NCBI RefSeq assembly: GCF_000378125.1 | Contig: NZ_KB899243.1 | Span: 372,001 to 436,000, forward strand | Reading direction: 5' to 3' | Length of the DNA: 64,000 nt | From: Rudaea cellulosilytica DSM 22992 | GTDB taxonomy: Bacteria > Pseudomonadota > Gammaproteobacteria > Xanthomonadales > Rhodanobacteraceae | In this document: positions 1 to 64,000 of the stretch, piece by piece | How positions within the stretch are numbered: the first letter of the stretch is position 1 | How the letters are laid out: each line of letters opens with the position of its first letter | Notes under the pieces: generated by a model | What the model saw: the letters and a program-made list of their open reading frames with translations, nothing else | Databases searched by the model: none | Told to the model about the DNA's origin: nothing | Position numbers and translations under genes: made by a program

Positions 1-2
1 AC

Positions 3-62
3 TGCGAAAAGTCCGTCGCCGGCGAGCGCGCGACGCACATGTATCTGCGCAAGCGCGCCTGA
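3..62 (+). CDS. 3' end of an unidentified gene
   Basis: An open frame enters from the left edge and ends at the TGA at 60-62. Only 19 residues are visible, ending in MYLRKRA, too few to name the family. The stop overlaps a possible ATG of the next gene (TGATG at 60-64), so the two could be translationally coupled. No function is assigned. Confidence 0.35.
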   Translation, partial: CEKSVAGERATHMYLRKRA

Positions 63-91
63 TGCACGCGCAGCGACGCGGAACTGCCGCC

Positions 92-490
92 ATGCCAACC
101 GACCTGCAACACATCAGCGCGATCAGCCTGTTCGTCGACGACCTGCGCACGGCGAAGGCGTTCTATCGCAACGTCTTCGAGGTCGAGACGATCTTCGAAG
201 ACGATGTCTCCGCCGCACTAAAATTCGACAAGCTGATCCTGAACCTGCTTCATGTCGACAGCGCCGGCGAGATCATCGAACCGCAGGCACCGGGCGCGCG
301 CGATGCGGGCCCGCGTTGCCAGTTCAGCGTCTGGGTGGATGACGTCGACGCTCTGTGCGCGCGCCTGCGCGAGCGCGGCGTGAGCCTGCTCGCCGGCCCG
401 AAGGATCGCCCCTGGGGCATGCGCACCGCCAACTTCGTCGATCCTGCCGGACACAGCTGGGAAGTCGCGCAAAAGATCGACGCCGGCTGA
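92..490 (+). CDS. VOC (glyoxalase/bleomycin-resistance fold) family protein
   Basis: A protein of about 132 residues with the vicinal-oxygen-chelate pattern: an N-terminal strand (ISAISLFVDDL), a helix with the AFYRNVF element, and a C-terminal half with GPKDRPWGMRTANFVDPAGHSWEVAQ, typical of the second beta-alpha-beta-beta-beta unit. These small single-domain proteins usually dimerise to form metal sites; the substrate cannot be told from sequence. The ATG at 92 gives the usual family N-terminus; an in-frame ATG at 62 would add ten residues and overlap the preceding stop. Neither start has a clear Shine-Dalgarno. It converges on msrB. Confidence 0.75.
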   Translation: MPTDLQHISAISLFVDDLRTAKAFYRNVFEVETIFEDDVSAALKFDKLILNLLHVDSAGEIIEPQAPGARDAGPRCQFSVWVDDVDALCARLRERGVSLLAGPKDRPWGMRTANFVDPAGHSWEVAQKIDAG

Positions 491-515
491 GGCCGTTCAC
501 TGCCACCGCAGGCGA

Positions 516-917
516 TCACTCCTTCGCGTCGAACCCGAGCGCCGCGGAGTTGATGCAGTAGCGCAGGCCAGTCGGTCGCGGGCCGTCCGGGAAGACGTGG
601 CCCAGGTGCGAATCGCAGCGCGCGCATTTGACTTCGACGCGGCGCATGCCGTGGCTTGCGTCTTCCTGCTCGCTCACCGCGTTGGCGTCGATCGGCTGCC
701 AGTAACTCGGCCAGCCGCTGCCGGATTCGTACTTGGCCTGCGAGGAAAACAGCTCGGCGCCGCAGGCCGCACAAAGATACGTGCCCGTCTCGTGATGGTC
801 GTAATACTTGCCGGTGAACGGCCGCTCGGTGGCGGAACAGCGGCAGACGGCGTACTGCTCGGGATTGAGTTCCGCGCGCCACTGCGCGTCGGTCTTTTCG
901 ATCTTCTCATTCATCAT
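516..917 (-). CDS. msrB: Peptide-methionine (R)-S-oxide reductase MsrB
   Basis: Reduces the R-epimer of methionine sulfoxide in proteins, recycled by thioredoxin. The 133-residue protein has two CxxC zinc pairs (C49/C52 and C98/C101), the GSGWPS motif, and the catalytic cysteine C121 in RYCINSAAL. Two further cysteines lie near the N-terminus (C25 and C27 in [13 protein letters not shown]) and could serve as resolving cysteines. The start is one of two adjacent ATGs (917 or 914), placed just after an AGGAAAAG Shine-Dalgarno. No signal peptide is seen, so it is cytoplasmic. It is divergent from lptD across about 170 bp. Confidence 0.95.
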
Positions 918-1088
918 CTTTTCCTCATGTTTCCTGTCTGCCGGATTGGACGAAACATGCGGCCGAACCTTACACCTGCAAGCCATTGAAGATGAACCGG
1001 ACAAATGCGCGCCGATTGCCCCTCCACCCCGTTTCGGGCAAGCTTGCCGGCCTCACGTTAGCCTTGCGACGTCCCCGTGCTGCCATCC

Positions 1089-3530
1089 ATGCTGAACGAC
1101 CGCCGGCTCCGGCATCTGTCCCTGCGTCCCCTGCCGCTGTTGCTGCTGGTCGCGATGGCCGAACCGGTTTCCGCGCAGGTGGCGGTGATTGCCCCCTCGA
1201 CCACGCAGACGACCTGTCCCGCCGGGGTGATGCGCTGCATCGCGCCGAAGAACGACTACGGCAAGTGCAAGCGCAACGACCTGCTCGATTTTTTCGTGCC
1301 CGGCCTGCCGCCGGCCGGTGACCGCTCGAAAGCGCAGTCGACCGCCGATGCGAACAAGGTGACCTGGACCGACAAAAACCACGCTCAACTCGAAGACGAC
1401 GTGCGCATGCAGCGCCTCGACGCGCTGCTGCGCACCGATTTCCTCACCTACAACAGCGAGACCACCGACTACGTCGCCAACGGCCACGTGCGCTACCAGG
1501 ACGCTGGCATGCTCATGTCGGCGGACAAGGCGCGCGGCACGACCACGCCGAACGTGACCTATCTCGACAATGTGCGCTATCAGATGCTCGATCAGCGCGG
1601 CAACGGCATCGCCGCGGTCGTCAACCAGACCGACCCGGATCACTCGAAGATGACCCAGGGCACGTTCTCGACTTGCGATCCGAGCGAGCGCCAATGGGAG
1701 ATGCGCGCAAACGACCTCGAGATCGACAAGGTCAAGAACGAGGGCTACGGCCATGGCGTCACATTCGCCTACGAAGGCGTGCCGTTCCTGTGGCTGCCAT
1801 ACATGTCGTTCCCGATCGACGAGGAGCGTCATTCGGGTTTCCTGATGCCGGTCATCGGCTACAGTAACCGGCGCGGCTTCAAGCTCGGCATTCCGTACTA
1901 TCTGGACCTGGCGCCGAACTACGACCTCACCTTCAAACCGATCGAATATACGAAGCGTGGGCCGTTCCTCGACACCGAGTTCCGTTATCTGTCGGAATGG
2001 GACCGGCTGTTGGTCAACGTCGGCTACATGCCCAAGGATGATGTCACCGACGAAACCTCGCGCGGCTACCTGCGCCTGCAGAACTGGACCACGTTCAACG
2101 CAAACTGGGGCGCGACAGTCGACGTGCACCGCGTTTCCGACGATCGCTATCTGCGCGACTTCGGCGACAGCTTCCAGAGCACGGCGATCAGCCTGTTGCC
2201 CTCCAGCGCGTATGTCAACGGCAATGGCGGCTGGTGGAACACGGCCATCGGCGCCGACGACTGGCAGGTCAGCGACCCCAGTATCGAGTCGTTCTGTCCC
2301 GGCGGCGGCCCGCTCAAGGGCTGCGCCAACCCGGTCGTCTACAAGCCCTACACGCGCCTGCCGCGCGTGGCGTTCAACATCGTCACCCAGCACCTGGGCG
2401 GCTTCGAATTCGGCATGGAGTCGGAATACATCCACTTCCAGCGCGGCTATTCGCTGACCGGCCAGCGCCTGGATCTGTTCCCGCACATCTCCTACCCGAT
2501 CGAGACGCTCGCCTGGTTCTTCCGCCCGACGCTCGGTTACCGCATTACCCAGTACGACCTGGCGGACATGCAATTTGCCAGCGTCAACAATCCTTTGCTA
2601 ACCAAAACCGCGCCGAGCCGCAGCCTGCCGGTGGCGAGCATCGATTCGGGCCTGTTCTTCGAACGCGATACCAAGCTGTTCGGCAACGCCTACATCCAGA
2701 CGCTTGAGCCGCGCCTGTTCTATCTGTACGTGCCGTACCGCAACCAGAACGGGCTGCCGAACTTCGACACCTCGCTGCCGAGCCTGGATTTCCCGAGCCT
2801 GTTCCGCACCAACGCCTATACCGGTGGCGATCGCCAGTCGGATGCGAACCAGGCCACCGTCGCGCTGACCTCGCGCCTGATCGATGCGGACAGCGGCGAC
2901 CAGCTACTCAGCGGCAGCATCGGCCAGATTCGCTACTTCAAGACGCCAAGCGTCAATCTTCCCTACTACCCGGCGCTGAACACGGTCGGCAAGGACCTGT
3001 TCACCGAACTGCAGCTCAATTTCAACAAGCGCTGGAGCGTGACCTGGGACATGCAGTGGAACACCGCTCCGCCGGCGAAGACCGACCCGAACAATCCGGA
3101 CTGGTTTGGCGAGTTCGGCAGGCATACCGATCTGAACGCGATTTCCCTGCAGCACCGTTTCGGCACCGACGGCGTGGTCAACCTTTCTTACCGCTACCGC
3201 CGCGGCTTCCTCGAACAGTACGACGCAACCGCGCTAATCCCGCTCAACCTGCGCTGGAGCATCGTCGGCCGCTACTACTACTCGGTGAGGGACAAGCGCC
3301 TGCTCGAGTCGTTCGCCGGCGTGCAGTACGACAGCTGCTGCGTCGCCGCGCGCCTGGTCGCACGCCGCTGGCTCAACAACGTCAGCAATCCGTACAACGA
3401 CGCCGTCTACATCCCCAACGACGTCAAGGCGGAAAACACGGTCTTCTTCGAGATCGAGTTCAAGGGCATCGGCGCGACCGGGCAACGGACGCAGAACTTC
3501 CTGCGGCATGCTATCCTTGGCTATCAATGA
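1089..3530 (+). CDS. lptD: LPS-assembly outer-membrane protein LptD
   Basis: The beta-barrel that, with LptE, inserts LPS into the outer leaflet of the outer membrane. The 813-residue precursor has a signal peptide (hydrophobic LPLLLLVAM then VSAQ), an OstA/LptA-like periplasmic domain (about residues 90-230) and a large C-terminal barrel. Cysteines match those that form the inter-domain disulfides in E. coli LptD: C43 and C50 near the mature N-terminus, C196 in the STCDP motif, and the adjacent pair C750-C751 near the C-terminus. An in-frame GTG at 1077 is possible, but the ATG gives a better signal peptide. It heads the lptD-surA-pdxA series, as in other proteobacteria. Confidence 0.96.
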   Translation: MLNDRRLRHLSLRPLPLLLLVAMAEPVSAQVAVIAPSTTQTTCPAGVMRCIAPKNDYGKCKRNDLLDFFVPGLPPAGDRSKAQSTADANKVTWTDKNHAQLEDDVRMQRLDALLRTDFLTYNSETTDYVANGHVRYQDAGMLMSADKARGTTTPNVTYLDNVRYQMLDQRGNGIAAVVNQTDPDHSKMTQGTFSTCDPSERQWEMRANDLEIDKVKNEGYGHGVTFAYEGVPFLWLPYMSFPIDEERHSGFLMPVIGYSNRRGFKLGIPYYLDLAPNYDLTFKPIEYTKRGPFLDTEFRYLSEWDRLLVNVGYMPKDDVTDETSRGYLRLQNWTTFNANWGATVDVHRVSDDRYLRDFGDSFQSTAISLLPSSAYVNGNGGWWNTAIGADDWQVSDPSIESFCPGGGPLKGCANPVVYKPYTRLPRVAFNIVTQHLGGFEFGMESEYIHFQRGYSLTGQRLDLFPHISYPIETLAWFFRPTLGYRITQYDLADMQFASVNNPLLTKTAPSRSLPVASIDSGLFFERDTKLFGNAYIQTLEPRLFYLYVPYRNQNGLPNFDTSLPSLDFPSLFRTNAYTGGDRQSDANQATVALTSRLIDADSGDQLLSGSIGQIRYFKTPSVNLPYYPALNTVGKDLFTELQLNFNKRWSVTWDMQWNTAPPAKTDPNNPDWFGEFGRHTDLNAISLQHRFGTDGVVNLSYRYRRGFLEQYDATALIPLNLRWSIVGRYYYSVRDKRLLESFAGVQYDSCCVAARLVARRWLNNVSNPYNDAVYIPNDVKAENTVFFEIEFKGIGATGQRTQNFLRHAILGYQ

Positions 3531-3679
3531 GTTAGGCTCCAGCGCTGCGCCGGCTAGGCCGAGCGGCAGCGCGTCGGCCTGATGCGCGGGCTCCATTCAG
3601 GGTGTCCGCGCTATCTTCCCCTACCCGCACGCGGGCGCGATGGCGCCCGCTACGTCATTCGATTGCAGCAGAGCCGCCG

Positions 3680-5041
3680 ATGAACAAGCTTTTCGCCGCC
3701 TTCCTCGCTCTTTTCCTCGTCGCCACCGCGCCCGTGGCGCGCGCGCAAATCCAGCCGGTCGAGCCGCTCGACCGCATCGTCGCGATCGCCGAGGACGATG
3801 TGATCCTGCAGAGCGAACTCGACCGCGCGGTGACGCAAATCCAGGCGCAAATCCAACACAACAATCCGCAGCAACTGCCACCGATGGACGTGCTGCGCAG
3901 TCAGATGCTCGATCGCCTGATCATGAACCGCCTGCAGATCCAGCGCGCGTCCTCGACCGGCATCCGCGTCACCGACAATGAAGTCGATCAGGCGATCGGC
4001 CGCATCGCGCAAAGCAACAATATCGACATCACCCAGCTGCGCAGTGCACTTGCGCGCGACGGCGTCGACTACGACGACTTCCGCAAGCAGACCAAGGAGC
4101 AGATTCTCGTCCAGCGCCTGCAGCAGCGCATCATGCAGGGCGCGGGCAACGTCAGCGACGCCGAAGTCGACACGCTGCTCGCCAGCGGCAACGTCAAAAC
4201 CGGCGAAATCCATCTCGCCCACATCCTCATCGCGACGCCGGAGAACGCAAGCGCCGAGCAGATCCAGACGGCCAAGCAGAAGGCCGATGACGTGAAGAAG
4301 CAGATCGACGGCGGCCTCGACTTCGCCGCCGCGGCGATCCGCTATTCGAACGCACAGGACGCGCTCGAGGGCGGCGATCTGCAATGGCGTCCGCTCAGTG
4401 CGCTGCCCGAAGCGTTCGTGCAGATCGCTGAGACGCTCACGCCGGGCCAGGTCTCGCAGGTGGTCCGCGGACCGAACGGTTTCCATATCATCAAGGTCGT
4501 CGACAAGCGCGGCGGCGGCAGCAAACAGCTCGTGACCGAGTATCACGCGCGCCACATCATGATTCCGGTCACCGAGCTGGTGTCGAGCGCCGAGGCGCAG
4601 AAGACCGCCGCCGACCTGCGTCGCCGCATCGTCGACGGCAAGGAAGACTTCGCCAAGCTCGCCAAGGAATACTCGAAGGATCCGCCGACCGCGAATCTCG
4701 GCGGCGACATGGGCTGGTTCCCGATCGACCGCTTCGGCACCGCCGTCGCCACCGCGCTCGGTTCGCTCAAGGCCAACAACGAAGTCTCGCAGCCGTTCCA
4801 GACCGATGTCGGCTGGCACATCCTGCAGCTGCTCGGCAAGCGCGACGCCGACCGCACGGTCGAGACACAGCGCGAACAGGCGCGTGAACTGATCCGCCAG
4901 CGCAAGGCCGAAGACGAAATCGAAAGCACGCTGCGCCAGTTCCGCTCGGATTCGTACATCTGCGCGGTCGACCCGGCTTACGTGACCAAGGAACGCCAGG
5001 CCTGCTCGGGCGCAGCGATCAAGAAAGCCGAGTCGAAATAG
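3680..5041 (+). CDS. surA: Periplasmic peptidyl-prolyl isomerase and chaperone SurA
   Basis: Chaperone that escorts unfolded outer-membrane proteins, including LptD, through the periplasm. It has 453 residues with a clear signal peptide (LFAAFLALFLVATAPVARAQ), a SurA N-terminal helical domain, then two parvulin (PpiC) domains. The first begins near EIHLAHILIATPE and holds the GGDLQWR and GPNGFHIIKV elements; the second begins near YHARHIMIPV and holds GGDMGWF and GWHILQLLGKRD. A longer frame upstream lacks a start as good as the ATG at 3680, which places the signal peptide correctly. The roughly 150-bp gap after lptD contains GC-rich imperfect dyads but no clear terminator. Confidence 0.96.
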   Translation: MNKLFAAFLALFLVATAPVARAQIQPVEPLDRIVAIAEDDVILQSELDRAVTQIQAQIQHNNPQQLPPMDVLRSQMLDRLIMNRLQIQRASSTGIRVTDNEVDQAIGRIAQSNNIDITQLRSALARDGVDYDDFRKQTKEQILVQRLQQRIMQGAGNVSDAEVDTLLASGNVKTGEIHLAHILIATPENASAEQIQTAKQKADDVKKQIDGGLDFAAAAIRYSNAQDALEGGDLQWRPLSALPEAFVQIAETLTPGQVSQVVRGPNGFHIIKVVDKRGGGSKQLVTEYHARHIMIPVTELVSSAEAQKTAADLRRRIVDGKEDFAKLAKEYSKDPPTANLGGDMGWFPIDRFGTAVATALGSLKANNEVSQPFQTDVGWHILQLLGKRDADRTVETQREQARELIRQRKAEDEIESTLRQFRSDSYICAVDPAYVTKERQACSGAAIKKAESK

Positions 5042-5114
5042 CCTTTCGAGTTCGTCGTTCGCGTGCAGACGCCGATGACGCAGACTTCGTTTCGCGGATG
5101 GATTCCAGTTGCCC

Positions 5115-6137
5115 ATGCTGCCGCGTATCGCCATCACCGCCGGTGAGCCGGCCGGCATCGGACCCGAACTCGTCGCGGCGCTGGCCGCGACCGACCTTGC
5201 CGCCGACCTCGTCGCGATCGCGGATCGCGAGCTGCTGAAATCGGCAGCGGCTGCGCGAAACATCGCGCTCGATCTCGAAGATTATCCGGCCGCCCGCCTT
5301 GGACAACGCCGGCCCGGTACCCTGCGCTGCCTGCACGTGCCGTTGCGTGTGCCCGCCGTGCCCGGTCAGCTCGATCCGCGCAACGGTCCCTATGTGATCG
5401 ACACGCTCGCCCGCGCCGCCGACGGCTGCGCGTCGGGCGAGTTCGCCGCGCTCGTCACCGCGCCCGTGCAAAAGAGCGCGGTTGCCGACGCCGGCATTGC
5501 GTTCACCGGCCACACCGAATTCCTCGCCGAACGCGCCGGATACGATGTCGTCATGATGCTCGTTGCGCCGGATATCGGCGGTCGCGTGCTGCCCAACCCG
5601 AACGCCGATGCAGGTGCATTGCGCGTCGCGCTCGCAACCACGCACCTGCCGCTCGCACGCGTGCCGGAAGCGATCACGCGTGCGGGACTCGTGCGCACGC
5701 TGACCATCCTCTGCGACGAACTGATCGCAAAATTCGGCATCGCCGCGCCACGCATCGCCGTGCTCGGTCTGAACCCGCACGCCGGCGAGGCGGGCCATCT
5801 CGGCCGCGAGGAAATCGACGTCATCATTCCCGCGATCGAACAGGTACGCGCCGCCGGATTCGACATCGTCGGCCCGCTGCCGGCCGACACCGCCTTCGTC
5901 GCCACGCAGCGCATGCGTTTCGACGCGGTGCTGGCGATGTACCACGACCAGGGCCTGCCCGTGCTCAAGGCACTCGGCTTCGGCGATTCGGTCAACGTCA
6001 CCCTCGGCCTGCCGTGGATCCGCACCTCGGTCGACCATGGCACCGCGCTTGATCTTGCCGGCAAAGGCCGCGCCGATGCATCCAGCCTGATCGCGGCGAC
6101 ACGGCTCGCGCTGAACCTCGCGCGAGGGAAAGGCTAG
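5115..6137 (+). CDS. pdxA: 4-hydroxythreonine-4-phosphate dehydrogenase PdxA
   Basis: NAD-dependent, metal-requiring dehydrogenase of the DXP-dependent pyridoxal 5'-phosphate pathway. It has 340 residues, with the N-terminal GEPAGIGPEL motif, the TGHTEFLAE substrate/metal region, the MYHDQGLPVLK metal-ligand motif and DHGTALDLAGKG near the C-terminus. The ATG at 5115 follows a possible TTG at 5109 and starts directly at the family N-terminus. The last codon overlaps the convergent LysE-family gene: the palindrome CTAG at 6134-6137 supplies TAG stops to both strands. Confidence 0.96.
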   Translation: MLPRIAITAGEPAGIGPELVAALAATDLAADLVAIADRELLKSAAAARNIALDLEDYPAARLGQRRPGTLRCLHVPLRVPAVPGQLDPRNGPYVIDTLARAADGCASGEFAALVTAPVQKSAVADAGIAFTGHTEFLAERAGYDVVMMLVAPDIGGRVLPNPNADAGALRVALATTHLPLARVPEAITRAGLVRTLTILCDELIAKFGIAAPRIAVLGLNPHAGEAGHLGREEIDVIIPAIEQVRAAGFDIVGPLPADTAFVATQRMRFDAVLAMYHDQGLPVLKALGFGDSVNVTLGLPWIRTSVDHGTALDLAGKGRADASSLIAATRLALNLARGKG

Positions 6138-6766
6138 CGTCGCGCTTCGGTCGCCATGCGCAATGCAAGGCCGCCGAGCACGCCGCCCATCAACCAGCGC
6201 TGCGCTGCCAGCCACAGCGGCCGGCGTGCCAGGAACAGCGCGATCGCTCCTGCGCCAAGCGCAACGCTGCCGTTGACCAGCATACTGATCGCGACCTGGG
6301 TGAAACCGAGCGCCAGTGCCTGGCCGAGCACATGGCCCTGCTCGGGATGGATGAATTGCGGCAGCAGCGACAAGTACAGCACCGCAGCCTTCGGATTGAG
6401 TAAGTTGGTCAAGAAGCCCATCAGCACCAGTTGCTGCGGATTGTCGGGCGGCAACTGGCGCACTTCGAACGGCGAACGCCCGCCCGGCTTGATTGCTTGC
6501 CAGGCGAGATAAAGCAGGTACAGCGCGCCGGCAATACGCAGCGCATCGTAGGCAAACGGCACTGTCATCAACAGCGCGGTAATGCCGAACACGGCACACA
6601 GCATGTAGAACACGAATGCGAGCGCGATGCCGAGCAGCGAGATCAACGCCGCCCCCGGGCCCTGGCACAGCGCGCGCGAGATCGTGTAGATCATGTTCGG
6701 ACCCGGCGTGATGGCGAAGCCGAGTGCGACCGCGGTAAAGGCGATCCAGTTCAGACTCGTGGGCAT
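6134..6766 (-). CDS. LysE/RhtB-family amino-acid exporter
   Basis: An integral membrane protein of 210 residues with about six hydrophobic helices. It carries the family signature near the N-terminus (ITPGPNMIYTISRAL) and the NPKAAVLYLSLLPQF motif in the middle. Members export amino acids or related metabolites by proton exchange; the substrate is not predictable here. It lies four bases downstream of the EamA transporter start-side neighbour (that gene ends at 6771 side, same strand), so the two exporters probably form a small operon. Its stop codon overlaps that of pdxA. Confidence 0.88.
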   Translation of the reverse strand: MPTSLNWIAFTAVALGFAITPGPNMIYTISRALCQGPGAALISLLGIALAFVFYMLCAVFGITALLMTVPFAYDALRIAGALYLLYLAWQAIKPGGRSPFEVRQLPPDNPQQLVLMGFLTNLLNPKAAVLYLSLLPQFIHPEQGHVLGQALALGFTQVAISMLVNGSVALGAGAIALFLARRPLWLAAQRWLMGGVLGGLALRMATEARR

Positions 6767-6770
6767 GCGC

Positions 6771-7670
6771 TCAGGCCTGCTTGATCGCGGCCAGTGGCGC
6801 TTTCGGTTTGATCCCCGGGACCTTCTCGAAAATCAGCGCGACTGCGAACAACACGAGCGCGCAACCGGCAAGCGCGGCCCAGGTGATCGGCTCGCCTAAG
6901 AACAGCGCAGCCCAGATCAGCGCGAACAGCGGCACGAGGAAAGTCACCGTGACCGCACGCTCGACTCCGGCCGCGCGCAGGATGCGGAAGTACAACGCAT
7001 AGGCGATGCCGGTGCAGAGAATGCCGAGCGCGACCAGCGCAAGGCCGACGTTGAGCGGCGGCAATGCCGCCGGCGCAGTCGCCAGCGCGAGCGGAACCAG
7101 CGGCAACGAACCACCGATCAGATTGCCCGCAGTGATGACGAGCGGATCGGCGTCACCGTAACGCTGCTTGGCCATGATCGCGCCGACCGCGTACAGAAAC
7201 GAGGCGAACAGCGCCGCGGCGAAGCCGATTGCGGTGCCCAGGCTCATCTCGAGGTGGCCGAACTTCGCCAGCGTGGCGACGCCGAGCACGCCGACAACCA
7301 CGCCGGCCAGCTTCGACACCGATGGCTGCGTACCGCGCACCCAGCCGATCAGTACGGCGAACAGCGGCACGGTCGCGTTGAGCACGGCGAGATAGCCGGC
7401 CGGCAGCGAGCGCGCAGCCAAGGCGAAGCAGCACAGTGGCAAGCCCATGACGATAAAGCCGACGACGAGGTAATCGCGCCAGCGCGCGCGCCACTGCAGC
7501 GGTTTGCGCAGCAGCGCGAGAACGCCGAGCAGGGTCAACGCGGCGAAGATCATGCGCCCCGCGCCGGTCATGCCAGCGCCGATCACCGGCACGGTGATGC
7601 GCTGGAACATGAAGGATGCGCCCCAAATCATGCCGAGCACGACCAGTTGGGCGAAGATGGAAGCATTCAT
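6771..7670 (-). CDS. EamA/DMT-family transporter (drug/metabolite exporter)
   Basis: A 299-residue membrane protein with ten predicted helices arranged as two EamA repeats (about residues 5-135 and 150-285), the usual size for the DMT superfamily. N-terminal repeat marker: GMIWGASFMFQRI. The second repeat ends with GEPITWAALAGCALVLFAV. A strong Shine-Dalgarno (AAGGAG) precedes the ATG. The gene diverges from the LysR regulator at 7995, and the dyad at 7773-7797 between them is a plausible operator. The substrate is unknown. Confidence 0.88.
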   Translation of the reverse strand: MNASIFAQLVVLGMIWGASFMFQRITVPVIGAGMTGAGRMIFAALTLLGVLALLRKPLQWRARWRDYLVVGFIVMGLPLCCFALAARSLPAGYLAVLNATVPLFAVLIGWVRGTQPSVSKLAGVVVGVLGVATLAKFGHLEMSLGTAIGFAAALFASFLYAVGAIMAKQRYGDADPLVITAGNLIGGSLPLVPLALATAPAALPPLNVGLALVALGILCTGIAYALYFRILRAAGVERAVTVTFLVPLFALIWAALFLGEPITWAALAGCALVLFAVALIFEKVPGIKPKAPLAAIKQA

Positions 7671-7772
7671 CGGAAACTCCTTGGGTCAGCCCGCGCAAAC
7701 CGGCGCAAGCAATGATGCGGTGTCGCATCGTAAGCCTCGCGCGTGCGCGCGAGAAACGCTATTTTCTCGAGT

Positions 7773-7797
7773 CATCTGTGAGCTTTCTTCACAGATG
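7773..7797. promoter_or_regulatory. Perfect dyad, possible LysR operator
   Basis: CATCTGTGA, seven bases, then TCACAGATG: nine paired bases on each side, in the gap between the divergent EamA transporter and LysR genes. LysR-type regulators bind dyads built around T-N11-A, which this contains. A TAGACT hexamer at 7799-7804, directly beside it, could be the -10 of lysR. Operator function is inference from position and symmetry. Confidence 0.45.
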
Positions 7798-7819
7798 CTA
7801 GACTGCCGAACCTTTCATG

Positions 7820-7979
7820 AGAACCTGTCCTCAAAGCGTAGCGAGCGAAGAGCCGATCCTATCTAAGATCGGGCGCGACGCCGGAGCGCAGGAACCGGAG
7901 TGTACTCAAATGTACATGAGGATTCCGAGCACCGCCGGCGCGCAAATTATCGAGCGCAGTAGCTTTGAGGACAGGTTCT
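7820..7979 (-). repeat. Core-and-arms intergenic element, copy 1
   Basis: A 160-bp element bounded by perfect 18-bp inverted arms (7820-7837 and 7962-7979; AGAACCTGTCCTCAAAGC and its complement). Read on the minus strand, the interior starts TACTGCGCTCG and ends CTTCGCTCGCTAC, like the copies at 9715-9859 and 35882-36019, with shared internal blocks GCCGGCGGTGCTC, GTACACTCCG and CTGCGCTCCGGCG. This copy also holds a private hairpin (CCGATC...GATCGG). It ends 15 bp before the LysR start. No conserved reading frame runs through the core. Confidence 0.85.
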
Positions 7980-7994
7980 AAGAGCCGCCCGCGC

Positions 7995-8924
7995 ATGAAT
8001 CCCTGGCACCGCCTGCCACCGCTGCGCTCGCTGCGTGTGCTCGAGGCCGCCGTGCGCCATCAGAACTATACGCGCGCAGCGGACGAACTCAGTCTCACCC
8101 ACAGCGCGGTCAGCCATCAGATCCACACGCTCGAGGCGACGCTCGGCATGCCGCTGCTGCAACGCGCCGGGAGGCAGATGCGCGCGACCGACGCGGGCCG
8201 CCAGCTCGCCCAGGACGTGCGCACCGCGCTCGACCAGCTCGCCGCCGCACTGGAACGCCTGCGCGGCCAGGACAGTGCAAATTCGCTCACAGTCAGCGTG
8301 CTGCCCTCGTTCGCCGCAGCGTGGCTGGTCGCGCGCCTCGGCGGTTTCCTCGAGCGCCACCCCGGCATCGAACTGCGCCTGGAAAGCACGCCGGCGGTCA
8401 CCGATTTCCGCAGCGACGGCGTCGACGTCGCGATCCGCTATGGCACCGGCAATTACGAGGGACTGGTCAGCGAGAAGCTGTTCGACGACGAGTTGTTTCC
8501 GACCCTGAGTCCGGAGCTCGCGCGGCGCGTGCGCCTGCGCAACCCCGCCGACCTCGCACGCGTGCCGCTGCTGCGCATCCGCCAGCAGCCGTGGGCGCCG
8601 TGGTTCGCCGCGGCCGGCGTCAACATCGCCGAGCCGCGTCGCGGACCAGTATTCAACGATTCCGAACTCGCCCTGCAGGCCGCGATCCAGGGCCAGGGCG
8701 CGGTGCTCGCGCGCGGCTCGCTGACCGCGCTCAAGTTGCGCGCGGGCTCGCTGATCGCGCCGTTCGCGCAGCGCGTGGCCTCGCCGGCCACCTGTCATCT
8801 CGTCTACCCACCGCAGCATGCGGACAAACCGGCGCTGCTGCTGTTCCGAGAATGGCTGTACGAGGAACTGCGCGCCTCGCCGCCGATGTACTGCCCGGAA
8901 ACCCGATCCAAAAAAAAGCCATGA
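7995..8924 (+). CDS. LysR-family transcriptional regulator, GcvA-like
   Basis: A 309-residue regulator with an N-terminal winged helix-turn-helix (LPPLRSLRVLEAAVRHQNYTR, then SHQIHTLEATLG) and a C-terminal substrate-binding domain beginning near LTVSVLPSFAAAWLVARLG. The N-terminal LPPLRxLxxFEAA-type opening is typical of the GcvA subgroup. The ATG at 7995 fits the family N-terminus; upstream in-frame codons lie inside the repeat element. Its stop overlaps the rsmA start (ATGA at 8921-8924). The divergent EamA/LysE exporter genes are the likely targets, by position only. Confidence 0.9.
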   Translation: MNPWHRLPPLRSLRVLEAAVRHQNYTRAADELSLTHSAVSHQIHTLEATLGMPLLQRAGRQMRATDAGRQLAQDVRTALDQLAAALERLRGQDSANSLTVSVLPSFAAAWLVARLGGFLERHPGIELRLESTPAVTDFRSDGVDVAIRYGTGNYEGLVSEKLFDDELFPTLSPELARRVRLRNPADLARVPLLRIRQQPWAPWFAAAGVNIAEPRRGPVFNDSELALQAAIQGQGAVLARGSLTALKLRAGSLIAPFAQRVASPATCHLVYPPQHADKPALLLFREWLYEELRASPPMYCPETRSKKKP

Positions 8925-9715
8925 ACGACTTCGCCCCGCACGTCACCAAGAAGCGCTTCGGTCAGCACTTCCTCCACGACAAAAATATACTAAGCCGCAT
9001 TGTGGAATATGTGGCAGCGAAGCCCGGCGAGCGCATCGTCGAGATCGGCCCCGGCGAGGGCGCGCTGACCCTGCCGCTGCTGCGCGCCGCACGCAGCCTG
9101 ACCGTGATCGAACTCGACCGCGACCTGATCGAACCGCTGCGCACTCGCGCAAGCGGCGTCGGCGAATTGACGATCGTGCATCGCGACGTGCTCGGAGTGG
9201 ACATAGCCGCACTCGCCGCCGGTGCCACGATCCGTCTCGTCGGCAACCTGCCCTACAACATCTCCACGCCGATCCTGTTCCATTGCCTCGATAATGCTGC
9301 GGCGATCCACGACATGCACTTCATGCTGCAAAAAGAGGTGGTCGAGCGCATGGCCGCCGGCCCGGGCAGCAAGACCTACGGCCGGCTTTCGGTGATGCTG
9401 CAATTGCGCTGTGCGGTCGAGCCGCTGTTCGACGTGCCGCCCACCGCGTTTACGCCGCCGCCGAAGGTCGATTCCGCCGTCGTGCGCCTCGTGCCGTTGT
9501 CGCCCGACAAGCTGCCGCAAGCTGATTTCGCCGTGGTCGACCGCGTCGTCCGCGCCGCGTTCGGCCAGCGTCGCAAGACCTTGAGCAATGCATTGAAAGG
9601 CGTGGCCGATGCGGACGATCTCGCTGCCGCGGGCATTGATCCGCGCCTGCGCGCCGAGCAGTTGGCGCCTGCCACGTTCGTCGCCCTGGCGCAACATCTG
9701 CAAGCGAAAGGTTGA
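8921..9715 (+). CDS. rsmA: 16S rRNA dimethyladenosine transferase RsmA (KsgA)
   Basis: Dimethylates the two adjacent adenines in the 3'-terminal hairpin of 16S rRNA (A1518/A1519 in E. coli numbering), a late small-subunit maturation step. It has 264 residues with the KKRFGQHFLHD N-terminus, SAM motif VEIGPGEGALT, catalytic NLPYNIST, and a C-terminal domain with FGQRRKTLSNAL. Translation is probably coupled to lysR through the ATGA overlap. The last base of its TGA stop is also the first base of repeat copy 2. Confidence 0.97.
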   Translation: MNDFAPHVTKKRFGQHFLHDKNILSRIVEYVAAKPGERIVEIGPGEGALTLPLLRAARSLTVIELDRDLIEPLRTRASGVGELTIVHRDVLGVDIAALAAGATIRLVGNLPYNISTPILFHCLDNAAAIHDMHFMLQKEVVERMAAGPGSKTYGRLSVMLQLRCAVEPLFDVPPTAFTPPPKVDSAVVRLVPLSPDKLPQADFAVVDRVVRAAFGQRRKTLSNALKGVADADDLAAAGIDPRLRAEQLAPATFVALAQHLQAKG

Positions 9716-9859
9716 GGGAACCTCTAAAAACCTACTGCGCTCGATAATTTGTGCGCCGGCGGTGCTCGGAATCCTCATGTACTTGTATGTACACTCCGGT
9801 TGCTGCGCTCCGGCGACGCACAAATTCTCTTCGCTCGCTACGGTTTTTAGAGGTTCCCT
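9715..9859 (+). repeat. Core-and-arms intergenic element, copy 2
   Basis: A 145-bp element filling most of the rsmA-apaG gap. Perfect 18-bp inverted arms (AGGGAACCTCTAAAAACC at 9715-9732 and its complement at 9842-9859) enclose a core that starts TACTGCGCTCG and ends CTTCGCTCGCTAC. Inside, AATTTGTGCG and CGCACAAATT form a second perfect 10-bp stem, and GTAC occurs on both sides of a central loop. The left arm begins on the final A of the rsmA stop. The apaG start is 34 bp beyond the right arm. Confidence 0.88.
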
Positions 9860-9893
9860 TGATTCGCCCGACGCCGCTGCGCACAATCCAGAC

Positions 9894-10277
9894 ATGAGCG
9901 ACAACAGCCCCTATGCGATCAGCGTAGCCGTGCAGACGCAGTTCCTGCACGACCAGTCCACGCCGGACGCGAACCGCTATGCATTCTCGTACACGATCCG
10001 CATCGCCAACACCGGCCGCGTCGCTGCGCGCCTGATCTCGCGCCACTGGATTATTACCGACGCCAACGGCAAGGTGCAGGAAGTGCGCGGCGAAGGCGTG
10101 GTCGGCGAACAGCCGTGGCTGCGCCCCGGCGACGATTTCCAGTACACCTCGGGCGCCGTGCTCGAAACCGCAGTCGGCACGATGCGCGGCAGCTACCAGA
10201 TGCTCGCCGACGACGGGCGCCACTTCGACGCCGCGATCCCGCAGTTCACGCTGTCCATACCACGCACGGTCCACTGA
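9894..10277 (+). CDS. apaG: ApaG protein
   Basis: A 127-residue single-domain beta-sandwich protein of the ApaG/DUF525 family, usually encoded with rsmA and apaH. Diagnostic features are YTIRIANTG, SRHWIITDANGKVQEVRGEGVVGEQP and the closing PQFTLSIP. The biochemical role is not settled. It starts after repeat copy 2 and its TGA is followed directly by the apaH ATG. Confidence 0.96.
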   Translation: MSDNSPYAISVAVQTQFLHDQSTPDANRYAFSYTIRIANTGRVAARLISRHWIITDANGKVQEVRGEGVVGEQPWLRPGDDFQYTSGAVLETAVGTMRGSYQMLADDGRHFDAAIPQFTLSIPRTVH

Positions 10278-11126
10278 ATGGCCGTCTACGCGATCGGCGA
10301 CGTGCAGGGCTGCTATGACGAACTCGCGCAGCTGCTCGAAAAAGTCCGCTTCGATTCTTCGCGCGACACGCTCTGGTTCTGCGGCGACCTGGTCAACCGC
10401 GGTGGCCAGTCGCTGGCCGTGCTGCGCCAGGTGCAGTCGTTCGGCAAGAGCGCGATCGTCGTGCTCGGCAACCACGACCTGTCGCTGCTCGCAATCGCCG
10501 AGCGCGAGGAGGCAGCGCAGGCGAAGACGAATCCCGAGTTGCGCGAAGTGCTGTTCGCACCGGACCGCGATTCCATTCTCGCTTGGCTGCGCACGCGCCC
10601 GCTGCTGCACGTCGATCGCGCGCTCGATTTCGCCATGGTTCACGCCGGCTTCGCACCGGGCTGGACCCTCGATCGCGCCGAACGCGCCGCACGCGAGGTC
10701 GAACAGCGCCTCGCCGGCGACGGCGCAAAACGCCTGTTGCTTGCGATGTTCGGCAACAAACCGGATCAATGGTCGCCGAAGCTGCGCGGCATCGAGCGCC
10801 TGCGCGCGACGATCAACGTAATGACGCGCATGCGCTATTGCGACGTGCGCGGGCGCATCGCCTATACCGAGAAAGGCGCTCCCGGCACGCAGAAGCCGGG
10901 GTTGTATCCCTGGTTCGAGGTGCCCGGGCGCGTGCGCAGCGACCTACGCATCATCTGCGGCCACTGGTCGACGTTGGGCCGCTTCCAGGGCATGGGCATC
11001 TACGCGATCGACGGCGGCTGCGTCTGGGGCGGCGAGCTGATTGCGCTGCGCCTCGACGGCGAGGAGCCGCAGTTCTTCGCGATCAAGTCGAAGCGGCCGA
11101 AGCCGACCGGCAAGGATGGCGACTGA
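10278..11126 (+). CDS. apaH: Symmetrical bis(5'-nucleosyl)-tetraphosphatase ApaH
   Basis: Hydrolyses Ap4A symmetrically to two ADP, and in E. coli removes NpnN caps from RNA. The 282-residue calcineurin-type metallophosphatase shows the ordered metal motifs GDVQGC (near residue 7), GDLVNRG and GNHD, then a later VHAGFAPGW histidine motif and CGHWST. The ATG abuts the apaG stop, so the two are likely co-translated, as in enteric genomes. It converges on folA. Confidence 0.96.
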   Translation: MAVYAIGDVQGCYDELAQLLEKVRFDSSRDTLWFCGDLVNRGGQSLAVLRQVQSFGKSAIVVLGNHDLSLLAIAEREEAAQAKTNPELREVLFAPDRDSILAWLRTRPLLHVDRALDFAMVHAGFAPGWTLDRAERAAREVEQRLAGDGAKRLLLAMFGNKPDQWSPKLRGIERLRATINVMTRMRYCDVRGRIAYTEKGAPGTQKPGLYPWFEVPGRVRSDLRIICGHWSTLGRFQGMGIYAIDGGCVWGGELIALRLDGEEPQFFAIKSKRPKPTGKDGD

Positions 11127-11135
11127 GCGCAGTCG

Positions 11136-11627
11136 CTAGTTGCCGACCCTTTCGTAGTCGACGAAAGTGAAGGCGTATTCGTGCCGCGCGTCGGCGCTGT
11201 GTGCCTCACGCGAAATTTCATGCCATTCGGCAGGATCGAAGCGCGGGAAGTGCGCATCGGCATCGGACGCCTCGGTGTCGATCCAGGTCAGATGCAGGCG
11301 TGTCGCCTGCGGTAGCGCGAGTGCATAGATTTCGCCGCCGCCGATCACCATCAGTTCCCCATCGCCAGCCGCGGCGATCGCTTCGTCGAGCGAGGCGGCC
11401 GCACGCTGCCCCGCAAACGGCACCTCGCCGCTGCGCGTCAACACGAGATTGGTGCGACCCGGCAACGCGCGGCCGATCGCAAGCGCGGTCTTGCGCCCCA
11501 TCAGCACGGGCTTGCCCATCGTCAGCGCCTTGAAGCGCTTGAGATCCTCGGGCAGATGCCATGGCATCGCACCGCCACGACCGATGGCGTAGTTGCGGTC
11601 GAGCGCGGCGATGAGAGAAATATCCAC
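11136..11627 (-). CDS. folA: Dihydrofolate reductase
   Basis: NADPH-dependent reduction of dihydrofolate, the partner reaction of thymidylate synthase. It has 163 residues with the N-terminal ISLIAALDRNYAIGRGGAMPWHLPEDL region, the GKPVLMGRKT cofactor motif and the IGGGEIYA motif. It starts with GTG only two bases after the thyA stop and has no visible Shine-Dalgarno, so translation is probably coupled to thyA. It ends lgt-thyA-folA. Confidence 0.96.
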   Translation of the reverse strand: MDISLIAALDRNYAIGRGGAMPWHLPEDLKRFKALTMGKPVLMGRKTALAIGRALPGRTNLVLTRSGEVPFAGQRAAASLDEAIAAAGDGELMVIGGGEIYALALPQATRLHLTWIDTEASDADAHFPRFDPAEWHEISREAHSADARHEYAFTFVDYERVGN

Positions 11628-11629
11628 GT

Positions 11630-12484
11630 TCAGACCGCGATCGGCGCCTTGATCGCCGCATGCGACTGATAGCCCTCGATCGCGATGTCCTCGTAGCGGA
11701 AATCGTCGATCGAGCGGATCGCGGGATTCAATTTCAATTTCGGCAGCGGCAGCGGCGCACGCGTCAGCTGTTCGCGCGCCTGGTCGAGATGATTCTTGTA
11801 CAGATGCGCGTCACCGAGCGTGTGCACGAAATCCCCGGGCTCGAGGTCGCAAACCTGCGCGATCATGTGCGTCAGCAGCGCGTAGCTGGCGATGTTGAAC
11901 GGTACGCCGAGGAAAATATCGCCCGAGCGCTGGTAGAGCTGGCACGACAACCGGCCTTTCGCCACGTGAAACTGGAACAGTGCATGGCATGGCTGCAACG
12001 CCATCTTGGGCAAATCGGCGACATTCCACGCGCTGACGATGAGGCGGCGCGAATCGGGATTCTTCTTGATTTGTTCAACTACTCCAGCGATTTGATCGAT
12101 GGAAGATGTTTGTTGAGAAGTGCCGGCAGGAATGCCGGCTTTTTGATTTTCGCGCGAAGGACTCGCGCATGAGCTTACTGTCCAGGCTCTCCATTGCTTG
12201 CCGTACACCGGTCCGAGATCGCCGTTCGCGTCGGCCCATTCGTCCCAGATGCCGACGCCGTGTTGCTTGAGATAGCCGATGTTGGTGTCGCCACGCAGGA
12301 ACCAGAGCAGTTCGCGCACGATCGACTTGGTGTGCAGCTTCTTCGTCGTCACGAGCGGAAAACCTTCGGCGAGACTGAAGCGCATCTGCCAACCGAACAC
12401 CGACAGCGTGCCGGTGCCGGTGCGGTCGGCTTTCTCGTCACCGTGCTCGAGCACGTGGCGCAGCAGGTCGAGGTACTGGCGCAT
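11630..12484 (-). CDS. thyA: Thymidylate synthase with an in-frame insertion
   Basis: Methylates dUMP to dTMP with methylenetetrahydrofolate. At 284 residues it is 20 longer than E. coli ThyA (264). The rest aligns closely with the family: [12 protein letters not shown], the catalytic cysteine in [31 protein letters not shown] and the C-terminal IKAPIAV. The excess lies between GKQWRAW and IDQI, where 27 residues replace the usual seven or so, encoded by the hairpin segment at 12101-12181. Lactobacillus casei enzyme carries a larger natural insertion in the same small-domain region, so activity is plausible. The ATG overlaps the lgt stop (TGATG) after a strong GGAGGT site. Confidence 0.95.
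12101..12181. repeat. Two-hairpin segment inserted in frame in thyA
   Basis: This stretch encodes the extra loop of ThyA. On the plus strand it has a 7-bp stem with a 4-base loop (GCCGGCA GGAA TGCCGGC at 12122-12139) followed by TTTTTGATTTT, which looks like an antisense intrinsic terminator, then a second stem GCGCGA/TCGCGC at 12152-12168. Its AT-rich tracts and dyads are unlike the flanking coding sequence. It resembles the intergenic hairpin repeats elsewhere in the window more than thyA coding sequence. Its origin as a repeat insertion is inference. Confidence 0.7.
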
Positions 12485-13383
12485 CAGGCGACCTCCTTCG
12501 TCGATACCGATGCATTGGCGGCGACCAGATCGGGTTGCAGGGTCGGCGCGCGGCGCGACAGCCACAGCAACACGACTCCGATGATGACTAGCGGCAGCGA
12601 CTGGATCTGCCCCATCGTCAACCAACCGAAGGCAAGATAACCAAGCTGTTGATCCGGAATGCGCACGAATTCGACGGCGAAGCGGAACACGCCGTAGAGC
12701 AGGGCGAACAATCCCGATATCGCATAGCGCGGACGCGGCTTGAGCGAGAATAGGAACAGCACGGCGAACATGGCCACGCCTTCGAGCGCGAATTCGTAGA
12801 GCTGCGAAGGATGGCGCGCCTGGCCGTTGAGCTGGCCGGCGAGGTACATCTGATGCAGCTCTTCGCGCGTCTTGTGCAGGTCGTCGAGCGCGCTCGGGAA
12901 AATCACGCCCCACGGCGCATCGGTGATCTTGCCCCAGAGTTCGCCGTTGATGAAGTTGCCGAGACGACCGAGGCCGAGGCCGATCGGCACCAGCGGCGCG
13001 ACGAAATCGATCGTGTCGAAAAAGTGTACTTTGTTGCGTCGCGACCAGATCCAGCCGGCGAGCAGCACGCCGATCAGGCCGCCGTGGAACGACATGCCAC
13101 CGTCCCAGACGCGGAAGATCGCGAGCGGATCGTGCACGATCCAGTCCAGCGAAACGTACGAAAGCATGTACCAGATGCGTCCGCCGAGAATGACGCCGAG
13201 CATGACGTAGAAGGCGAGATCGGAAAACGCCTCGTGGCTGACCGGCAACCTGCCCTGCTTGCGCCGGTATTCGCCGACGAACCAGGCGCCGGCAAAGCCG
13301 AGCAGGTACATGATGCCGTACCAGTGTACGGCGACGGGACCGAGTTGCAGCGCGATCGGATCGATATCGTGGAAGTAAGGCAT
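12484..13383 (-). CDS. lgt: Prolipoprotein diacylglyceryl transferase Lgt
   Basis: Inner-membrane enzyme that transfers diacylglycerol from phosphatidylglycerol to the lipobox cysteine of prolipoproteins. It has 299 residues and about seven membrane segments, with the signature [15 protein letters not shown], the [13 protein letters not shown] motif and [13 protein letters not shown]. The ATG at 13383 gives the normal N-terminus ([21 protein letters not shown]); an upstream in-frame start would add 25 residues and run towards the divergent S9 peptidase. The stop overlaps the thyA start. Confidence 0.95.
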
Positions 13384-13506
13384 GCGCGAAACGGAAAGAA
13401 AACCGGCAGCCGCTATTGTCGCAGAAAGCACCGCGGTGATGGCCTCTCGCCGTGTCACGCGAACGCCATGGCATAATCGCCGCTCGTCCTGGGGAGAGGT
13501 TCATCC

Positions 13507-15549
13507 ATGCTCAAACACGCCTGCTTGGTGGTGCTCATCGCGGCTGCCACTGCCGCACCCGTCGTCGCCGACGAGGCCAAACCGATCACCTTGCCCAAAG
13601 TCACCGTCATTCCCGAAGTCGACTTTGCCAAGCACCCGCCACTCGGGCCGCCGGTGTTGTCGCCCGATGGCCAGCACATCGCGGTCACGGTGAAGACCGA
13701 GGAAAACGGCGGCGACAACAAGTACCAGCTCGCGATCCTGCACCTGCCCGACTTGAAGTACGTCAGCCGCCTCGACATGGCTGCAACCTTCCTGCCGATC
13801 GATGTGACCTGGGTCGACAACAAGCGCCTGGTCCTGGGCACGGGCAAGGAAACGGCGTTCGCCGAACAACCCGCCGCGACCGGCGACATCCTCGCGGTCG
13901 ATTTCGACGGCAAGAACAAGCGCATGCTCTACAGCGATCGCTCGCGCGGATCGAGCCAGGCGGCGATGAACATCCTCAAGATGCCGATCGGCTTCGGCTC
14001 GATCAGCGGCACGCCGGACAAAGCCGATAGCCACTTCTACCTCACTGTCAATCCGGCGCCCGAGCGTGGCGGCAGCGATGCGCAGGCGAACAAGACTCTG
14101 GTCTTCGACGTCGATGCGGTCAGCGGCAGCGTCAAGGAGATCGGCGCGATCAATGCCGATGGCTACGACTTCCTCGTCCACGACGGCGTCGCGCGCTACG
14201 CCTGGGGCCAGGACAACAACCTCAAAGACCACGTCTATTATCGCGCCGCTGCGGACAAGGACTGGACCGAACTCCCGGCCAGCGTGGTCGGCAAGCAGTT
14301 CCAGCCATACGCGATCTCGGCCGACGGCGCCAAGCTCTACTCGATCGGCAATCCCGACGGCGGCCCCGGTCAATTCGTGGTCAGCAACCTCGATGGCAGC
14401 GAGCGCAAGGTACTCGCTTCGAATCCGCGCGTCAGCGTGCGCCGCGTGTACTGGTCGCCGGCGCCGCGCGCGCCTTACGCGGTGTCGTTCGAAGACGGCC
14501 GCACCTCGATGACCTGGCTCGACGACAGCAAATACGCGCAGGCGCTGAAGGCGCTCAACGCCAAGTTCGCCGACCATTTCGTCGGCTTCTCCGACATTTC
14601 CGAGGACGGCTCGGTTGCGCTGGTCGGCGCGGCCAGCGACCGCGATCCCGGCACCTATGCGATGTTCGACTTGAAGACAAACGCGATCCGGCCGCTGTAC
14701 CAGAGCAAGCCCTGGTTCAACCCGGAGCAGCTCGGCGAGCGCAAGCCGTTCTGGTTCAAGGCCTCGAGCGGCACGGAACTCGGCGGCTATCTGACCCTGC
14801 CGCCCGGACGCGCGGCGAAGAACCTGCCGACCGTGCTCATCGCGCACGGCGGCCCGATGGGTCCGAACGACGGCTGGTCTCTCGCGAGCGGATGGGAGAA
14901 CAGCGAGGCGCAGTTCCTCGCCTCGCGCGGCTACGCCGTCGTCCAGGTCAACTACCGCGGTTCGGGCGGACGCGGCGCGAACTTCTACGACGCCGGCTAC
15001 CGCCAGATGGGTACAGGCATGATGCAGGACATGCTCGATGGTTTGAATTGGGCGATCGACAAGGGCTACGTCGACAAGAGCCGCGTCTGCGTCTACGGCG
15101 CGAGCTACGGTGGCTACACTGCATTCTTCCAACCCGTGTATGCGCCGCAGGGCACGTTCAAATGCTCGGTCGCGATCGCCGGCGTCTCCGACATCCGCAT
15201 CCAGGCGGAGCGCAGCGACACGCGCCGTTCGCGCGGTGGCCGCAACTTCCTGCGCGAAGCCTGGGGCATGGGCGATGAGGCCTACATCAAGGCCAATTCG
15301 GCGATCGACCACGTCGACAAGTTCAACGTGCCTGTGCTGATCGTCCATGGCGAAGACGACAGGCGCGTGCCGGTAAAGAACGCCGAGGAAATGCGCGACG
15401 CGCTGCAAAAAGCCGGCAAGCCGGTCGAGTACATGACCCGGCCGAAGGAAGGCCACGGCTTCTTCAAGGAAGATAACAACACCGAGCGCTACAGGATCAC
15501 CGAGGCGTTCCTGCTCAAGTACCTCGGCCCCGGCGCGTCGAAACAGTAA
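13507..15549 (+). CDS. Secreted S9-family (prolyl-oligopeptidase-like) peptidase
   Basis: A 680-residue serine peptidase with a signal peptide ([18 protein letters not shown]), an N-terminal beta-propeller region (about 45-400) and a C-terminal alpha/beta hydrolase domain. The catalytic triad is visible: S533 in GASYGGY, D618 in HGEDDRRVP and H650 in KEGHGFF. The oxyanion region HGGPMGPND fits the family. It probably acts in the periplasm or outside the cell on short peptides. A CATAAT hexamer at 13472-13477 could be its -10 element. It is divergent from lgt. Confidence 0.92.
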
Positions 15550-15575
15550 CGCGCTGCGCACAAGCGAAGCTACAG

Positions 15576-15600
15576 GATGCCCGGCCGCGCGCCGGGCATC
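15576..15600. terminator. Strong hairpin between convergent genes
   Basis: GATGCCCGGC and GCCGGGCATC pair around a short loop, between the S9 peptidase stop and the convergent ferredoxin stop. A GGATTTTTC tract begins about ten bases further on the plus strand. It is placed as a shared terminator; the T-run is not directly adjacent, so efficiency is uncertain. Confidence 0.55.
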
Positions 15601-15620
15601 GGAACGGGATTTTTCATTCC

Positions 15621-15920
15621 TTACTCCGCGTCGCCATTGCGCACCTGCAACGTGATCGCATGCTGCGAGCACACAGCCAAGCAAAGGCCGCATGCGCGAC
15701 AACATTCGGGTGCGACTACGGCGGCCTGCAGCCCTTGGCTCAGCGACAGCAGGAAGCGCGTACTCGCCGGCAGTCCGTCGCAGTCGTGTGCAGCCACGGC
15801 CTTAAGTGCGAGCACTTGATGCGGGCAAACCGCAACGCAGCCGGAATCGCCTACACAGCGATCGCGATCGATGACTGGTGCTATTGCTTCGATTTCGCCG
15901 CAATCGAATGCGCGGTTCAT
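15621..15920 (-). CDS. Two-cluster 4Fe-4S ferredoxin-like protein
   Basis: A 99-residue protein with two ferredoxin-type cluster motifs. The second is canonical (C74, C77, C80, C84 in CRACGLCLAVC). The first reads CVGDSGCVAVCP: C22, C28 and C32, with aspartate D25 in the second ligand position, as in the Asp-ligated cluster of Pyrococcus furiosus ferredoxin. That cluster may be redox-tuned or exist as 3Fe-4S. About 40 residues separate the motifs, longer than in small bacterial 2[4Fe-4S] ferredoxins. The ATG at 15920 is 14 bp after the MipA stop, so both are likely on one mRNA. The partner is unknown. Confidence 0.8.
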   Translation of the reverse strand: MNRAFDCGEIEAIAPVIDRDRCVGDSGCVAVCPHQVLALKAVAAHDCDGLPASTRFLLSLSQGLQAAVVAPECCRACGLCLAVCSQHAITLQVRNGDAE

Positions 15921-15934
15921 GGTGGCGGACAGCC

Positions 15935-16774
15935 TCAGAAATGATAGGTCGCGAACACACCGACGACGTTCTGCGTCTTGTCCTGTGTGATCGGGCTGTC
16001 CTTCGCATCGCCCTGCAGCTGTGACGTGGACGCAAAGGCTCCCAGGCCCCAATGCTCGTCGAAGCGATAGCGCGCGCTGGCGCCGAAACCGATGCTGCTC
16101 ACGCCGCCACCGGCACGATATTGTGGGCGACCGGAGCGCTCCGACTGCAGCGCATCGATGCCGAAGAAGGTCTGCATGTACTCACCATTTGCCCAGGTCA
16201 CGCTTGGCCCGGCGCTGAGCACGAGCTGGCGCGAGACCACCCAGTTTGCGTTCAGTCCCAACTCGGCGAGCGTGCCCTGCCGGTTGTCACCGACATCGCT
16301 CGACACCGAGAGGCGGGCGCTCAACCATCCCTGTGTATAGCGGGCGAACGCGCCGACGCGCGCCGTGCCGTCGATATCGCCGAGACCGCGCAGGCGCGCA
16401 TCGTCCGCTTCCTTGCGCGCTTTGAACGCGCCGGCCGACACCATCGCGCCGACGCGCCAATGTTCGTCTTCGTACAGATACACGCCGAGCCCGCCGCCGG
16501 GGCCACCGCCGCCGGCACTGCCGTCGCCGCCAAGAAAAAACCGGCCGTAACGGATATTGATCATCGGCAGCGCACGCGTCTTCTGTTCGTCGCTACCGGG
16601 GTACTCCGGTAGGCTCACTGCACCGGCGCCGATCGTGATGTCCCAACCATCGTTCGGCTTGCGCGTCGCGCTTTTCTCGGCATTCTCATCGGCGGCTGCG
16701 GCTTTGCCCGGGAAAACGGCAAAGGCCAGAGGCAGGAGAGCTAAGATCAGGTGGTTCGAGAGCAGGCGGCGCAT
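15935..16774 (-). CDS. MipA/OmpV-family outer-membrane protein
   Basis: A 279-residue precursor with a signal peptide (LILALLPLAFAVFPGKAAAA) and a C-terminal aromatic residue (ATYHF), as expected for outer-membrane barrels. The mature N-terminus has the family marker LPEYPGSDEQKTRALPMINIRYG, and a glycine-rich loop follows FFLGGDG. MipA was described as an MltA-interacting scaffold in E. coli; homologues are often placed next to and controlled by two-component systems. The start follows GGAG at a good distance. It is divergent from a QseBC-like system, which may regulate it. Confidence 0.88.
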   Translation of the reverse strand: MRRLLSNHLILALLPLAFAVFPGKAAAADENAEKSATRKPNDGWDITIGAGAVSLPEYPGSDEQKTRALPMINIRYGRFFLGGDGSAGGGGPGGGLGVYLYEDEHWRVGAMVSAGAFKARKEADDARLRGLGDIDGTARVGAFARYTQGWLSARLSVSSDVGDNRQGTLAELGLNANWVVSRQLVLSAGPSVTWANGEYMQTFFGIDALQSERSGRPQYRAGGGVSSIGFGASARYRFDEHWGLGAFASTSQLQGDAKDSPITQDKTQNVVGVFATYHF

Positions 16775-16819
16775 GAGAACTCCGATTCGGGTGGGCGGAA
16801 AGATTCTGCGCAGCGGGTT

Positions 16820-16835
16820 TTAAAAACTCTTTAAT
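16820..16835. promoter_or_regulatory. TTTAA direct repeat between mipA-like and response-regulator genes
   Basis: TTTAA occurs at 16820-16824 and again at 16831-16835, exactly 11 bases apart, in the divergent gap. PmrA/QseB-type regulators bind tandem CTTAA-like half-sites with about this period. It is therefore a candidate autoregulatory site of the neighbouring regulator and for mipA control. Sequence match is partial. Confidence 0.4.
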
Positions 16836-16888
16836 CGCGCCGGACCACAATGCCGCCGCAGCGAAACTGTCGAGGTAAGCGCAAAACC

Positions 16889-17551
16889 ATGCAGATACTT
16901 CTGGTCGAAGACGATGCGATGCTCGCTGATGCGGTGAGCGCCGGCCTGCGCCAGGATGGCTGGAATGTCGACTGGGTTACCGACGCGATCAGCGCGCGTC
17001 TGGCTACGCTCGATCGCCAGTATGCCGCGATCCTGCTCGATCTCGGTCTGCCCGGCAGCTCCGGCCTGGCCGTGCTCGCGCATCTGCGTGAACGCTACGA
17101 CGCGACGCCGGTGCTGATCATCACCGCACGCGACAAGCTCAGCGACCGCATCAACGGGCTCGACGCCGGCGCCGACGATTACCTGGTCAAACCGTTCCAG
17201 TTCGACGAACTCGGCGCACGTCTGCGCGCGCTGGTGCGCCGCAGCCAGGGCCGCGTCTCGCCGAAGCTGTGCTATCGCGACATCGTCGTCGACCCGGGCC
17301 GGCGCCACGTCAGCAAGGACGGCGCCGCCGTCGCGCTCAGCATGCAGGAATATCGCACCTTGCTGGTGCTGATGGAACGCCGCGGACGCGTGATCACGCG
17401 CAACGAGCTCGAGGACGCGGTGTACGGCAGCTCCGGTACGATCGAGAGCAATACGATCGCGGTCTATATCCACCGCCTGCGGGCGAAGCTCGGAGAGGAC
17501 ATGATTATCACCGTGCACGGCTTCGGTTATCGTCTTGGCGAGGCACACTGA
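16889..17551 (+). CDS. OmpR-family response regulator, QseB/PmrA-like
   Basis: A 220-residue regulator with an N-terminal receiver domain (acidic pair in LLVEDD, phospho-acceptor D51 in LLDLGLPG, conserved lysine in YLVKPFQFDEL) and a C-terminal winged-helix DNA-binding domain (about 125-218, ending VHGFGYRLGEAH). The ATG at 16889 fits the family N-terminus. Its stop overlaps the kinase start (TGATG at 17549-17553), so they are a coupled pair. The signal is unknown. Confidence 0.93.
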   Translation: MQILLVEDDAMLADAVSAGLRQDGWNVDWVTDAISARLATLDRQYAAILLDLGLPGSSGLAVLAHLRERYDATPVLIITARDKLSDRINGLDAGADDYLVKPFQFDELGARLRALVRRSQGRVSPKLCYRDIVVDPGRRHVSKDGAAVALSMQEYRTLLVLMERRGRVITRNELEDAVYGSSGTIESNTIAVYIHRLRAKLGEDMIITVHGFGYRLGEAH

Positions 17552-18978
17552 TGGATATGGCCGTAGATCCCGATACCGACGATGCGGCATCGCCGAGCGC
17601 CACGGTACACGTGCGACCGCGGCGGATCAGGTCGTTGCGCATGCGCCTGCTGCTCGCGCTGTCGTTGATGATCCTCGTGCTCTGGGCCGTGCTGCTTGGC
17701 ATTTGGCAGATCTTCGCCGCGCGCGACCAGACCGTGTGGGACGACTCGCTGCGCCAAGTCGCCGTACTGGCCCTGGCGTCCCTGCCCGCCGACGCCGAAG
17801 GCGTGTTCGCCCATCCCGGGCAACTCGCCCAGGCGCCGCGCGTCATGCCGAACGTGGAGGCTGAGAAGGACATCAGTTTCCAGATCTGGCTCAACGGCCA
17901 GGCGATCGTGCGCTCGCCGAGTTCGCCGACGACGCCGCTCAAGCCGGATTTCGTCGACGGGTTCGCCAACGAGGATATCGGCGGCGAAGTATGGCGCGTG
18001 TACAGTATCGGCGATGCGAGCAGCAAGGTTTTCGTGCAGATCGGCAAGTCGCCGCAGCAGCGCGTCGGCGGCATGCTCAACGGCCTGCGCAAGGCCGGGT
18101 TCGTCACTCTGCTGCTACTCATGCTCCCGGGCATCGCGATCTGGTGGGTGACGCGCTGGTCGTTCGCGCCGATCGACACGCTGCGCGAGCTGATCGGCCG
18201 GCGCAAGCCGTTCGACCTGACCCCGCTGCCCGACGCCGAACTGCCGACCGAAGTGCGGCCGCTGATCGAGTCGTTCAACGCGCAGCTCAAGCAGCTCGAC
18301 GCCGCCGTGCAAGGTGAACGCCGCTTCATCGCCGATGCCGCGCACGAACTGCGCACACCTCTCGCCGTGCTCGCCACGCATGCGCAGGTTGCACTGCGCG
18401 CCGGGAGCATCGAGGAGAAGGACGAGGCGCTGCTGCGTCTGTCTGCGGGCGTCGAACGCAGCGCGCGCCTGTCCGAACAACTGCTCGATCTGGCCCGCGT
18501 CGACGCGGCGAAGAGTGCGCTCGAACATGCACGCGTCGATCTCTCCGAACTCGTTGTGCTGATCGTGCGCGACTTCGAGCTCGGCGCGCGCCAGCGGTGC
18601 CAGTCGATCACGCTGGAAACGGACACTGCGATCGTCAACGGCGATGTCGACGAGCTCGGCATCTTGCTGCGCAACCTCCTCGACAACGCACTGCGCTACA
18701 GCGGCGACGGCGGTCGCGTCGCAGTTTCGTGTAAGCACGCGCTGCGCAACCGCGTGATCGGCGTGAAGCTTTCGATCGCCGACAACGGCCCTGGCGTGCC
18801 AAGCGGCGAATACGCGCGCATTTTCGATCGGTTCTATCGCGTTGCCGGCAACCGCGCACGCGGTAGCGGCATCGGCCTCTCCCTGGTCGCGCGCATCGCT
18901 GCTTCGCACATGGCGACGATCGAAATCGGCCCTGGGCTCCACGGACGCGGTTTTGGCATCTGCGTCTGGTTCCCGTAG
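17551..18978 (+). CDS. Sensor histidine kinase, QseC/PmrB-like
   Basis: A 475-residue inner-membrane kinase: an N-terminal helix ([23 protein letters not shown]), a periplasmic region (about 60-180), a second helix ([17 protein letters not shown]), a HAMP-like linker, the HisKA domain with H265 in [13 protein letters not shown], and an ATPase domain with N box ([11 protein letters not shown]), G1 (DNGPGVP) and G2 ([11 protein letters not shown]). The periplasmic region suggests an extracytoplasmic signal. It partners the preceding regulator. Confidence 0.93.
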
Positions 18979-19072
18979 ACCTTCGCGTCGATCCAACGCA
19001 CTCTGCACATGGCGCCGGCATGTAACGCACGGATGCGCGATACTTCGGCAGACCGCATCGCACGACGCCTCC

Positions 19073-21079
19073 ATGCCCAACCGCCTCGCCACCGAAACTA
19101 GCCCCTACCTGCGCCAACACGCGGACAATCCGGTCGACTGGTGGCCGTGGAACGCCGAAGCACTCGCCACCGCGCGTGCCCAGGACAAGCCGATCCTGCT
19201 CTCGATCGGCTACAGCGCCTGCCACTGGTGCCACGTCATGGCGCAAGAAAGCTTCGAGGACGAGGCGACCGCGCGGCTGATGAACGAAAAATTCATTTGC
19301 ATAAAAGTGGATCGCGAGGAGCGACCGGACCTCGACAAGATCTACCAGCTCGCACACCAGGCCCTGACCCGACGCGGCGGCGGCTGGCCGCTCACCGTGT
19401 TTCTCGCACCCGACGACCTCACTCCGTTCTACGCCGGCACCTATTTTCCGAAAGAAACGCGCTACGGCATGCCGCCGTTCGCCTATGTGCTCGACCAGGT
19501 ACGCGGCTTCTGGGACACGCGCCGCGACGCAGTGCGCGCGCAGAATGAAACGCTGCGCGAATTCCTCGCGAGCTACGATTCGGGCGAAGCGCATGACGGC
19601 GCGCTGGACGATGCGCCGATCCGCGCCGCGCTCGCCCAAATCCAGCGCAACTTCGATTCCGAATACGGCGGGCACGTCGGTGCGCCGAAATTCCCGCATT
19701 GCCCCGAGATGGAATTGCTACTCGACCTCGGCACGCCGCAGGCGCGCGCGACGGTCGAGCTGACCCTGACGCGCATGGCCGAAGGCGGCATCCACGACCA
19801 GATCGGCGGCGGCTTCTGCCGCTACAGCGTCGACGAGCGCTGGGAGATCCCGCACTTCGAGAAGATGCTCTACGACAATGCGCAGCTGCTGCCGCTGTAC
19901 GCGGAGCGCGCCGGCCACGCCAGTCTCGCACGCGACTTGATCGCCTGGCTTTTGCGCGAGATGACCGCGCCCACGGGCGGCTTCTACAGCGCACTCGATG
20001 CGGATTCCGAGCACGAGGAAGGCAAGTTCTACCTCTGGCAGCGAGGGGAAGTGCGCGCGTTGCTGGACGACGAGGAATTCGCCGCGGCCGAACGCCGCTA
20101 CGGATTCGACCGTCCAGCCAACTTCGAGCATCACGCCTGGAATCCGATCGCGGCCGTGCCGGTTGCGCAAATCACGACCGAGCTCGCGCTTGCGTCTAGC
20201 GAAGCGCAAGCGCGTCTTGCCCGTGCCCGCGCGAAATTGTTTGCGGCGCGCGCACAACGCGTCCGCCCCGGCCTCGACGACAAGATTCTGACTGCGTGGA
20301 ATGCACTCATGATCGCCGGCATCGCGCGTGCCTCGCGCACGCTCTCGGCGCCGCCACTGATGGGCCTCGCAGACAATGCGCTCGATTGCCTGCACGCGAG
20401 CGCGTGGCGCGACACGCGCCTGTACGCCGTCGCCGGCGAGGGCGCGGCACGATTTCCGGCCTATCTCGACGACCACGCCTTCTTGCTCGACGCACTGCTC
20501 GAATGCCTGCGGTGCCGCTGGAGCGATCGTGACTTCACCTGGGCGACGCAGCTCGCCGACACGCTGCTCGAACGCTTCGAGGATCGCGAGCAAGGCGGTT
20601 TTTTCTTCACCGCACACGATCACGAAAAGTTGATCCAGCACTCCAAGCCATTCGCCGACGAGGCGCTTCCTTCGGGCAATGGCGTCGCCGCACGCGCGCT
20701 GTTGCGGCTCGGCCACCTGCTTGGCGAAACGCGCTATCTGGACGCGGCCGAGCGCGCCCTGCGCGCCGCGTACGCGACGATGACGCAGATGCCGGCCGCC
20801 TGCGCAACACTGCAGCGCGCGCTCAACGATTTCCTGCATCCGCGCACGCTCGTCGTCGTGCGCTTCGACTCCGTCGAAGAGAACGACGCATGGCAGGCCG
20901 CACTGGTTGCCGCCGGCAACTCGCGCCGCGTCGATGCGTATTTCGTCCCGGACCATGCCGGAAATCTGTCGGGTGCGATTGCCGCGCAAACATACATCGC
21001 TGGCGGTGTCGCCTACGTCTGCCGCGGCACGCAGTGCGACGCGCCACTGCACGACGCAAGCGCGCTTCGCCTAGCGTAG
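19073..21079 (+). CDS. YyaL/DUF255 thioredoxin-fold and glycosidase-like domain protein
   Basis: A 668-residue member of the YyaL (SSP411/spermatogenesis-associated protein 20) family. The N-terminal thioredoxin-like domain has the family signature [17 protein letters not shown] and the CHWCHVM motif, followed by [13 protein letters not shown]. The rest resembles an (alpha/alpha)6-barrel ([32 protein letters not shown]). Bacterial function is unproven. A longer upstream frame overlaps the kinase gene; the ATG at 19073 gives the family N-terminus. Confidence 0.9.
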
Positions 21080-21092
21080 CAAGATCGACAAT

Positions 21093-21677
21093 TCAATCGA
21101 AGGGCCGAACACCGATCAGCCAGCCGTGCAGCCAGAACGCAAACAGCGCCCAAATAAGCAGACCTCCTGCCAGCGCTTTCGCGTCACCCTGCCACGTGCC
21201 CGCGGGATATGACGTCCCGGCGCGGCCATCACGGGCGCGACCGGCGACGAACGACGCCACGGCCCAGGCGCCAAAGCTGCCAAACAGGACGACATCGTGC
21301 AGCATGCCGGTGGCGAGCAAATGACCGACCGCCCAGACCGCCACGCCCAATGCCTGCGGATGGCCTAGCGTCGACTTGAAGTGATTGCCCGGCACCTTGG
21401 CCGCAGCGAACAGCACGAACGCGACCAGGGTGAACAGTCCGTTCGCATGCTTGGCGGTCAGTGCCGGCACGTAGAGCAAATGCGCCTCGCGCCGCGCGAA
21501 CACGAAGCCCCAGACGATGAGCCCGAACCCGATCAGCGATACCGCCGTGTACATTCCCTTCCAACGTGCCGCGCCGATGCGCGCGATCGTGCGGGTGCGC
21601 CAGCCATCGGCGACGACGCGCACCGAATGCACGCCGAGAAAGAGGATGAGACCGAGTATCAGGATCGTCATGCTCAC
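21093..21677 (-). CDS. NnrU-family membrane protein
   Basis: A 194-residue protein with about five hydrophobic segments and the NnrU family pattern: FLGVHSVR near the N-terminus, YTAVSLIGFGLIVWGF, the K-V-P-G-N-H-F segment before GHPQALGVAVWAVGHLLATG, and a hydrophobic tail. NnrU was named for a gene linked to nitric oxide reduction, but many members, including the related isoprenoid enzyme Z-ISO, are heme-binding membrane proteins of other roles. No denitrification genes are nearby. A start two codons downstream is equally possible. Confidence 0.85.
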   Translation of the reverse strand: MSMTILILGLILFLGVHSVRVVADGWRTRTIARIGAARWKGMYTAVSLIGFGLIVWGFVFARREAHLLYVPALTAKHANGLFTLVAFVLFAAAKVPGNHFKSTLGHPQALGVAVWAVGHLLATGMLHDVVLFGSFGAWAVASFVAGRARDGRAGTSYPAGTWQGDAKALAGGLLIWALFAFWLHGWLIGVRPFD

Positions 21678-21752
21678 CTGCCGCCATATCGGTTCAAGAG
21701 TCGCTTACGCGCGGTTGTACCACCGATTCGTCACCGGGAATACCGCCGATTG

Positions 21753-22685
21753 CTACCAACTGTCCGAGGAGCCGCCACCCGCGGACTCGCCACCGCCACC
21801 ACTGAAACTGTCGCTGCTGGAACTGGAGCCACTGTCGCTGCTGGAACTGCTGTTGGAACCGCTGCCATTGTCGAACGAGCTGGCGTCGCCGCCCGCCCGT
21901 GCATAGCTTCCGCCAAACTGCGGGCGGAGGATCAACCCAAGCAGAAAGCTGACGCATGCCGTGAAAAACGACGGCAGCGTCGTCCAGTCCATTGCCTGCA
22001 TCCAGTACCACGCACCGGCGGCGCCTGCGCCGCCGGCAATGAGTCCGCCGGGCAGCGGCGGCAGAAAGAACAATAGCAAACGCAGAACGATCGACAGCAA
22101 AAGGACGACAAACACGATGAATAGCGGATTGCCGACGATGTCTTTGTTGTATCGGATATTCGATTTCGCCGGCTCATCTGCCGACGGCAACACTTCGCCG
22201 TCGATCAACTTGATAAGCGCTCCAGTCGCGTCGTGAATGCCGCCGTAGAAATCGCCTTCGCGGAATTTCGGTTTGACATAGTCGCGCAGGATTCGTGCGG
22301 TGGCCGCGTCCGGTATTGCACCTTCGAGGCCGCGCCCGACTTCGATGCGCATGCGATGGTCGTCTTTCGCCACGATCAGCAGTACGCCGTCGTCGACGCC
22401 TTTGCGGCCGAGCTTCCATTGGTCGAACACGCGGATCGCGTACTGCGCAATATCCTCGGGCTGCGTGCTTAAAACGAGAAGTATTGCAATCTGCGAGTTC
22501 TTGCGCTGTTGCAGCGCAGCCAGTTCGGAATCGAGCGTTTGCTTTTGCTGCGCATCCAAAGTCGCCGTTTGATCGGTGACGCGCTCGCTGAGTTGCGGAA
22601 TCGGTCGTAACTCAGCCGTCACGGCAACCTGCGGCAACGCGACGGCGAGACAAAGAGCGAACAGGACCCAGCGCAACGGGATCAC
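21753..22685 (-). CDS. TPM-domain membrane protein (YgcG-like), fourth TPM gene of the operon
   Basis: A 310-residue protein with a signal peptide (VLFALCLAVALPQVAVTAE), a TPM (DUF477) domain of about 140 residues (VTDQTATLDAQQ through KLIDGE, including DDGVLLIVAKDDHRMRIEVGRGLEGAIPDA), one or two transmembrane helices, and a Ser/Gly-rich tail ending SSDSW. TPM domains in plants have been reported as phosphatases in photosystem repair; bacterial roles are unclear. The GTG start overlaps the stop of the preceding gene (GTGA). Confidence 0.88.
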   Translation of the reverse strand: MIPLRWVLFALCLAVALPQVAVTAELRPIPQLSERVTDQTATLDAQQKQTLDSELAALQQRKNSQIAILLVLSTQPEDIAQYAIRVFDQWKLGRKGVDDGVLLIVAKDDHRMRIEVGRGLEGAIPDAATARILRDYVKPKFREGDFYGGIHDATGALIKLIDGEVLPSADEPAKSNIRYNKDIVGNPLFIVFVVLLLSIVLRLLLFFLPPLPGGLIAGGAGAAGAWYWMQAMDWTTLPSFFTACVSFLLGLILRPQFGGSYARAGGDASSFDNGSGSNSSSSSDSGSSSSSDSFSGGGGESAGGGSSDSW

Positions 22686-23170
22686 AGCAACACCGGGGCA
22701 TCCGACAGTTCGTTCGAACGCGGCTTGCCATCAGCCGGAAAATGTCGGGCGAGAATGGCGCTGACCGCCTCGACGCCCTCGACCGCGCCACGTTGGTAAT
22801 CGCGCGCTGCGAACCGTTCGCGCATGCGATCGCAGACCGCCTGCCATTCGGATTGTGCAACGCGCGCGGCGATGCCACGGTCCGCGACGATTTCGATGGC
22901 GCGCTCGGCGAGCAGCACGTAGATCAAAACACCGCTGTTGTGTTCCGTATCCCATACGCGCAGCTGCGCGAACACTTCCTGTGCGCGATCGCGCGGCGTG
23001 CGCTTGCGCGCGAGGTCGCGCAACGGCATCGCATGTTCGATCGCGAAGCAGACTTGTCCGACATGTAGCCGCTCGCCAGCGGCAATCGCCTGATGGATCG
23101 CGTCGAGCGCCGCACGCGGAAACTGCGCGCTGACACGCGTATGTGCCACGAGATGTCTGGTCCAACGCAT
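22682..23170 (-). CDS. Small TPM-domain protein without signal peptide, third TPM gene
   Basis: A 162-residue protein that is essentially a divergent TPM domain (LDAIHQAI, RAQEVFAQLRVWDTEHNSGVLIYVLLAERAIEIVADRGIAARV). It has no signal peptide, membrane helix or glycine tail, so it is probably cytoplasmic or faces the cytoplasm with its membrane-bound paralogues. A good Shine-Dalgarno (TAGGAG) precedes the ATG. It starts 9 bp after the upstream TPM gene and overlaps the next. Confidence 0.82.
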   Translation of the reverse strand: MRWTRHLVAHTRVSAQFPRAALDAIHQAIAAGERLHVGQVCFAIEHAMPLRDLARKRTPRDRAQEVFAQLRVWDTEHNSGVLIYVLLAERAIEIVADRGIAARVAQSEWQAVCDRMRERFAARDYQRGAVEGVEAVSAILARHFPADGKPRSNELSDAPVLL

Positions 23171-23179
23171 ATCGTTCTC

Positions 23180-24289
23180 CTACCAGCTGCCCGATGCCCC
23201 ACCGCCACCCGAACTCCCGCCGCCGCCGCTGAAGCCGCCCCCGCCGCTCGAACTACTGCCCCCTCCGCCCCCGAGCAATATATCCAGCAGCAAACTGAAA
23301 ATGAAACCGAGGAGATTCGAGAATAGCTCACCCCAGGTCATGCCGCCGATCCACTTCTGCGACGCGCCGTTCGGAGCGATCTTCCAACCGATCCAGGCGG
23401 TGATCATCGCAATGCCGGCGACGCCTGTCGGAGTGAACGCCGGCACCTCATTCGGCAATTCAACGCCTGCGCGCTTTGCCCACAGGTACAGCGCGGCGAC
23501 GACCACCGGTCCGACGAGCAACCCGCTCGCGTGCCGCGCGCCGATCGGCACGATCCGGATTGGAAAGATGCCGAATATGACGCTCAACACCACCGCGACT
23601 GCTGCCCCCACTCCCGCGCCAATCAGCGCGATTGGGAAGATATAGAAAAGAATCGTGAGCCACAGTGGCGGCGCGCGCAGATCGTCCGAAGATGCCGGCC
23701 CGTCGAGCGGTGCCGGCAGGGATTCGCCGTCGATGAGAGTGGTCAGCACCGCAATAGCATCGTGCAGGCCGAGGTAGTAATCGCTGTCGCGGAACTTGGG
23801 CGTGATGTATTCGCGAATGATGCGCGCCGCGGCTGCGTCCGGGATGGCGCCTTCGAGTCCGCGGCCGACTTCGATACGCACGCGGTGATCGTCCTTGGCC
23901 ACGATCAGCAACACACCGTCGTCGATGCCCTTGCGGCCGAGCTTCCACTGTTCGAACACGCGCGTCGCATACGGCGCGATGTCCTCGGGCTGCGTGGTCG
24001 GCACGATCAGCACGGCGATCTGCGCACCCTTGCGCTGTTCGAGCGCGACAAGTTCGGATTCGAGATCCTGCGTCTGTTGCGCGTTGAGCGTGTCCGTCGT
24101 GTCGGTGATGCGCGCGGCAAGCGGCGGAATCGCCTGCAGACCGTCCTGCGCGATCGCGCCTGTCAGCGTCAGCGCGAAGAAGAAGGCAACGGCGACCGAC
24201 CGTGCAATCGCCCGGCAGAGTTTCCCTGCAAACGTGGGCGCCAATCGTCGCAGGCAACTACTCGGGGCAGTTGCGTCTGCGCCACGCAT
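23180..24289 (-). CDS. TPM-domain membrane protein (YgcG-like), second TPM gene
   Basis: A 369-residue protein: a positively charged N-terminus and signal/anchor (SVAVAFFFALTLTGAIAQ), a TPM domain (ITDTTDTLNAQQ to TLIDGE, with DDGVLLIVAKDDHRVRIEVG), several transmembrane helices in the middle, then a Gly/Ser tail ending GASGSW. It is the longest paralogue because of its membrane region. The ATG at 24289 lies two bases after the preceding gene's stop; a longer upstream frame is an arginine-rich artefact of the neighbour's glycine-rich coding DNA. Confidence 0.88.
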   Translation of the reverse strand: MRGADATAPSSCLRRLAPTFAGKLCRAIARSVAVAFFFALTLTGAIAQDGLQAIPPLAARITDTTDTLNAQQTQDLESELVALEQRKGAQIAVLIVPTTQPEDIAPYATRVFEQWKLGRKGIDDGVLLIVAKDDHRVRIEVGRGLEGAIPDAAAARIIREYITPKFRDSDYYLGLHDAIAVLTTLIDGESLPAPLDGPASSDDLRAPPLWLTILFYIFPIALIGAGVGAAVAVVLSVIFGIFPIRIVPIGARHASGLLVGPVVVAALYLWAKRAGVELPNEVPAFTPTGVAGIAMITAWIGWKIAPNGASQKWIGGMTWGELFSNLLGFIFSLLLDILLGGGGGSSSSGGGGFSGGGGSSGGGGASGSW

Positions 24290-24291
24290 GA

Positions 24292-25212
24292 TCACCAGCT
24301 CCCCGAGGCGCCGCCTCCTCCGAACGAACCGCCGCCGCCGCTGAAACCACCGCCTCCCCCGCCGCCTCCGAAACTGCCGCCGCCGAGGCCACCGCCCGAC
24401 AAGCCACCCCAGCCGCCGCGATTGGCGAAGCCACCAACGCCGACGCCGAGCAGGCCAAGGACGAGACCGACGATACCGAGACCGATCGTCAGCGGCAGCA
24501 CGCCGCCGGACAGCAGCCACGCGGTACCGCCGCCGACGAGGGCGGTGAGGCCGCCGCGCGGCGGCGCCGACAGGCCGCCGAACAGCGAGCGCGCAAACAG
24601 GATCGCGAACACGGCGAAGATGGCCGTATTGAACGGATCGCCGTTGCCGGACGAGGACTTGTGCTCATCGGTCAACGGCGACGGCAATGGCTCGCCCTGG
24701 ATCAATTTGGTCAACGCATCGGTCGCGTCGTGGATACCGCCAAAGAAATCGCCACTGCGAAACTTTGGCGTGATGTATTCGCGGATGATGCGTGCGCCGG
24801 CGGCATCGGGAATCGCCCCTTCGAGGCCACGGCCGACTTCGATGCGCACGCGCCGGTCGTTCTTGGCGACGATCAGGATCACGCCGTCGTCGGTGCCCTT
24901 GCGCCCAAGCTTCCAGGCGTCGCCGACGCGGATGCCGTATTGCGCGATGTCCTCGGGCTGCGTCGTCGGCACGATGAGCACGCCGAGCTGCGAGCCCTTG
25001 CTCTGCTCGAGCGCAGTCAGTTCGCTTTCCAGTTGCTGCTGCTGTTGCGTGTCGAGCGTGCCGGTGAGATCGGTGACATGCGCCTTGAGCGGCGGAATCG
25101 GCTGCGGATCACCATCGGCTGCGCGCACCGCGGGGGCGAGCAGGCATAACAGGCACACAAAAACCAGGCACAGATCAACCCGGACGCCAGCGGAAGAGAA
25201 ATCCGCTCGCAT
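24292..25212 (-). CDS. TPM-domain membrane protein (YgcG-like), first TPM gene
   Basis: A protein of 306 residues: signal peptide (LCLVFVCLLCLLAPAVRA), TPM domain (VTDLTGTLDTQQ to KLIQGE), two hydrophobic segments, and a long glycine-rich tail ending GASGSW. Three in-frame starts are possible: ATG at 25212 (used here), TTG at 25221, which sits six bases after AGGGGA and may be better supplied with a ribosome-binding site, and GTG at 25245. It follows lemA closely and is very similar to the two membrane paralogues downstream, which suggests tandem duplication. Confidence 0.88.
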   Translation of the reverse strand: MRADFSSAGVRVDLCLVFVCLLCLLAPAVRAADGDPQPIPPLKAHVTDLTGTLDTQQQQQLESELTALEQSKGSQLGVLIVPTTQPEDIAQYGIRVGDAWKLGRKGTDDGVILIVAKNDRRVRIEVGRGLEGAIPDAAGARIIREYITPKFRSGDFFGGIHDATDALTKLIQGEPLPSPLTDEHKSSSGNGDPFNTAIFAVFAILFARSLFGGLSAPPRGGLTALVGGGTAWLLSGGVLPLTIGLGIVGLVLGLLGVGVGGFANRGGWGGLSGGGLGGGSFGGGGGGGGFSGGGGSFGGGGASGSW

Positions 25213-25255
25213 CCATGTCAATCCGTGTCCCCTGGTGCTTTTCACACCGCTGTGT

Positions 25256-25888
25256 TCAGTGCGCCGGTTGTGCGGGCGGTTGCGCCGGCTGCGCCGCAGG
25301 CTTGTTGAAGTCGACGGTCGGCGCGGTCGAAATCGCCTTCTCGTTGTCGACGGTGAAGTTGGCCTTGGCCTTGTAGCCGAACATCATCGCGGTGAGGTTC
25401 TGCGGGAAGCTGCGGGCGAAGGTGTTGTAGTCCTGGATCGCCGTGATGTAGCGGTTGCGCGCGACGGCAATCCGGTTCTCGGTGCCTTCGAGCTGCGCCT
25501 GCAGATTCTGGAACAGGCCGTCGGCCTTGAGGTTCGGATAGTTCTCCGACACGGCCATCAGCCGTGACAGCGCGCTGGAGAGCTCGCCCTGTGCCTGCTG
25601 GAACGCCTTCATCTTGTTCTCGTCGGTGAGATCATCGGCGTTGAGCGTGATCTTGCCGACGCTGGCGCGCGCGTTGGTCACCGCCTCGAGCGTGGACTGC
25701 TCGTGCTCGGCGTAGCCCTTGACCGTATTGACCAGGTTCGGCACGAGGTCGGCGCGACGCTGGTACTGGTTGATCACCTCGGACCAGGCAGCCTTGACGG
25801 CTTCGTCCTTGGACTGGAAGGCGTTGTAGCCGCAGCCGGACAGGACGAACGCGGCGATCAACAGCAATGCGATGCGTTGCAGGTGCAT
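25256..25888 (-). CDS. lemA: LemA-family lipoprotein
   Basis: A 210-residue protein with a lipoprotein signal (LLIAAFVLSGC), so it is anchored in a membrane after diacylation by Lgt. The LemA core follows: YNAFQSKDEAVKAAWSEVINQYQRRADLVPNLV, ENYPNLKADGLFQNLQAQLEGTENRIAVARNRY and YNTFARSFPQN. The Pro/Gln/Ala tail is low-complexity. LemA genes are commonly adjacent to TPM genes, as here, suggesting a shared membrane function. The ATG follows AGGGG at a good distance. Confidence 0.92.
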   Translation of the reverse strand: MHLQRIALLLIAAFVLSGCGYNAFQSKDEAVKAAWSEVINQYQRRADLVPNLVNTVKGYAEHEQSTLEAVTNARASVGKITLNADDLTDENKMKAFQQAQGELSSALSRLMAVSENYPNLKADGLFQNLQAQLEGTENRIAVARNRYITAIQDYNTFARSFPQNLTAMMFGYKAKANFTVDNEKAISTAPTVDFNKPAAQPAQPPAQPAH

Positions 25889-25976
25889 GGTCTTACCCCT
25901 CCGATGGATGGCAACCGGAGCATCATACCGAATACGCCCGCCGGCAGCGCAAGCGGCGCCGCCGCATGGCGGCGGA

Positions 25977-26693
25977 TCAGGCCGGCGGATTCTGCTTCTT
26001 GGCCGCGAGCAGGTTGAGCACTTCCACGATGGCCGAGAACGCCATCGACCCGTAGATATAGGCACGCGGGATGTGCACGTCGAGACATTCGCCGACGAGC
26101 ACGATGCCGATCAGCACGATGAACGCCAGCGCGAGCATGCGGATCGCCGGGTTGTTGTCGATGAATTCGCCGACCGGATTGGACGCGAACAACATCACCG
26201 CCACGGCCAGCACGATTGCGCCGACCATGACCGGGATGTTGCGCACCATGCCGACCGCGGTGATCACCGAATCGATCGAGAACACGATGTCGATGATCGC
26301 GATCTGGGCGATGACCCAGGCGAAGCTCGCCGCCGCCGTGTTGGCAACGGTCTCGGTGTGCTTGCCGCGGATCGCATCGACGATCTCCATGATGCCCTTG
26401 ACGATGAGGAAGACACCGCCGCCACCGAGGATGAGGTCGCGCACCGAGATGACCTTGCCGAACAGGCTGAACAGCGGCATGTGCTTGTCGTCCATGCGCG
26501 CGAAATGGGCGAGCGTGACGAGCAGGGCGATGCGCGTGAGGCAGGCGAAGGCGAGTCCGACTTTGCGCGCGAGCGCGCGCTGCTCGGCCGGAAGGCGGCT
26601 GACCGCGATCGAGATGAAGACGAGGTTGTCGACACCGAGCACGATTTCCAGCGTCGACAAGGTGAACAGGGCAATCCAGAGTTCAGCGTCCAA
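25977..26693 (-). CDS. TerC-family integral membrane protein
   Basis: A 238-residue polytopic protein with the TerC pattern: LFTLSTLEIVLGVDNLVFISI near the N-terminus and IAIIDIVFSIDSVITAVGM in the middle, each with a conserved intramembrane aspartate, plus an arginine-rich loop between. Homologues include tellurite-resistance TerC and manganese exporters; a metal-export role is plausible, not shown. The start is TTG with a weak ribosome site. Confidence 0.9.
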   Translation of the reverse strand: MDAELWIALFTLSTLEIVLGVDNLVFISIAVSRLPAEQRALARKVGLAFACLTRIALLVTLAHFARMDDKHMPLFSLFGKVISVRDLILGGGGVFLIVKGIMEIVDAIRGKHTETVANTAAASFAWVIAQIAIIDIVFSIDSVITAVGMVRNIPVMVGAIVLAVAVMLFASNPVGEFIDNNPAIRMLALAFIVLIGIVLVGECLDVHIPRAYIYGSMAFSAIVEVLNLLAAKKQNPPA

Positions 26694-26732
26694 TCTCGTT
26701 CAGCCTCGTTCGGAAAACGGCGAGCACCACAT

Positions 26733-27107
26733 TTAGGTCGTGGCGTGCTGCCAGAGGATCAAGCCCCAGCACAAAGCCACGTTCAGCATGAGCAGGAACA
26801 CCGCGGCCGAACCCATGTCCTTGGCGCGACCGGCGAGCTCGTGGAATTCGGGCGTCGTTTTATCGACTACTGCCTCGATCGCGGAGTTCAAAATCTCCGC
26901 GGCGAGGACGAGTATCAGGCAGCCCACAAGCATCGCTTTCTCGACCGCGCCGCGGCCGATCCAGAGACCGAGCGGAAACAATACGATCGACAGATAGACC
27001 TCGAGGCGGAACGAGGCCTCGAACGTCCAGCTCGCGTGCAGCCCCTTCATCGACCAGATGAAGGCCTTGTAGATTTGCTTCGGGCCACGCGGCTCGGTAC
27101 TCGGCAT
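26733..27107 (-). CDS. dgkA: Diacylglycerol kinase DgkA
   Basis: A 124-residue inner-membrane kinase that phosphorylates diacylglycerol, recycling lipid left by phosphoglycerol transfer. Three transmembrane helices and the active-site segment AAEILNSAIEAVVDKTTPEFHELAGRAKDMGSAAV are present. An N-terminal amphipathic stretch has FRLEVYLSIVLFPLG. It lies between terC and gcvPB on the same strand, with about 30-40 bp gaps. Confidence 0.95.
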   Translation of the reverse strand: MPSTEPRGPKQIYKAFIWSMKGLHASWTFEASFRLEVYLSIVLFPLGLWIGRGAVEKAMLVGCLILVLAAEILNSAIEAVVDKTTPEFHELAGRAKDMGSAAVFLLMLNVALCWGLILWQHATT

Positions 27108-27134
27108 CGTCCCTCCCCTGTCGACGACGGCGCG

Positions 27135-28631
27135 TCAGACGCCGGTCGTCACCGCGGTGTCGGCGGCGTGCAGGTGCGTGCGTCCGCGCCAGGCGATGTC
27201 CAAGTCCTTCGCTGCCTTGACGTCGTCGAGGCGACGCACCGGCTGCGTGATCGGCGCGTCCTTCATCTTCTGCGGATCGCTCGCGGCGAGCTTGATCAAG
27301 TCGCCCATCACCTCGACGAATTCGTCGAGCGTCTCTTTGGCCTCGGTCTCGGTCGGCTCGATCAGCAGACACTCGGGAATCAGCAGCGGAAAGTAGTTCG
27401 TCGGCGCATGGATGTTGCGATCGAGCAGGCTCTTGGAGAAATCGAGCGCGGTCACGCCGCTGTCCTTCTTCTGCTTCGACACGGTGACGATGAACTCGTG
27501 GCTCGCACGACGCTTCGGATAGGCGAGGTCGAAACCCTTCTCAGCGAGGCGCTTGGCGAGGTAGTTCGCGTTGAGCGTCGCGTACTCGGCCACGCGCGGC
27601 ATGCCTTCGCGGCCGAGCAGGCGCGCGTAGACGTAGGCGCGCAGCAGCACGCCCGCGTTGCCGGCGAAACTGGTCAGGCGGCCGATCGAGAGCGGACGGT
27701 CCTTCTTGCGGATCCAGCCGTAGCTGCCGTCGGCGCGTTTCTCGATCATCGGAATCGGCAGGAACGGCTTGAGGCGCTCGGACACGCCGACCGCACCCGC
27801 ACCCGGACCACCGCCGCCGTGCGGCGTCGAGAAGGTCTTGTGCAGGTTCATGTGGATCGCATCGAAGCCCATGTCGCCCGGACGCACCTTGCCGAGGATC
27901 GCGTTGAGGTTCGCGCCGTCGTAGTACAGCAGACCGCCCGCTTCGTGCACGAGCTTGGCTATCTCGACGATGCGGCGCTCGAACACGCCGATCGTCGACG
28001 GATTGGTCAGCATGATGCCGGCCGTTTTCGGACCCAGCACTTTCTTCAAGGCTTCGACGTCAATATCGCCATCGGCCTGCGTCGGAATCTCGCGCACCGT
28101 ACAGCCGCACATCGTCGCCGTCGCCGGGTTGGTGCCGTGCGCCGCGTCGGGCACGATGATCTCGGTGCGCTCGAGGTCGCCGCGATGCTTGTGGTAGGCC
28201 ATGATCATCGCCACGCCGGCGAACTCGCCCTGCGCGCCGGCCATCGGCGCGAGCGAGACACCGCCCTTCATGCCGGTGACGTCGGCGAGGATTTCCTGCA
28301 GCTCGTACATGCAGGCGAGGAAGCCCTGCGACTTCGACTCCGGCGCGTACGGATGACGCGCGAGGAAGCCGTCGAGCATCGCCAGCGAATTGCACGCGCG
28401 CGGGTTGTACTTCATCGTGCACGAGCCGAGCGGATAGAACTGCGTGTCGATCGAGAAATTCTTGCGCGACAGATTCGTGTAATGACGCACGACCTGCAGT
28501 TCGGAGACTTCGGGCAGGCCGATCGGCGTCTTGCGGCGGAACTGGTCGGGAAGATCGGCCGGAGTGGAAGTTTTGGCCGGAATTTGCGCAGCCGCGGCGC
28601 GGCCGGGTTGCGACAGTTCGAAGATCAGCAT
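27135..28631 (-). CDS. gcvPB: Glycine dehydrogenase (decarboxylating) subunit 2
   Basis: C-terminal subunit of the P-protein of the glycine cleavage system, which decarboxylates glycine and passes the aminomethyl group to lipoyl-GcvH. It has 498 residues. The PLP lysine is K265 in [33 protein letters not shown] and [14 protein letters not shown] are family marks. The single-chain P-protein found in many gammaproteobacteria is about twice this size, so this organism uses the two-subunit type; the GcvPA gene is not in the window. Confidence 0.95.
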
Positions 28632-28791
28632 GAGTTCGGGAAGCGGGATTTAACGAAGGTATCGTATGATGCCATAACGTGACGTGCGGCGCCCTTGCCG
28701 ATGCGGAGATTGCAGCACAAATCCCCTTGCGCAAGAGAAATTTTCCACATCGTCAAGCCAAACTAATTCTACTTACCCAACTCGCATCGCC

Positions 28792-29583
28792 ATGCCCGAA
28801 TTTCTCCGTATTGTCCTGCTCGGCATCATCGAAGGCATCACCGAATTCCTGCCAATCTCCTCCACCGGCCACCTGCTCGTCGCCGAACACTGGCTCGGCG
28901 AGCGCAGCGAGATGTTCAACGTCGTCATCCAGGCCGGCGCGATCCTCGCCGTCGTGCTGATCTACCGCCAGCGTCTCTGGCAGCTCGCGACGAATTTCCA
29001 CCAGCGCGAAAACCGTGATTACGCGCTGAAGCTGATCGTCGCGTTTCTGATCACCGGCGTGCTCGGCTTCGCCATGACCAAGCTCGGTTTCAAGCTCAAG
29101 GACGACATCACTCCGATCGCCTGGGCTTTCATCATCGGCGGCCTGTGGATGATCGCGGCCGAACATTTCGCCGCGAAGCTGCGCGACTCGGCGACGATCA
29201 CCTGGAGGGTGGCGATTCTTGTCGGCCTGGCCCAGGTCGTCGCCGCAATTTTCCCCGGTACCTCGCGTTCCGGCGCGACGATCTTCATCGCCATGCTCGC
29301 CGGTGCGAGCAACCGCGCGGCGGCGACCGAGTTCGCCTTCCTCGTCGGCATTCCGACCATGTTCGCCGCGTCGGGCTACGAATTGCTCAAGGCGATGAAG
29401 GCAGGCGAAGGCCACGAGGACTGGGGCGCGCTCGCACTCGGCTTCATCGTCTCGATGGTCGTCGCGTTCATCGCAGTGAAATGGCTGCTTGGCTTCATCC
29501 GCACGCACCGCTTCACGCCGTTTGCACTGTATCGAATAGTCCTCGGCGTGTTGCTGCTGTTTCTAATGCCGTCGGGTGCATGA
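28792..29583 (+). CDS. uppP: Undecaprenyl-diphosphatase UppP (BacA)
   Basis: Membrane phosphatase that converts undecaprenyl diphosphate to the monophosphate used as glycan carrier for peptidoglycan and O-antigen. It has 263 residues and about eight hydrophobic segments with both active-site motifs: EGITEFLPISSTGH and PGTSRSG. The ATG at 28792 gives the normal N-terminus (MPEFLRIVLLGIIEG). It is divergent from gcvPB. Its substrate links it to the glycan cluster at 39-50 kb. Confidence 0.95.
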   Translation: MPEFLRIVLLGIIEGITEFLPISSTGHLLVAEHWLGERSEMFNVVIQAGAILAVVLIYRQRLWQLATNFHQRENRDYALKLIVAFLITGVLGFAMTKLGFKLKDDITPIAWAFIIGGLWMIAAEHFAAKLRDSATITWRVAILVGLAQVVAAIFPGTSRSGATIFIAMLAGASNRAAATEFAFLVGIPTMFAASGYELLKAMKAGEGHEDWGALALGFIVSMVVAFIAVKWLLGFIRTHRFTPFALYRIVLGVLLLFLMPSGA

Positions 29584-29724
29584 ACCCGTCGTCTCGCTTT
29601 GACTGGAGCATTCTCACCAAGGACATGCAGGACTGACCAGCAAAAGCCAAAGCCAGCGGGTAACGAGCGAAGGCACACACCCTGTTAGCGGATGTAACCA
29701 ATTGCAAAAATCCACCCAATCGGC

Positions 29725-29752
29725 GTGACAGCGCGCGCTGCCGCGGTATAGT
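29725..29752 (+). promoter_or_regulatory. Sigma-70-type promoter of the CpxR-like regulator
   Basis: GTGACA at 29725-29730 and TATAGT at 29747-29752 with a 16-bp spacer. Transcription should start about seven bases after the -10, which is the A of the regulator ATG at 29759. No Shine-Dalgarno lies between. This predicts a leaderless mRNA. Confidence 0.6.
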
Positions 29753-29758
29753 GCGGCC

Positions 29759-30457
29759 ATGAGCGACGCCAAAATCCTGCTCGCCGACGACGACGAGGAA
29801 CTGAGCCAGCTGCTCAGCGACTTCCTTGTGCGCGAAGGCTTCCATGTCGATGTCGCCGAGGACGGCAACTCGGCCCTGCGCACCCTCGCCGAAGGCGACT
29901 ACGATGCGATGATCCTCGACGTGATGCTGCCGCAGAAATCGGGCATCGACGTGCTGCGCGAATTGCGCCGGGCATCGCAATTGCCGGTGCTGATGCTGAC
30001 CGCGCTCGGCGAAGACATCGACCGCATCCTCGGCCTCGAACTCGGCGCCGACGACTATGTGCCCAAACCGTGCAATCCACGCGAGATTGCTGCGCGCCTG
30101 CGCGCGATCCTGCGCCGTACGCGCGGCGAGGCCGATGCGACGCATCTGGGCGATCTCAGCCTCGGCCCGGTCAAGCTCGCCGCGGCTGCGCGCACGGTCA
30201 GCGTGCGCGGCGAGTCGATCGCACTGACCGGTACCGAGTTCAACATCCTCGCCATGCTGATGCGCGAGGCCGGCCGCGTGGTCGGCAAGGATGCGATCGC
30301 ACAGGCAGTGCTCGGTCGCACCCTGCGTCCGTTCGACCGCAGCATCGACGTGCACATTTCCAAGCTGCGGCGCAAACTCGGCCCGGCGGCCGACGGCGAT
30401 TCGCTGATCCACACGATCCAGCGCGGCGGTTATTTGTTCCGCATCGTCGAGGGGTGA
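29759..30457 (+). CDS. OmpR-family response regulator, CpxR-like
   Basis: A 232-residue regulator: receiver domain with LLADDDEEL, phospho-acceptor D54 in ILDVMLPQKSG and the lysine in DDYVPKPCNPREI; C-terminal winged helix (about 130-230) with ALTGTEFNILAML and IHTIQRGGYLFRIVEG. The DDYVxKP and GTEF patterns place it near CpxR. It probably begins at the first transcribed base. The kinase follows after 114 bp. Confidence 0.92.
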   Translation: MSDAKILLADDDEELSQLLSDFLVREGFHVDVAEDGNSALRTLAEGDYDAMILDVMLPQKSGIDVLRELRRASQLPVLMLTALGEDIDRILGLELGADDYVPKPCNPREIAARLRAILRRTRGEADATHLGDLSLGPVKLAAAARTVSVRGESIALTGTEFNILAMLMREAGRVVGKDAIAQAVLGRTLRPFDRSIDVHISKLRRKLGPAADGDSLIHTIQRGGYLFRIVEG

Positions 30458-30571
30458 TTCATATGACGCATGATCGGGCATCCTGCCGCGACATGCGCGC
30501 GAACGGACGCGGCAAAGCCGTGCCGATGCGAACGATACGCCGACGCATCCCTGTGTCCGCCACGGCCTGAC

Positions 30572-31924
30572 ATGCGTCGTCTGTTCTGGCGCATCTTCGC
30601 CCTGTTCTGGACCGGCACCGTGGTCCTGATCCTCGCGATCGCCTGGAGCACCTCGTACACGTTCGAAAACGAGGAGATCCCTGGCCTCGGCATCACCCGC
30701 ATGGAGTCGGTGCTCAACGATCAACTGCGCGGCGCGAGCCGCGCGCTGCACGCCGGCGGCGTCGAGGCGCTGCGCCAGGTCCAGCGCGGCGCGAACGATC
30801 GCGGCATCACCCTGTACGTGCTCGATGCGAACAACAAGGACATCCTTGGCAACACGGTCGCGCCCGGCATCGCGGAAGAAGTCGCCAGTGCGGTCGCGGA
30901 CGAACAGGGTCTGCATTCGCGGCGCACCCGCATCCGCTCCATTTCGCTGGACGACGGGCAACGCTACACCGCAGTCGCCGCGTATCTGCATTCCACTATG
31001 CTGCGCATGCTCTACCGACGCCCGACCTATTTCTGGGACCAGGTCGTCATCGCCAGCATCATCAGCGCGATTTTTTCGCTGATCCTCGCCGCCTACGTCG
31101 CCACGCCGCTGTCGCGCATCCGCGCCGGCGCACGGCGCGTCGCCGGCGGCGATCTCGACGCCAGGGTCGGCAAGCTCAAATTCGGGCGCAGCGCGGAGAT
31201 GCTCGCGCTTGCGAGCGAGTTCGACAGCATGGCCGCACGCCTGAAGGAGCTCGTCGAGGGCCAGCGCCGGCTGATCCGCGACGTCTCGCACGAGATGCGC
31301 TCGCCGCTCGCGCGCCAGCGCGTCGCGCTGGAACTCGCGCGCGCGCAGGTGCCGGCCGGCGATGCCAAGCTCCAGCTCGACCGCATCGAACGCGAGTCCG
31401 AGCGGCTCGAGGAGATGATCGCGCAGGCGATCCAGCTCTCGCGCATGGAAATGACCACACCCTCGAAGGCCGAGCCGCTTGCGCTCGACACCTTGGTCGC
31501 CGATATCGTCGCCGACGCCGCGTTCGAGGCACAGGCGCGTCAGTGTTCGCTGCTGATCCAGCAGAGCACGCCGCTGCAGGTGCAGGCCGAGGCTGACCTG
31601 CTTGGCAGTGCGATCGAGAACATCATGCGCAACGCGGTCAACTACACCCGCCCCGACTCGACCATACGCATTCGTCTGGATCGCATCGAGCGCGAGGCGC
31701 GCCTGCGCGTCGCCGACTCCGGCCCGGGCGTCGCCGAGGCCGATTTGTCGCGCATCTTCGAACCTTACTACCGCACCGACGACGCGCGCGCGCGCAAGAG
31801 CGGCGGCTCGGGACTGGGCCTGGCGATCGCCAAGCGCGCGGTCGAGCGCCAGGGCGGCCGCATCCGCGCCAGCAACGCCGACGGCGGCGGGCTGGAGATA
31901 GAGATTGTCCTGCCACTGGCCTAA
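30572..31924 (+). CDS. Sensor histidine kinase, CpxA-like
   Basis: A 450-residue kinase: transmembrane helix near the N-terminus (FALFWTGTVVLILAIAW), periplasmic domain (about 35-150), second helix (VIASIISAIFSLILAAYVATPL), HAMP domain, HisKA with H240 in DVSHEMRSPLARQR, and ATPase domain with NAVNYTRPDS, DSGPGV and GGSGLGLAIAKRAVE. The motif DVSHE(M/L)RSPL is shared with CpxA. In enterics this pair answers envelope stress; the same role here is inference. Confidence 0.92.
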   Translation: MRRLFWRIFALFWTGTVVLILAIAWSTSYTFENEEIPGLGITRMESVLNDQLRGASRALHAGGVEALRQVQRGANDRGITLYVLDANNKDILGNTVAPGIAEEVASAVADEQGLHSRRTRIRSISLDDGQRYTAVAAYLHSTMLRMLYRRPTYFWDQVVIASIISAIFSLILAAYVATPLSRIRAGARRVAGGDLDARVGKLKFGRSAEMLALASEFDSMAARLKELVEGQRRLIRDVSHEMRSPLARQRVALELARAQVPAGDAKLQLDRIERESERLEEMIAQAIQLSRMEMTTPSKAEPLALDTLVADIVADAAFEAQARQCSLLIQQSTPLQVQAEADLLGSAIENIMRNAVNYTRPDSTIRIRLDRIEREARLRVADSGPGVAEADLSRIFEPYYRTDDARARKSGGSGLGLAIAKRAVERQGGRIRASNADGGGLEIEIVLPLA

Positions 31925-32028
31925 CCCGGCCCTGTGCGGCGGCAAAAATATGTGACCGGGGATTGATCCTCTGCGGCGATTTGGCGCTATGCTGAATTTG
32001 CCGTGTACCTCAATCTGCCCTCTTCACC

Positions 32029-33540
32029 GTGAAGCCCGCGCTACAACTCCGACTGCATCAGCAGCTTTCGCTGACCCCGCAATTGCAACAGGCGATCAAA
32101 CTGTTGCAGATGTCCAGCGTCGAGCTTGAGATCGAGCTGCGCCAGGTGCTTGAATCCAATCCGTTGCTCGAGTTGAGCGAGGCCGGAAACGACGACGATA
32201 CGGAAAGCGCCGAGGACTACGAGTTCGACGGCGAAGCCGCTGCCGCCGAATCCGTCGAAGCCGAGCGCGAGGCCAGCGACGAAGGCGCAGATTCCAGCGC
32301 CACGGACGAAACGCGCGAGGTCGACGATTTCGAACTTGCTGGCGACTTCGAGGACGACGGCAACGACTACGGCAGCCCGAAGCCGGTCGACGAGGATGGC
32401 GTCGAGAAGCAGGACCCCGAGCCGGAAGACCTGCGCGACCATTTGCTCTGGCAGCTCAATCTCACTTCGCTGTCGCTGCGCGACCGCGCGATCGGCACCA
32501 CGATCATCGAGGCGATCGACGAGGACGGCTATCTGCACGAGGACGCCGAATCGCTGTGCGCTTCGCTGACCGGCCTGCCGTCGATCAACGGCCACGCCGC
32601 ATCGTTCGCGGAAATCGAAGCGATGCGCCACCGCATCCAGCATTTCGATCCGATCGGCGTCGCCAGCCGTACCCTCGGCGAATGCCTGCGTGTCCAGCTC
32701 GACGCGTTCGAACCGGGCACGCCGGGTCTGCAGGCCGCGCGCGAAGTCGTCGCCAGCCATCTGGAAACGCTCGCGCGCAACGATCGCGAGCGTCTGGCCA
32801 AGCTCCTGCGCACCGATGCCGCGACGATCGATGCCGCCATCGCCCTGGTCCGCTCGCTCGATCCTAAGCCAGGCGCGCAATTCAGTGCGACCACGCCCGA
32901 ATTCGTCGCGCCCGACGCCTACGCACGACGTCAGGCCGGCCGCTGGGTCGTGGCCCTGAGTCCGCACTGCCAGCCGCGCCTATCGATCAACCGCCATTAC
33001 TCCGGCCTGATCGCGCGCGCCCAGCGCGACGATGCGCAATACCTGCGCGGCCAGCTGCAAGAGGCACGTTGGCTGATCAAGAGCCTGAACACGCGCGCGG
33101 AAACGATGCTCAAGGTCGCCAGCGCGATCGTACGCGCGCAAAGCGCCTTCCTCGACTTCGGCCCCGAAGCCATGCGTCCGCTCGTGCTGCGCGACATCGC
33201 CGACGAGATCGGCATGCACGAATCGACCGTTTCGCGCATGACCACGCGCAAATATCTGCATACGCCGCGCGGCACGTTCGAATTCAAATTCTTCTTCTCC
33301 TCCGGCGTCGGCACGGTCGACGGCGGCGCGGCCTCCTCGACCGCGATCCAGGCGATGATCAAGAAGCTGATCGACGAAGAAACCCCGCGCAAACCCTTGT
33401 CGGACCAGGCCTTGACCGCCGAGCTGAACAAGCGCGGCATCGAGGTCGCCCGGCGTACCGTGGCTAAGTACCGCGAGGGTATGAATATTCCTTCATCTTC
33501 TGAGCGCGGCCGCTTGTGCTTGGCGGCCTCTGCGCTATGA
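32029..33540 (+). CDS. rpoN: RNA polymerase sigma-54 factor
   Basis: Sigma factor for -24/-12 promoters, needing bacterial enhancer-binding proteins. It has 503 residues: the glutamine-rich region I (LRLHQQLSLTPQLQQAIKLLQMSS), an unusually long acidic region II (about residues 55-140, mostly D and E), the core-binding domain, a helix-turn-helix, and the RpoN box ARRTVAKYRE. The start is GTG, giving the family N-terminus. After the box the protein ends IPSSSERGRLCLAASAL, slightly longer than usual. It is followed by hpf, as in most proteobacteria, but lptB does not precede it. Confidence 0.95.
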   Translation: MKPALQLRLHQQLSLTPQLQQAIKLLQMSSVELEIELRQVLESNPLLELSEAGNDDDTESAEDYEFDGEAAAAESVEAEREASDEGADSSATDETREVDDFELAGDFEDDGNDYGSPKPVDEDGVEKQDPEPEDLRDHLLWQLNLTSLSLRDRAIGTTIIEAIDEDGYLHEDAESLCASLTGLPSINGHAASFAEIEAMRHRIQHFDPIGVASRTLGECLRVQLDAFEPGTPGLQAAREVVASHLETLARNDRERLAKLLRTDAATIDAAIALVRSLDPKPGAQFSATTPEFVAPDAYARRQAGRWVVALSPHCQPRLSINRHYSGLIARAQRDDAQYLRGQLQEARWLIKSLNTRAETMLKVASAIVRAQSAFLDFGPEAMRPLVLRDIADEIGMHESTVSRMTTRKYLHTPRGTFEFKFFFSSGVGTVDGGAASSTAIQAMIKKLIDEETPRKPLSDQALTAELNKRGIEVARRTVAKYREGMNIPSSSERGRLCLAASAL

Positions 33541-33659
33541 TCGAAACCGCATCCATTCAAAGACAGGAGGCACGGAACCAACGACTAGAGCATCGGTCTG
33601 AATTTCTGTCCGCCTCGTCGGGCGGACCTCGTGAAACTTCAATACCAGAGGAATTCGTC

Positions 33660-33986
33660 ATGCAGATCACTGTCAGTGGGCATCAAATCATCGTCACCCC
33701 CGCCCTGCGCGATTACGCCGAAAGCAAGCTCGGACGCATCGTCCGACATTTCGAGCACCTGCATGATGCCGCTGTGGTCCTCTCCGTCGAAAAGCTGTTC
33801 CACAAAGCCGAAGCCACCGTGCACTGCGCGATGAACAAGACCATCCACGCCGACGCCACCGGTGCTGACCTCTATGCCGCGATCGACGGCCTCGCCGACA
33901 AGCTCGATCGCCAGGTGAAGAAGCACAAGGAAAAGATCCAGAACCACCATCGCGAAGTCGTGCGCGAGGCGCGCTACGCCAGCTGA
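33660..33986 (+). CDS. hpf: Ribosome hibernation-promoting factor (short HPF)
   Basis: Binds the 30S decoding channel and promotes 100S dimers in stationary phase. It has 108 residues with the beta-alpha-beta-beta-beta-alpha fold: ITVSGHQIIVTPALRDYAESKL, VEKLFHKAEATVHC and DLYAAIDGLADKLDRQVKKHKEK. It lacks the C-terminal dimerisation domain of long HPF. A GAGGA site precedes the ATG. Between rpoN and hpf lies a small hairpin (GTCCGCC...GGCGGAC near 33610). Confidence 0.95.
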   Translation: MQITVSGHQIIVTPALRDYAESKLGRIVRHFEHLHDAAVVLSVEKLFHKAEATVHCAMNKTIHADATGADLYAAIDGLADKLDRQVKKHKEKIQNHHREVVREARYAS

Positions 33987-34066
33987 TTAGGTGGTTGCCA
34001 TCGCGCAGGGATGCGCGACGCGCGATTCATCTCGCGTGAGAGCTTCCGGCTTTGATTACTCTGGCT

Positions 34067-34097
34067 CGTCATGCCGGCAGGGAGTGCCGGCATCCAG
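34067..34097 (+). repeat. REP-like palindromic 31-mer, copy 1
   Basis: CGTC, then ATGCCGGCA, a five-base loop, TGCCGGCAT, then CCAG. It matches the 31-mer at 55672-55702 on the opposite strand with a compensated pair change in the stem (ATG/CAT here, ATT/AAT there). REP-type sequences are often scattered by RAYT transposases; none is in this window. Confidence 0.75.
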
Positions 34098-34153
34098 ACT
34101 GCAGGGACGCCGTGGTCTATCCCTTTAACTCCCTGATGACGCGTCCCTTCGCC

Positions 34154-34700
34154 TTTCCGCGCGCATCCCGCGCGCGGGTCACTTTTTCTTCTCCAGCGAA
34201 GAAAAAGTAACCAAAAAGACGCCGCCCCGGATGCCGCGCCGCCTACGGCGGTTCGCGAGGTCAGGCCAGGGTTCGTTGAACGCACATCCGTGTGCGTGCA
34301 ACGAACTCGCGCGCATCGTGCGCGCGACTCTGCGAGCATCTCCGTCCTGCCCTCGCCGCGGCAAACGGGGACCCGAAGATCAAGAGCAACAGCACCCCTT
34401 CCGCCTTCGGGCACCTTCCCCCGCGCTGCGTGCAGGGGAAGGAAAAGCTTTTGCTTTCCGCTTTTGCCTTACGATCTTGATCTTCCTCCCCCTTCACCGC
34501 ACCGAGCATCGCTGGTGCCGGCGGGGGAAAGGCGCGCATGTCCGAGCGCAGGGATGCGCGAGTTCGCGCCGGCCTGCCGGCGCCGAGAAGCGCAGGGCAC
34601 CACGCGCGCAACGCGCGCGTGGTGCGGTGTCGGGGGCGTGTCTCTTTGCTTACTTTCTCTGCACGAGCAGAGAAAGTAAGACGCTCGTCCGCAGGACGAG
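34154..34700. repeat. Long hairpin-rich intergenic repeat, copy A (hpf-hprK gap)
   Basis: An element of about 547 bp that fills most of the 940-bp space between hpf and hprK. Both ends carry hairpins: CACTTTTTCTTC/GAAGAAAAAGT at about 34180-34210 and CTTACTTTCTCTGC/GCAGAGAAAGTAAG at 34649-34680, followed by CTCGTCC/GGACGAG. Inside are GTTCGTTG/CAACGAAC, GCGCGCA/TGCGCGC and the block CCTGCCCTCGCCGCGGCAAA, shared with copies B and C. The middle differs from B and C. Short reading frames cross it but look arginine-rich and are not credible genes. Downstream, 34701-34928, holds further small dyads and no gene. Confidence 0.85.
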
Positions 34701-34928
34701 TGGAAGCTCTTGATCTAAAAACGATCAAAGGCAAAAGCTGGATTGCAAACTGCATCCGTAGTTTGCCCTTCGGGCCATTCGCTGCGCGAATGTTCACTTC
34801 GGCATCCTGCTTGCGCAGTCCGGCTTTCAATGGAATGACGCGTGGGATCAACGCCGCAGAGACAAGCGGAAACACACACCGCGCAACGAAACTGGCAAAA
34901 TGACCCCAGCGCAGCCAACATCCAAGTC

Positions 34929-35882
34929 ATGGAACGCTTAACCGCCCGCGAACTGTTCGACAAGGTGTCCGAACGCCTGGCCCTGCGCTGGGTCGCAGGC
35001 GAAGCCGGCGAGAAGCGTGCGATCGCCCCGGCGGAGAAGCAGGCGCGACGCCCCTCGTTGGCCGGCTATCTCAACATCATCTATCCGAACAAGATCCAGA
35101 TCATCGGCACCGAGGAGCTGAACTGGCTCAACGGTCTCGACACGCGCGAGCGCTGGGAGGCGGTCGAACGCATCATCGCCTTCCAGCCGACCGCACTGAT
35201 CGTGACCAAGGACCAGGATGTGCCCGCCGACGTGCTCACCGCGGCGAACGAGAGCAACACGCCGATCTGGCACAGTCCCAAGCGCGGCCACGAACTGCTG
35301 ACCTACCTGCAGTACCACCTCACGCGCCTGCTCGCGCGTCGCGTGACCCTGCACGGCGTGCTCATGGAGGTCTACTCGATCGGCGTGCTGATCACCGGCG
35401 AATCGGGTTCGGGCAAGAGCGAACTCGCACTCGAACTGATCACGCGCGGCCATCGCCTCGTCGCCGACGATGCGCCCGAATTCACCCAGATCGCGCCCGA
35501 CGTGATCGATGGCTCCTGCCCGGAGATCCTGCAGGACCTGCTCGAAGTGCGCGGCCTCGGCATCCTCAACGTGCGCGAGATGTTCGGCCAGACCGCGGTC
35601 AAGCCGTCGAAGTATCTGCGCTTGATCGTCCACCTCGCCACGACGAAGAAGATCGACAACGACGAAACCGGCCTCGGTCGCATCTACGGCGACAACAGCT
35701 ATCGCGAGATCCTCGACACCAAAGTGCCGCAGACTACGATCCCGGTCGCCGCCGGCCGCAACCTCGCCGTGCTCGTCGAAGCTGCCGTGCGCAACCACAT
35801 GCTCAAGACCAAGGGCATCGACCCGGCGCAGACCTTTCTCGACCGCCAGGCACATCAGATGCTGCGCCAGTCGCCGTGGTGA
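34929..35882 (+). CDS. hprK: HPr kinase/phosphorylase
   Basis: Phosphorylates HPr on serine 46 with ATP or pyrophosphate and reverses the reaction. It has 317 residues: N-terminal domain of about 135 residues, then the kinase domain with Walker A GESGSGKS (157-164), the [11 protein letters not shown] catalytic region and the HPrK signature [16 protein letters not shown]. The start has no clear Shine-Dalgarno. In most proteobacteria ptsN lies directly upstream; here there is only repeat copy A. The last base of the TGA is the first base of repeat element copy 3. Confidence 0.96.
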
Positions 35883-36019
35883 TCGCGCCCGGCAAAACCT
35901 ATTGCGCTCGCCAGCTCGCACGCCGGCGGTGCTCATGTACAGTAATAAGTACACTCCGCTTCCTGCGCTCCGGCGTCGCGCAACCTGGCTTCGCTCGCTA
36001 CGGTTTTGCCGGGCGCGAT
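35882..36019 (+). repeat. Core-and-arms intergenic element, copy 3
   Basis: A 138-bp element between hprK and rapZ. Perfect 18-bp arms (ATCGCGCCCGGCAAAACC at 35882-35899, complement at 36002-36019) enclose a core that starts TATTGCGCTCG and ends CTTCGCTCGCTAC. Shared blocks GCCGGCGGTGCTCATGTAC, GTACACTCCG and CTGCGCTCCGGCGTCGCGC identify it with copies 1 and 2. It begins on the last base of the hprK stop and ends 14 bp before the rapZ ATG, so it makes up nearly the whole gap. Confidence 0.88.
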
Positions 36020-36033
36020 AGGGTATATCTGCA

Positions 36034-36936
36034 ATGACTTCATCCGACGACAGGAAAAATGAAAAAACGCAGCATGCCGCATCGCGCCTCGTCGTGATCA
36101 GCGGCATGTCGGGCGCGGGCAAGACGATTGCGCTGCGCGCGCTCGAGGACCTCGACTATTACTGCGTCGACAATCTGCCCGCGGCGCTGATGCCGGCATT
36201 TGTCGCCGCGGCGACCGCGGGTGCGGCCGGCCCGCACCCGCGCCTGGCGGTCGGCATCGACGTGCGCAACAGCAGCGAGGACCTGCAGCGCGTGCCGACC
36301 ATCCTCGCCGAGCTCGCGCAGCAAGGCATCGAGCACGAGCTGATTTTCCTCGATGCGCGCGACGAAGTGCTGTTCAAGCGCTATTCCGACACGCGCCGTC
36401 GCCACCCGCTGACCGGCGACGGCCTGTCGTTGAACGAGGCGATCGCGCTCGAACGCAAGCGCTTGAAGCCCGTCTCGGTCATCGCCAATCGCGTGATCGA
36501 CACGAGCGAACTCAACGTGCACCAGTTGCGCCGGCTCATGGCGACCGAGCTCGGCATGGTCGGCGGCGAGCTGTCGTTGCTGTTCGAGTCGTTCGCCTAC
36601 AAGCGCGGCGTGCCGGCCGACGCGGACTTCGTCTTCGACGCACGTTGCCTGCCGAACCCACACTGGGACGCACGCGTGCGCCCGCTCTCCGGCCGCGACC
36701 CCGCGGTGCGCGAGTGGCTCGAAGCGAAGCCCGAAGTCATGCAGTATCTGGGCGAAGTCTCCACCTTCCTCGACACCTGGCTGCCGCGTTTCGAGGCGGA
36801 GAACCGCTCCTACGTGACGATCTGTATCGGCTGCACCGGCGGCCGCCACCGCTCGGTCTACCTTGCAGAAAAACTCGCCGAACACTTTCGCGCAACGCGC
36901 GAACAGGTGCTCACCTTCCATCGGGAGCTCGAATGA
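36034..36936 (+). CDS. rapZ: RNase adapter protein RapZ
   Basis: In E. coli RapZ binds GlmZ sRNA and delivers it to RNase E, tuning glucosamine-6-phosphate synthesis. This 300-residue homologue has the P-loop GMSGAGKT (24-31), DLDYYCVDNLPAALMP, a Walker-B-like FLDARDEVLFKRYSDTRRRHPL segment and the C-terminal domain with IGCTGGRHRSVYLAEKLAE. Whether the sRNA role holds outside enterics is not known. The stop overlaps the EIIA start (ATGA). Confidence 0.95.
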   Translation: MTSSDDRKNEKTQHAASRLVVISGMSGAGKTIALRALEDLDYYCVDNLPAALMPAFVAAATAGAAGPHPRLAVGIDVRNSSEDLQRVPTILAELAQQGIEHELIFLDARDEVLFKRYSDTRRRHPLTGDGLSLNEAIALERKRLKPVSVIANRVIDTSELNVHQLRRLMATELGMVGGELSLLFESFAYKRGVPADADFVFDARCLPNPHWDARVRPLSGRDPAVREWLEAKPEVMQYLGEVSTFLDTWLPRFEAENRSYVTICIGCTGGRHRSVYLAEKLAEHFRATREQVLTFHRELE

Positions 36937-37322
36937 AGGCGGTCGGCATACTCCTGCTCACTCACGAAAGCATGGGCGACGCGCTGATCGAAACCTCGCG
37001 CCACCTGCTCGGCAAGATCAGCCTCAAGGTCGACGCGCTGGCGATTCCGCCCGGCGCCGACATCGACTTCGCGATGGAGGCCACCGCCGCGCGCATCCGC
37101 GCGCTCGATTCGGGCGCCGGCGTACTCGTCCTGACCGACGTCTTCGGCGCGACGCCGAGCAACGTACTCGACCGCATCGCGCCGACCGGCGTGGCGACCA
37201 AACGCGTCTCCGGCCTCAATCTGCCGATGCTGTTGCGCGTGCTAAATTATCCCGAGCAGTCGCTCGCCGACCTCGCCCAGACCGCGGAACAGGGCGGCCG
37301 GGCGGGCATCCGGATCGACTGA
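36933..37322 (+). CDS. PTS EIIA component, mannose family
   Basis: A 129-residue single EIIA(Man)-type domain with the phospho-acceptor H11 in GILLLTHESMGDAL and the DVFGATPSNVLDRIA segment. No EIIB, EIIC or EIID gene is nearby, so it probably serves regulation rather than sugar uptake, as a phosphate sink or signal for HPr. It is translationally coupled to rapZ and followed by ptsH after 17 bp. Confidence 0.92.
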   Translation: MKAVGILLLTHESMGDALIETSRHLLGKISLKVDALAIPPGADIDFAMEATAARIRALDSGAGVLVLTDVFGATPSNVLDRIAPTGVATKRVSGLNLPMLLRVLNYPEQSLADLAQTAEQGGRAGIRID

Positions 37323-37339
37323 GCACGCAAGGACCAGGG

Positions 37340-37609
37340 ATGCTCGAACGCGAAATCACGATCAGCAACAAGCTCGGCCTGCATGCGCGCGCCTCGGCCA
37401 AGCTCGTGCAACTACTGCAAGGCTACAAGTCCAATGCGTTCCTGGTTTTCAAGGGCCGCGAGGTCAACGCAAAAAGCATCATGGGCGTGATGATGCTCGC
37501 CGCCGGCGTCGGCAACCCGATCACGCTGCGCACCGACGGCGCCGACGAAGAGACGGCAATGGACGCAATGGTCGACCTGTTCAACCGCAAGTTCGACGAG
37601 GGCGCGTGA
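37340..37609 (+). CDS. ptsH: Phosphocarrier protein HPr
   Basis: An 89-residue phosphocarrier. H15 in NKLGLHARAS takes phosphate from Enzyme I. S46 in NAKSIMGVMMLAAG is the regulatory site for HprK. It carries phosphate to the adjacent EIIA. A GGA site (CCAGGG) precedes the ATG closely. Confidence 0.96.
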   Translation: MLEREITISNKLGLHARASAKLVQLLQGYKSNAFLVFKGREVNAKSIMGVMMLAAGVGNPITLRTDGADEETAMDAMVDLFNRKFDEGA

Positions 37610-37613
37610 TCCG

Positions 37614-39350
37614 ATGAGCGGCCGCCTTGTCCTCGTTGGAACCCCTGCCGTGCGAGGCATGGCGCTGGGCCGCGCGCGCCTGGTCCAGCCGAGCCAGATC
37701 AGCGTCGACGAGCGCCCGCTGCCGGCCGCGGAAGTCGAAGCCGAAGTCGCCAAGCTCGCGTCGGCGCTCGCCGCGGCGCGCTCCGAACTTGCGGTACTGC
37801 GCGACAAGCTGCACGGAGCGCTGTCGCACGAGGTCGGCGAATTCATCGACGCGCACAGCATGATCCTCGACGATCCCGAACTCGTCGACGGCCTCTACGA
37901 CCTGATCCGTACGGCGCGCCTGCGCGCGAGCGCGGCGCTCAAGGTGCAACGCGACCGCCTCGTTGCGGCGTTCGACGCGATCGACGATCCCTACCTGCGC
38001 AGCCGGCGCGAGGACGTCGACCACGTCATCGGCCGCGTGCAGGGCGAGCTGACGCGCGACAAGACGCCGGCCGAGCGCCAGATCGCCGCCCGCGTCGGCA
38101 CCATCCTGGTCAGCGACACCGTGGCGCCGGCCGAGTTGGCGCAGATGCGCGAGACCGGCGTGCTCGCGCTGGTCACGACCGCGGGTAGCCCGCTCTCGCA
38201 CAGCGCGATCCTCGCGCGCTCGATGCGCATGCCGATGCTGGTCGGCGTCCACGATGCGCTCAAGGAAATCTCCGACGATGACCTGATCCTCGTCGACGGT
38301 CGCAGCGGCCAGGTCGTGGTCCACCCGACCGCGCAGGACCTCGCCGTCTATCGCCACTACCAGCGCGAACAGGCGCGCAGCGTGGATGAGCTCTCGCGCC
38401 TGCGTGGCGCGCGCACGTTGACCCGCGACGAGGTCGAAATTCGCCTCTACGCGAACGCCGAACAGCCCGTGGACATCGCCCAGGCACACGCGATCGGCGT
38501 CAGCGGCGTCGGCCTCTACCGCACCGAGTTCCTGTTCCTGCAGCGCGGCGACGCGCCGGGCGAGGAAGAGCAGTTCAACGCCTACCGCGAACTCGTGCTC
38601 GGCATGGGCGGCCTGCCGGTGACGATACGCACGCTCGATCTCGGTGCCGACAAGGCCGATTCGTCAGGCATCGCCCTGACCGACGAAGACAATCCCGCGC
38701 TCGGCGTGCGTGGCGTGCGTCTGTCGATGCGGCGCCCGCACCTGTTCGCGACCCAGTTGCGCGCGATCCTGCGCGCGAGCCGCTACGGCCCGGTGCGCAT
38801 TCTCGTGCCGATGGTGACGACGGCCGAAGAGGTCGTGGCCACGCGCGCACTCGCCGCGCAATGTGCACGCGAGCTGCGTACCGAGGGTCACGAGATCGCC
38901 GACCACTACGAGTTCGGCGCGATGATCGAGGTGCCCGCGGCGGCGATCGCGCTGTCCACGCTGCTGCGCCATCTCGATTTCGTTTCGATCGGCACCAACG
39001 ACCTGACCCAGTACATCCTCGCCGCCGATCGCGGCAACGATGCACTCGGGCCGCTGCACGACCCGCTGCATCCGGCCATGCTCAAGCTGCTCGCGCAGGT
39101 CATCGCGACCGGTCAGCGCGCCAAGAAATCGGTTGCGCTCTGCGGCGAAATGGCTGGCGACACACGCTACACGGCGATGCTGCTCGCACTTGGCCTCACC
39201 GAATTCTCCATGCATCCATCGTCACTGCTCGAAGTACGCCAGGCGATCGCGCGCAGCGAGCACGCGAAGCTGCGCCATGCTGGCAAGGCCCTGTTGCGCG
39301 CGCAGTCGCGTGCCGGCATCGAACGCGTACTCGAAACCCTGCAGCACTGA
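37614..39350 (+). CDS. ptsI: PTS Enzyme I (phosphoenolpyruvate-protein phosphotransferase)
   Basis: Phosphorylates HPr from PEP. It has 578 residues: N-terminal HPr-binding and phosphohistidine domain with H196 in TAGSPLSHSAILAR, then the PEP-binding TIM barrel with GVSGVGLYRTEFLFL, VSIGTNDLTQYILAADR and the catalytic C510 in VALCGEMAGD. There is no GAF domain, so it is not PtsP. It starts four bases after ptsH and ends the PTS block; mgtE, which follows in related genomes, is absent. Confidence 0.96.
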   Translation: MSGRLVLVGTPAVRGMALGRARLVQPSQISVDERPLPAAEVEAEVAKLASALAAARSELAVLRDKLHGALSHEVGEFIDAHSMILDDPELVDGLYDLIRTARLRASAALKVQRDRLVAAFDAIDDPYLRSRREDVDHVIGRVQGELTRDKTPAERQIAARVGTILVSDTVAPAELAQMRETGVLALVTTAGSPLSHSAILARSMRMPMLVGVHDALKEISDDDLILVDGRSGQVVVHPTAQDLAVYRHYQREQARSVDELSRLRGARTLTRDEVEIRLYANAEQPVDIAQAHAIGVSGVGLYRTEFLFLQRGDAPGEEEQFNAYRELVLGMGGLPVTIRTLDLGADKADSSGIALTDEDNPALGVRGVRLSMRRPHLFATQLRAILRASRYGPVRILVPMVTTAEEVVATRALAAQCARELRTEGHEIADHYEFGAMIEVPAAAIALSTLLRHLDFVSIGTNDLTQYILAADRGNDALGPLHDPLHPAMLKLLAQVIATGQRAKKSVALCGEMAGDTRYTAMLLALGLTEFSMHPSSLLEVRQAIARSEHAKLRHAGKALLRAQSRAGIERVLETLQH

Positions 39351-39397
39351 GCCCGCATCGAGCCCATCATCGCGATTCCGTTCTTTCCACCGCATCC

Positions 39398-40333
39398 ATG
39401 TCCAGCCAGATCAATCCGGACGTACTCGCCAGACAGGATGAGCTCGCCGCGCGCTTCCGCCCGCGCGATCCGTTCCGTCACGTCGTCATCGAGAATTTTT
39501 TTCGCGACGAGTATGCGCACCAGATCCTTGCCCAGTTCCCGCCGTTCGAACGCGGCAATGCGCGTAACGAAGCGGGTGAATTCGGCAACAAGTCGACCGT
39601 TGAAAAAATTCGCGGCCTCGGCGCGGCCTACGCCGCACTCGACGATCTCGTGCAGTCGCGTGAATTCCTCGACCTGATCGGGCGCATCACCGGCATCGAC
39701 GACCTGCTCTACGACCCCTGGTACTTCGGCGGCGGCACGCACGAAAACCGCAATGGTCAGGACCTCGATGCGCATGTCGACTTCAACCGCCATCCGGCCA
39801 ACCGCTGGCACCGTCGCCTCAATCTCATCGTCTATCTCAATCACGAATGGGACGATGCGTATGGCGGATCGCTGCAGCTGCATAGCGATCCGCGCAGCGC
39901 CGACGACCGCATCATCACGATCACCCCGAAGTTCAACCGCGCGGTGATCTTCGAGACCACCGAGACGAGCTGGCACGGCTTCCCGCGCATCGCGCTGCCG
40001 ACCGACAAGCAAGCGCTGACGCGCAAGTCAGTGGCGCTGTACTTCTATACGAAGGACCGCCCCGTCGAGGAGACCGCGGGCACACATTCGACGATCTATG
40101 TCGACGCACCGCTGCCCGCGCGCATCCAGGCCGGACACACGCTCGAGGAAGCCGACGTCGACGAACTGCGCGCCCTCATCGAGCGCCGCGACCAGCACAA
40201 CCAGCGTCTCTACCGCGATCTTGCCGCGATGACTGCGCGCTTCGAGCAGGTCCAGGCAGCACTGTACGCTGGTCGGCTCGGACGGCTGCGTCACGTCGCG
40301 AGCATAGCGCTGCGGCGCTTCCGCGGCGGCTGA
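39398..40333 (+). CDS. 2-oxoglutarate/Fe(II)-dependent oxygenase
   Basis: A 311-residue protein of the prolyl-4-hydroxylase-like group. Iron ligands: H126 and D128 in LDAHVDFNRH, and H193 in TSWHGFPRI; the arginine after FP may bind 2-oxoglutarate. The jelly-roll region spans about 30-215, with RHVVIENFFRDEYAHQIL at the front. The C-terminal 70 residues are helical and probably coiled-coil. Homologues with this layout often lie in polysaccharide loci, which suits the neighbours; the substrate is unknown. Confidence 0.85.
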   Translation: MSSQINPDVLARQDELAARFRPRDPFRHVVIENFFRDEYAHQILAQFPPFERGNARNEAGEFGNKSTVEKIRGLGAAYAALDDLVQSREFLDLIGRITGIDDLLYDPWYFGGGTHENRNGQDLDAHVDFNRHPANRWHRRLNLIVYLNHEWDDAYGGSLQLHSDPRSADDRIITITPKFNRAVIFETTETSWHGFPRIALPTDKQALTRKSVALYFYTKDRPVEETAGTHSTIYVDAPLPARIQAGHTLEEADVDELRALIERRDQHNQRLYRDLAAMTARFEQVQAALYAGRLGRLRHVASIALRRFRGG

Positions 40334-40361
40334 CGGTCCGATCGCGCCGCGGCTCGACGCC

Positions 40362-41492
40362 ATGATCCGCCCCTTCCTGCGCCGCCACGTTGTTCCGCTC
40401 GCCCGGTACTTGCCGCAGACGCTGCAGGAACCGCTGCGTGAGGTGTGGCGCGCGTTCGCGCCACGCTCGGTCGCACATACAGGCCGCATCGATGATGCGG
40501 CGTATCTCGCCCACGTCGAAAACGAGAAGGCGCGCTTCGATGCACAGGCCGAAGTGCACGACCTGCCTGCGATCGCGCACTACTGGTCGAACAAGTATCT
40601 TCGCCCCAAGCTCGAGACGTTCGGTTTCTCCGATCCAGAGCAGTTCTTCGCCAATACGCTAGAGCAGGCCGCGCGCGAAGTTCGCGCTCGGCGCGCACGC
40701 TTCGTCAGTATCGGCGCCGGCAATTGCGATGCCGAAGTGCGCATCGCCCAGCGACTGCGCGAACGCGGCATCGCCGATTTCACCATCGAATGTCTGGAAC
40801 TCAATCATTCGATGCGCGAACGCGGTGCAGCACTCGCGCGCGAGGCGGACCTATCCGCGCACGTGCTGCCGACCGAAGGCGACTTCAACCGCTGGCAGCC
40901 GCAAGGCCAATACGACGCGGTCATCGCCAACCAGAGCCTGCATCACGTCGTCAATCTCGAAGGCCTGTTCTGCACGATCGCGAACGCGATATCCGAACGC
41001 GGCGTCTTCGTCACCTCGGACATCATCGGTCGCAACGGCCATCAGCGCTGGCCCGAAGCGCTCGCCATCGTGCGCGATTTCTGGCGCGATCTGCCCATCG
41101 ACTATCGCTACAACCTGCAGCTGCAGCGCCGCGAGAAGACGTTCCGCGACTGGGACTGCTCGCGCGAAAGCTTCGAAGGCATACGCGCACAGGACATCCT
41201 GCCGCTGCTGATCGAACGCTTCGATTTCGATTTATTCCTCGCCCATTCGAACCTGATCGACCCGTTCATCGACCGCAGCTTCGGCCCGCATTTCGACGCC
41301 GATTCGCCGACCGACCGCGCTTTTATCGATCGCGTGCAGGCGCGCGACGAGGCCGAAATCCTCGCCGGCAACATCACGCCGACGCACATGCTGGCGGTCC
41401 TGCGGCGCAAGGACGGCCGCGGTGACGGCGGTAACGCGACCCGGACGTGGAGGCATCTGACCCCCGCTTTCTGCCTGCGCCGAAGTCCCTGA
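40362..41492 (+). CDS. Class I SAM-dependent methyltransferase
   Basis: A 376-residue protein with an N-terminal helical part (1-100), a Rossmann-type methyltransferase domain (SAM loop VSIGAGNCDAEVRIA, acidic residue in ECLELNHSM, post-motif YDAVIANQSLHHVVNL) and a C-terminal part ending in a hydrophilic tail. The NQSLHHV pattern is typical of small-molecule or sugar methyltransferases. It follows the oxygenase after 28 bp; its stop is one base from the convergent GT2 stop. Substrate unknown. Confidence 0.85.
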   Translation: MIRPFLRRHVVPLARYLPQTLQEPLREVWRAFAPRSVAHTGRIDDAAYLAHVENEKARFDAQAEVHDLPAIAHYWSNKYLRPKLETFGFSDPEQFFANTLEQAAREVRARRARFVSIGAGNCDAEVRIAQRLRERGIADFTIECLELNHSMRERGAALAREADLSAHVLPTEGDFNRWQPQGQYDAVIANQSLHHVVNLEGLFCTIANAISERGVFVTSDIIGRNGHQRWPEALAIVRDFWRDLPIDYRYNLQLQRREKTFRDWDCSRESFEGIRAQDILPLLIERFDFDLFLAHSNLIDPFIDRSFGPHFDADSPTDRAFIDRVQARDEAEILAGNITPTHMLAVLRRKDGRGDGGNATRTWRHLTPAFCLRRSP

Positions 41493-41493
41493 C

Positions 41494-42432
41494 TCAGATC
41501 TTCTCGCGAATGACGAATTGCGGCTTCTTGTTGATCTTCAAATAAGCTCGCCCCAGATATTCACCGAGCAGGCCGAGGCAGAATGTCTGGATGCCGCCGA
41601 CGAAAAGTATCGTAACGATCAGCGAAGCCCAGCCGGAAGCGAGATCCGGATGCGAGAGTTTGCGCAGGATGATGGCAATGCCGACGATCACGCTCAGCGC
41701 GGTGATTGAGAGCCCCAACACCGTGGCGAAGCGCAACGGCACGACCGAGAAGCTCGTCGCCATCTTGAGCCATAGCGACAGCGAACGACGTAGGTTGTAG
41801 TTGCCCTCGCCGACTAAGCGCGCCTGATGCTCGATCGTGAGTACATCGATGTTGCGCGTGACATCGAGAATCAGGCCGTCGACATACGCATACGGGCCAT
41901 CGTATTTCACGATTTCATCTGCCACGCGCCTGTGCATGGCCTTGAATGAGGACAAGTAAAGTCCCGCGGGCTTGTTCAACAGCACTGTTGCAACGCGGTC
42001 GTTGAACCAGCTGCCGATCTTCTTCCATGCCGCGTGTTGCCGGTTCGCATAGCGTGTGTAGCAAACGTCGTAACCCGAACGGATCGAACCCACCAGATTC
42101 GAAATCGCCTGCGGCGGATGCTGCAGGTCGTCGTCCATCACAATCACGACCTCTCCGCGCACCTGGCCCAGGCCGGCCATCGTCGCGTTGTGCTGGCCAA
42201 CGTTCTTGGACAGGCAAATACCTCTGACGAACGCGTGCTGGGCGGCGAGCTGCCTGATCACCTCCCAGCTTCCATCTGGGCTCACATCATTGACCAGGAT
42301 CAGTTCGTAGCGTAGGCCGCTGTCCGCCATGGCTTCCTGCACCTTGGCCACGAGGTGCGGCAGGATCGTCTCGCTGCGATAGACCGGCACGACGATGGAA
42401 ACCGAAACATCGAGCGGGGGCGCGTCATTCAT
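41494..42432 (-). CDS. GtrB-like membrane-anchored GT2 glycosyltransferase
   Basis: A 312-residue GT2 enzyme of the polyprenyl-phosphate sugar transferase type. The catalytic domain (about 1-230) has VSIVVPVYRSE, LVNDVSPDGSW, the acidic DDDLQHPP motif and GLYLSSFKAM. Two C-terminal transmembrane helices follow (LSITALSVIVGIAIIL; LIVTILFVGGIQTFCLGLLGEYLGRAYL). This matches GtrB/ArnC/Dpm1-like enzymes that load a sugar onto undecaprenyl phosphate. With GtrA at 43149 it forms a likely O-antigen modification pair. The start overlaps the preceding epimerase stop by 8 bp. Confidence 0.9.
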   Translation of the reverse strand: MNDAPPLDVSVSIVVPVYRSETILPHLVAKVQEAMADSGLRYELILVNDVSPDGSWEVIRQLAAQHAFVRGICLSKNVGQHNATMAGLGQVRGEVVIVMDDDLQHPPQAISNLVGSIRSGYDVCYTRYANRQHAAWKKIGSWFNDRVATVLLNKPAGLYLSSFKAMHRRVADEIVKYDGPYAYVDGLILDVTRNIDVLTIEHQARLVGEGNYNLRRSLSLWLKMATSFSVVPLRFATVLGLSITALSVIVGIAIILRKLSHPDLASGWASLIVTILFVGGIQTFCLGLLGEYLGRAYLKINKKPQFVIREKI

Positions 42433-43114
42433 AATATTTGGCCACGGTTTTTGATAAGTACGCATCGTCAAAAACGATGCCGCAGCGGCGGATCGACGCC
42501 GAGATGCGCGAAGTGTCGATCGCGTATTCGCCGCCCTTTTCGACGGCATCGTAGATCGCGCGATGCCGGGTCACGCGTTCCAGCGTGGCCACGATCTCGT
42601 CCATGCTGGAGTTGCGCGGATTGGCGATGTTGATCGTCTCGTTGCAGGCACCTTCGTTGTCGATCAGATCCACCGCGATCCGGCCTACGTCGTGCGCGTC
42701 GATGATGTTGCGCGAGGCGTGACGCCAAAGCGCGAAGCGCTCGGATCGTGTTATCCGGGCGTACAGATAATTGAGTATCGTGTGCGGATTCGGCGTGCGC
42801 CCCGCCACTTGTGGAAGCCGCAACACGAGATGACCGCTATGCTGCCTGACCATTTCCTCGAGAGCGAACTTGTGTTGCGCGTAGGCACCCGACTTCGACC
42901 ACGGATCCTCGACGCTGCAGGTGCTGAAATACACGAACAGCCGGCCCTGCGCCACGTCCGCAAGATGCCGTTCCAGCCTGAGGCGATCACGCTCGAATTC
43001 GCGTGGATCGGTGCACGAGGAATTCGACACACCCGCTGCGTAGAAGCACACCCGCGCGTGCGTCGCCTCGTACGAGGCAAACGTGGTCGCGATCAGTCCC
43101 GAGCCCACTATCAT
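42425..43114 (-). CDS. NAD(P)-dependent epimerase/dehydratase-like protein
   Basis: A short (229-residue) SDR-type protein. The dinucleotide motif is abbreviated (VGSGLIATTF). FVYFSTCSVEDPWSKSGAYAQHKFALEEMV holds a serine and a YxxxK catalytic pair (YAQHK). VLRLPQVAGRTPN and the C-terminal NETINIANP follow the extended-SDR pattern. It likely makes or alters the nucleotide sugar used by the flanking GtrB-like enzyme. Substrate unknown. Confidence 0.82.
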   Translation of the reverse strand: MIVGSGLIATTFASYEATHARVCFYAAGVSNSSCTDPREFERDRLRLERHLADVAQGRLFVYFSTCSVEDPWSKSGAYAQHKFALEEMVRQHSGHLVLRLPQVAGRTPNPHTILNYLYARITRSERFALWRHASRNIIDAHDVGRIAVDLIDNEGACNETINIANPRNSSMDEIVATLERVTRHRAIYDAVEKGGEYAIDTSRISASIRRCGIVFDDAYLSKTVAKYYE

Positions 43115-43148
43115 GGCGTTCGCGATATTGTCACAGTAGAGAAAAACA

Positions 43149-43559
43149 TCACTGCACGCGCCTGAAGACGAAGAATTTCTGCAGGAAATAGGATAGCAAC
43201 ACGGTAGTCGGAGTCGACAGCATGCCCGCTAGATACGCGTCCAGCCCACAACCCATCAACAGCCAGATCAGGCCGAGGTTGAAGACGTACAGGATCGCCC
43301 AGACGACGAAATACGGCAGTAGTTTCCACGGATTGCGGTTGTCGAAGACGAAGCGGCTCTGCGTGGTGAAGTTGATCAGGATGCCGACGACGAGCGAGGC
43401 GAGACTGGCCAGCGGCACGGCCAGTCCGATCCAGAGAAACGCCCAGTAGACCAGAATGTTGAAGCTGGTGTTGGCGCCGCCGACGAGCACGAAGCGCACA
43501 AACTGCGGGCGCAGCAGCGGCGCGATGCGGCGCGCCCAGAAGCTCTCCGTTGCGGTCAC
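43149..43559 (-). CDS. GtrA-family membrane protein
   Basis: A 136-residue protein with four transmembrane helices and the GtrA pattern (FVRFVLVGGANTSFNILVYW; INFTTQSRFVFDNR; LLSYFLQKFFVFR). GtrA proteins are thought to flip undecaprenyl-phosphate-linked sugars to the periplasm. The GTG start directly follows the TAA of the upstream methyltransferase. Together with the epimerase and GtrB-like gene it forms one operon. Confidence 0.9.
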   Translation of the reverse strand: MTATESFWARRIAPLLRPQFVRFVLVGGANTSFNILVYWAFLWIGLAVPLASLASLVVGILINFTTQSRFVFDNRNPWKLLPYFVVWAILYVFNLGLIWLLMGCGLDAYLAGMLSTPTTVLLSYFLQKFFVFRRVQ

Positions 43560-44177
43560 TTAGGCTTTCCGCCGATAGACCAGGTGCAGTTCGTGGAACA
43601 CGAACCAGTCGCCGACCGAAGCCTTGTCGATCGGGAAATAGTCGGCGCGCTCGAGCGCGTAGCCTTCGCAGTAATCGAGGCCGTTGTCGCGCACCCATTC
43701 GCGCGTGACGAAGGTCCGGTGCGTCGCATCGGAGGCATAGCCCTTGGCCCCGGGCACGATGGCGACGATCGTGGTCACGCCAAGGCGCGCGCAGGCGCGC
43801 CAGAGCTTGCGCATCACTGCGGGCGTGTCGTCGAAATGTTCGAGCACATGCGAGATCGTGAATGAGCGATAGCGCCCGGCTTCGAGCTGGCTCAGCGAGA
43901 AGTCGTCACTGTAGGCATCGTACAGGCGCGCATCGAGTCCTTCGCAGCGCAGCGCCTCGACCAGGTGCGGATTCACCTCGAGACCGACCGAGCCGGCCGG
44001 CAGACGCGAAAGCAGCTGGCCCGCGCCACAGCCAAAGTCGATCGTCGGCCCCGCCTCGATTTCGCCGAGCACGTGATCGAGATAGAACTTCTTGATCAGC
44101 CGCCGCAGCGGATGACGACTGCGCCGCAGCTGTTCCGCCGCATAGGCCGAACCGAATTCGGGTATTTCACTTGCCAC
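43560..44177 (-). CDS. Class I SAM-dependent methyltransferase
   Basis: A 205-residue methyltransferase. SAM-binding motif TIDFGCGAGQLLSRLP, second acidic loop GLEVNPHL, and ISHVLEHFDD, typical of type-11/23 methyltransferases in glycan loci. The GTG at 44177, six bases after GAGGA, is chosen as start; the longer open frame upstream is a shadow of the GT2 gene. The stop is immediately followed by the GtrA start. Confidence 0.85.
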   Translation of the reverse strand: MASEIPEFGSAYAAEQLRRSRHPLRRLIKKFYLDHVLGEIEAGPTIDFGCGAGQLLSRLPAGSVGLEVNPHLVEALRCEGLDARLYDAYSDDFSLSQLEAGRYRSFTISHVLEHFDDTPAVMRKLWRACARLGVTTIVAIVPGAKGYASDATHRTFVTREWVRDNGLDYCEGYALERADYFPIDKASVGDWFVFHELHLVYRRKA

Positions 44178-44220
44178 TGCATTCCTCGTTTCGTGTCGGG
44201 CCAGGGCTGGGTTCGCCGCA

Positions 44221-45054
44221 TCAACGAAGCAACCAACGATAGATCCACTGCCGCGCACGCGCATTGACCCAGCCCATCGCGACGCCTCGGGCGAGATCGC
44301 CGCGACCGACGCGGTAGTCCGGCATGGCCGCGTACTTTCTCGCGAAATCGCGAAATTCCTGATATTGGCGCGAACCGATTGCCACGCTCCAGGAACCGCC
44401 AGAAATGCGGAACGCCGACAATGTCTCCGCCAGATAATACGCATCACCGCATTGCAACGCACGAAACCAGTAGTCGAGATCGACCATGTAGCCGTAGGTC
44501 GCATCGAACGGCCCGAGACGCGCGACGAGTTCGCGTCGCAGCAGCACGTTGCCGGGCTCGCCGATGAGATTCGTACCGCGACGCACGCAGGCACGAATCA
44601 GCGCATGCGCGTCGATGCGTCTGGCTTCATGGCCAAAGGCAGCACGACGCATGATCTTGCGGCCGGACGCGTTAACCACGTCGCGCGCACCGAACACTAG
44701 GGCGAGGCGCTGCTGCGCATCCTGCTCGAACACGGCTACCTGGCGCGCGAGGCAATCGGCTTCGAGCAGATCGTCCTGCGGCATCAATTTGAAATACTTG
44801 CCGCGCGCCTCGTCGCGGCAACGGTTCCAATTGCCCTGCGGACCGAGGTTGCGCGCGTTGCGCAGATAGCGCAGACGCGGATCGGCATAGCTCGCGACGA
44901 TTTCCGCTGTGGCATCGCTTGAATTGTCGTCGATGACGACCAACTCGAAATCCGTGTGCGTCTGCGCCAGCACCGAGTCGATCGCCGCGCGCAGATGCGC
45001 CGCACCGTTGTAGGCGGGCATGCAAACGGAAACGGAAGGAGCAGGTGCGGACAT
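44221..45054 (-). CDS. GT2-family glycosyltransferase
   Basis: A 277-residue soluble GT-A enzyme with VSVCMPAYNGAAHLRAAIDSVLAQT, VVIDDNSSDAT, NARNLGPQGNWNRC, the acidic MPQDDLLE motif and GEPGNVLLRRELV. No membrane anchor is seen. It transfers a sugar from a nucleotide donor; the sugar is unknown. It starts the minus-strand glycan operon and is divergent from the 628-residue membrane protein. Confidence 0.88.
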   Translation of the reverse strand: MSAPAPSVSVCMPAYNGAAHLRAAIDSVLAQTHTDFELVVIDDNSSDATAEIVASYADPRLRYLRNARNLGPQGNWNRCRDEARGKYFKLMPQDDLLEADCLARQVAVFEQDAQQRLALVFGARDVVNASGRKIMRRAAFGHEARRIDAHALIRACVRRGTNLIGEPGNVLLRRELVARLGPFDATYGYMVDLDYWFRALQCGDAYYLAETLSAFRISGGSWSVAIGSRQYQEFRDFARKYAAMPDYRVGRGDLARGVAMGWVNARARQWIYRWLLR

Positions 45055-45189
45055 GGATGAAGCGAAGCCGGAATGAACTCGAAAGGGGCGCAATCATACC
45101 CGATCGCCCTTGGCCGCCGGGCCGATCGCGGCAGACGAACCCGATTCGGATTGGGTTAGACTACGCGACCGTTCGTACCGCAAGAGACC

Positions 45190-47076
45190 ATGGCAATCAA
45201 CAGCTTGCCCAATTCGCCGGCGCACCGATCGCTGCCGCCGCTCGCGTCGCTGTCCGCCATTGCAAACCGTTATCTGCTGACTTCCTGGTTTGTCGGCTGG
45301 TCGATCTTCTTCGCCTGGACCTCGATCTGCGCGATCATAAATTTCAGCCTGCGCCAGCCGTTTTCGGACGAGTTCGTCAACTATCAAACGTTTCTTAATC
45401 TGCCGTTTCCGGCCAACGTGTTGCAGCCGGGCAATGGCCACCGTCCGATCTTTCCCAACCTCATCATCGAAGCGGAGAACCGCTGGTTCGCCGCCGACCA
45501 CTCGCTGCAATTCGTGTTCGGCCTGTTCTGCGCCGTGCTGACAGCGCTCGCCGTCGCGCTGTGCGCCTGGCGCGAACGCCAACTGACACCCGCAGCGCGC
45601 GCGGCTTGCATCATGCTCGGCACGCTCGGCGTGCTCGGCCTCGTCAACGGGCGCATGCTGTTCCACAGCTACGAATCGTTGCATGTCTACCTGCTCACGC
45701 TGTCGGTCGCGATCGCCGGCATCGCCACGTTCGAGGCCTGGCGGCGGCAGCAATGGCGCTGGCTATTGGCGGCCTGTACCGCGTGCACGGTCGCGATGTT
45801 CTGCTTCGGCTCCGGCGTCGCCAGCTTTCCCGCCGTGATCGTCCTCGCTTTCGCGCTGCGCCTGCCGGCGCGCTGGTATGCGATTCCGGCGGCCGTCCTG
45901 GCGTTTTGCCTTTTCTTGTACCTGATCGCGCTGCCCGGCGACCAGAGCGTGCGCAACGTGCTCACGTTCCGCCCGCTCGACAGCCTTCTCGTCGCCGCCG
46001 ACTGGATCTCCTCGCCGTGGGTGCGGCTCTGGCTGGGCCATGCGCCGCCGGCGCTCGACGATTCGTTCACCAATGCGATGCCGTACGCGCGCTTCGGCAA
46101 GCAGGTCGTCGCCAGCGCAACCTGGCTGCAAAGTGCAAGCGGCCTGTCATGGCGCATGCTCTCACGCCTGGTCGGCTTCGCCGGCATCGGCCTGTTCCTG
46201 CTGCTGCTCGGCCGCTTCACTTTCGTGCGCGATGCGAAGCCGACGCGTCTGCAGGCGCTGGCGCTCATGTTCGGTCTGTTCGCACTCGCCACCGCCACGG
46301 TGATCAGCCTTGGTCGGCTCGACTACTTCGTCAAATATCCCGAACAGGTCTGGGCGGACCGCTACGTCGTTTGGCCCAACCTGTTCTGGTGCGGGCTTGC
46401 TATCCTGCTCATAGTCGAAGCGCAGCGCCTGCGCTGGAGGACGCTCACCCTAGCCGGTTCGGCATTCCTGATCCTGCTGCCGCTCGTCGCGCTGCCGACC
46501 CAACACACGTACGCCGGCTGGGCGAGCATCGTCTATCGCCATTCGCAACAGGCGGCAGCGATCGTGCGCAGCGGCCTGTTCGAGATCGGGCTCTTTCCCG
46601 ATGGTGCCGATGCTAGCGCCGGCGACGTGCAGCGCAGCCTCGCGCTGTTCAAGCAAAGGCATCTTGCCATGTTCGCCGATCCCTCGTTCGAGGAGATCGA
46701 TAGCATCTGGAACAGACCAATCGAAGCTTCCGATCATTTCAAAGGCGAAGCGCATGTCTATAACGCGTTGGACGATTCGTCGACCGGCATGCATGCCGCC
46801 CATTTCGAAGGCAAGATCAACGCCGGCGCCGCCGAAGTTCAACGAGAAGGGCAGCTTGCCGTGCTCGATGAAAGCAACCGCATCGTCGGACTCGCCGAGT
46901 TCAGCTACATCGTGCGCGACAGTGCGCTGCTATTCGACACGCCGCGCAAAACCGGCTTCGATGGGTACATTCGCAACTATCGCAGCGACGGGCGCTACCG
47001 GCTCGTGATCCTTTTGTACAGTCAACGGAATGCAGCTGTGCTTGGCGACATCGCCCCCGTCTCTCTGCCGAAGTAA
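45190..47076 (+). CDS. Polytopic membrane protein, possible GT-C glycosyltransferase
   Basis: A 628-residue protein with about ten transmembrane helices in the first 430 residues and a soluble C-terminal domain of about 150 residues. No named family is recognised with certainty. An acidic residue after the first helix (LRQPFSDEFVNYQTFLN, then GNGHRPIFPNLI) lies where GT-C enzymes place catalytic acids. The location beside GtrA/GtrB-like genes suggests a periplasmic sugar transferase acting on LPS, comparable to the strain-specific GtrC type. This is inference. Confidence 0.65.
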   Translation: MAINSLPNSPAHRSLPPLASLSAIANRYLLTSWFVGWSIFFAWTSICAIINFSLRQPFSDEFVNYQTFLNLPFPANVLQPGNGHRPIFPNLIIEAENRWFAADHSLQFVFGLFCAVLTALAVALCAWRERQLTPAARAACIMLGTLGVLGLVNGRMLFHSYESLHVYLLTLSVAIAGIATFEAWRRQQWRWLLAACTACTVAMFCFGSGVASFPAVIVLAFALRLPARWYAIPAAVLAFCLFLYLIALPGDQSVRNVLTFRPLDSLLVAADWISSPWVRLWLGHAPPALDDSFTNAMPYARFGKQVVASATWLQSASGLSWRMLSRLVGFAGIGLFLLLLGRFTFVRDAKPTRLQALALMFGLFALATATVISLGRLDYFVKYPEQVWADRYVVWPNLFWCGLAILLIVEAQRLRWRTLTLAGSAFLILLPLVALPTQHTYAGWASIVYRHSQQAAAIVRSGLFEIGLFPDGADASAGDVQRSLALFKQRHLAMFADPSFEEIDSIWNRPIEASDHFKGEAHVYNALDDSSTGMHAAHFEGKINAGAAEVQREGQLAVLDESNRIVGLAEFSYIVRDSALLFDTPRKTGFDGYIRNYRSDGRYRLVILLYSQRNAAVLGDIAPVSLPK

Positions 47077-47136
47077 TGAATCTCAGTCGGGTATCAGCAA
47101 CGGCACAATCGCCACTCATTAAAATGGAGTTTTACA

Positions 47137-47947
47137 GTGACTCAGATACCCGGGAATTTTGACGAATACTTGCATCTGTTCGCCCCACATGGCGGAACGG
47201 ATATCTCCTATCGCGTCACCATTACCAACGTTACATCCAGACCAAGCAACGTATTTTGAGCAATTGGGATCGCGCACGCGGCAACAAGTTGCTTGACATC
47301 GGCGCACACTGGCTGCATCAAGCAATTCTCTATGCGATCGATGGCTTCGAAGTCACAGGAGTTGACTTACCTGTCACATTCGACCGGGATAACGTGCGTG
47401 CTCTCGCCAAAGCTCACGATATTCGGCTACTGCCCAACTCTGACCTTGAGCACGCCTCCGCGTTGAAGGAGATTCCGGACAACACGTTCGACATTGTGCT
47501 TTTTACTGAGATCATCGAGCACATCACTTTCAATCCGGTCGCGATGTGGAGACAGATCTATCGCATCATGAAACCTGGCGCACGATTGATTGTAACCACG
47601 CCGAACTACTACGCTTTGCGAGGCCGGAGTGGAATTTGAAGCGATTTCTTGCGCGTTTTGGCGGTGGCCTAGAGGTTCTGGACATCCTGAGTCGGCATAC
47701 ATACGCGCATCACTGGAAAGAATACTCACTGCGCGAGCTCATCTACTACTTCTGTGTACTATCACCGGATTTCGATTGCGTCGATAGAGCATACGTTGAG
47801 GAATACGAACCAGGTTATCTCGGCAAATATGGTGGCAAGATCGTGCATTGGATTGAACGGAGCGTACCACTATTGCGTCCCGATCTTTACCTTGTGGTAG
47901 AGCTCAAGAGCAAAGAAAAGGGTATTGTCGTCGAACCGCATCGGTGA
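47137..47947 (+). pseudogene. Frameshifted class I methyltransferase
   Basis: Three frames together encode one methyltransferase. The first (GTG at 47137 after TGGAG) reads to about 47205; the second continues YQRYIQTKQRILSNW, with SAM loop LLDIGAHWLHQAI and FTEIIEHITF, to the TGA at 47637; the third continues WNLKRFLARFGGG to 47947. Each step loses one base. The DNA is visibly less GC-rich than its neighbours (28 of 60 bases at 47701-47760, against 39 of 60 at 46501-46560), suggesting acquisition. Decay is likely; sequencing error cannot be excluded. Confidence 0.75.
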
Positions 47948-47990
47948 CTTGCATTAGTCATATTTCGTCTATCAAAATAATTATGTTCTC

Positions 47991-49949
47991 ATGAAGAAAA
48001 TGCAGTTATTGAAACGAGCGCGCGCTACCCCAGCGACGTCCCTCCTTAAGCTGCTCGCCGCGTTGTGTTTTCTCTTTGCCCTCTTTGTAGCACTGCGCTA
48101 CGCCAACCAACTTCCGTTTGACCTGCATTCGTTCCGTCAAACGCAAACGGCGCTGACTTCGTATTGGTTCGTCCACGAGGGATTCCGGCTCGACTATCAA
48201 ACCCCCGTCGTCGGTTATCCATGGTCGGTCCCGTTCGAATTTCCGATCTATCAGCTCCTCGTCGCCATCGTCGTCAAGGCCACCGGTGCGCGGCTCGACG
48301 TGGTCGGTCGCCTGCTGTCTTTCCTGTTCCTGGTCGGCTGCGTGTTTCCTGTGCGCAGCGTGATGCGCAAGCTCGATCTGTCGAGCACGGTCTTCTACGC
48401 CTTCGTCGCGCTGCTGTTTTCCAGCCCGATATACGTATATTGGGGGCGGACCTTCATGGTCGAGACCGCCGCGCTGTTTTTTGCTGTATGCGCATTGCCG
48501 TTCTTCGTCGACCTGCTGGACTCGCCTCGGGTGAAGCCCATCGCATGGTTCACCCTGTTTTCCACTTTGGCGATGCTGCAAAAAGCGACGACGGAACTGC
48601 CCCTGCTCATGGTGCTCGCCATGGTCTACGCCGTCCACGCGCTGCGCATCGGCGAGGGCTGGAAGGCCGCGTTCAATCCGCGCACGCTGGCAGTGGCTGT
48701 AGTCTGCTTCGCCATTCCCGTAGTCGTCGGCGCGGCTTGGACGATTTACACGGACCAGGTCAAGCAACTCAATCCGACCGGCACGCAACTGACGTCAGGC
48801 GCCCTGACCGAATGGAACTGGGGAACCCTGGCGCAACGCAGTTCACGCGATTTTTATCTCGAGGTGATCTGGCGGCGGCTGTTCGAACAGAATCTCGCCG
48901 GGCTACTCGGCCTGTTCGCGTATCTGTCAGCATTCATCCTGCTTCCGCGAACCCGCCGCAGGGAAAAATTCGTCGTCGCAATCTGCCTGCTCGCGGGGCT
49001 GCTGCCGCCGCTGATGTTCTCCAACCTGCATCGCGAGCACTTCTACTACCCAACGGCGAACGTGATTTTCCCGCTGTTCGGGCTTGCCGTCATCGCTGGC
49101 GCCTGCGCCGAGGAGGGCTCACGCCGTGCGGCACTCGCTCTGGTCGGTGTCGCCATCGCCGTCGTCACCAACCTGGCGGCTTTCCGCGAGCACTACTTTA
49201 CCGTCGCTGCCACGCGATTCGACTCGTTCAATTCGCGCGATATAGCGATCGGTCGGATTCTCCGACGCGAAGTTCCGGAATCCCAATCCATCGCCGCCTA
49301 CGGTTTCGACTGGAGCTCGACTGTCGCCTATTTTTCCGAACGCAAGGCGTTTACCGTCGCTCCATGGTTCAAGCGTTACGACGAGGCAGTGCAACATCCC
49401 GAAGCGTTCGTCGGCGATGCCCCGCTCGGTGGCGTCGCAGGGTGCCTGGCCGATGCCGACCCCTACTTCATGCCCATGCTACGCTCTGGGTTCACCAAGG
49501 GCTGGAACTTCGCCAGCACGCACGGTTGTTATGTCGCGACGCCCGAGCGGCCGCTGCCGAAACTCGACATGCCACCGCGCCGCAATGACGCCTGCGAAGG
49601 CAGTATCGACTCCGCTACTGCGCTGCTCGACCCGAAGACAAAAAAACCCCTCGACCATATCGTCCATATCTGGGGATGGACGACCGTATCCGGCGCCGAT
49701 GGCAAGTCCGGTGGCGATGTCCATATCACGCTGACCGACGCGTCGGGCGCAACGACGATCCGCCGCGCTTTGCGCGTTCCGCGTGCAGATATCTCCGCCC
49801 AATTCCATCGCAAGAAGCTGGACGACGCCGGCTTCTCGCTGATCATGGACGCTTCGAAACTGGAAGGCCGCTACAAAGTCGGCGTGATCCGCGAGGCAAA
49901 CGGGCAATTGGAAACCTGCCAGTGGCAGAAAGATCTTCTGATCGAATAG
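47991..49949 (+). CDS. GT-C/PMT-like membrane glycosyltransferase
   Basis: A 652-residue protein with about eleven transmembrane helices up to residue 400 and a soluble C-terminal domain. After the first helix comes LPFDLHSFRQTQTAL, the D-x-H-S-x-R-Q pattern found in ArnT/PMT-type transferases that use polyprenyl-phosphate sugars. FSNLHREHFYYPTANVIFPL sits between helices. The likely role is periplasmic transfer of a sugar onto LPS or protein using the carrier made by the GtrB-like enzyme. The first 100 bases are AT-richer and adjoin the pseudogene. Confidence 0.8.
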   Translation: MKKMQLLKRARATPATSLLKLLAALCFLFALFVALRYANQLPFDLHSFRQTQTALTSYWFVHEGFRLDYQTPVVGYPWSVPFEFPIYQLLVAIVVKATGARLDVVGRLLSFLFLVGCVFPVRSVMRKLDLSSTVFYAFVALLFSSPIYVYWGRTFMVETAALFFAVCALPFFVDLLDSPRVKPIAWFTLFSTLAMLQKATTELPLLMVLAMVYAVHALRIGEGWKAAFNPRTLAVAVVCFAIPVVVGAAWTIYTDQVKQLNPTGTQLTSGALTEWNWGTLAQRSSRDFYLEVIWRRLFEQNLAGLLGLFAYLSAFILLPRTRRREKFVVAICLLAGLLPPLMFSNLHREHFYYPTANVIFPLFGLAVIAGACAEEGSRRAALALVGVAIAVVTNLAAFREHYFTVAATRFDSFNSRDIAIGRILRREVPESQSIAAYGFDWSSTVAYFSERKAFTVAPWFKRYDEAVQHPEAFVGDAPLGGVAGCLADADPYFMPMLRSGFTKGWNFASTHGCYVATPERPLPKLDMPPRRNDACEGSIDSATALLDPKTKKPLDHIVHIWGWTTVSGADGKSGGDVHITLTDASGATTIRRALRVPRADISAQFHRKKLDDAGFSLIMDASKLEGRYKVGVIREANGQLETCQWQKDLLIE

Positions 49950-49955
49950 CCCGGC

Positions 49956-50672
49956 TCAGCGCGCGCGTTGCTCGTCCAGCGTCAGCGCCACCTTGTCGCG
50001 CAGATAGACCGGCAGCGCGGCTTCGGGTGCGGCCCCTTCGCCGCGGGCGAAACGCGGCGCGGCGAGGCGCAGCACGGCGCGCGCCTGCGGATAGCGTTTG
50101 CCGTCGGCGAATGAAGGCGATGCAGGCAGGCGCGCGGCAAGCGCTTCGCGATAGGCATCCCAGCCGCTGCCGACCACGCACCACTGCGCCTCGTGAACTT
50201 GTGGATTTTGCGGCAAAATCCACTTTTCCGCGGGACCGACCGCTTCGTCCGAAATCGCCTCGACCAGGCCTTCGGCCGTGCGCCGGAACGCTCCCGTGTA
50301 GACCTCGCCCATGCGCGCGTCGATCACGGCGAGGATGGGGGCATCGCGATGTGCCACGTCATCGGGCGCATCGAGCGCAAGCGCGGCGAGCGAGGATACC
50401 GGCACGACCGGCAGGTCGAGTCCGAGCGCGAGGCCTTGCGCGACCGAAATCGCCAGGCGCACGCCGGTAAACGCGCCGGGGCCGCGCCCGACCGCGATGC
50501 CGTCGAGATCGCGGCGAGCGAGTCCCGCTTCCGCGAGCAATGACTCGATCATCGGCAGGATCAGCTCGGCGTGTCGACGCGGCGCCAGCTCGCTGCGCTC
50601 GATAATCTTGCCGTCGAAGCCCAATGCGGCGGAACAGGCTTCGGTGGCGGTATCGATGGCAAGCAGGTTCAT
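49956..50672 (-). CDS. tsaB: tRNA threonylcarbamoyladenosine biosynthesis protein TsaB
   Basis: Scaffold partner of TsaD in making t6A37 in ANN-decoding tRNAs. It has 238 residues with LLAIDTATEACSAAL at the N-terminus, GRGPGAFTGVRLAISVAQGLALGL and ARMGEVYTGAF, all typical. The ATG at 50672 gives the family start; the longer frame upstream overlaps creD in another frame. It converges with the GT-C gene. Confidence 0.95.
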   Translation of the reverse strand: MNLLAIDTATEACSAALGFDGKIIERSELAPRRHAELILPMIESLLAEAGLARRDLDGIAVGRGPGAFTGVRLAISVAQGLALGLDLPVVPVSSLAALALDAPDDVAHRDAPILAVIDARMGEVYTGAFRRTAEGLVEAISDEAVGPAEKWILPQNPQVHEAQWCVVGSGWDAYREALAARLPASPSFADGKRYPQARAVLRLAAPRFARGEGAAPEAALPVYLRDKVALTLDEQRAR

Positions 50673-50719
50673 GGACAATTCTCGTTTTTGTTTGCCTTGC
50701 CCACGGGACAAGGGAAACA

Positions 50720-52063
50720 TCAATTTGTTGCGGCGGCGTAAGTATACCAATCGACTTTCCGCGTCAGATACATCAGCGCCGCGACGACGGCGAGCAGCGC
50801 GATCGCTCCCATCAGCAACGAATACTGCTCGCTGACCACGAGACCATAGAGCAGCGCGTAGATCAGCGCCAGCGCGGCACCGAGCATGGCTCCCGCTTTG
50901 CGGGCCTGCAATACGGCTGCTGCGTAACCGCCGACGAGCAGGACCACGGCCGCCGCGGCGGCGAGATAGGCCCAGGCGAAACCGATCTGTTCGGACAGCG
51001 CGAGCAGCACAACGTAGAACGTCGTCAGCGCGAGCCCGACAAGCAGATATTGCACCGGATGCACGCGCAGTTTCTTCAATACCTCGAACAGGAAGAACGC
51101 GACGAAGGTGAGCGCGACAAACAGCACGCCGTATTTGCCCGCGCGTTCGTTCTGCTGATACAGGTCCGCCGGCTGATACAGGTTGACACCGAATGCCGCG
51201 GCGGCGGGATCGACGCCACCCTCGCCTTCTTGCCAGTGCTGGCCGTAGCTGCGGTTGAGATCGAGCACCTGCCATTGCGCGGAGAATCCCTTCTCGTCGA
51301 CCGCGCGCTGCGCGGGCAGAAACGCGCCGCCGAAGCCGGGATTCGGCCACGGCGCGGCGAGATGCGCTTCGGTGCGGCGCGCGAGCGGCAGAAACTGCAG
51401 GCTGCCGGTGCCGGCGAGAGTCAGGTTCAACTCGAAGCGATGCGCTTCGTCGTCCTTTGGCGTCTTCAGCCAGCCGGACAGATCGATCGGAAGCGCGATC
51501 GCGCGCATCGCGCCGTTGCCGTTGGCGGGACCGAACGCGTGCTCGCCGTCATCGATCTTCAGCGCCGAGATGCGGCGGATGCCGCGCACGTCGGCCAGCG
51601 GCAGGCGCAGCTCGGCGCGATCGAAGAGATATGTCGTCTCGCGGGTCTCGTCGGGCGCAGCCTTGCGTCCTTCGAGCGCGCGCAGGTCGCGGGTGAGGAA
51701 CTGTCCGGAGATTTTCAGCTCGCCCGTATACACCGGCGTCGAATAGATACCGTAGCTGCGTACCTCCGTTGCCAACGTGCCGTCGATATCGAGCCGGTCG
51801 GCGAGCAGGATCTCCGTGCTGTCCTGCGTGATCCAGCCGTTCGACGTCTGCACGCGCACGCGCTTGGGGATCGCGAGCACCGGACCGCCGACGTTCTGCG
51901 CCGCACCCCAACGTTGCGCGATATCGGCGAGCGCCTGCGCGCGCAAGCCGCTGCGCTCGCCGATCAGGCTCTGCACCTGGACCAGCGGGATCAGCATCAG
52001 CAGCGCGAGGAAACCGATGCCAAGCACCTTGAACGTGATCGATTGCGGAAGATTCAGTGCCAT
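50720..52063 (-). CDS. creD: CreD-family inner-membrane protein
   Basis: A 447-residue protein: one N-terminal helix (FKVLGIGFLALLMLIPLV), a large periplasmic domain (about 30-300) with GGPVLAIPKRVRV and DLNRSYGQHW, then five or six C-terminal helices. CreD is controlled by CreBC in enterics and affects colicin tolerance and beta-lactam response; the molecular role is unknown. No creBC pair lies next to it. GGAG precedes the ATG. Confidence 0.9.
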   Translation of the reverse strand: MALNLPQSITFKVLGIGFLALLMLIPLVQVQSLIGERSGLRAQALADIAQRWGAAQNVGGPVLAIPKRVRVQTSNGWITQDSTEILLADRLDIDGTLATEVRSYGIYSTPVYTGELKISGQFLTRDLRALEGRKAAPDETRETTYLFDRAELRLPLADVRGIRRISALKIDDGEHAFGPANGNGAMRAIALPIDLSGWLKTPKDDEAHRFELNLTLAGTGSLQFLPLARRTEAHLAAPWPNPGFGGAFLPAQRAVDEKGFSAQWQVLDLNRSYGQHWQEGEGGVDPAAAAFGVNLYQPADLYQQNERAGKYGVLFVALTFVAFFLFEVLKKLRVHPVQYLLVGLALTTFYVVLLALSEQIGFAWAYLAAAAAVVLLVGGYAAAVLQARKAGAMLGAALALIYALLYGLVVSEQYSLLMGAIALLAVVAALMYLTRKVDWYTYAAATN

Positions 52064-52172
52064 CGCCCGTCTCCGTGGAAGTCGAATGGCATTGCAGCGC
52101 TGGTGCGGGCGCGGTGTAGGGTGGGATTCGGGCGAAACGGAGACGGAAGCGGGCGATGCCGTGGCGCTAGCG

Positions 52173-52970
52173 TCAGAGAAGTTGCGGCGGGGATGCCTCG
52201 TAGCAGCGCAGCAACTGCTTGCACAGCGTCTCGTCGGTCGAATACTCGCTCGCATCGATCGAAGCGATCGGCCGCACCGGCACGCTCGCGTTGGTGAAGA
52301 ACGCGGCGCGGAATTCGCCGATTTCTGCGAGCTGGACCGTGCGCACGACGCTGCCGATGCCCGCGCGCGCGAGACCCGCCTTGAGCAATTGCATGGAGAC
52401 ACCGTCGAGCTGTGGCGCATCCGGCCAGACGATGTCGCCGGCGCGATCGACGAAACCGATGTTCCAGATCGAGCCTTCGCTGATGCGGCCGTCGGCATCG
52501 ACGAACAGCGCATCGTCGTATCCCGCCAGGCGGGCGAGACGGCGATGGTGGAACAGCGGGAACGTGCCGACGTGTTTGATCGACGGAAGGTCTCGCGCGT
52601 AGCGGAACGATTTCACGCGTAACGATGTGGCCGCATGGCTTGATGCGGGCGCGCCGATCACGAGCACATCGGCTTCAACCGCCTGATCGAGACGCTCGCG
52701 GTCGAGCGCGCGCGCGAAGACGTTGACGCGTACGGACAATTCGCGCGCCTCGCCCGCGACCGCTTGGCGCAGGTAGCCGCGCACACGCTCGCGATCAAGC
52801 TCGCTGCCGAACAGTTCGCGCGTGGCGTGCTGCAGGCGATCGAGATGCAGGTCGAGACCGCGCACCTTTCCATCCTCGACACGAAACGCGGTGAAGTGAC
52901 CGTAGTTCGTCTGCACGAGATGACGCAGGTCGTCGGCACTTGCCGGCTCGCCGTTCAATAGGATTTTCAT
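52173..52970 (-). CDS. Class-IV aminotransferase-fold PLP enzyme
   Basis: A 265-residue protein of the branched-chain aminotransferase/4-amino-4-deoxychorismate lyase fold. Marks are LDLHLDRLQHATRELFG, SIKHVGTFPLFHHRR, whose lysine is the candidate PLP ligand, and DGRISEGSIWNIGFVD. It could be PabC-like or a D-amino-acid-type transaminase; the sequence does not decide. The ATG at 52970 is chosen because GGATG precedes it; one at 52982 is possible. Confidence 0.8.
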   Translation of the reverse strand: MKILLNGEPASADDLRHLVQTNYGHFTAFRVEDGKVRGLDLHLDRLQHATRELFGSELDRERVRGYLRQAVAGEARELSVRVNVFARALDRERLDQAVEADVLVIGAPASSHAATSLRVKSFRYARDLPSIKHVGTFPLFHHRRLARLAGYDDALFVDADGRISEGSIWNIGFVDRAGDIVWPDAPQLDGVSMQLLKAGLARAGIGSVVRTVQLAEIGEFRAAFFTNASVPVRPIASIDASEYSTDETLCKQLLRCYEASPPQLL

Positions 52971-53042
52971 GCGCTCATCCATGAGCGCGAAGATCAAGAA
53001 GCGGCCGTACCTGACCGCACTTCTCAACAAAATCTCGATTGA

Positions 53043-54971
53043 TCATGGCGTCGTCGCAATCGCGAAAAAATTCTGCACGTCGCCTAGCTCGCGCGTCAGC
53101 GGCATCGGCGGCAGGCTGCGCAGGAACAGTTTGCCGTAAGCCTTGGTCGTCAGGCGTGGATCGCACAGCATGAGCACGCCGCGGTCGGCGACATCGCGGA
53201 TCAACCGCCCCGCCCCCTGCTTGAGCGCGATCACCGCGGCCGGCACCTGCCAGTCAAAGAACGGATTGGCGCCGCTATCGCGCAGCGCATTGAGGCGCGC
53301 GACGAGCACGGGGTCATCGGGTGCGGCAAACGGCAGCTTGTCGATGATGACGCAGCTAAGGGCCTCGCCCGCGACATCGACCCCCTCCCAGAAGCTCGCC
53401 GCACCGAGCAGCACGCCGTTGCCCGACTCGCGGAATTCGGTGAGCAACTGATGCCGCGGCGCCGTGCCCTGGATGAAAAGTGGAAAAGTGGAATCGGCAA
53501 GCAGTTCCGCCGCGCGGCGCAGCGCGCGATGCGAGGTGAACAGCAGGAACGTGCGCCCGCGCGCCGCGTCAAGAACGGGCCGCGCCGCTGCGATCACGCG
53601 CTCGGTGTAATCCTGCGCATTCGGGTCGGGCAGCCCTTTCGGTACATAGGCCAGGGCCTGGCGTGCGTAGTCGAACGGGCTGTCGAGACTCAGGCGCACC
53701 GGGTCATCGAGACCGAGTTGCCGCGAAAAATGCTGGAAGTCCCCGGCGACCGACAGCGTCGCCGAAGTGAAGATCCAGCTCGCGTGCGAGGCTTCGCGCA
53801 GCGCGCGCATCGGCGGCGCCAGGTCGAGCGGTGTCGCATGAAATGAAAAGCCTTGCTGGAACAACTCGTACCAATGCACGGCGTCGTGCGCGGCGCCGTC
53901 GAGCACCGCATGCAGGCGCTGGCACATGCCTTCGGCGCGTTGCTGTAGCGAATCCATCCCACGCGATCGTTCCGCATGCGGCGCCAGCGCCTCGGCGAGT
54001 TTGCGCAGCGCTTCTTCGAGCTCGTGCAGTTCGCTCTGCGCGATGCTGTCGTTCTCGATCAGTGCGAACGCGCCTTTCGCCGGCAGTTTGTCGAGCGCGA
54101 GGCGCGTGCGACGCAGCGCGGGCGCGACCGCCTCGATCGGCTCCTTCAGTGTGGCCAGTGCGCCCGTCACCGAGGCGCATTCGGCCAACGCGTCCTGCGC
54201 GAGTTCGGTGATCTGGCGCGAGGTGATGCTCGTGGAAAAGAACACACCTGCCAGTTCGGGAATCTGGTGCGCCTCGTCGAGAATGAAGGCCTGCGCGCCA
54301 GGAAGGATCTCGCCGAAGCCCTCCTGCTTGATCGCGAGATCGGCGAACAAGAGATGATGATTGACGACAACGAGATCGGCCTCCTGCGCTGCGCGCCGCG
54401 CCTTGACGACGAAGCAGTCTCCGAACATCGGACACTCGGCGCCGAGGCAATTCTCCGCGGTCGAAGTCACCCGCGGCCACAACGGCGAATCCTCAGGCAC
54501 CTCGGCAAACTCGCCGCGATCGCCGGACCCCGTGCGTTTGGCCCAGGCGCGGATCGCCTGCAGATGCGCGACCTGCTCGCGCGAAGTCAGCCGCCCGTCG
54601 CGCGCGACCTGATCGGTGCGGTACAGGCACAGATAATTCGCCCGCCCCTTGAGCAAACTGGTCTTCAGCCGCGCACCGATCGTCGCACGCACGCGCGGCA
54701 GATCGCGATGGAAGAGCTGGTCCTGCAGTGTTTTCGTGCCGGTCGATACGATGATTCTTTTGCCCGAGCGCAGCGCGGGAACGAGGTAGGCGAACGTCTT
54801 GCCCGTGCCGGTGCCGGCTTCGGCGATCAGCGTCTCGCGATCGGCGATCGCCTCCTCGACCGCTTCGGCCATGACCTGCTGGGATTCACGCGCGGCGAAG
54901 TTCGGCACTTCGTGCGCGAACGGGCCGTTGGGGCCGAGCAGCTCGCGCGCGGATTGGCTATTCGCGTTCAT
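53043..54971 (-). CDS. YoaA/DinG-family ATP-dependent helicase
   Basis: A 642-residue superfamily-2 iron-sulfur helicase of the XPD/DinG type. Walker A AEAGTGTGKT (50-59), DEAH box at 232-235, and four cysteines between motifs Ia and II (C115, C175, C180, C186) that should bind a 4Fe-4S cluster. C-terminal motifs SFWEGVDVAGE and GAGRLIRDVADRG complete it. It unwinds DNA 5' to 3' in repair or replication-conflict processing. YoaA is the closer match by size and motif spacing. Confidence 0.93.
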   Translation of the reverse strand: MNANSQSARELLGPNGPFAHEVPNFAARESQQVMAEAVEEAIADRETLIAEAGTGTGKTFAYLVPALRSGKRIIVSTGTKTLQDQLFHRDLPRVRATIGARLKTSLLKGRANYLCLYRTDQVARDGRLTSREQVAHLQAIRAWAKRTGSGDRGEFAEVPEDSPLWPRVTSTAENCLGAECPMFGDCFVVKARRAAQEADLVVVNHHLLFADLAIKQEGFGEILPGAQAFILDEAHQIPELAGVFFSTSITSRQITELAQDALAECASVTGALATLKEPIEAVAPALRRTRLALDKLPAKGAFALIENDSIAQSELHELEEALRKLAEALAPHAERSRGMDSLQQRAEGMCQRLHAVLDGAAHDAVHWYELFQQGFSFHATPLDLAPPMRALREASHASWIFTSATLSVAGDFQHFSRQLGLDDPVRLSLDSPFDYARQALAYVPKGLPDPNAQDYTERVIAAARPVLDAARGRTFLLFTSHRALRRAAELLADSTFPLFIQGTAPRHQLLTEFRESGNGVLLGAASFWEGVDVAGEALSCVIIDKLPFAAPDDPVLVARLNALRDSGANPFFDWQVPAAVIALKQGAGRLIRDVADRGVLMLCDPRLTTKAYGKLFLRSLPPMPLTRELGDVQNFFAIATTP

Positions 54972-55003
54972 GCCGCTGCGCTCCGCTTTTGCTTGTCTTT
55001 TCT

Positions 55004-55029
55004 CGTCATTCCCGAGTAGACGGGAATCG
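55004..55029 (+). repeat. Short REP-like palindrome
   Basis: CGTCATTCCCG, six bases, CGGGAAT: a variant of the CGTCAT-headed palindromes at 34067 and 55672 with a shorter stem. It lies just upstream of the long repeat copy B. Confidence 0.55.
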
Positions 55030-55078
55030 ATTTTGAACTTGCTTTGCTGTTGGTCTTTTGCACCCGCATCCTTTCTCC

Positions 55079-55612
55079 TTTCCGCGCGCGTCCGGCGCGC
55101 GGGTCACTTTTCTTTGCTTGCACAAAGAAAAGTAACCAAAAGAAATGCACCCCGGATGCCGCGCTGCCTGCGGCAGTGCGCGAGGACAAGCCGGGGTTCG
55201 TTGATTGAACTTCCCTGTCCAAGCAACGAACTCGCGCGCATCCTGCGCGCGACCCTACAGACATTTCCGACCTGCCCTCGCCGCGGCAAACGGGGACCCT
55301 AAGATCAAGAGCCGAATCAAGAGCACGGCGTGGAGGGCTTTTTGCTTCTGCGCGCAGGAGCGCGCTGCTTCGGCTCTTCCGGGTCCCCATAGCATTGCGG
55401 CGGCAGCGGTCGAAAACGCCCGCAGGGTCAGCGCGATGGATCGCGCCGATTCCGTTGTCTGGACAGGGATGTGCAGTCAACGGAACCCGGCCGCTGACGC
55501 GGACCCTCTGGGCAGGATGCCAAAAGGGCGCAATGCTCTGGGGCGCATTCTCTTTGGTGACTTTCTCTTGGGCGAGCAAGAGAAAGTCACCCGCGCGCCG
55601 GACGCGCGCGGA
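55079..55612. repeat. Long hairpin-rich intergenic repeat, copy B
   Basis: A 534-bp element in the 759-bp gap between the helicase and the lipoprotein gene. Its two ends are inverted repeats of about 65 bp, each with a GCGCGCG-rich palindrome, GTCAC, and an A/T-rich hairpin: ACTTTTCTTTG/CAAAGAAAAGT on the left, GTGACTTTCTCTTG/CAAGAGAAAGTCAC on the right. Internal stems include GTTCGTTG/CAACGAAC, GGGGACCC/GGGTCCCC and CTGC/GCAG. It is the most complete copy and defines the element. No credible gene lies in it. Confidence 0.88.
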
Positions 55613-55671
55613 ACACTGAAGGGGCACGCAATAAGATGCTGAAGGCATAGGCTGCATGGCATCCATGCAGC

Positions 55672-55702
55672 CTGGATTCCGGCAGTCCCTGCCGGAATGA
55701 CG
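55672..55702 (-). repeat. REP-like palindromic 31-mer, copy 2
   Basis: On the minus strand: CGTC, ATTCCGGCAG, three bases, CTGCCGGAAT, CCAG. It has the same length and flanks as the copy at 34067-34097, with a changed but still paired stem position. It lies just outside copy B of the long repeat, beside an ATGCATG-type dyad (GCATGGCATCCATGC) at about 55653. Confidence 0.75.
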
Positions 55703-55730
55703 AACAAAGGCCAAGCGCAGCGCCAACGTG

Positions 55731-56255
55731 TTAATAGCGCGCCGGCGCCGCCTGCTTGCACGCCGTGACCTGCGCCCGCGCCTGTTCGGCACCGGCGGCG
55801 TCACCGAGCGCGCTGCGCGTCTCGACCAGAGTCTGCTGGTTGCGTGCGCAGATCGCGCCGACCTTGGGGCCGGCGTCGAACGCTTTCTGCGCGGCCTCTC
55901 CGGCCTGGCGCCATTCGCGCAGCTGGATCAACAACTCGGCTTCGAACTGGAGGATTTCCGGCGTGGCGCCGCCGACCTTCTCGGCTTTGCGCAGGGACTC
56001 GAGCGCCTGCGCCGGCTGTGCCTGCGCTTCGAGGTCGCGCGCCTGCTTGAGCAGGCCTTCGACCGCGGGGTCGCGCAGCGGTTTCACCTCGAGCGCGGAA
56101 TCGACCTTGGCCCCGGCCGCGCGGATCGCGATGACCGCGGCAGTCGGGTCGCGATCGGGCTTGGCCGCGGCCTTGGCCGGCGGTGCGGGTTGGGAGCAGG
56201 CGGAAAGCAGCGCGCCGGACGCGGCCGCGATGATCGCGAATCTGGAAAATTTCAT
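55731..56255 (-). CDS. Putative lipoprotein with TPR-like helices
   Basis: A 174-residue protein with a lipobox (AASGALLSAC), so it is probably lipidated. An Ala/Pro/Lys linker follows, then helical pairs of TPR character (VEGLLKQARDLEAQAQPAQALESLRKAEKVG; ILQFEAELLIQLREWRQAGEAAQKAFDAGP). Two further cysteines (CARN and ACKQ) near the end could pair. No named family is recognised. It lies downstream of PBP1B on the same strand and may share its mRNA. Confidence 0.75.
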   Translation of the reverse strand: MKFSRFAIIAAASGALLSACSQPAPPAKAAAKPDRDPTAAVIAIRAAGAKVDSALEVKPLRDPAVEGLLKQARDLEAQAQPAQALESLRKAEKVGGATPEILQFEAELLIQLREWRQAGEAAQKAFDAGPKVGAICARNQQTLVETRSALGDAAGAEQARAQVTACKQAAPARY

Positions 56256-56295
56256 TTGTGTACTCTGACTACCGAGCGACGACGTGGGGTCTGTT

Positions 56296-56322
56296 CACTC
56301 CGGCGAGCGATGCCGGGATGAC
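56296..56322 (-). repeat. Short REP-like dyad between PBP1B and lipoprotein genes
   Basis: On the minus strand GTCATCCCGGC, seven bases, GCCGGAGTG. It resembles the CGTCAT-headed palindromes but with a five-base stem. It occupies part of the 79-bp gap and may be a weak terminator or a decayed REP copy. Confidence 0.45.
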
Positions 56323-56334
56323 AGCGGTCATAGT

Positions 56335-58740
56335 TTACGGCGTTCCGCTGAAGATCGAGCGAATTTCCTGCATCACGCAATGATCGGTCTCGGTCGGCGC
56401 GAAGCCGGCCATGAACGGCAGTTGGCGCGCGCCGGTGCATTGCGCTTCGGTGCGCTGGCCCGATTGCGGATTGACCGTGACCATCTCGATGCCGTCCAGC
56501 GGCACGTCCAGCGGTGCGCTCGGCAGCTTCTTGAACAGCGCGACCCACGCGGCGACGCCGCCGCTCCAGCTCCACAGACCGGTGACCTTGTTGTCGTCGC
56601 GGCCGACCCAGACGACGGCCAGATGCGAGCCGGTGAAGCCGGCGAACCAGGCGTCGCGCTGCGAGTCGCTGGTGCCGGTCTTGCCCGCAGCATGCAGACT
56701 GCCGAGACCCTGGTCGGAAATCGCATGCGCAGTGCCGTGCTCGGCGACGTCTTGCATGGCGAACGTGACCAGGCGCGCCGGCTGGATGTAGTTGCCGGCG
56801 CCGGGCTTGACGCCGTAGCGCGCGAGCGCCTTGCCTTGTGCATCGACCACGCCGCGCAGCGCGCGCAGCGGCAGCGCGTGGCCGTCGGCGGCGAAATACT
56901 GGTAGAGCTGGGCGACCTGGAACGGTGACAGGTCGACCGCGCCGAGCAGCAGCGAAGGATTCGGATTGATCTCGGCGTCGAGGCCGAACGATTCGAGCAG
57001 GCCGCGGATCTTCGGCAGGCCGAGCGCCATGCCCAGGTGCACGGTGGCGAGGTTGTACGAATGCGCGAGCACGTCGATCATCGGCACGTTGCCGTGGCTT
57101 TCGTGATCGTCGTTCTGCGGCGTCCAACGCGAACCGTTCGGCATCGCCATGTCCACCGGCGAATCGTCGAGCAGCGTCGCCAGCGAGTACTTGTCCGGCT
57201 GCGCGAGCGCGACGAGATTGACGAACGGCTTGACCAGCGAGCCGATCGGCCGCCGCGCCTCGAGCGCACGGTTGAAGCCGGGGTCGGCCGGATCGCGCGC
57301 GCCGATCAGCGCCTGCACTTCGCCGTCGCGCGCGCCGGTGACGACCATCGCGCCCTGCGTCTCGGCCTGCTTCTTGCCGAGGCCGTCGAGCGTCTTCACC
57401 AGCGCCTGCTCGGCCAGCGCCTGCGTCGACGGCGCGAGCGTGGTGTAGACGACGAGGCCGGCGCGTTGCAGCTGCGCATCGGGATAGTCGCGCGCCAGTT
57501 GCGCGCGCACGAGGTCGAGGAAGGCCGGAAAGCGGTTGCGCGGCAGGCCCGGCGTATCGGCGACGCCGAGCGCTGCCGCGCGCGCGGACTTGAGCGTATC
57601 GGCATCGATCAGGCCGGTCTCGAACAGCGAATTGAGCACGATGTTGCGCCGAGTCAGCGCCTGCTCCGGGTTGCGCCGCGGATCGTACAGGCTCGGCCCC
57701 TTGACCATACCGACCAGCAGCGCGATCTCGGCGGGCTTCAGATCCTTCGCGTCGCGGCCGAAGTAAAACTCCGCCGCCGCGGCGAAGCCATGCACGGCCT
57801 GTCCGCCCTGCTGGCCGAGAAACACCTCGTTGCAGTAGGTTTCAAGGATGCGGTGCTTGTCGTAGCGCGCCTCGATCAGCAGCGCGATGATCGCTTCGTT
57901 GAACTTGCGCGAAAAGTTGCGGCCGTTGTCGAGGAACAGGTTCTTGACCAATTGCTGAGTCAACGTGCTGCCGCCCTGCACGGCGTGGCCTGCGAACAGG
58001 TTGGCGAGCATCGCGCGCACGATTGCGAACGTATTGACGCCGTGATGGTGCTTGAACTCGCGGTCCTCGACCGCCTGCAGGCCGGCGACGAGGAGCGGCG
58101 GCAGTTGTTCGAGTTTGACCACGCGACGCTCCTCCTGCTCGGAGCCATAGAGCGTGGCGATGCGCGCGGGATCGAGGCGTGCGTAATCGAGTGCGGCGCC
58201 CGAATCGGCGTCGCTGACGCTGGCGACGGTGTTCGCCGCCAGCGTCACCGCGACGCGGCGCTGCTTTTGCGCGCCCTGCGCATCGACGAACGCGCGCCGG
58301 GCGATGATGAACTTCGCGCCATTGCGCGCGTAGGTGCCGGGCGCCTTCGCCGCCCCGGCGAAGGCATTCGGACTCGTCGCCGCTGCATCGGCCTCGTAGC
58401 GTGCAGCCTCGAGCTCGAGCAGCAATGCATCGGCCGACATCGGGGTGCCGGCGCGCAGTTCGAGCGGACGGGCATAGACGCGGCTGGGCAGATCCCAGGA
58501 AAAATCGTCGAAACGGCTGCGCAACTGCGCATCGAGGTTGTGCACGTACAACGGCAGGAAACCGAGCGCGAAGCCGAGCACCAGCCAGAACGGCACGCGC
58601 ACGAAGCGCCAGAGAATACGCAGGGTTTGGGACAGGCCGGAGAGAAAAGACAATGCGCGCTTCAGGCTCGGTGGGAACAAGCAAAAGTCTACCCGATTCG
58701 CCTGAATGCCGAGCCGCCGCGATGACTTTGCGCGCGGCAT
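56335..58740 (-). CDS. mrcB: Bifunctional penicillin-binding protein 1B
   Basis: Peptidoglycan glycosyltransferase and transpeptidase. It has about 801 residues: short cytoplasmic N-terminus, one transmembrane helix (FVRVPFWLVLGFALGFLPLYV), a UB2H-like region, the GT51 domain (VEDREFKHHHGVN; GGSTLTQQLVKN; EIALLVGMVKGPS) and the transpeptidase with S-x-x-K (GSLVKP), SYN (HSYNLA) and KTGTS. The ATG at 58740 is the best start before the helix; TTG codons closer to it are possible. In E. coli it needs the lipoprotein LpoB; the adjacent lipoprotein gene is not an evident LpoB. Confidence 0.93.
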   Translation of the reverse strand: MPRAKSSRRLGIQANRVDFCLFPPSLKRALSFLSGLSQTLRILWRFVRVPFWLVLGFALGFLPLYVHNLDAQLRSRFDDFSWDLPSRVYARPLELRAGTPMSADALLLELEAARYEADAAATSPNAFAGAAKAPGTYARNGAKFIIARRAFVDAQGAQKQRRVAVTLAANTVASVSDADSGAALDYARLDPARIATLYGSEQEERRVVKLEQLPPLLVAGLQAVEDREFKHHHGVNTFAIVRAMLANLFAGHAVQGGSTLTQQLVKNLFLDNGRNFSRKFNEAIIALLIEARYDKHRILETYCNEVFLGQQGGQAVHGFAAAAEFYFGRDAKDLKPAEIALLVGMVKGPSLYDPRRNPEQALTRRNIVLNSLFETGLIDADTLKSARAAALGVADTPGLPRNRFPAFLDLVRAQLARDYPDAQLQRAGLVVYTTLAPSTQALAEQALVKTLDGLGKKQAETQGAMVVTGARDGEVQALIGARDPADPGFNRALEARRPIGSLVKPFVNLVALAQPDKYSLATLLDDSPVDMAMPNGSRWTPQNDDHESHGNVPMIDVLAHSYNLATVHLGMALGLPKIRGLLESFGLDAEINPNPSLLLGAVDLSPFQVAQLYQYFAADGHALPLRALRGVVDAQGKALARYGVKPGAGNYIQPARLVTFAMQDVAEHGTAHAISDQGLGSLHAAGKTGTSDSQRDAWFAGFTGSHLAVVWVGRDDNKVTGLWSWSGGVAAWVALFKKLPSAPLDVPLDGIEMVTVNPQSGQRTEAQCTGARQLPFMAGFAPTETDHCVMQEIRSIFSGTP

Positions 58741-58873
58741 CCGCGATAATTTCGCAGTTTTGCCACATTCGGCCCGGGATTGCGCAGATGTGCCCTGTCT
58801 CCTGTCCATCGGTTCGCAGCCGCATTTCCATGCGCGCCGATTCCGCGGCCCCCAGCATGCAACGGACTTTGCT

Positions 58874-61800
58874 TTGACCGAATCCAAATCCACCCACCGA
58901 CTGCGCCTGTGCGTGTTCGGCGCGCAGCCCGCAAGCACGGAATGGTTGGCACGCCTGCGCAAGGACATCGCCGACGCGGAGCTCGAGCTTTTCGGCGCCT
59001 CGCGCGCGCAGGCCGGAGCCGCGGCGGGCAGAGCGAGCGATGATGCCGCGGCCGTTCTGCGCGCCGCCGCGAGTGCGTGGCCGGGCGAGGATCTGGTTCT
59101 GCTGCGCGCGAATGTCGTGTTGCCGCCGCACTGGTTCGTCCGCATTATGCGCGCGATCAGCGCCGACGATGTGCTCGTGGCCTCTCCGCTCGATAACGTC
59201 GATCCAGGCCGATCGCCGCTGACGACCGGCCTGCACAGCGCTGCCGATGCTGCGGCTGTCGACGCGTGCTGCCATGCCTACGGCCGCGGCCGCGCGATCG
59301 CGGCTTCGGCCTGGTCGCCGCTGCTGAGCGCCTGGAACGGCGCACGCCTGCGCCAGGCCGGCGCGGAAAAAGTACAGTCGTATACTTTGCCGCAAACGCT
59401 GGCGCCACTGCGCGGCGTGGTCCTCGACCATCTCTATGTCGCCGACCCCGCGCGTGCGCTGCGCGGACCGGCGCCGCTGCCGCCCGGCGGCGATGCGGAG
59501 CCACCCTCGCCTCTCGGCGAACTGCGCGAAAAGGTATCCGCGGCGCTGGCAAGGAACGCGCAACCCGGACGCGACCCGCTGCCACCCTACTTCGGCCTCG
59601 ACGGCAAGCCCGTCGTGCTGCACGTGCTACACGGCTGGGGCGGTGGTGCCGAGCGTTTCGTGCGCGATCTCGCAGGAATCGACTCGGCAAGACACCATCT
59701 CGTTCTGTGCGCGCGAGGCAATTCTCAGCGCCGATGCTATGGCGAATCGCTTGATCTCGTCGACGGCACGTTTTCCACGCCAGCGCTGCGCAGCCTCGTG
59801 CTGCCCGATCCGATCCGCAGCACCACGCTCGGCGACGCGACGTACAAAGCGTTCCTCGACGCGCTGCTGGGCGATTTCCACGTCGATGCGGTGATGGTGT
59901 CCTCGCTGATCGGGCACAGCCTGGATGCGCTGCGCACCGGCCTGCCGACCGTGATCGTCACCCACGACTACTATCCGCTGTGGCCGATCCTGCATCGCGA
60001 CTTCGGCGACGCGGGTCTCGCCTTCGACGATGCCCAACTCGTCGCCGACCTGCGTAACTCGCGCGCGGATTTTGAATTCGCCGAGCGCGACGCGGACTAC
60101 TGGCGCAGCCTGCGCGATGCCTACGTCGCTACCGTGCTCGCCGCGAAGGCGCACATCGTCGCGCCGAGCCGGTCGGCGCTGGCCAACCTGTTGCGCATCG
60201 AACCGCGCTTCGCGCCGCTGGTCGCAAGCGTGATTGCACATGGCATCGCCTCATGGCCGGCGGATGCGCCGGTGCCGACGCCGGCGCCACCCGAACGCGA
60301 CCGCCTACGCCTGGTCGTGCCCGGTCGCGTGCGTCGCGGCAAGGGCGCGGAACTGCTGCGCGCTGCGCTGCCGATGCTGCGCGAGCATGCCGAGATCTTC
60401 CTGCTCGGCGCCGGCGCCGAGGGCGAACAGTTCTTCGGCGAAGCGAACGTGCACGTCGTGCTCAACTACCGACGCGAGGAATTGCCGGCCCTGCTCGCAC
60501 GCATCCGGCCGGATGCGGCGCTGCTGCTGCCCACCGTCGCTGAAACCTTCAGTTATACGCTGTCGGAACTGGCGAGCCTCGGCATTCCGGTCATCGCTAC
60601 CCGGCTCGGTGCGCTCGCGGAGCGCATCGAAGAGGGAGCGAGCGGCTGGCTGGTCGAGCCGCAGGCCGAGGCGGTCGCCAGCTGCGTCGAGCGGCTCGCG
60701 CGAAATCCCGCGGCGATCGCGGCGGCACGCACGGCACTCGCCAGCGTCTTGCCCCGCAATCTCGCGCAGATGGCCGCGGACTATGCCCAACTGCTGCCTC
60801 AGGCGCCTGCGAGGACGGCAGCGACGCCGGTATCGCTGCCGACCCCGGATGCGCTCGCGGCGCAGACTCGCACCGGCCTGCTCGGCGACGCGCAGCGACT
60901 CAGTGCCAGGCTGCGCGATGAAATTGCGCAGCAACAAAAAGAGCTGTCGCAGCGGGCCGAATGGGCAATCGACCTCGAACGTGAAGTAAGCCATGGTCGA
61001 AAGGTCATCGCCGAACGCGAACGAACAATCGGCGAACGCACGAAGTGGGCGCGCCAAGCCGCGGCACGCGAGAGAGCTGCGCAAAGCGCATTGGAAGAGC
61101 GCACGCAATGGGCACTGGAACTCGACCGCCAGTTGCAGGAAGCACGCGACGAATACGCCCGGCTCAGCAACGCACACATTCAGCTGCAAGGCGACTTAGA
61201 CGAGCGCACGCGCTGGGCGCTGCAACTCAACAATCAGGTTCAGGAAATGTTCGCGAGCACGTCATGGCGCGTCACCCGCCCGCTGCGCTTCGTGATGCGC
61301 AAACTGCGAGATACGCGCACCCGCATCGCCTTCCAGCTCAAGCGCGTACGCAGCGCGGGCATACGCACGCGCGGCAGCCTCGCGCGACGCGGACTGCTCG
61401 GCACGTTCCGCCGCATCGGCGACGAACTGGCGCGCAAGCGCGGCGCGCCGGTGCCCGCGCCGATCGTCGACACGCCGGCCGCACCGACCGCGACCGATGC
61501 GCCACTGGAAACCTTCGCCGTACCCACCTCGGCACGGCCGCTGGTGAGTATCGTCATTCCGGTCTACAACAAGGTCGAATACACAGTCGCCTGCCTGCGT
61601 TCGCTTGCCGAGCGCGCGGGCGCCACGGCGTTCGAGGTGATCGTCGTCGACGACGGCTCCAGCGATGCGACACCGGCGCAGCTAGCGCAGATCGACGGCA
61701 TCCGCGCTCTGCGCAACGAGCGCAACCTCGGCTTCATCGGCTCCTGCAATGCGGGAGCCGCAATGGCAAGCGGCGAGTACGTGCTGTTCCTCAACAACGA

Positions 61801-63424
61801 CACCGTCGTCACCCGTGGCTGGCTCGAAGCGCTGGTCGCCTGCTTTGCCGAGGAAACCGATGCCGGCCTCGTCGGCGCCAAACTCGTCTATCCGGATGGG
61901 CGCCTGCAGGAAGCCGGCGGCATCGTCTTCCGCGACGGTTCGGGCTGGAACTACGGCCGCTTCGACAACCCCGGCGATCCGCGCTACGAATTCCGCCGCG
62001 AAGCCGACTACTGCTCCGGCGCGGCGATCATGCTGCGGCGCGAATTCTTCAACGAGCTCGGCGGCTTCGACTCGCGCTACGCACCGGCCTACTACGAAGA
62101 CACCGATCTCGCCTTCGCCGTGCGCGCTGCCGGCAAGAAGGTTTTCTACGAGCCGCGCTCGGTCGTCGTCCATTTCGAGGGCGTCACCTCGGGCACCGAT
62201 GTCGGCAGCGGCATCAAGCAGTACCAGGTCGTCAACCGCGAAAAATTCCTCGACAAGTGGAAGGCGGCGCTCACCCTGCAGCCGGCGCCGATCGACAATG
62301 CCAAGCACGCCGCCGCAGCAGCGAACTTCCGCGATGCGCGGCGCGTGCTGATCATCGATTCGTACACGCCGCGGCCGGACCAGGATTCGGGTTCGCTGCG
62401 CATGACCAACCTCATACGCCTGCTGCGCGAACTCGGCTATCGAGTCAGTTTCCTGCCCGAGAATCACGCCCATGACGGGCGCTATACCGAGGCGCTGCAA
62501 GCGCTCGGTGTCGAAGCGCTCTACCACCCGTTCGTTGCCGATGCAGGCGCATGGCTGCGCACGAACGGGCCCGAACTCGACGTCGTCGTGCTCTCGCGCC
62601 ACTACGTCGCCGAGAAATATCTCGACCTCGTCTACCTGTATGCACGGCGCGCGAAAATGATCTTCGACACCGTCGACCTGCACTATCTGCGCGAGCAGCG
62701 CACGGCGCAGATCGAAGGCAGCGCCGAGCTCGCGCGCCAGGCCGCGGCGACGCGGGCGAGCGAACTGCGCATGATGGACGAATGCGACCTCACCCTCGTC
62801 GTCAGCGAAACGGAAAAGACCCTGCTCGCGCGCGAGGCGCCTGGCGTGCCGGTCGCGGTATTGAGCAACGTGCACGAGATCTACGGCTGCCGGCGTGAGT
62901 TCGCCGCGCGCGAGGGCATCGTCTTCGTCGGCAGTTTCCAGCACCCGCCGAACGTCGATGCGGTGCTCTGGTTCGTGCGCGAGGTGTTCCCGCTGCTGCG
63001 CGCGCAGGCGAAGATCGACCTGCACGTCATCGGTGCCGGCGCACCGGATTCGATCGCCAAGCTGGCGGTCGACGGTGTGATCGTGCATGGCTACGTCGCC
63101 GACCTCGCGCCGTTCATGGACGGCTGCCGCATCTCGATCGCGCCGCTGCGCGTCGGCGCGGGTGTCAAGGGCAAGGTCAACATGGCGATGAGCTACGGCC
63201 TGCCCGTGGTCGCGACGACGACCGCGGTTGAAGGCATGCACGTCAACGCCGGCAGCGACGTCCTCGTCGCCGACACGCCTGCCGACTTCGCCGCCGCGAT
63301 CCTGCGCCTCTACGCCGACGAAACGCTGTGGAACACCTTGTCGGCGAATGGGCTCGTCAACGTGAGTTCCCACTTCTCGTTCGATGCGGCACGAGCGGCG
63401 CTGAGAGCGATACTGCCGGCTTGA
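58874..63424 (+). CDS. Three-module glycosyltransferase (GT4, coiled coil, GT2, GT4)
   Basis: A protein of about 1,516 residues. The N-terminal part ends in a GT4-like domain (VLHVLHGWGGGAERFVRDLAG; VPGRVRRGKGAELLRAALP; PTVAETFSYTLSELASLGIPVIATRLG). About 150 residues of charged coiled coil follow, with repeats of the form ERTxWAL. Then a GT2 domain (VSIVIPVYNKVEYTVACLRSL; VVDDGSSDATP; LFLNNDTVV) and a C-terminal GT4/GT1-like domain (VLIIDSYTPRPDQDSGSLRM; VGSFQHPPNVDAVLWF; APLRVGAGVKGKV). It likely builds O-antigen or another surface glycan. The start is uncertain: TTG at 58874 is used; GTG at 58790 and ATG at 58706 would extend into the PBP1B promoter region. Confidence 0.88.
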   Translation: MTESKSTHRLRLCVFGAQPASTEWLARLRKDIADAELELFGASRAQAGAAAGRASDDAAAVLRAAASAWPGEDLVLLRANVVLPPHWFVRIMRAISADDVLVASPLDNVDPGRSPLTTGLHSAADAAAVDACCHAYGRGRAIAASAWSPLLSAWNGARLRQAGAEKVQSYTLPQTLAPLRGVVLDHLYVADPARALRGPAPLPPGGDAEPPSPLGELREKVSAALARNAQPGRDPLPPYFGLDGKPVVLHVLHGWGGGAERFVRDLAGIDSARHHLVLCARGNSQRRCYGESLDLVDGTFSTPALRSLVLPDPIRSTTLGDATYKAFLDALLGDFHVDAVMVSSLIGHSLDALRTGLPTVIVTHDYYPLWPILHRDFGDAGLAFDDAQLVADLRNSRADFEFAERDADYWRSLRDAYVATVLAAKAHIVAPSRSALANLLRIEPRFAPLVASVIAHGIASWPADAPVPTPAPPERDRLRLVVPGRVRRGKGAELLRAALPMLREHAEIFLLGAGAEGEQFFGEANVHVVLNYRREELPALLARIRPDAALLLPTVAETFSYTLSELASLGIPVIATRLGALAERIEEGASGWLVEPQAEAVASCVERLARNPAAIAAARTALASVLPRNLAQMAADYAQLLPQAPARTAATPVSLPTPDALAAQTRTGLLGDAQRLSARLRDEIAQQQKELSQRAEWAIDLEREVSHGRKVIAERERTIGERTKWARQAAARERAAQSALEERTQWALELDRQLQEARDEYARLSNAHIQLQGDLDERTRWALQLNNQVQEMFASTSWRVTRPLRFVMRKLRDTRTRIAFQLKRVRSAGIRTRGSLARRGLLGTFRRIGDELARKRGAPVPAPIVDTPAAPTATDAPLETFAVPTSARPLVSIVIPVYNKVEYTVACLRSLAERAGATAFEVIVVDDGSSDATPAQLAQIDGIRALRNERNLGFIGSCNAGAAMASGEYVLFLNNDTVVTRGWLEALVACFAEETDAGLVGAKLVYPDGRLQEAGGIVFRDGSGWNYGRFDNPGDPRYEFRREADYCSGAAIMLRREFFNELGGFDSRYAPAYYEDTDLAFAVRAAGKKVFYEPRSVVVHFEGVTSGTDVGSGIKQYQVVNREKFLDKWKAALTLQPAPIDNAKHAAAAANFRDARRVLIIDSYTPRPDQDSGSLRMTNLIRLLRELGYRVSFLPENHAHDGRYTEALQALGVEALYHPFVADAGAWLRTNGPELDVVVLSRHYVAEKYLDLVYLYARRAKMIFDTVDLHYLREQRTAQIEGSAELARQAAATRASELRMMDECDLTLVVSETEKTLLAREAPGVPVAVLSNVHEIYGCRREFAAREGIVFVGSFQHPPNVDAVLWFVREVFPLLRAQAKIDLHVIGAGAPDSIAKLAVDGVIVHGYVADLAPFMDGCRISIAPLRVGAGVKGKVNMAMSYGLPVVATTTAVEGMHVNAGSDVLVADTPADFAAAILRLYADETLWNTLSANGLVNVSSHFSFDAARAALRAILPA

Positions 63425-63524
63425 CACGCTGGCGCTCTCTCATAGTCCCCGCGACGGAGTAAGAGGGGACGCAAACTCGATGCTTGTTTTGCGCTTGATT
63501 TCTTGTAATCGCGTCCATTCGTTT

Positions 63525-64000
63525 TTCCGCGCGCGTCCAGCGCGCGGGTCACTTTCTCTTGCTTGTGCAAGAGAAAGTGACCAAAGAGAACACACCCCGG
63601 ATGCCGCGCTGCCTGCGGCAGTTCGCGAGGTCAGGCCGGGGTTCGTTGATTGAACTTCCCTGTCCAAGCAACGAACTCGCGCGCATCGTGCGCGCGACCT
63701 TTCAGGCATTTCCGTCCTGCCCTCGCCGCGGCAAACGGGGACCCGAAGATCAACAGCCAGATCAAAAGCAACGGCGTGCGACGCCTTTGCTTTTCCGTTG
63801 CCTTGCTTCTGCGCGCAGGAGCGCGCTGCTTCGCTCTCCCGGGTCCCCATTGCATTGCGGCGGCAGCGGGCGGAAACGCCCGCAGGGGGCGCGCGAGGAT
63901 CGCGCGCATTCCGCTATTGCACAGGGACGTGCAATTAGCGGAACCCGGCCGCTGACGCGTACCCGACGCGCAGGATGCGCGTCGGGCGCAATGCTCTGGG
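63525..64000. repeat. Long hairpin-rich intergenic repeat, copy C (cut by window end)
   Basis: Begins with the same GC-rich palindrome and hairpin as copy B (TCACTTTCTCTTGC/GCAAGAGAAAGTGA, perfectly paired). It shares GTTCGTTG/CAACGAAC, CCTGCCCTCGCCGCGGCAAA, GGGGACCC/GGGTCCCC and CGGAACCCGGCCGCTGACGCG with copy B, then ends at the window edge in GCGCAATGCTCTGGG, just before where copy B has its right terminal repeat. The 100 bp before it hold a GTCCCC/GGGGAC dyad near 63450 and no gene. Confidence 0.85.

What the first reader, a model, noticed from the sequence alone, without database searches (positions are those of the whole stretch)
9715..9859. A family of elements with a fixed core and locus-specific perfect 18-bp inverted arms
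Copies at 7820-7979 (reverse), 9715-9859 and 35882-36019 share a core that starts exactly TAYTGCGCTCG and ends exactly CTTCGCTCGCTAC. Each core is enclosed by 18-bp arms that are perfect inverted repeats, yet the arms differ between loci (AGAACCTGTCCTCAAAGC, AGGGAACCTCTAAAAACC, ATCGCGCCCGGCAAAACC). Ordinary MITEs have conserved ends and a variable interior; here it is reversed. Either the arm is copied inversely from the target on insertion, or the stem is held by selection or by template-switch correction of palindromes. I know of no described family with this layout.
Basis: seen in the sequence. Interest (0 to 1): 0.85.

Follow-up and report, generated by a model that had tools for sequence, protein, structure and literature searches.

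The report
Jumping DNA hairpins with swapped ends
These are short, non-coding jumping elements whose folded middle is kept across many bacteria while their ends match the recognition sites of different transposases, and they tend to sit right on the stop codon of the gene before them.

Summary
Three window copies have a near-identical core inside locus-specific, perfectly paired arms, and the genome has about 75 such places, short and deleted forms included. Over 165 distinct copies from this genome, its genus and other Beta- and Gammaproteobacteria, 139 left arms differ and 24 arm pairs are perfect over 17 bp; pairing stops sharply after 17-18 bp.

The arms are not copied from the target. A relative has the empty rsmA-apaG site with a single TTGA, which the window has on both sides of the element, so both arms arrived with it. 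The arms look like terminal inverted repeats of IS5-family insertion sequences: a same-genus genome has an 839-bp IS5-family element with one end identical over 17 bp to an arm of a core-bearing copy there. GA-type arms go with 3-bp duplications, GG-type also with 4-bp ones.

So this is a MITE whose core was probably carried by different IS5-type transposases. Half of the core resembles Rfam sRNA sX9, below Rfam's cut-off. Unusual are the kept hairpin core with covarying stems, and placement on the stop codon of the preceding gene in a preferred orientation (72 of 153 left edges, 28 of 153 right). Movement is well supported; the core's role is inferred.

The parts
9712..9715 (+). left copy of the target duplication TTGA; its last three bases are the stop codon TGA of the upstream gene (rsmA, a name recalled from the sequence)
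   Evidence: empty site with a single TTGA in G002
9716..9732 (+). left arm (17-bp terminal inverted repeat, GG type)
9733..9841 (+). core, 109 bp, long imperfect hairpin
9842..9858 (+). right arm (17-bp terminal inverted repeat)
9859..9862 (+). right copy of the target duplication TTGA
7821..7837 (-). arm (GA type) of the copy between two divergently read genes
   Evidence: gene calls
7838..7961 (-). core, 124 bp, with the exchanged GATCGG hairpin module
7962..7978 (-). arm (GA type)
35883..35899 (+). left arm, directly after the TGA stop (35880-35882) of the upstream gene (hprK by recall)
35900..36001 (+). core, 102 bp, shortened near the apex
36002..36018 (+). right arm

Best explanation
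The element is a non-autonomous DNA transposon of the MITE kind: a 17-bp terminal inverted repeat, a structured core of about 109 bp, and the inverted repeat again. It moves as one unit when an IS5-family transposase, supplied from elsewhere, binds both ends, and insertion duplicates 3 bp (TNA, with GA-type arms) or 4 bp (with GG-type arms). Shown: unit insertion with target duplication at one site, IS5-type ends, and two arm types on one core. Inferred: the transposases act in trans, and the core has repeatedly passed to ends recognised by another IS5-type transposase. The core is kept because its folded form matters; most likely (inferred) it is carried as RNA in the 3' end of the upstream gene's message, where insertion on the stop codon in one orientation is tolerated or useful.
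For: Empty site with a single TTGA. Direct repeats outside 17-bp arms: 24 of 165 for 3-mers (shuffled mean 4.5, max 14) and 12 of 165 for 4-mers (mean 0.62, max 4). GA arms: 15 of 41 with 3 bp, 0 with 4 bp; GG arms: 6 of 44 with 3 bp and 6 with 4 bp; Fisher p = 0.003. An 839-bp element in same-genus genome G003 with a 258-aa IS5-family transposase (NF033580, 219.8 bits, cut-off 110; PF13340 and PF01609) has a right end identical over 17 bp to the left arm of copy L099 in that genome. Apical stem: 775 of 790 cells Watson-Crick in 158 copies, shuffled max 594, 15 fully paired types. Stop codon at the left arm edge 72 of 153, right 28 of 153, background about 4 and 8 of 153 per 7-bp window; left only 59, right only 15.
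Against: The window's genome has no PF01609 or PF13340 match at E 0.001, so its copies are probably not being moved by such an enzyme now. Target repeats are visible in a minority of copies, and the 35882 copy shows none. Of the 15 GA-type copies with a 3-bp repeat, 8 come from one genome (Glomeribacter), so the p-value is too kind; 80 of 165 copies fall in neither simple class. The G003 insertion sequence shows no clear target duplication. That the two duplication lengths mark two IS5 subgroups is recalled, not tested. No function of the core was tested, and wobble pairs favour the strand opposite to the mRNA-sense strand, which sits badly with a simple reading as a 3'-end RNA.
Confidence: 0.8

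Rival explanations
1. The core is the mobile unit and drops into the loop of existing palindromes such as terminators or short MITEs, so the arms are native target sequence.
For: Arms differ between loci, cores and arm types reassort, and short palindromic copies with most of the core missing exist (L263-L266).
Against: The rsmA-apaG empty site has neither arm, target repeats lie outside the arms, and an insertion sequence bears the same ends. The four short copies keep pieces of the core, so they look like deletions.
Confidence: 0.05
2. Palindrome correction by template switching during replication copies one arm or stem strand onto the other and so keeps arms and stems paired without selection.
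For: Two-sided changes at sites filled in two genomes: 1 of 3 changed arm positions in L042/L333, and 2 of 5 in L377/L390, though there the junctions are not quite the same, so these may be separate insertions (my reading of the printed arms).
Against: In L100/L317 both arm changes are one-sided and in L167/L384 no two-sided change restores a pair. Mismatched internal loops are kept: the position next to the apical stem, G.T on the minus strand (A.C on the plus strand), stays in 147 of 158 copies, where correction would erase it.
Confidence: 0.15
3. A stable regulatory RNA (sX9-like) or terminator gene that is not mobile and is kept by selection at each locus.
For: Structure with covarying stems, a match to sX9 below Rfam's cut-off, position after stop codons.
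Against: Target duplications, an empty site, further sites without the element in relatives, about 75 places in one genome, and 33 of 66 copies between genes read in one direction.
Confidence: 0.1

Closest known systems
Bacterial MITEs carried by IS5-family transposases
   Same: Inverted ends with target duplication, no gene, many copies, and an insertion sequence with matching ends in a relative
   Different: The interior is kept across classes of bacteria and across end types; ends vary while the core stays. That ordinary MITEs differ in this is recalled
Rfam RF02228, Xanthomonas sRNA sX9
   Same: Aligns over all 76 model positions to the right half of the 9715 element, same strand (29.3 bits, E 0.0007)
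   Different: Below the curated cut-off of 44 bits; the match covers 9777-9857 and neither the left half nor the left arm; Rfam lists it as an sRNA, not a mobile element
Enterobacterial ERIC/RU and neisserial Correia elements (recalled)
   Same: About 100-150 bp, intergenic, long imperfect hairpins, transcribed with neighbouring genes
   Different: Those have conserved ends; no sequence comparison was made here
GTAG-tagged REPs with a RAYT tyrosine transposase
   Same: Palindromic, dispersed, the core edge reads GTAG on one strand
   Different: REPs are 20-40 bp (start of abstract and passages, PMC3733652); here target duplications and 17-bp ends are present, and the genome's only Y1 transposase match has no copy in its 3.3-kb locus

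Membership tests
MITE (non-autonomous DNA transposon) | terminal inverted repeats | tested here: met
   sharp 17-18 bp arms
MITE (non-autonomous DNA transposon) | target site duplication and empty site | tested here: met
   TTGA at 9715 against G002; enrichment in 165 copies; not visible in most copies
MITE (non-autonomous DNA transposon) | ends shared with an autonomous element | tested here: met
   G003 insertion sequence with an open transposase frame; none found in the window's own genome
MITE (non-autonomous DNA transposon) | movement by that transposase | not testable with these tools
   needs a transposition assay
Rfam sX9 | score over the curated cut-off | tested here: not met
   29.3 against 44 bits for the 9715 copy; no match at cut-off in the window
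REP/RAYT element | RAYT gene flanked by the repeat | tested here: not met
   one Y1_Tnp match in the genome; no copy of this element in its 3.3-kb locus
Element moved by an IS5-family transposase | arm type matches duplication length | tested here: met
   p = 0.003 on 27 cases, 8 of them from one genome; the subgroup rule itself is recalled

The most novel reading that the evidence does not exclude
A folded nucleic-acid module that outlives its transposases: it exchanges both terminal repeats at once, so that it can be moved by whichever IS5-type enzyme is resident, and it settles on stop codons in one orientation because its RNA acts on the end of the upstream message.
Probability: 0.3. Interest if true: 0.8.

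Novelty: new variant of a known kind. Interest (0 to 1): 0.6.

Why it matters
If right, a set of sequences annotated in many genomes as an sRNA (sX9 is in the top-20 prevalence table of PMC9029176, passages read) may be pieces of a transposable element. It also gives a natural test of how non-autonomous elements change transposase, and of why mobile hairpins are kept on stop codons in one orientation.

Tried and rejected
Rfam at its cut-offs gave no match in the window; at looser thresholds the MIR8788 and PAGEV matches are taken as chance. Phage and plasmid collections gave one record each, the phage search with a 601-base query that included flanks, the plasmid search with the 109-base core, so no empty site could be sought there. 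The RAYT gene of the genome was considered and dropped. A full-length insertion sequence with the Glomeribacter arm was sought in four genomes: matches in two, 63 in all, of which 30 were read as loci. In those loci the paired arms lie within about 300 bp; L278 has a lone arm with no partner within 1.5 kb and no transposase seen among its open frames, and L285 has a partner too decayed for the pattern. So no long element was seen there, but half of the matches were not read. Literature searches for a description of the element gave nothing that I recognised from the listings. Of the five papers that hold RF02228 I read passages of two; the other three were not opened. The original sX9 paper (identifier from recall) is not held. 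An RNA reading on the strand opposite to the mRNA is hinted at by wobble counts (P3 111 G.U against 16 A.C in 130 copies; arms 95 against 41 in 120 copies), but copies are related, so I do not rest on it. The tree of cores is poorly supported (3 of 35 inner branches starred).

Full report
Gene names rsmA, apaG, hprK and rapZ are recalled from the sequences; no family search was run on them.

What is there. The window has three copies: core 9733-9841 (plus), 7838-7961 (minus) and 35900-36001 (plus), each inside perfectly paired arms. A covariance model of 21 copies found 96 matches in the own genome, scoring 150 of 3507 first candidates; leaving out the 21 rows that repeat a place on the other strand, I count 75 places. 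They include longer forms with an added hairpin of roughly 68 bp, forms with an exchanged module, and four short deletion forms. Of 40 genomes searched with the core (own and 39 relatives), 19 have a match: all 16 of the genus, own included, and 3 of the order; none of the 8 from other genera of the family. One of 72,556 plasmid records and one of 50,697 phage records matched.

The arms. Pairing is high to position 16-17 and near chance from 19. Of 165 distinct copies, chosen for at least 11 of 17 paired positions (56 own, 46 genus, 63 from other genomes), 24 are perfect over 17 bp and 139 left arms are distinct. Outside 17-bp arms, direct repeats of 3 bp (24 copies, shuffled mean 4.5) and 4 bp (12 copies, mean 0.62) are enriched. 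GA-type arms show only 3-bp repeats (15 of 41, all TNA; 8 of the 15 from Glomeribacter); GG-type arms show 4 bp (6 of 44) or 3 bp (6 of 44); the other 80 copies show 6 of 4 bp and 3 of 3 bp. This difference is what two IS5 subgroups would give; the subgroup rule is recalled.

How it arrives. In G002 the rsmA-apaG junction reads AAAGG TTGA TTCGCCC; the window reads AAAGG TTGA, element, TTGA TTCGCCC. Both arms therefore came with the core. Of 69 own candidate rows (a few misplaced) compared with the fetched parts of relatives, 11 had an alignable site. Eight lack the element in each relative aligned, although several have other unaligned bases there. One (L225) is filled in G010; one (L254) has what looks like a shortened form in G002; and at hprK-rapZ several relatives lack it while G001 and G005 carry a different copy, with other arms, right after the stop codon.

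What moves it. The own genome has no PF01609 and no PF13340 match at E 0.001 and one Y1 transposase match with no copy in its locus. Among 17 other genomes, 11 have PF01609 and 9 have PF13340. In the same-genus genome G003 an 839-bp element with an IS5-family transposase has ends GAACCTATCTCAAA, and its right end equals the left arm of copy L099 of that genome over 17 bp; it shows no clear target repeat. Elements in Thiobacillus and Rhizobacter also have GAACCT-type ends. Most loci screened gave no such ends.

Core and ends are modular. On a tree of 38 own cores (37 labelled, seven labels set by hand), four arm classes need 17 changes (least possible 3, shuffled mean 19.7, as low in 17 of 200 shuffles), and starred branches force at least 3 for three of the classes. 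Of 165 copies, 88 have both arms in the same simple class, 2 have mixed classes and 75 have at least one unclassed arm. Because copies were chosen for paired arms, mixed ones are under-counted. In Rhodanobacter A1T4 a related end (GAGCCTGTTCACGATCT) bounds an unrelated-looking core.

Change at one site. Four sites are filled in two genomes. Reading the printed arms: L042/L333, 1 of 3 changed positions is two-sided; L100/L317, 0 of 2; L167/L384, none that restores a pair; L377/L390, 2 of 5, with junctions that do not quite agree. This leaves selection and template switching both open.

The core folds. Its minus strand folds as RNA into one long hairpin in 14 representatives of distant taxa, with fixed internal loops and changing stems. 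The apical stem is Watson-Crick in 775 of 790 cells (shuffled max 594) with 15 fully paired types. The right half aligns to sX9 below Rfam's cut-off. From passages read: PMC9029176 lists sX9 among the 20 most prevalent sRNAs, PMC10924375 reports sX9 genes raised under copper in Xanthomonas, and PMC6337395 lists predicted sX9 in two Herbaspirillum genomes.

Where it sits. The stop of an open frame of at least 100 codons lies at the left arm edge in 36 of 55 own, 14 of 44 genus and 22 of 54 other copies, and at the right edge in 11, 7 and 10; 12 of 165 were dropped for short flanks; left only 59, right only 15, p = 2.6e-7. In the window 34 of 444 TNA sites outside sense codons are stop codons (home-made gene calls), so a TNA target alone does not predict this. 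Copies are not independent. With home-made gene calls, 33 of 66 own copies lie between two genes read in the core's plus direction and 8 between two read against it. Orientation-dependent retention is my preferred reason; orientation-dependent targeting is not excluded.

Verdict. An ordinary mode of movement with an unusual kept core, changeable ends and a striking stop-codon placement: a new variant of the MITE kind.

Noticed in passing
L269 and L279 (Rhodanobacter sp. A1T4): A second hairpin family with ends GAGCCTGTTCACGATCT, TAA-type flanks and a different core that shares only the GTACACTCC-like apex.
   Followed up: partly
L288, L290, L292, L294 (Glomeribacter gigasporarum): 288-bp forms of the element with a long extra insert in the hairpin, all four with the same 17-base end on both sides.
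   Followed up: partly
hprK-rapZ junction, L100, L317 and window 35882: Different copies with unrelated arms sit directly after the stop codon of the same gene in different species: a repeated landing place.
   Followed up: partly
L299 (G010), rsmA-apaG gap: The closest relative by ApaG has an unrelated inverted repeat (GGGGCGCGATTCATCGCGCCC) directly after the rsmA stop.
   Followed up: no
L267, 1074-2193: The genome's only Y1 transposase match has a partial duplicate of its 3' part (128 bp at 94%, 82 bp at 84%) upstream.
   Followed up: no
Salmonella Infantis record AFYI01000003 and Aeromonas caviae record NZ_AP026896: Single matches to part of the core at 86% in the phage and plasmid collections, the second in a record of chromosome size.
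   Followed up: no
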